DNA of 9,284 bases from a bacterium (lineage in GTDB: Bacteria; Spirochaetota; UBA4802; UBA5550), in NCBI GenBank assembly GCA_024224995.1, contig JAAENB010000837.1:1-9284 (forward strand). The letters are read 5' to 3'. A model generated the notes under the pieces. The model was not told the DNA's origin. It saw only the letters and a list, made by a program, of their open reading frames with translations, and searched no databases. The translations under genes and the position numbers were made by a program. Every line of letters starts with the position of its first letter. Positions within the stretch are counted from its first letter, which is position 1. Below are positions 1 to 9,284 of the stretch, in pieces.

Positions 1-28
1 AGACTAAATAGTACTGCGGGCTGCATCT

Positions 29-116
29 GGCGTAGAAGTATGGGCTCTTTGGGTTGTGAGGACTGTTTGACCGGAGGGAGTTCCGCAGCAATCCAAAGAG
101 CCCATGCTTCTACGCC
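29..116 (+). repeat. Long hairpin repeat A1 (variable stem, conserved loop)
   Basis: Arms 29-54 and 91-116 pair over 26 positions, and T55-A90 and G56-C89 extend the stem inward. The only non-Watson-Crick pairs are T39-G106 and G53-T92, both G-U wobbles if the plus strand is transcribed. The loop region (about 55-90) begins TGTGAGGACTGTTTGA and ends GAGTTCCGCAGCA. Its reverse complement reappears with few changes in the loops at 7133-7170 and 9227-9262, while the stems differ. A further 30 bp or so downstream (114-146: GCCCGC, CAC, then GTTTCTTAAGAG) is also shared with the flank of the copy at 9205-9284. It lies upstream of the TonB receptor gene and could be the 3' end of a gene to the left of the window. 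There is no T-run after the stem, so a classical intrinsic terminator is not supported. Confidence 0.9.
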
Positions 117-134
117 CGCGCACAAGCAAAAAGA

Positions 135-150
135 GTTTCTTAAGAGAAAC
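135..150. promoter_or_regulatory. 16-bp inverted repeat upstream of the TonB-receptor promoter
   Basis: GTTTCTTAAGAGAAAC has perfect 6-bp arms around TAAG and ends 9 bp before the -35 hexamer of the receptor gene, a plausible operator position. The left half is also part of the conserved downstream flank of hairpin family A; the flank of the 9205-9284 copy keeps GTTTCTTGAGAG but lacks the complete right arm. It may therefore be repeat sequence rather than a regulator site. Confidence 0.25.
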
Positions 151-159
151 AAAAAAGGG

Positions 160-187
160 TTGCAAGCAGCGAATTTCAGGGTATACT
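160..187 (+). promoter_or_regulatory. Sigma70-type promoter for the TonB-dependent receptor
   Basis: TTGCAA at 160-165 matches the -35 consensus at 4 of 6 positions and TATACT at 182-187 matches the -10 at 5 of 6, with a 16-bp spacer. Transcription would start near 194, giving a leader of about 30 nt that holds the AGGGAGGGAG ribosome-binding site (206-215). It is the best promoter-like pair between hairpin A1 and the start codon. Confidence 0.55.
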
Positions 188-222
188 TATATGAATAAGG
201 GCAACAGGGAGGGAGAAACAGA

Positions 223-2424
223 ATGCAGGGGAAAAGACCCGTACCCGGTTTAATAGTATCACGGACTTTTATTTCCCTCTGTATTACCGTGGTCTTTTTT
301 ATAGTCTCAAGCGAAAACTCCGGCCTGCTCAAAGCACAGGAGTCCCCACCCCCAGAAGAGACCGTTCCAACGGAAGAGGAGCCAAACAATAGAGCAAACT
401 CCTTTGCGGAAGAAGACTTCTTCCGCCTGGAAGAGCTCCTGGTAGTAACAGCCACCAGAACGGCCGGGGTAAAGCTCAAAGAAGCGCCTGCGGTAGTCTA
501 TATTATCACCCAAAAACAGGTCCGGGCACGGGGATACCGGACCCTGGAAGACGCCCTCCACGATGTAGTGGGCTTTGACTTTCAGCACGTAAACGGAACC
601 TCCCCGGTAAATGTTCACCAGCGGGGCCTGGCAGGCGACAACCAGCGGACCCTTGTTTATATCGACGGTATACTCGATAATATCATCTCTCCCAATGCAG
701 TTTACGGCGGAACACTCCGCTTTCCCCTGCAAAATGTGGAACGAATAGAGATCGTATCAGGGCCCGCGTCCGCGCTCTATGGAGCCAATGCCTTTAACGG
801 CGTTATCAACATAATAACGAAAAACGGCAAAGACCATCCCGGAAATGAAGTCCGATTTTTCGGAGAATCCTACATGAGTCAGTACCATAATGGAGGCGGC
901 GGTTCTTTTACCAGCCGGAACAGTATAGGAAAACGGGCCGGGTACAGTATTAGCGGCTATTATTATAAAAGCAATGGGCCCGATTTCAGGAATATTCAGT
1001 CACTTGACGCAAACGGAAAAGGATACTGGTGGTCTCATCTCTATAATGCCTCACGGGAAGAGAACTATAATATAACGGGTAAATTTTTCCTGGACAATTT
1101 TCGTCTTGAACTCATTAACTGGCAAAATCTACAGGGAACAGGAACCTTCGCCAACGGGTTTCACCTCATTGACACAGACCGGGATAATTATAAGGGCTCT
1201 GCCTGGAATTTCCGGGCTAATTCAGTAAGCGCGGGCTACCTCCTGAACATCAATAAACACCTGAGCCTGGACAGCGAATTTATCGCGCGCCATACAGAAG
1301 TACTCGACTCCAGCATTGATAATGAACCAGTCACAAAAACCCCGGAAGCCGCCTACAGCAGCCCGGACCAGACAACACAAACCACCTATACCAGGCCCGA
1401 TTATTCATATAAACTGGAAGAACGGCTTCAGTGGAGACCAAACAATAAAACCAATATAACCCTGGGCGGAGAAGTAATACATTTTGTAGTACCCAGAGGC
1501 TACTCCTCTTACGAACGGGTCAAATATCAAAATTTCGCGGCCTATACCCAGGTTATGTACCGGCTCTTTGCCCCCCTTTCAATCACCGCCGGGTACCGCT
1601 TCGACTATAATACCACCTATGGAGAGTCCCATACTCCCCGGATCAGCGCGGTCTTTTCAAGCGGCCATCTTACCCTGAAAGCGCTCTTTAGTACGGGATT
1701 CCGCGCCCCATCGGCAAAGGAATTATATAATCAAACCACAAAACGAAAATCCAATCCCAATCTAACCCCGGAAACACTCATTAGCGGAGAGCTGGGAGCG
1801 GGTTACCGCCTTCTGGAAATTATGCTGCTCTCGGTCCATTCTTACTACAACCGGGTAAGCAATCTCATCTTTGAAGTAGACTCCACCGAAGCCAATCCCA
1901 ATTTCTCCGGCACTAACTGGAGACAGTTCCAAAACGCGGGAGATGCCAACATTATAGGAATAGAAATTCAGGGTGATATCCGGGTTGGCAGGAGTCTTTT
2001 CCTCTTCATGAATTACAACTTTCTATACACCACCTACACAAACCTCAGTTCCGATATTCGAAGTTCTCCCGCAGCCATGAACAGCAATGAATCCCCCAAT
2101 ATCGCGCCGCATAAAATCAACGCAGGCATTACCTGGTATCTCCTTGACAGGCTCTCTCTGCACCTCAGAGGAAACTATGTCTATAGAAGAAAATCAATCG
2201 CCACCAGCGCGATCAGCTCTGTTGACGGGTATGTTCTCCTTCACGCAAATATCTCTTTTGACGATGCCTTTATAAAGGGTCTTTATTTCCGGCTCCTGGC
2301 ACGGAACCTCCTGGATACCCAGGCCTTTGATCCCGGGATCCGCTCCGCCGACGGAGATTATTATCCCACGAAACATCCAATAGAAGGCCGCTATTTCCGC
2401 CTCAGCTGCGGGTACCGGTTTTAA
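223..2424 (+). CDS. TonB-dependent outer-membrane receptor
   Basis: A 733-residue protein with the full architecture of a TonB-dependent transporter, which imports a scarce ligand (siderophore, cobalamin, haem or similar) across the outer membrane using TonB-ExbBD energy. A basic start and hydrophobic stretch (about 15-30) form a long signal peptide with likely cleavage after LKA (38). An acidic, proline-rich linker (40-65) follows, then a TonB-box-like ELLVVTATR at 71-79. The plug domain runs to about 200, with SGPASALYGANAFNGVINI at 179-195 typical of its end. The rest is the beta-barrel, including the family motif GFRAPSAKELY and a terminal aromatic residue (YRF), as expected for BAM-assembled barrels. 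The start follows AGGGAGGGAG at 7-nt spacing. Overall it resembles the CirA/BtuB group, but the substrate cannot be read from sequence, and no tonB, exbBD or ABC transporter genes are nearby. Confidence 0.94.
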   Translation: MQGKRPVPGLIVSRTFISLCITVVFFIVSSENSGLLKAQESPPPEETVPTEEEPNNRANSFAEEDFFRLEELLVVTATRTAGVKLKEAPAVVYIITQKQVRARGYRTLEDALHDVVGFDFQHVNGTSPVNVHQRGLAGDNQRTLVYIDGILDNIISPNAVYGGTLRFPLQNVERIEIVSGPASALYGANAFNGVINIITKNGKDHPGNEVRFFGESYMSQYHNGGGGSFTSRNSIGKRAGYSISGYYYKSNGPDFRNIQSLDANGKGYWWSHLYNASREENYNITGKFFLDNFRLELINWQNLQGTGTFANGFHLIDTDRDNYKGSAWNFRANSVSAGYLLNINKHLSLDSEFIARHTEVLDSSIDNEPVTKTPEAAYSSPDQTTQTTYTRPDYSYKLEERLQWRPNNKTNITLGGEVIHFVVPRGYSSYERVKYQNFAAYTQVMYRLFAPLSITAGYRFDYNTTYGESHTPRISAVFSSGHLTLKALFSTGFRAPSAKELYNQTTKRKSNPNLTPETLISGELGAGYRLLEIMLLSVHSYYNRVSNLIFEVDSTEANPNFSGTNWRQFQNAGDANIIGIEIQGDIRVGRSLFLFMNYNFLYTTYTNLSSDIRSSPAAMNSNESPNIAPHKINAGITWYLLDRLSLHLRGNYVYRRKSIATSAISSVDGYVLLHANISFDDAFIKGLYFRLLARNLLDTQAFDPGIRSADGDYYPTKHPIEGRYFRLSCGYRF

Positions 2425-2443
2425 GAGGATGTAAAAAATGCTT

Positions 2444-2458
2444 TACACCATCGGTGTA
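2444..2458 (+). other. Small hairpin 20 bp after the receptor stop codon
   Basis: TACACC and GGTGTA pair around the loop ATC. The stem is only 6 bp and is not followed by a T-run, so it is at best a weak 3'-end structure for the receptor mRNA. Confidence 0.25.
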
Positions 2459-2518
2459 TCCATTAAAAGCTCTAAAAGCTGATTTTGTCACAGGAACAAC
2501 TCTTTTTGCGATTTAATA

Positions 2519-2547
2519 TTGACAAAAATGACTACTAATATTATAAT
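2519..2547 (+). promoter_or_regulatory. Perfect-consensus sigma70 promoter for the PD40 lipoprotein
   Basis: TTGACA at 2519-2524 and TATAAT at 2542-2547 are exact consensus hexamers separated by the optimal 17 bp (2525-2541). The surroundings are AT-rich. Transcription would start near 2554, leaving a leader of about 70 nt before the ATG at 2625. A match this good implies strong basal expression, and no obvious operator palindrome overlaps it. Confidence 0.82.
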
Positions 2548-2624
2548 GGCTAAAATATTAATAGCGTCCCCCCGAAGTTGAACAAATATCCAATTTTTTA
2601 TTTACTTTAAAAAAAGGATCCATT

Positions 2625-4430
2625 ATGAAAAATATCAGCAAATCATTCTTTTTTCTAATTTTATTCTTACTTCTTATTCCCGGCTGCAAGTATAATGAAA
2701 ATTTCCTTGCCGGACTCATTGAACCGGACCGGGAGAGCTCTATTATTACTATCTCTTCTCCGGCAGAGGGGAGTATTTTCAAAAAAGAGAATATTATTGT
2801 TCCCATCACCGGTATCGCCGATGATAATATTGAACTCTCGGAAGTTTCGGTAGCTATCGATAACGGCAGTTTTTCTCCGGCAAGGGGAAAAGACAATTGG
2901 CTCTATAATATCAACACTGATGAGTTAGCATATGGAAGACATACGGTAATTGCAAAAGCAACTGATCTTTACGGGAATACTTCTTACGCTCAAACGTTTA
3001 TTGTTATTACCTATGATTCAAATCCTGATATTAACAGTACCATCCCGGCTCACAAGGAAGCCAATGTTCCCCTAAACCAGGAAATTTCCATACTATTCAC
3101 CAATGATATGGAAGCCGATTCAATTAATGACAACACTTTTATAGTAGAAGATTCGGAAAGTAATACTATGAGCGGGGAAATTTCTTATTACCCCAATGAA
3201 AAAAAAGCGGTCTTTCGAAATAACGAAGATTGGATTATTGATACCACCTATACGGTTACGGTAACAACAGGAGCAAAAGATTTTGTATGGAATTTTTTTA
3301 CGTCCGATTACTCCTTTACTTTTTATACCCATGCCGAAATTCCGGTAGAACCGGTAAGCGTTACGGGAGTGGGCTTAAATAAATCATCAACGAGCCTCAC
3401 TGAAAATGATTCCGAGCAGCTCACCGCGACAATATTCCCCGAAGGCGCTACGAATAAGAATGTTACCTGGTCATCAACTGACGGGACGAAGGCATCAGTA
3501 TCTTCAACAGGACTTGTCAAGGCAATTGCCCAGGGCAGCGCCACGATTCGTGCCACGACTGAAGACGGCGGGCATGTTGCTAATTGCGTAGTTACGGTAA
3601 ACAACAACACCACCTCTTTAATCGTTTTCGCCTCAGATCGTGATGATAGATATGAATATGAGATATATGTAATGAATACTGATGGCTCTAATCAAAAAAG
3701 GCTGACTGATACTGATAGTAATGATTGGTATCCATCCTGGTCGCCTGACGGTTCTCAAATCGTATTCACTTCAAAACGTGATGGTGGTTATGGCGAGATA
3801 TATGTAATGAATGTTGATGGGTCTAATCCAACAAGGTTAACTGATAATAATGTTATGGACAGGAGCCCATCCTGGTCACCTGACGGTTCTCAAATCGCGT
3901 TCCATTCAGGTTCTTTTACTGAATTTGAGATATACGTAATGGATACTGATGGGGAGAATCGAACAAGCATCACTAATAGTTCCGGCGATGACAGCTTCCC
4001 ATGCTGGTCACCTGATGGGTCTCAAATCGCATTCCAGTCAAAACGTGATGGTAATTATGAGATATATGTAATGAATGCGAATGGGTCTAATCAAACAAAT
4101 ATAACCAACAATTCTGATGGCAATGATTGCTGCCCATCCTGGTCTCCTGATGGGTCTCAAATCGCATTCCAGTCAAATCGTGATGGTATTGATGAGGTAT
4201 ATGTAATGGATGCTGATGGGTCTAACCAAAGAAATATAACCAACGATCCTGTTCGTGGTGGTTACGGACCATCCTGGTCTCCTGGTGGTTCTCAAATCGC
4301 ATTCACCTCAAATCGTGGTTTTGGTGATGAGATATATGTAATGAATGCTGATGGGTCCAATCAAACAAACGTAACTAATAATTCCGGTACTGATTACGAA
4401 GCATCCTGGTCTCCATTTATCGTAGAATAA
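2625..4430 (+). CDS. Multidomain lipoprotein: Ig-like domains plus six-repeat PD40 (TolB-like) propeller
   Basis: A 601-residue lipoprotein. MKNISKSFFFLILFLLLIPGC is a lipoprotein signal peptide with the acylated Cys at 21. In order follow an Ig-like beta-sandwich (about 38-130), a Big_5-type domain (about 132-238, with PLNQEISILFTNDME), a Big_2-type domain (about 243-325, with TWSSTDGTKASVSSTGLVKAI) and a C-terminal propeller (about 331-601). The propeller has six copies of a 44-45-residue PD40 repeat, each with E(I/V)YVM(N/D)..G and SWSPDGSQIAF. Ig-like stalks commonly hold a functional head away from the membrane, and TolB-type propellers bind proteins or glycans, so an adhesive or binding role is inferred; there is no sign of an enzyme. 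The start is fixed by AAGGA at 2614-2618, 6 nt before the ATG. The last repeat ends in SWSPFIVE, so the sixth blade may close with the first strand, as in circularised propellers. Confidence 0.9.
   Translation: MKNISKSFFFLILFLLLIPGCKYNENFLAGLIEPDRESSIITISSPAEGSIFKKENIIVPITGIADDNIELSEVSVAIDNGSFSPARGKDNWLYNINTDELAYGRHTVIAKATDLYGNTSYAQTFIVITYDSNPDINSTIPAHKEANVPLNQEISILFTNDMEADSINDNTFIVEDSESNTMSGEISYYPNEKKAVFRNNEDWIIDTTYTVTVTTGAKDFVWNFFTSDYSFTFYTHAEIPVEPVSVTGVGLNKSSTSLTENDSEQLTATIFPEGATNKNVTWSSTDGTKASVSSTGLVKAIAQGSATIRATTEDGGHVANCVVTVNNNTTSLIVFASDRDDRYEYEIYVMNTDGSNQKRLTDTDSNDWYPSWSPDGSQIVFTSKRDGGYGEIYVMNVDGSNPTRLTDNNVMDRSPSWSPDGSQIAFHSGSFTEFEIYVMDTDGENRTSITNSSGDDSFPCWSPDGSQIAFQSKRDGNYEIYVMNANGSNQTNITNNSDGNDCCPSWSPDGSQIAFQSNRDGIDEVYVMDADGSNQRNITNDPVRGGYGPSWSPGGSQIAFTSNRGFGDEIYVMNADGSNQTNVTNNSGTDYEASWSPFIVE
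3738..4409 (+). repeat. Intragenic tandem repeat of 132-135 bp encoding PD40 blades
   Basis: The SWSP codons recur with TGG at 3738, 3873, 4005, 4140, 4275 and 4407, giving spacings of 135, 132, 135, 135 and 132 bp. DNA blocks such as GGTCTCAAATCGCATTCCAG and GAGATATATGTAATGAATG are nearly identical between units, including third codon positions. This points to recent tandem duplication or gene conversion and not only to protein-level selection. Confidence 0.88.
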
Positions 4431-4510
4431 TTCCCCTTGACATTCCCCCAAAAAAGGGCTATTTTTTATATATACATATTATATACATAAATTTTTTAGG
4501 GGGGAATTAT
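4427..4510 (+). promoter_or_regulatory. Inverted repeats covering the ribosome-binding site of the next gene
   Basis: ATAATTCCCC (4427-4436) is the exact reverse complement of GGGGAATTAT (4501-4510), which contains part of the ribosome-binding site and the first two bases of the start codon at 4509. A second copy, ATTCCCCCAAAAAA (4442-4455), can pair with the same region (4492-4507) with two bulged nucleotides. A transcript reading through from the upstream lipoprotein could thus hide the GGGGGG site in a 10- or 14-bp stem. A transcript from the TTGACA promoter at 4437 would start beyond the left arms and stay open. Pairing is seen; regulation is inferred. Confidence 0.45.
4437..4465 (+). promoter_or_regulatory. 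Candidate promoter for the orphan lipoprotein
   Basis: TTGACA (4437-4442) is an exact -35 hexamer starting 6 bp after the upstream stop codon. TATTTT (4460-4465) lies at the ideal 17-bp spacing and matches 4 of 6 -10 bases. Other TATATT-like -10 candidates farther down are badly spaced. It would give a leader of about 37 nt. Confidence 0.45.
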
Positions 4511-5636
4511 GAAATTTTTTATTGTATTAATTTGCAGCGCGGCCTTTTTTTTAACGGCCTGCGGTGAAGACGAAGGATCAGGTTCCAGTATGTTCGGACT
4601 GGGAGCTGCCGCAGTTGAGTCTCTTCCGCAGCTGAGGCAAAGCGGGGGTAAGGCCTATGGGTCTAAGGCCACCATAACAAGCGGAACTATTGCCGATTAC
4701 AATACGCTTTCGACTTTTTTTAAGCTGGAATGTATTATGCCCGGCATGGATGATTTTTGTCCTTCCGGTGTTGACGCTACTACGGGCGGCGATTCCAATC
4801 CATACAAACTTACCAGCTACACGCTCATTGGTTCAATTTATCATGCCGATATGTATTCCGGCGGTTTAAAAACATCCTGTGACGACACCAGCACCACAAT
4901 AACTTCCGGTTCTTTTGTTGCTGCCTCAAGCGGAGGAGATCCCGCGAAGTTCCTTCTGGACTATTACAGTCTTTTAACCTGCACAGGTCAGGACACGAGT
5001 GAAGATCTCGGCAGTGGAACCAAATACCAGGCATATTCTTTTGGCGGCGGAACCTACCAGGCCACACTAACGACCCGTTACCGGAATCCCTATAATGGCG
5101 TATCCTCTCCGGGGCAAAACGATGTGTTCCAGGTCTATGTTGGTGTAAGCAGCGACGAGCCGGTTTTTCTCGCTTATAATTATGCCGGTGCCGATTCCAT
5201 GTATCAGCGAACCGTGCTCCTGGTAAATCTCGAGACTCACCGTTTCGCGGTAAAACACTATGAGCCGGGCTCCCCGGTGAAAAACCTGGTGGCCATTGGG
5301 GTTGGCGGCGTAAACCGTACTACCGGTGAACTGAACGCGGGATATTATTTCGCGAAATTTACCGACAATAGCGGAACAGAAGATGACGGCTGTATCGACA
5401 ACGCTACAGGCTCTTTCCAGTCCGACGATACTCCCTGCACCGGAGCCTCGGTTCCCGTCACCTGGTCTTCAAGCGACACCGTAGCAACCTATCTCTCAAT
5501 GACCGATGACGACAAGACCCGTTTAGCCGCGTTTCTCGCGAAATTTACCGACCAATCTTTTTTCGCAAGCACCGACTCTCCGGAAAACAGCACCACTGAT
5601 CCGGAACAGAATTTTCCGCAGTCCATCACGCCCTGA
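4509..5636 (+). CDS. Lipoprotein of unknown function
   Basis: A 375-residue protein beginning MKFFIVLICSAAFFLTAC, a lipoprotein signal with the lipidated Cys at 18. I do not recognise a domain. The mature part is rich in Gly, Ser, Thr and Asp and has six further cysteines (in LEC, DFC, TSC, LTC, DGC and TPC), an even number compatible with disulfides in an extracytoplasmic protein. Tyr- and Phe-rich beta-like stretches (TLIGSIYHADMY, YQATLTTRYRNPY, DVFQVYVGV) suggest a beta fold, and the acidic, Ser/Thr-rich tail ends NFPQSITP. The ribosome-binding site is a G-run (4499-4504) only 4 nt from the ATG, closer than at the other genes here, and lies inside an inverted repeat. It is 78 bp downstream of the PD40 lipoprotein, and a TTGACA promoter candidate sits in that gap. 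It is probably anchored to the outer or inner membrane; its role is unknown. Confidence 0.87.
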   Translation: MKFFIVLICSAAFFLTACGEDEGSGSSMFGLGAAAVESLPQLRQSGGKAYGSKATITSGTIADYNTLSTFFKLECIMPGMDDFCPSGVDATTGGDSNPYKLTSYTLIGSIYHADMYSGGLKTSCDDTSTTITSGSFVAASSGGDPAKFLLDYYSLLTCTGQDTSEDLGSGTKYQAYSFGGGTYQATLTTRYRNPYNGVSSPGQNDVFQVYVGVSSDEPVFLAYNYAGADSMYQRTVLLVNLETHRFAVKHYEPGSPVKNLVAIGVGGVNRTTGELNAGYYFAKFTDNSGTEDDGCIDNATGSFQSDDTPCTGASVPVTWSSSDTVATYLSMTDDDKTRLAAFLAKFTDQSFFASTDSPENSTTDPEQNFPQSITP

Positions 5637-5667
5637 TGATACCGTAGACCGCAGGGGCTTCCTTCAT

Positions 5668-5711
5668 CATAACGAGGGGCTGGAAGCCCCACGTTATGAG
5701 AAACTCTTTTT
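5668..5711 (+). terminator. Terminator-like hairpin after the orphan lipoprotein
   Basis: CATAACG (5668-5674) pairs with CGTTATG (5692-5698); after an A-A mismatch GGGGCT (5676-5681) pairs with AGCCCC (5685-5690) around the loop GGA. The T-rich stretch CTCTTTTT follows at 5704-5711, 5 nt after the stem, so the T-run is somewhat displaced. An alternative perfect 9-bp stem, GGGGCTTCC (5654-5662) with GGAAGCCCC (5682-5690), competes for the same strand. Confidence 0.55.
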
Positions 5712-5787
5712 AAACAGGGCTGGTTTCCGGGAAGAGACGTTGCAGTGCAGCGTCTTTACGGGCCTGTTTCCGAAGATATTTCCCGGG
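5699..5787 (+). repeat. Interspersed repeat B, copy 1
   Basis: About 89 bp, matching 8954-9040 in the same orientation. It begins AGAAAC, CTTTTTAAACAGG and ends CCGAAGAT to CCCGGG. Its centre is the palindrome AGACGTTGCA-G-TGCAGCGTCT (5735-5755), with one T-G wobble at 5740/5750. An outer stem, AAACAGG (5712-5718) with CCTGTTT (5763-5769), can enclose it. The central AGACGTTGCA palindrome resembles short multicopy palindromes I remember from intergenic DNA of unrelated bacteria; that is recollection only. No protein frame is conserved between the copies. Confidence 0.85.
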
Positions 5788-5825
5788 TCAACACCACAGA
5801 GGGGGAATCCCAAATAAACACCGTG

Positions 5826-5850
5826 AGGGCACGGCACGCCGTGCCCCTAC
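5826..5850. repeat. GC-rich palindrome (GGGCACGGC/GCCGTGCCC)
   Basis: GGGCACGGC and GCCGTGCCC (5827-5846 region) form perfect 9-bp arms around the two bases AC. The flanks GTG and CTAC nearly extend the symmetry. It resembles a class of small interspersed palindromes that begin and end with GTAGGGGC/GCCCCTAC, here with a degenerate left edge. There is one copy in the window, so its multicopy status cannot be judged here. Confidence 0.6.
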
Positions 5851-5864
5851 ACGTACCGAATACC

Positions 5865-5972
5865 CTCGCAGGGGCCGCACCCCTCGCAGGGGCCGCACCC
5901 CTCGCAGGGGCCGCACCCCTCGCAGGGGCCGCACCCCTCGCAGGGGTCGTACCCCTCGCAGGGGTCGCACCC
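5865..5972. repeat. Six tandem copies of an 18-bp GC-rich unit
   Basis: Units of CTCGCAGGGGCCGCACCC start at 5865, 5883, 5901, 5919, 5937 and 5955. The first four are identical; the fifth reads GGGGTCGTACCC and the sixth GGGGTCGCACCC in the second half. Each unit contains a short palindrome, AGGGG-CCGCA-CCCCT. It is a minisatellite lying between two inverted pieces of repeat B. The 18-bp period is a multiple of three, so several frames stay open, but none has a ribosome-binding site or a plausible protein. Confidence 0.95.
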
Positions 5973-5976
5973 CTTT

Positions 5977-6003
5977 CCCGGAGCATCTTCGTAAAACAGA
6001 CCC
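5977..6003 (-). repeat. Diverged partial copy of repeat B, inverted
   Basis: The reverse complement of this stretch (GGGTCTGTTTT, then ACGAAGAT, CCGGG) aligns with the distal end of repeat B at 5760-5787 (GGGCCTGTTT, CCGAAGAT, CCCGGG), about 21 of 27 positions allowing small gaps. The two pieces face each other across the palindrome and tandem array, so that island is bounded by an imperfect inverted repeat. Confidence 0.5.
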
Positions 6004-6088
6004 TGGTATCAACACAGTTTCTTACTTGTTAAAACTGCAAATGACGTCCACCACTGTCGGGAATACTCGCTTACTGCATCAGGCGGAA

Positions 6089-6994
6089 TTACGGTGTATC
6101 CGCGAAAAAGGCAAAAACCGCCTCCAGCTCCGAATCCCAGTACGTGAAATCATGTCCTGCCTTTTCAGGCGCGTTAAAGCAGACCCGCAGCGACGGATAC
6201 TTCTTTTTCAAGGTCTTATAAAACGAGTCACTTTGCGAGAAAGGTACCACTTTGTCCTTTTTCCCGTGGCCTATGTATATCGGCATGAGCCATTCTCCCT
6301 GTTCCGCCCGTACTTCGGGATTATCCGTGGAAGTCCAGCGCTCCCTGCATGTGTTATACGGACCATAGACCGCTGCCATGAGCCTGTCGGCAGGCAGTTT
6401 ATCCTGGTTATAGTCTCCGGAAAGGGCTGCTCCTGCAGTAAAGAGTCCCGGGTTTTCAAGGGAAACCAGGGCTGCGCCCCTGCCCCCGGTAGAAAGCCCC
6501 AGTAAAAAATTTCGTTTTTTAGGGAGGAAAAGTCCGTAGGTATTCTTAAGCCGCCGCAGCAGGATCTTCTTTATCCACATTCCGCCGGGCATGGCTGCCC
6601 ATTTTCGTGTTGTCTCAGGAAAATATTTCGACTCATAAATCGTGGTGTTCATATCGGGGAATACAACCCGGTATCCTTCTTTTTCCGCGTATGTTAAAAG
6701 CCCGGTCTCTTTATGCCACCTGGTGCGGGAAAACTTCCAGCCCGGCAGCACCAGGAGATCCCCTTTTACAGTGGAAGCCCGGGGCACGAAGATATCAACC
6801 TTAATCTTCTTCCCGGTTCCGGCCGCGCTCCCGGGCAGTTCAATAGTGCTCATCCCCGCTTTCAGAGCCGTATACTTCTTTATATTCTTTATATTCTTGC
6901 CCATATCCCTGCTGCCGGAAGCCTTCTCTTTTCCGCAGGCAGTAATGCTTAATAAACATATCACAATAAAAGAAAAAACCGGGGCCTTTTTCAT
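6089..6994 (-). CDS. Lipid-anchored alpha/beta-hydrolase (putative serine esterase)
   Basis: A 301-residue protein from the ATG at 6994. This start is chosen because GGAG sits 8 nt upstream and MKKAPVFSFIVICLLSITAC is a complete lipoprotein signal (Cys20); the longer frame to 7069 adds 25 residues in front of it. The mature part has the alpha/beta-hydrolase layout: LLVLPGW (80-86) near the oxyanion hole, the nucleophile elbow G-L-S168-T-G, a probable acid Asp247 in GHGKKDKVVP, and His281 in AGHDFTYW, giving a Ser-Asp-His triad in the right order. Overall form resembles the esterase D/putative-esterase family, which hydrolyses ester bonds of small or polysaccharide-linked acyl groups; the substrate is unknown. 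It probably acts outside the cytoplasm, tethered to a membrane. It is transcribed alone or after the propeller lipoprotein upstream, from which hairpin A2 separates it. Confidence 0.9.
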   Translation of the reverse strand: MKKAPVFSFIVICLLSITACGKEKASGSRDMGKNIKNIKKYTALKAGMSTIELPGSAAGTGKKIKVDIFVPRASTVKGDLLVLPGWKFSRTRWHKETGLLTYAEKEGYRVVFPDMNTTIYESKYFPETTRKWAAMPGGMWIKKILLRRLKNTYGLFLPKKRNFLLGLSTGGRGAALVSLENPGLFTAGAALSGDYNQDKLPADRLMAAVYGPYNTCRERWTSTDNPEVRAEQGEWLMPIYIGHGKKDKVVPFSQSDSFYKTLKKKYPSLRVCFNAPEKAGHDFTYWDSELEAVFAFFADTP

Positions 6995-7036
6995 CTTTGT
7001 TTCTCCAGTATAGTTTGATAACATTATTTCGAATGC

Positions 7037-7069
7037 ATTATAATGAAAAAAATAATTACGGAAAGTCAA
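7037..7069 (-). promoter_or_regulatory. Candidate promoter for the esterase
   Basis: On the minus strand, TTGACT (7069-7064) is a good -35 hexamer and TATAAT (7042-7037) an exact -10, but their 21-bp spacing is too long. CATTAT (7045-7040) gives 18 bp with a poorer hexamer. Transcription would begin about 30-40 nt before the ATG at 6994. The TTCTTGA that contains the -35 is also part of the motif found downstream of hairpins A1 and A3. Confidence 0.4.
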
Positions 7070-7093
7070 GAATATTATTTTTTATTACGTGAG

Positions 7094-7209
7094 TCCGGAA
7101 TGAAATCTATGCGGGGAGTAATACCTCGGCAGAACGTTCGGAACTCGCTCCGCTCAGACAGCCTCACAACCTGCCGAGGCATCACTCCCCGCATAGATTT
7201 CATTCCGAA
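7094..7209 (-). repeat. Long hairpin repeat A2 (variable stem, conserved loop)
   Basis: Arms 7094-7132 and 7171-7209 pair over 39 bp with three departures, 7095/7208, 7120/7183 and 7123/7180. All three are C-A or A-C on the plus strand and hence G-U wobbles in minus-strand RNA. The 38-nt loop (7133-7170), read on the minus strand, carries TTGTGAGG, CTGTCTGAG and GAGTTCCG, matching the loops of A1 and A3. The stem starts 17 nt after the stop codon of the minus-strand propeller lipoprotein, so it probably forms the 3' end of that mRNA or lies between the two minus-strand genes. The region after the stem is AT-rich (TAATAAAAAATAAT) without a true T-run. Confidence 0.92.
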
Positions 7210-7225
7210 TTACGTTTTTCGGAAT
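7202..7225. other. Short hairpin competing with the base of A2
   Basis: ATTCCGAA (7202-7209) and TTCGGAAT (7218-7225) are perfect 8-bp arms around 8 nt, immediately after the propeller gene's stop codon. The arm at 7202-7209 is also the outer end of the A2 stem, so the two structures are mutually exclusive. Confidence 0.5.
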
Positions 7226-7226
7226 A

Positions 7227-8795
7227 CTAATCCGCAAAAAAATAGCGCAGGAACAGTATATCGCGTTCACCCTGGTTGGTGTATTCATCCCAATCCCCTT
7301 CTGTGAATCCCGCTATATGAACACGGTCATTATTTATGGCTATTCCCCTGCCGTAATCATGCCCTGTTGATCCGGACTGCCAGGTACGCGGCTCTTCATG
7401 GGGAGAAGAATAATAGACCAGGACCAGGTCATTGTTCCCGGCATTCACGCCTTCCCCCATGGAGCCCCTGCTGTTGCCCACAATAGAGACACCGCCGCCG
7501 GAATCCACTGCCGCTCCATAGGCACATTCATCCCGATCCGTACCGGTCTGCCTTACCCATGCTCTCTCCCCGTTAGATCCATACTTCGCCAGGAGCATAT
7601 CCGGTCCGCCGGAGTTTGTGCTGTCGGCGAAATCGCCCGAAGCCATGCCCGTGACATAACAGGAACCGTCAGTATAATCAACAGCAACTCCATAACCCTC
7701 ATCCGCGTCCTCACTTCCCAGCTGCCGCAGCCATTGTTCTGTTCCTGCCGCGTCATATTGAGCCAGGAATATATCTCTGCCCCCGGCATCATTACCGGCT
7801 TCAAGCTCTCCATCGGTATACCCAGTACAATAGAGCATCCCCTGGCTGTTTACTGCTGCTGCTTCAACAAAATCATTTTGCGAACTTCCATACTGGTGAA
7901 CCCACAGCCGCTCTCCTTCCATATTATACCGTGCCAGGAAAAAGTCCCATCCGCCCTTACTCGCGATACCTTCCAGCACACCTTCCGTATTTCCCACAAC
8001 AGTAATATTCCCGGCTGCGTCAATGGCCAAACCTGTGGCATACTCATCCTCAACCGAACCCAGCTGCCGGGTCCAGATAATCGCTCCCGACGGATCACAC
8101 TTTATGAGCACAGCATCTCGTCCGCCGGAATTACCTTCACCATCCAGGTCTCCATAGGTTAAACCGGCAATATAAATATTCTCATGGCCGTCCAGGGCCA
8201 CTGCCCTTCCAAAATCCCAGGCAATGCCGCCGAAAGTCCGTTCCCATTCCCTGGCTCCCAACGAATTATATTTCATGAGGCATATATTTCCCCCTATACT
8301 GCCAACAACATAGCTGCTGCCCTTGCTGTCTATAACTATATCACAGGCTTCATCATCGCCGCTTGCTCCATACTGCTGTACCGGGTTTGATTCGGCTAGA
8401 ACCCGGACTCTATATGTCTTTGTGCTATTATTCTCTGCTGTTACAATATAGACTAACGAGGAAGAAAAATCATTTTCCGTTACCCCGCTCTCCTGTTCCA
8501 TCCCGTTTACCGTAAGTGATATCCCGCTTATTTGAAAGGTCGCTTTTAATGCTGCGGGGCTGGTTTTATAGGGAACAACTGCGGTAATTTCCGTTCCCGA
8601 AATGAAAACATGTATATCTTTAGCAAGACTCTCATTTTTTTCGGCTTCAAAAGAAAAGGATTCTATTGTTTTACTGCCGGATTTATTCGGGATATCGGAA
8701 CTCCCCCTGCCGGCAAGGATCATATCGGAACAGGACAGGAGGCTCATTCCCAACAGCAGCGCTATTATAACCGGACTTCCTGGTATTTTATTCAT
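7227..8795 (-). CDS. SBBP-type seven-bladed beta-propeller lipoprotein
   Basis: A 522-residue protein from the ATG at 8795. AGGAG lies 6 nt upstream and MNKIPGSPVIIALLLGMSLLSC is a full lipoprotein signal (Cys22); the frame open to 8861 would bury that signal. Residues about 43-133 form a small beta-sandwich like the DUF5018-type N-terminal domains of surface lipoproteins (TSPAALKATFQISG, then VYIVTAENNSTKTYRVRV). From about 141 to the end there are seven repeats of 45-57 residues of the SBBP type, each with a G...D.....A.D..G..Y..G core, a following GGRD..L..Y segment and a terminal W.RQ. Seven repeats make a closed propeller. Aspartate- and glycine-rich turns in each blade could bind a metal. 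Such proteins are usually exported and their ligands unknown; a binding or surface role is inferred. No convincing minus-strand promoter was found close upstream. Confidence 0.91.
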   Translation of the reverse strand: MNKIPGSPVIIALLLGMSLLSCSDMILAGRGSSDIPNKSGSKTIESFSFEAEKNESLAKDIHVFISGTEITAVVPYKTSPAALKATFQISGISLTVNGMEQESGVTENDFSSSLVYIVTAENNSTKTYRVRVLAESNPVQQYGASGDDEACDIVIDSKGSSYVVGSIGGNICLMKYNSLGAREWERTFGGIAWDFGRAVALDGHENIYIAGLTYGDLDGEGNSGGRDAVLIKCDPSGAIIWTRQLGSVEDEYATGLAIDAAGNITVVGNTEGVLEGIASKGGWDFFLARYNMEGERLWVHQYGSSQNDFVEAAAVNSQGMLYCTGYTDGELEAGNDAGGRDIFLAQYDAAGTEQWLRQLGSEDADEGYGVAVDYTDGSCYVTGMASGDFADSTNSGGPDMLLAKYGSNGERAWVRQTGTDRDECAYGAAVDSGGGVSIVGNSRGSMGEGVNAGNNDLVLVYYSSPHEEPRTWQSGSTGHDYGRGIAINNDRVHIAGFTEGDWDEYTNQGERDILFLRYFFAD

Positions 8796-8888
8796 TATTG
8801 ACTCCTGAGAGGGCATAAATTTATAAAATAAACACTGTATACATGCGTAGAAAAAAAACAAATCACCACAATCGACTTAATCCGTCCA

Positions 8889-8932
8889 GGAAAAAAACAG
8901 AAAAGATCCCAACCTTCCGGCCGGTTTGGATT
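8889..8932 (-). terminator. Terminator-like hairpin on the minus strand
   Basis: GGTTTGGATT (8923-8932) pairs with GATCCCAACC (8905-8914) apart from one internal C-T mismatch and the outermost pair; the centre includes the palindrome CCGGCCGG (8917-8924). Read on the minus strand it is followed by TTTTCTGTTTTTTT (8904-8891), a good T-rich tail. It lies about 95 bp before the propeller lipoprotein start, so it would stop transcripts arriving from beyond the right edge or act as a leader attenuator. Confidence 0.5.
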
Positions 8933-8953
8933 TCTTTCTGATGGGTGCTCTTA

Positions 8954-9040
8954 AGAAAGTTCTTTTTAAACAGGGGGTCTGTTTTGAGACGTTGCAGTGC
9001 AACGTCTTTACGGGCTTGTTTCCGAAGATTTTATCCCGGG
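8954..9040 (+). repeat. Interspersed repeat B, copy 2
   Basis: Same element and orientation as 5699-5787: AGAAAG, TCTTTTTAAACAGG, central palindrome AGACGTTGCA-G-TGCAACGTCT (8987-9007, perfect), then TTTACGGGC, TTGTTTCCGAAGAT and CCCGGG. The outer stem AAACAGG (8968-8974) with CTTGTTT (9015-9021) has one G-T wobble. In both copies the imperfect pair is G-U compatible on the plus strand. No plus-strand gene is next to this copy. Confidence 0.85.
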
Positions 9041-9054
9041 GCCTTGCTCTGCCT

Positions 9055-9074
9055 CCCGGGGTTGAAACCCCGGG
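9055..9074. other. GC-rich hairpin CCCGGGGTT/AACCCCGGG
   Basis: Nine-base perfect arms enclose GA. There is no T-run on either strand, so it is not an obvious terminator. The GGGGTTGAAACCCC core is similar in design to the GGGGCTGGAAGCCCC core of the hairpin at 5676-5690, and both lie close to a copy of repeat B. Confidence 0.6.
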
Positions 9075-9170
9075 AAACAGAAAAGGCTCCGGTTAATATC
9101 CCCAAACAGAAACCGATCCATATATATAAACAGTTTCTGACCTATTTTTCCCGGCCAAGCCGGGCCAGCA

Positions 9171-9284
9171 CTCTCAAGAAACTAAATTGTGCAAGTGAGC
9201 GGGCCTGGAAGCATCCCTCTTCTAAATGCTGCGGAACTCGCTCCGCTCAAACAGTCCTCACATTTAGAAGAGGGATACTTCCAG
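9171..9284 (-). repeat. Long hairpin repeat A3 with conserved flank, reaching the window edge
   Basis: Arms 9205-9226 and 9263-9284 pair over 22 bp with a single departure, C9212/A9277, a G-U wobble in minus-strand RNA; T9227-A9262 and G9228-C9261 extend the stem. The loop carries the same core as A1 and A2 (on the minus strand TGTGAGGACTGTTTGAG to GAGTTCCGCAGCA). The flank 9171-9204, read on the minus strand, matches 114-146 at about three quarters of positions (GCCCGC, CAC, GCA, GTTTCTT, AGAG). The right arm reaches the last base, so the element may continue past the window. Confidence 0.9.

Follow-up and report, generated by a model that had tools for sequence, protein, structure and literature searches.

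Dispersed hairpin repeats with a common apical domain in several bacterial phyla: candidates for a mobile element coupled to replication

We identified three hairpins in the window (the whole stretch of 9,284 nucleotides analysed) that carry one apical domain, GYGAGGACTGTYTGAGCGNAGCGAGTTCCGCARC, on differing stems, and the same apex recurs in a repeat family that is scattered, patchily, across several bacterial phyla. Most likely, these hairpin repeats move as DNA, in a manner coupled to replication: the presence and absence of copies at given sites, swaps of the apex, and a bias of orientation relative to the replication fork favour a replication-coupled DNA element, mobile or fork-polar, rather than a conserved cis-acting RNA. 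The original prediction had listed a mobile element among the possible functions; the RNA functions listed beside it are now the main rival. In full, we read the hairpins as belonging to a new family of dispersed mobile elements, probably non-autonomous, which fold as single-stranded DNA at the fork, are recognised at their apex, and have their arms replaced jointly; we assign this a probability of roughly 45%.

Three hairpins and a structured apex

H1 (29-116, sense strand +), located by inverted-repeat search, consists of a 5′ arm at 29-56 that pairs with a 3′ arm at 89-116 (28 nt, 93%) and an apical domain, GTGAGGACTGTTTGACCGGAGGGAGTTCCGCAGC, at 56-89, with a mini-hairpin, CC-GGA-GG, at 71-77, which is a compensated form of GC-GNA-GC; all of these are on the + strand. 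H2 (7094-7209, sense strand −; arms 7096-7132 and 7171-7207, 37 nt at 95% in the repeat search) represents a second subfamily, with an apical domain at 7136-7167 (−) that is one base shorter and reads GAGG-CTG, and with the mini-hairpin GC-GGA-GC at 7147-7153 (−); its relatives stand at both ends of L007 (JAAEMX010000089.1), a 3-kb contig in a Lentisphaerae MAG. H3 (9205-9284, sense strand −; arms 9205-9228 and 9261-9284, 24 nt at 96%; apical domain 9228-9261 and mini-hairpin GC-GGA-GC 9240-9246, both −) is cut by the window end, and its whole form is found in L007, at 99% identity over 114 nt. L007 holds the sole match to a looser apex pattern in its 4.3-Mb genome and, since the identity of its repeats with the spirochaete window reaches 99%, we suspect it to be a misbinned spirochaete contig; the spirochaete evidence consists of the three window copies and L007.

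The three hairpins are real and lie where the original prediction had placed them, with the same apical domain on different stems, although their arms (28, 37, and 24 nt) differ slightly in length from the stems of 24, 39, and 22 bp given there, and H3 exceeds the window. When read on the strand that carries the G-T mismatches, the apex GTGAGGACTGTTTGAGCGGAGCGAGTTCCGCAGC occurs in all three with small changes. The stems had been called unrelated, which does not hold for H1 and the H3 type: the repeat search of the window paired H1 with H3 as an inverted repeat of 46 nt that runs through the loop, H1 and its flanks (3-148, +) share 78% identity over 147 nt with the H3-type copy of L007, and the two stems have GAAGTAT and CTCTT in common, with compensated changes between them (CCC/GGG swapped for GGG/CCC). 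An outer inverted repeat of L007, GAAACTAAAT/ATTTAGTTTC, recognised by eye, is degenerate around H1.

The genes of the window encode a TonB receptor, a protein with PD40 and bacterial-Ig domains, a protein without Pfam match, an esterase-like protein (6092-6994, reverse strand; closest named relatives in Spirochaetota, among the best 120 of 453 matches), and an SBBP-repeat protein. From the kinship of this one esterase-like protein, we take the window to come from an uncultivated spirochaete. The window also holds other repeats: a second dispersed palindromic repeat, GAGACGTTGCAGTGCARCGTCTTTACGGGCYTGTTTCCGAAGAT, in two copies that are 89% identical (5734-5787 and 8986-9039), each preceded by CTTTTTAAACAGGG and distinct from the apex hairpin family; an intergenic head-to-tail array of an 18-bp unit, CCCTCGCAGGGGCCGCAC (5863-5988); and imperfect repeats of 132-135 bp within the PD40 beta-propeller gene (3653-4388).

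The shared loop of the original prediction was recovered, but this loop is itself structured, with covarying pairs. The apex consists of closing pairs (G-C and Y-R), a GAG/GCA internal loop, a GGAC/GTTCC helix, and a GC-GNA-GC mini-hairpin. We aligned 75 distinct domains: 27 from the Iodobacter group (see below), 4 from other members of its family, 12 from BP7, 17 from the Parcubacteria order, 11 from Bacteroidales, and 4 from the window and L007. Eight predicted pairs were tested; 91.1% of their cells are paired, and both-sided changes occur in five of the eight pairs (32 cells). Five measures of covariation were computed: none of 500 shuffles reaches the real value on any of them, and the real value exceeds that of every slide on all five. 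The closing Y-R pair, for example, varies among C-G, T-A, and G-C; one pair of the GGAC/GTTCC helix changes from G-C to C-G in three sequences of Iodobacter's family; and in the mini-hairpin the first pair is C-G in H1 and A-T in L189, and the second pair T-A in L190, all compensated. The mini-hairpin loop is GNA in 68 of the 75 domains (N being A in 50, T in 8, G in 5, and C in 5) and otherwise AAA (5), ATA (1), or CGC (1). Exceptions to the pairing are found at 13-38 and 15-36, which do not pair in 16 of 75 rows (chiefly the TTTGATGC form and H2-type domains), and at 9-43, which does not pair in 15 of 75. The letters of TGTYTGA and GAG/GCA, outside the mini-hairpin, are conserved likewise. 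An RNAalifold consensus of the whole Iodobacter-type element (40 pairs, 7 with both-sided changes) was a poor compromise and was set aside. In PMC4686876, GNA-loop mini-hairpins closed by G-C pairs are described, as DNA, as unusually stable and nuclease-resistant; this stability favours folded DNA here, short of proof.

Scattered occurrence and drifting arms

We searched a collection of species genomes with the 29-30-nt apex pattern, a search with the loop core having been proposed along with the original prediction, and found 17 stretches in six other genomes: Bacteroidales SIG122, BP7.bin63, Parcubacteria GWC2_42_12, Lentisphaerae Bse_17, E14 bin.105 (which appeared within the order of the Parcubacteria genome), and Iodobacter 337R. 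Most of the matches cap stems, and the arms differ; a domain of this length in 17 stretches, mostly on stems, excludes chance. With the looser pattern, each seed genome contained between one and nine matches, and the reversed-pattern controls had zero matches in all genomes searched. The occurrence is patchy: 1 of 249 Pseudomonadota genomes matched, and this was the seed itself; with the seeds included, matches were found in 13 of 43 genomes of the Iodobacter seed's family (nine with 8-24 matches, four with 1-2), in 6 of 8 genomes of the Bacteroidales seed's family, and in 5 of 78 of the Parcubacteria seed's order; and 1 of 4 genomes matched in the family of BP7.bin63. The apex had no match in phages, one strict apex pattern had none in viral contigs, and no plasmid carried the H3 form; the Iodobacter form was found in two plasmid records, one of them an Iodobacter plasmid. 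In Rfam 15, at gathering score, the window and ten loci had no match except tRNAs, and six loci searched at E values up to 0.5 gave two matches, far below the gathering scores. Our literature search returned no relevant paper for the motif strings or for the spurious peptide FERSEF. As far as these Rfam and literature checks reach, dispersed hairpin repeats with apical identity are undescribed.

In Parcubacteria GWC2_42_12, one or both ends of the elements at five loci (L020, L026, L036, L041, and L045) show, by eye, GGACTTACGC or a similar sequence, and some copies have one arm truncated or missing, which gives them a MITE-like appearance.

A loop-proximal stem is present, by a set cut-off, in 41 of 55 motif copies; of the 14 copies below the cut-off, 11 are from Bacteroidales, where the stems are shorter or offset on folding (11 of 12 Bacteroidales copies and 2 of 9 in genome G003 missed it). 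All 13 copies of BP7.bin63 have arms, twelve with 40-48 Watson-Crick pairs and one cut by a contig end, and the 564 aligned stem positions include 2 G-T, 1 A-C, 6 other mismatches, and 4 gaps. The two arms of one BP7.bin63 copy are 95.7% alike, as against 67.5% between copies and 56.0% after shuffling; so the arms are homologous between copies, much drifted, and near-perfectly paired within each copy. These figures bear out the claim that the middle is kept while the arms vary in pairs, and they contradict the suggestion that arms are copied from each site, since residual homology (68% against 56%) persists between the arms of different copies. The gap is narrower in the Parcubacteria order (83.6% within against 68.7% between copies), and for the A type of the window, with two copies only, the values are 93.8% and 62.5%.

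The main rival, which we consider somewhat unlikely, is a structured RNA element (a 3′-end, stability, or protein-binding element, or a small RNA), in which the apex would be a protein or RNA site and the stems would be selected on the transcript. The covarying apex pairs fit it, and so does the polarity of the wobbles, on which the original prediction had relied: read on the loop-defined strand, the stems of the window and L007 contain 8 G-T, no A-C, and 1 other non-Watson-Crick position, and the window set together with seven other sets contains 21 G-T and 7 A-C (every mismatch was penalised equally, and the copies are not independent). The polarity is thus clear in the window but weaker elsewhere (13:7 without the window set), and in genome G358 it is opposite (4 G-T to 6 A-C). 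The chance of 1 in 64 quoted for it was too strong, since H1 and the H3 type are related and some wobbles were inherited jointly. Moreover, G-T is a better mismatch than A-C in folded single-stranded DNA too, so wobble polarity does not separate the two, and with 13:7 elsewhere and a fork bias that points to DNA the statement that the stems are maintained as RNA helices is unsupported as it stood. An RNA helix under selection is expected to keep more G-U intermediates; against this expectation, which is general knowledge, G-T occupies only 21 of 1,262 aligned stem positions over all sets. Few such intermediates and near-perfect pairing would fit joint replacement of both arms better than selection on an RNA helix. 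The patchy and polymorphic occurrence and the lack of an Rfam match at gathering score, for the window and ten loci, likewise count against an RNA element.

Orientation and turnover of copies

We refer to the Iodobacter MAG (G006) and eight genomes of its family (G282-G289) as the Iodobacter group, as they have elements and flanking genes in common; from this we infer that G282-G289 are Iodobacter. The element of this group is about 230 nt long, with the apex placed on a scaffold of several hairpins, so that there is structure outside the main hairpin too. An 11.9-kb query containing multiple elements gave between 81 and 101 BLAST matches in each of eight of these nine genomes, flanks included, and the scaffold pattern identified 48 copies in G282 and 59 in G285. 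In most group copies the terminal sequence is GTGCCGAAGGCAC, after which come runs of A and of T. Most elements at loci L100-L139 were also seen to end in GTGCCGAAGGCACTAAAAA, then a TCTTTTTGACTTTG-like stretch.

GC skew, sampled at 20 points each in G285 and G282, showed clean sign switches, and elements near the switch points (6 in G285, 4 in G282) were left out. In these two related genomes, the only ones in which the fork was mapped, the sense strand of 39 of 53 scaffold copies in G285 (p 0.0008) and of 35 of 44 in G282 (p 0.0001), or 74 of 97 together, points against the fork. Split by the orientation of the flanking genes, the strict-apex copies (all copies of the two genomes) run against and with the fork at 11:4 in the ++ context, 7:2 in +-, and 9:1 in --, and the bias reverses in -+ (0 against, 3 with). 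By a cruder test on local skew in six genomes, the sense strand coincides with the locally C-rich strand in 55 of 73 copies.

Orientation relative to genes was counted over distinct copies, with ORFs called, here as in the split by flanking genes above, by a longest-ORF rule and no gene finder. Of 40 copies in the Iodobacter group, 27 follow a gene in sense, and only 2 lie in the divergent (-+) context. The RNA element gains from both counts, and from the further hairpins and the common end of most group copies; the structure outside the hairpin and the tendency to trail a sense gene are RNA-like and count against a mobile element. Gene orientation, however, differs between lineages and is reversed outside the Iodobacter group: among copies with a scored upstream gene, this gene is antisense in 10 of 12 in BP7, 17 of 20 in the Parcubacteria order, and 8 of 11 in Bacteroidales. 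The reversal argues against an RNA element, and so does the greater regularity of fork orientation in the genomes in which it was mapped. A strongly biased fork orientation combined with a lineage-dependent gene orientation points towards DNA.

Copies also come or go. At one orthologous site the element is absent in two of six other genomes and present in four, with different arrangements. At four further sites, comprising 20 orthologous intervals, a profile found 11 intervals without match, 1 with a fragment, and 8 with an element (BLAST alone scored two of these 8 as fragments, and the profile scored both as elements). Of the 11 matchless intervals, seven are plainly shorter than in G285, and four contain other sequence of about 230 to 1300 nt and are not plain empty sites. 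Among the 8 elements, so far as they were read, one has the apical motif and five have a different apex on the same scaffold, either GGCCAGGGAGCGAGGCAGCGAGCCAATCCCGCC and its relatives or GGAAAAGGGG...CCTTTTTCGCC. The tip thus differs between orthologous copies. Filled and empty sites both contain AAAAGATCTTTTTGA, which also trails elements elsewhere, so the "empty" sites may be deletions; no target-site duplication was established at the filled and empty site compared. The same scaffold with other apical modules, of the GAGCGAGGCAGCGAG type or the GGAAAAGGGG...CCTTTTTCGCC type, was also noted at L107 (3190-3440), L152, and L233-L237, and at orthologous sites.

Quite unlikely, in our judgement, is a fork-polar chromosomal site, comparable to Chi, to KOPS, or to a site for the primosome or for replication restart, which would serve the host and be spread through conversion and recombination. 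It would account for the strong bias against the fork in two genomes and in three of the four gene contexts, and for 48 and 59 scaffold copies per genome, but the apex pattern has no match in 30 of the 43 genomes sampled from this family, related genomes differ in the copies they carry, and elements of about 230 nt with several hairpins are long for such sites.

Proposed mechanism and relation to known systems

An improbable explanation is that the hairpins are a member of the REP/RAYT (IS200/IS605-like) miniature transposons, which they resemble in being palindromic, dispersed, intergenic, and strand-polar, and whose IS200/IS605 relatives use the lagging-strand template, according to PMC6006769. 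REPs, however, share a tag at the hairpin foot (GTAG or CGTC, in PMC3733652 and PMC6006769), and the hairpins studied here share an apex. We scanned five sets (6, 13, 4, 2, and 2 copies) for GTAG, GGAG, and CGTC near stem feet that were placed approximately, by fixed lengths, with GTGG outside the scan; each tag was found at each foot in at most one copy per set, so none is common. Nor does the REP-type Y1 transposase (PF01797) track with the repeats: it was found in 8 of 14 carriers and in 8 of 15 non-carriers tested, and it is absent from carriers G001, G002, G003, G004, G006, and G283, several of which are fragmented MAGs. Reverse transcriptase (PF00078) does not track either (12 of 17 carriers, 7 of 21 non-carriers), and is absent from carrier G282, the chromosome of which is one contig. 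As an aside, contig C1 of G284 contains fourteen reverse transcriptase frames of 450 aa with equal score, perhaps an expanded group II intron. Highly improbable, finally, is that the tips are alike by chance or convergence: a GCGNAGC mini-hairpin may be favoured by stability alone, but about 29 positions match across phyla, TGTYTGA and GAG/GCA are conserved outside the mini-hairpin, and the reversed-pattern controls were all zero in the genomes searched.

Under the preferred reading of a mobile element coupled to replication, the element would act as a folded single DNA strand exposed at the fork, and its apical domain with the GNA mini-hairpin would be the part recognised by a putative trans-acting enzyme or host factor, whereas the stem would need pairing alone. 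Both arms would be replaced together, either when a conversion tract covers the entire hairpin or when the template is switched at the fork; through such joint replacement, rather than through selection on each base pair, the arms could stay complementary while drifting. Two points weigh against this reading: no mobilising gene was found among the two families compared (PF01797 and PF00078), and the near-identical apex in distant phyla would need lateral transfer. Possible, though doubtful, is the further step that the repeats constitute a mobile element of a new class, namely a hairpin of single-stranded DNA with cross-phylum identity only in its GNA tip, on different stems and scaffolds, with a swappable tip, an orientation of entry set by the fork, and a tip read by a widely transferred putative enzyme. 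The usual grouping of dispersed palindromes goes by their ends; in this family, identity across distant phyla lies in the apex, and the arms are free. The apex thus supplies a definite recognition motif for fishing out the enzyme or host factor, and makes it directly testable which strand folds and whether it does so as DNA or as RNA; through the fork bias, the entry of small hairpin repeats into bacterial chromosomes can be approached quantitatively.

We file the hairpins as dispersed palindromic repeats, not as REP. Like REP elements and REPINs, which PMC3733652, PMC6006769, and PMC3116915 present as hypothetically mobilised by RAYTs, they are short, palindromic, dispersed, and intergenic, with several families per genome. 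Unlike REPs, for which basal stems of 7-20 nt are the rule in PMC6006769, they have stems of up to 48 bp; they conserve the apex and not an unpaired foot tag, and no RAYT gene tracks with them. IS200/IS605 elements (IS608, ISDra2) offer a parallel to the fork-linked strand bias seen in the two mapped genomes, as their relatives act on the lagging-strand template, with strand-specific hairpin recognition and coupling to the fork (PMC6006769), but no TnpA ends or transposase gene were identified here. In addition, the better-folding (sense) strand runs against the fork and its complement is the lagging-strand template, a difference from IS200/IS605 that vanishes if the complement is the active strand.

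The d(GCGNAGC) mini-hairpins of Hirao, Yoshizawa, and colleagues have the two-pair stem and GNA loop found at the apex centre in 68 of 75 domains, and we know of no dispersed repeat family built on them. PMC4686876 covers their chemistry and their use as aptamer tools. Outer inverted repeats were seen by eye (GAAACTAAAT in L007 and GGACTTACGC in Parcubacteria). MITEs, Correia, ERIC, and BOX elements are non-autonomous, dispersed, intergenic repeats able to fold; in MITEs the ends are kept, whereas in our hairpins it is the middle. The double-hairpin elements of chytrid mitochondria, which are regarded as mobile, show compensated stem changes; compared by description (our literature search found no paper on mitochondrial double-hairpin elements), they are alike in hairpins and compensated stems but differ in genome and sequence. 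A gene-cassette array was considered for the Bacteroidales stretch with four copies in 21 kb and rejected; most frames there look, by eye, like ordinary genes. Integron attC sites work as a folded single strand, with R″/R′ boxes (RYYYAAC ... GTTRRRY) at their ends; their stems are variable, as here, but they keep the outer boxes and vary the tip, the reverse of the hairpins described here.
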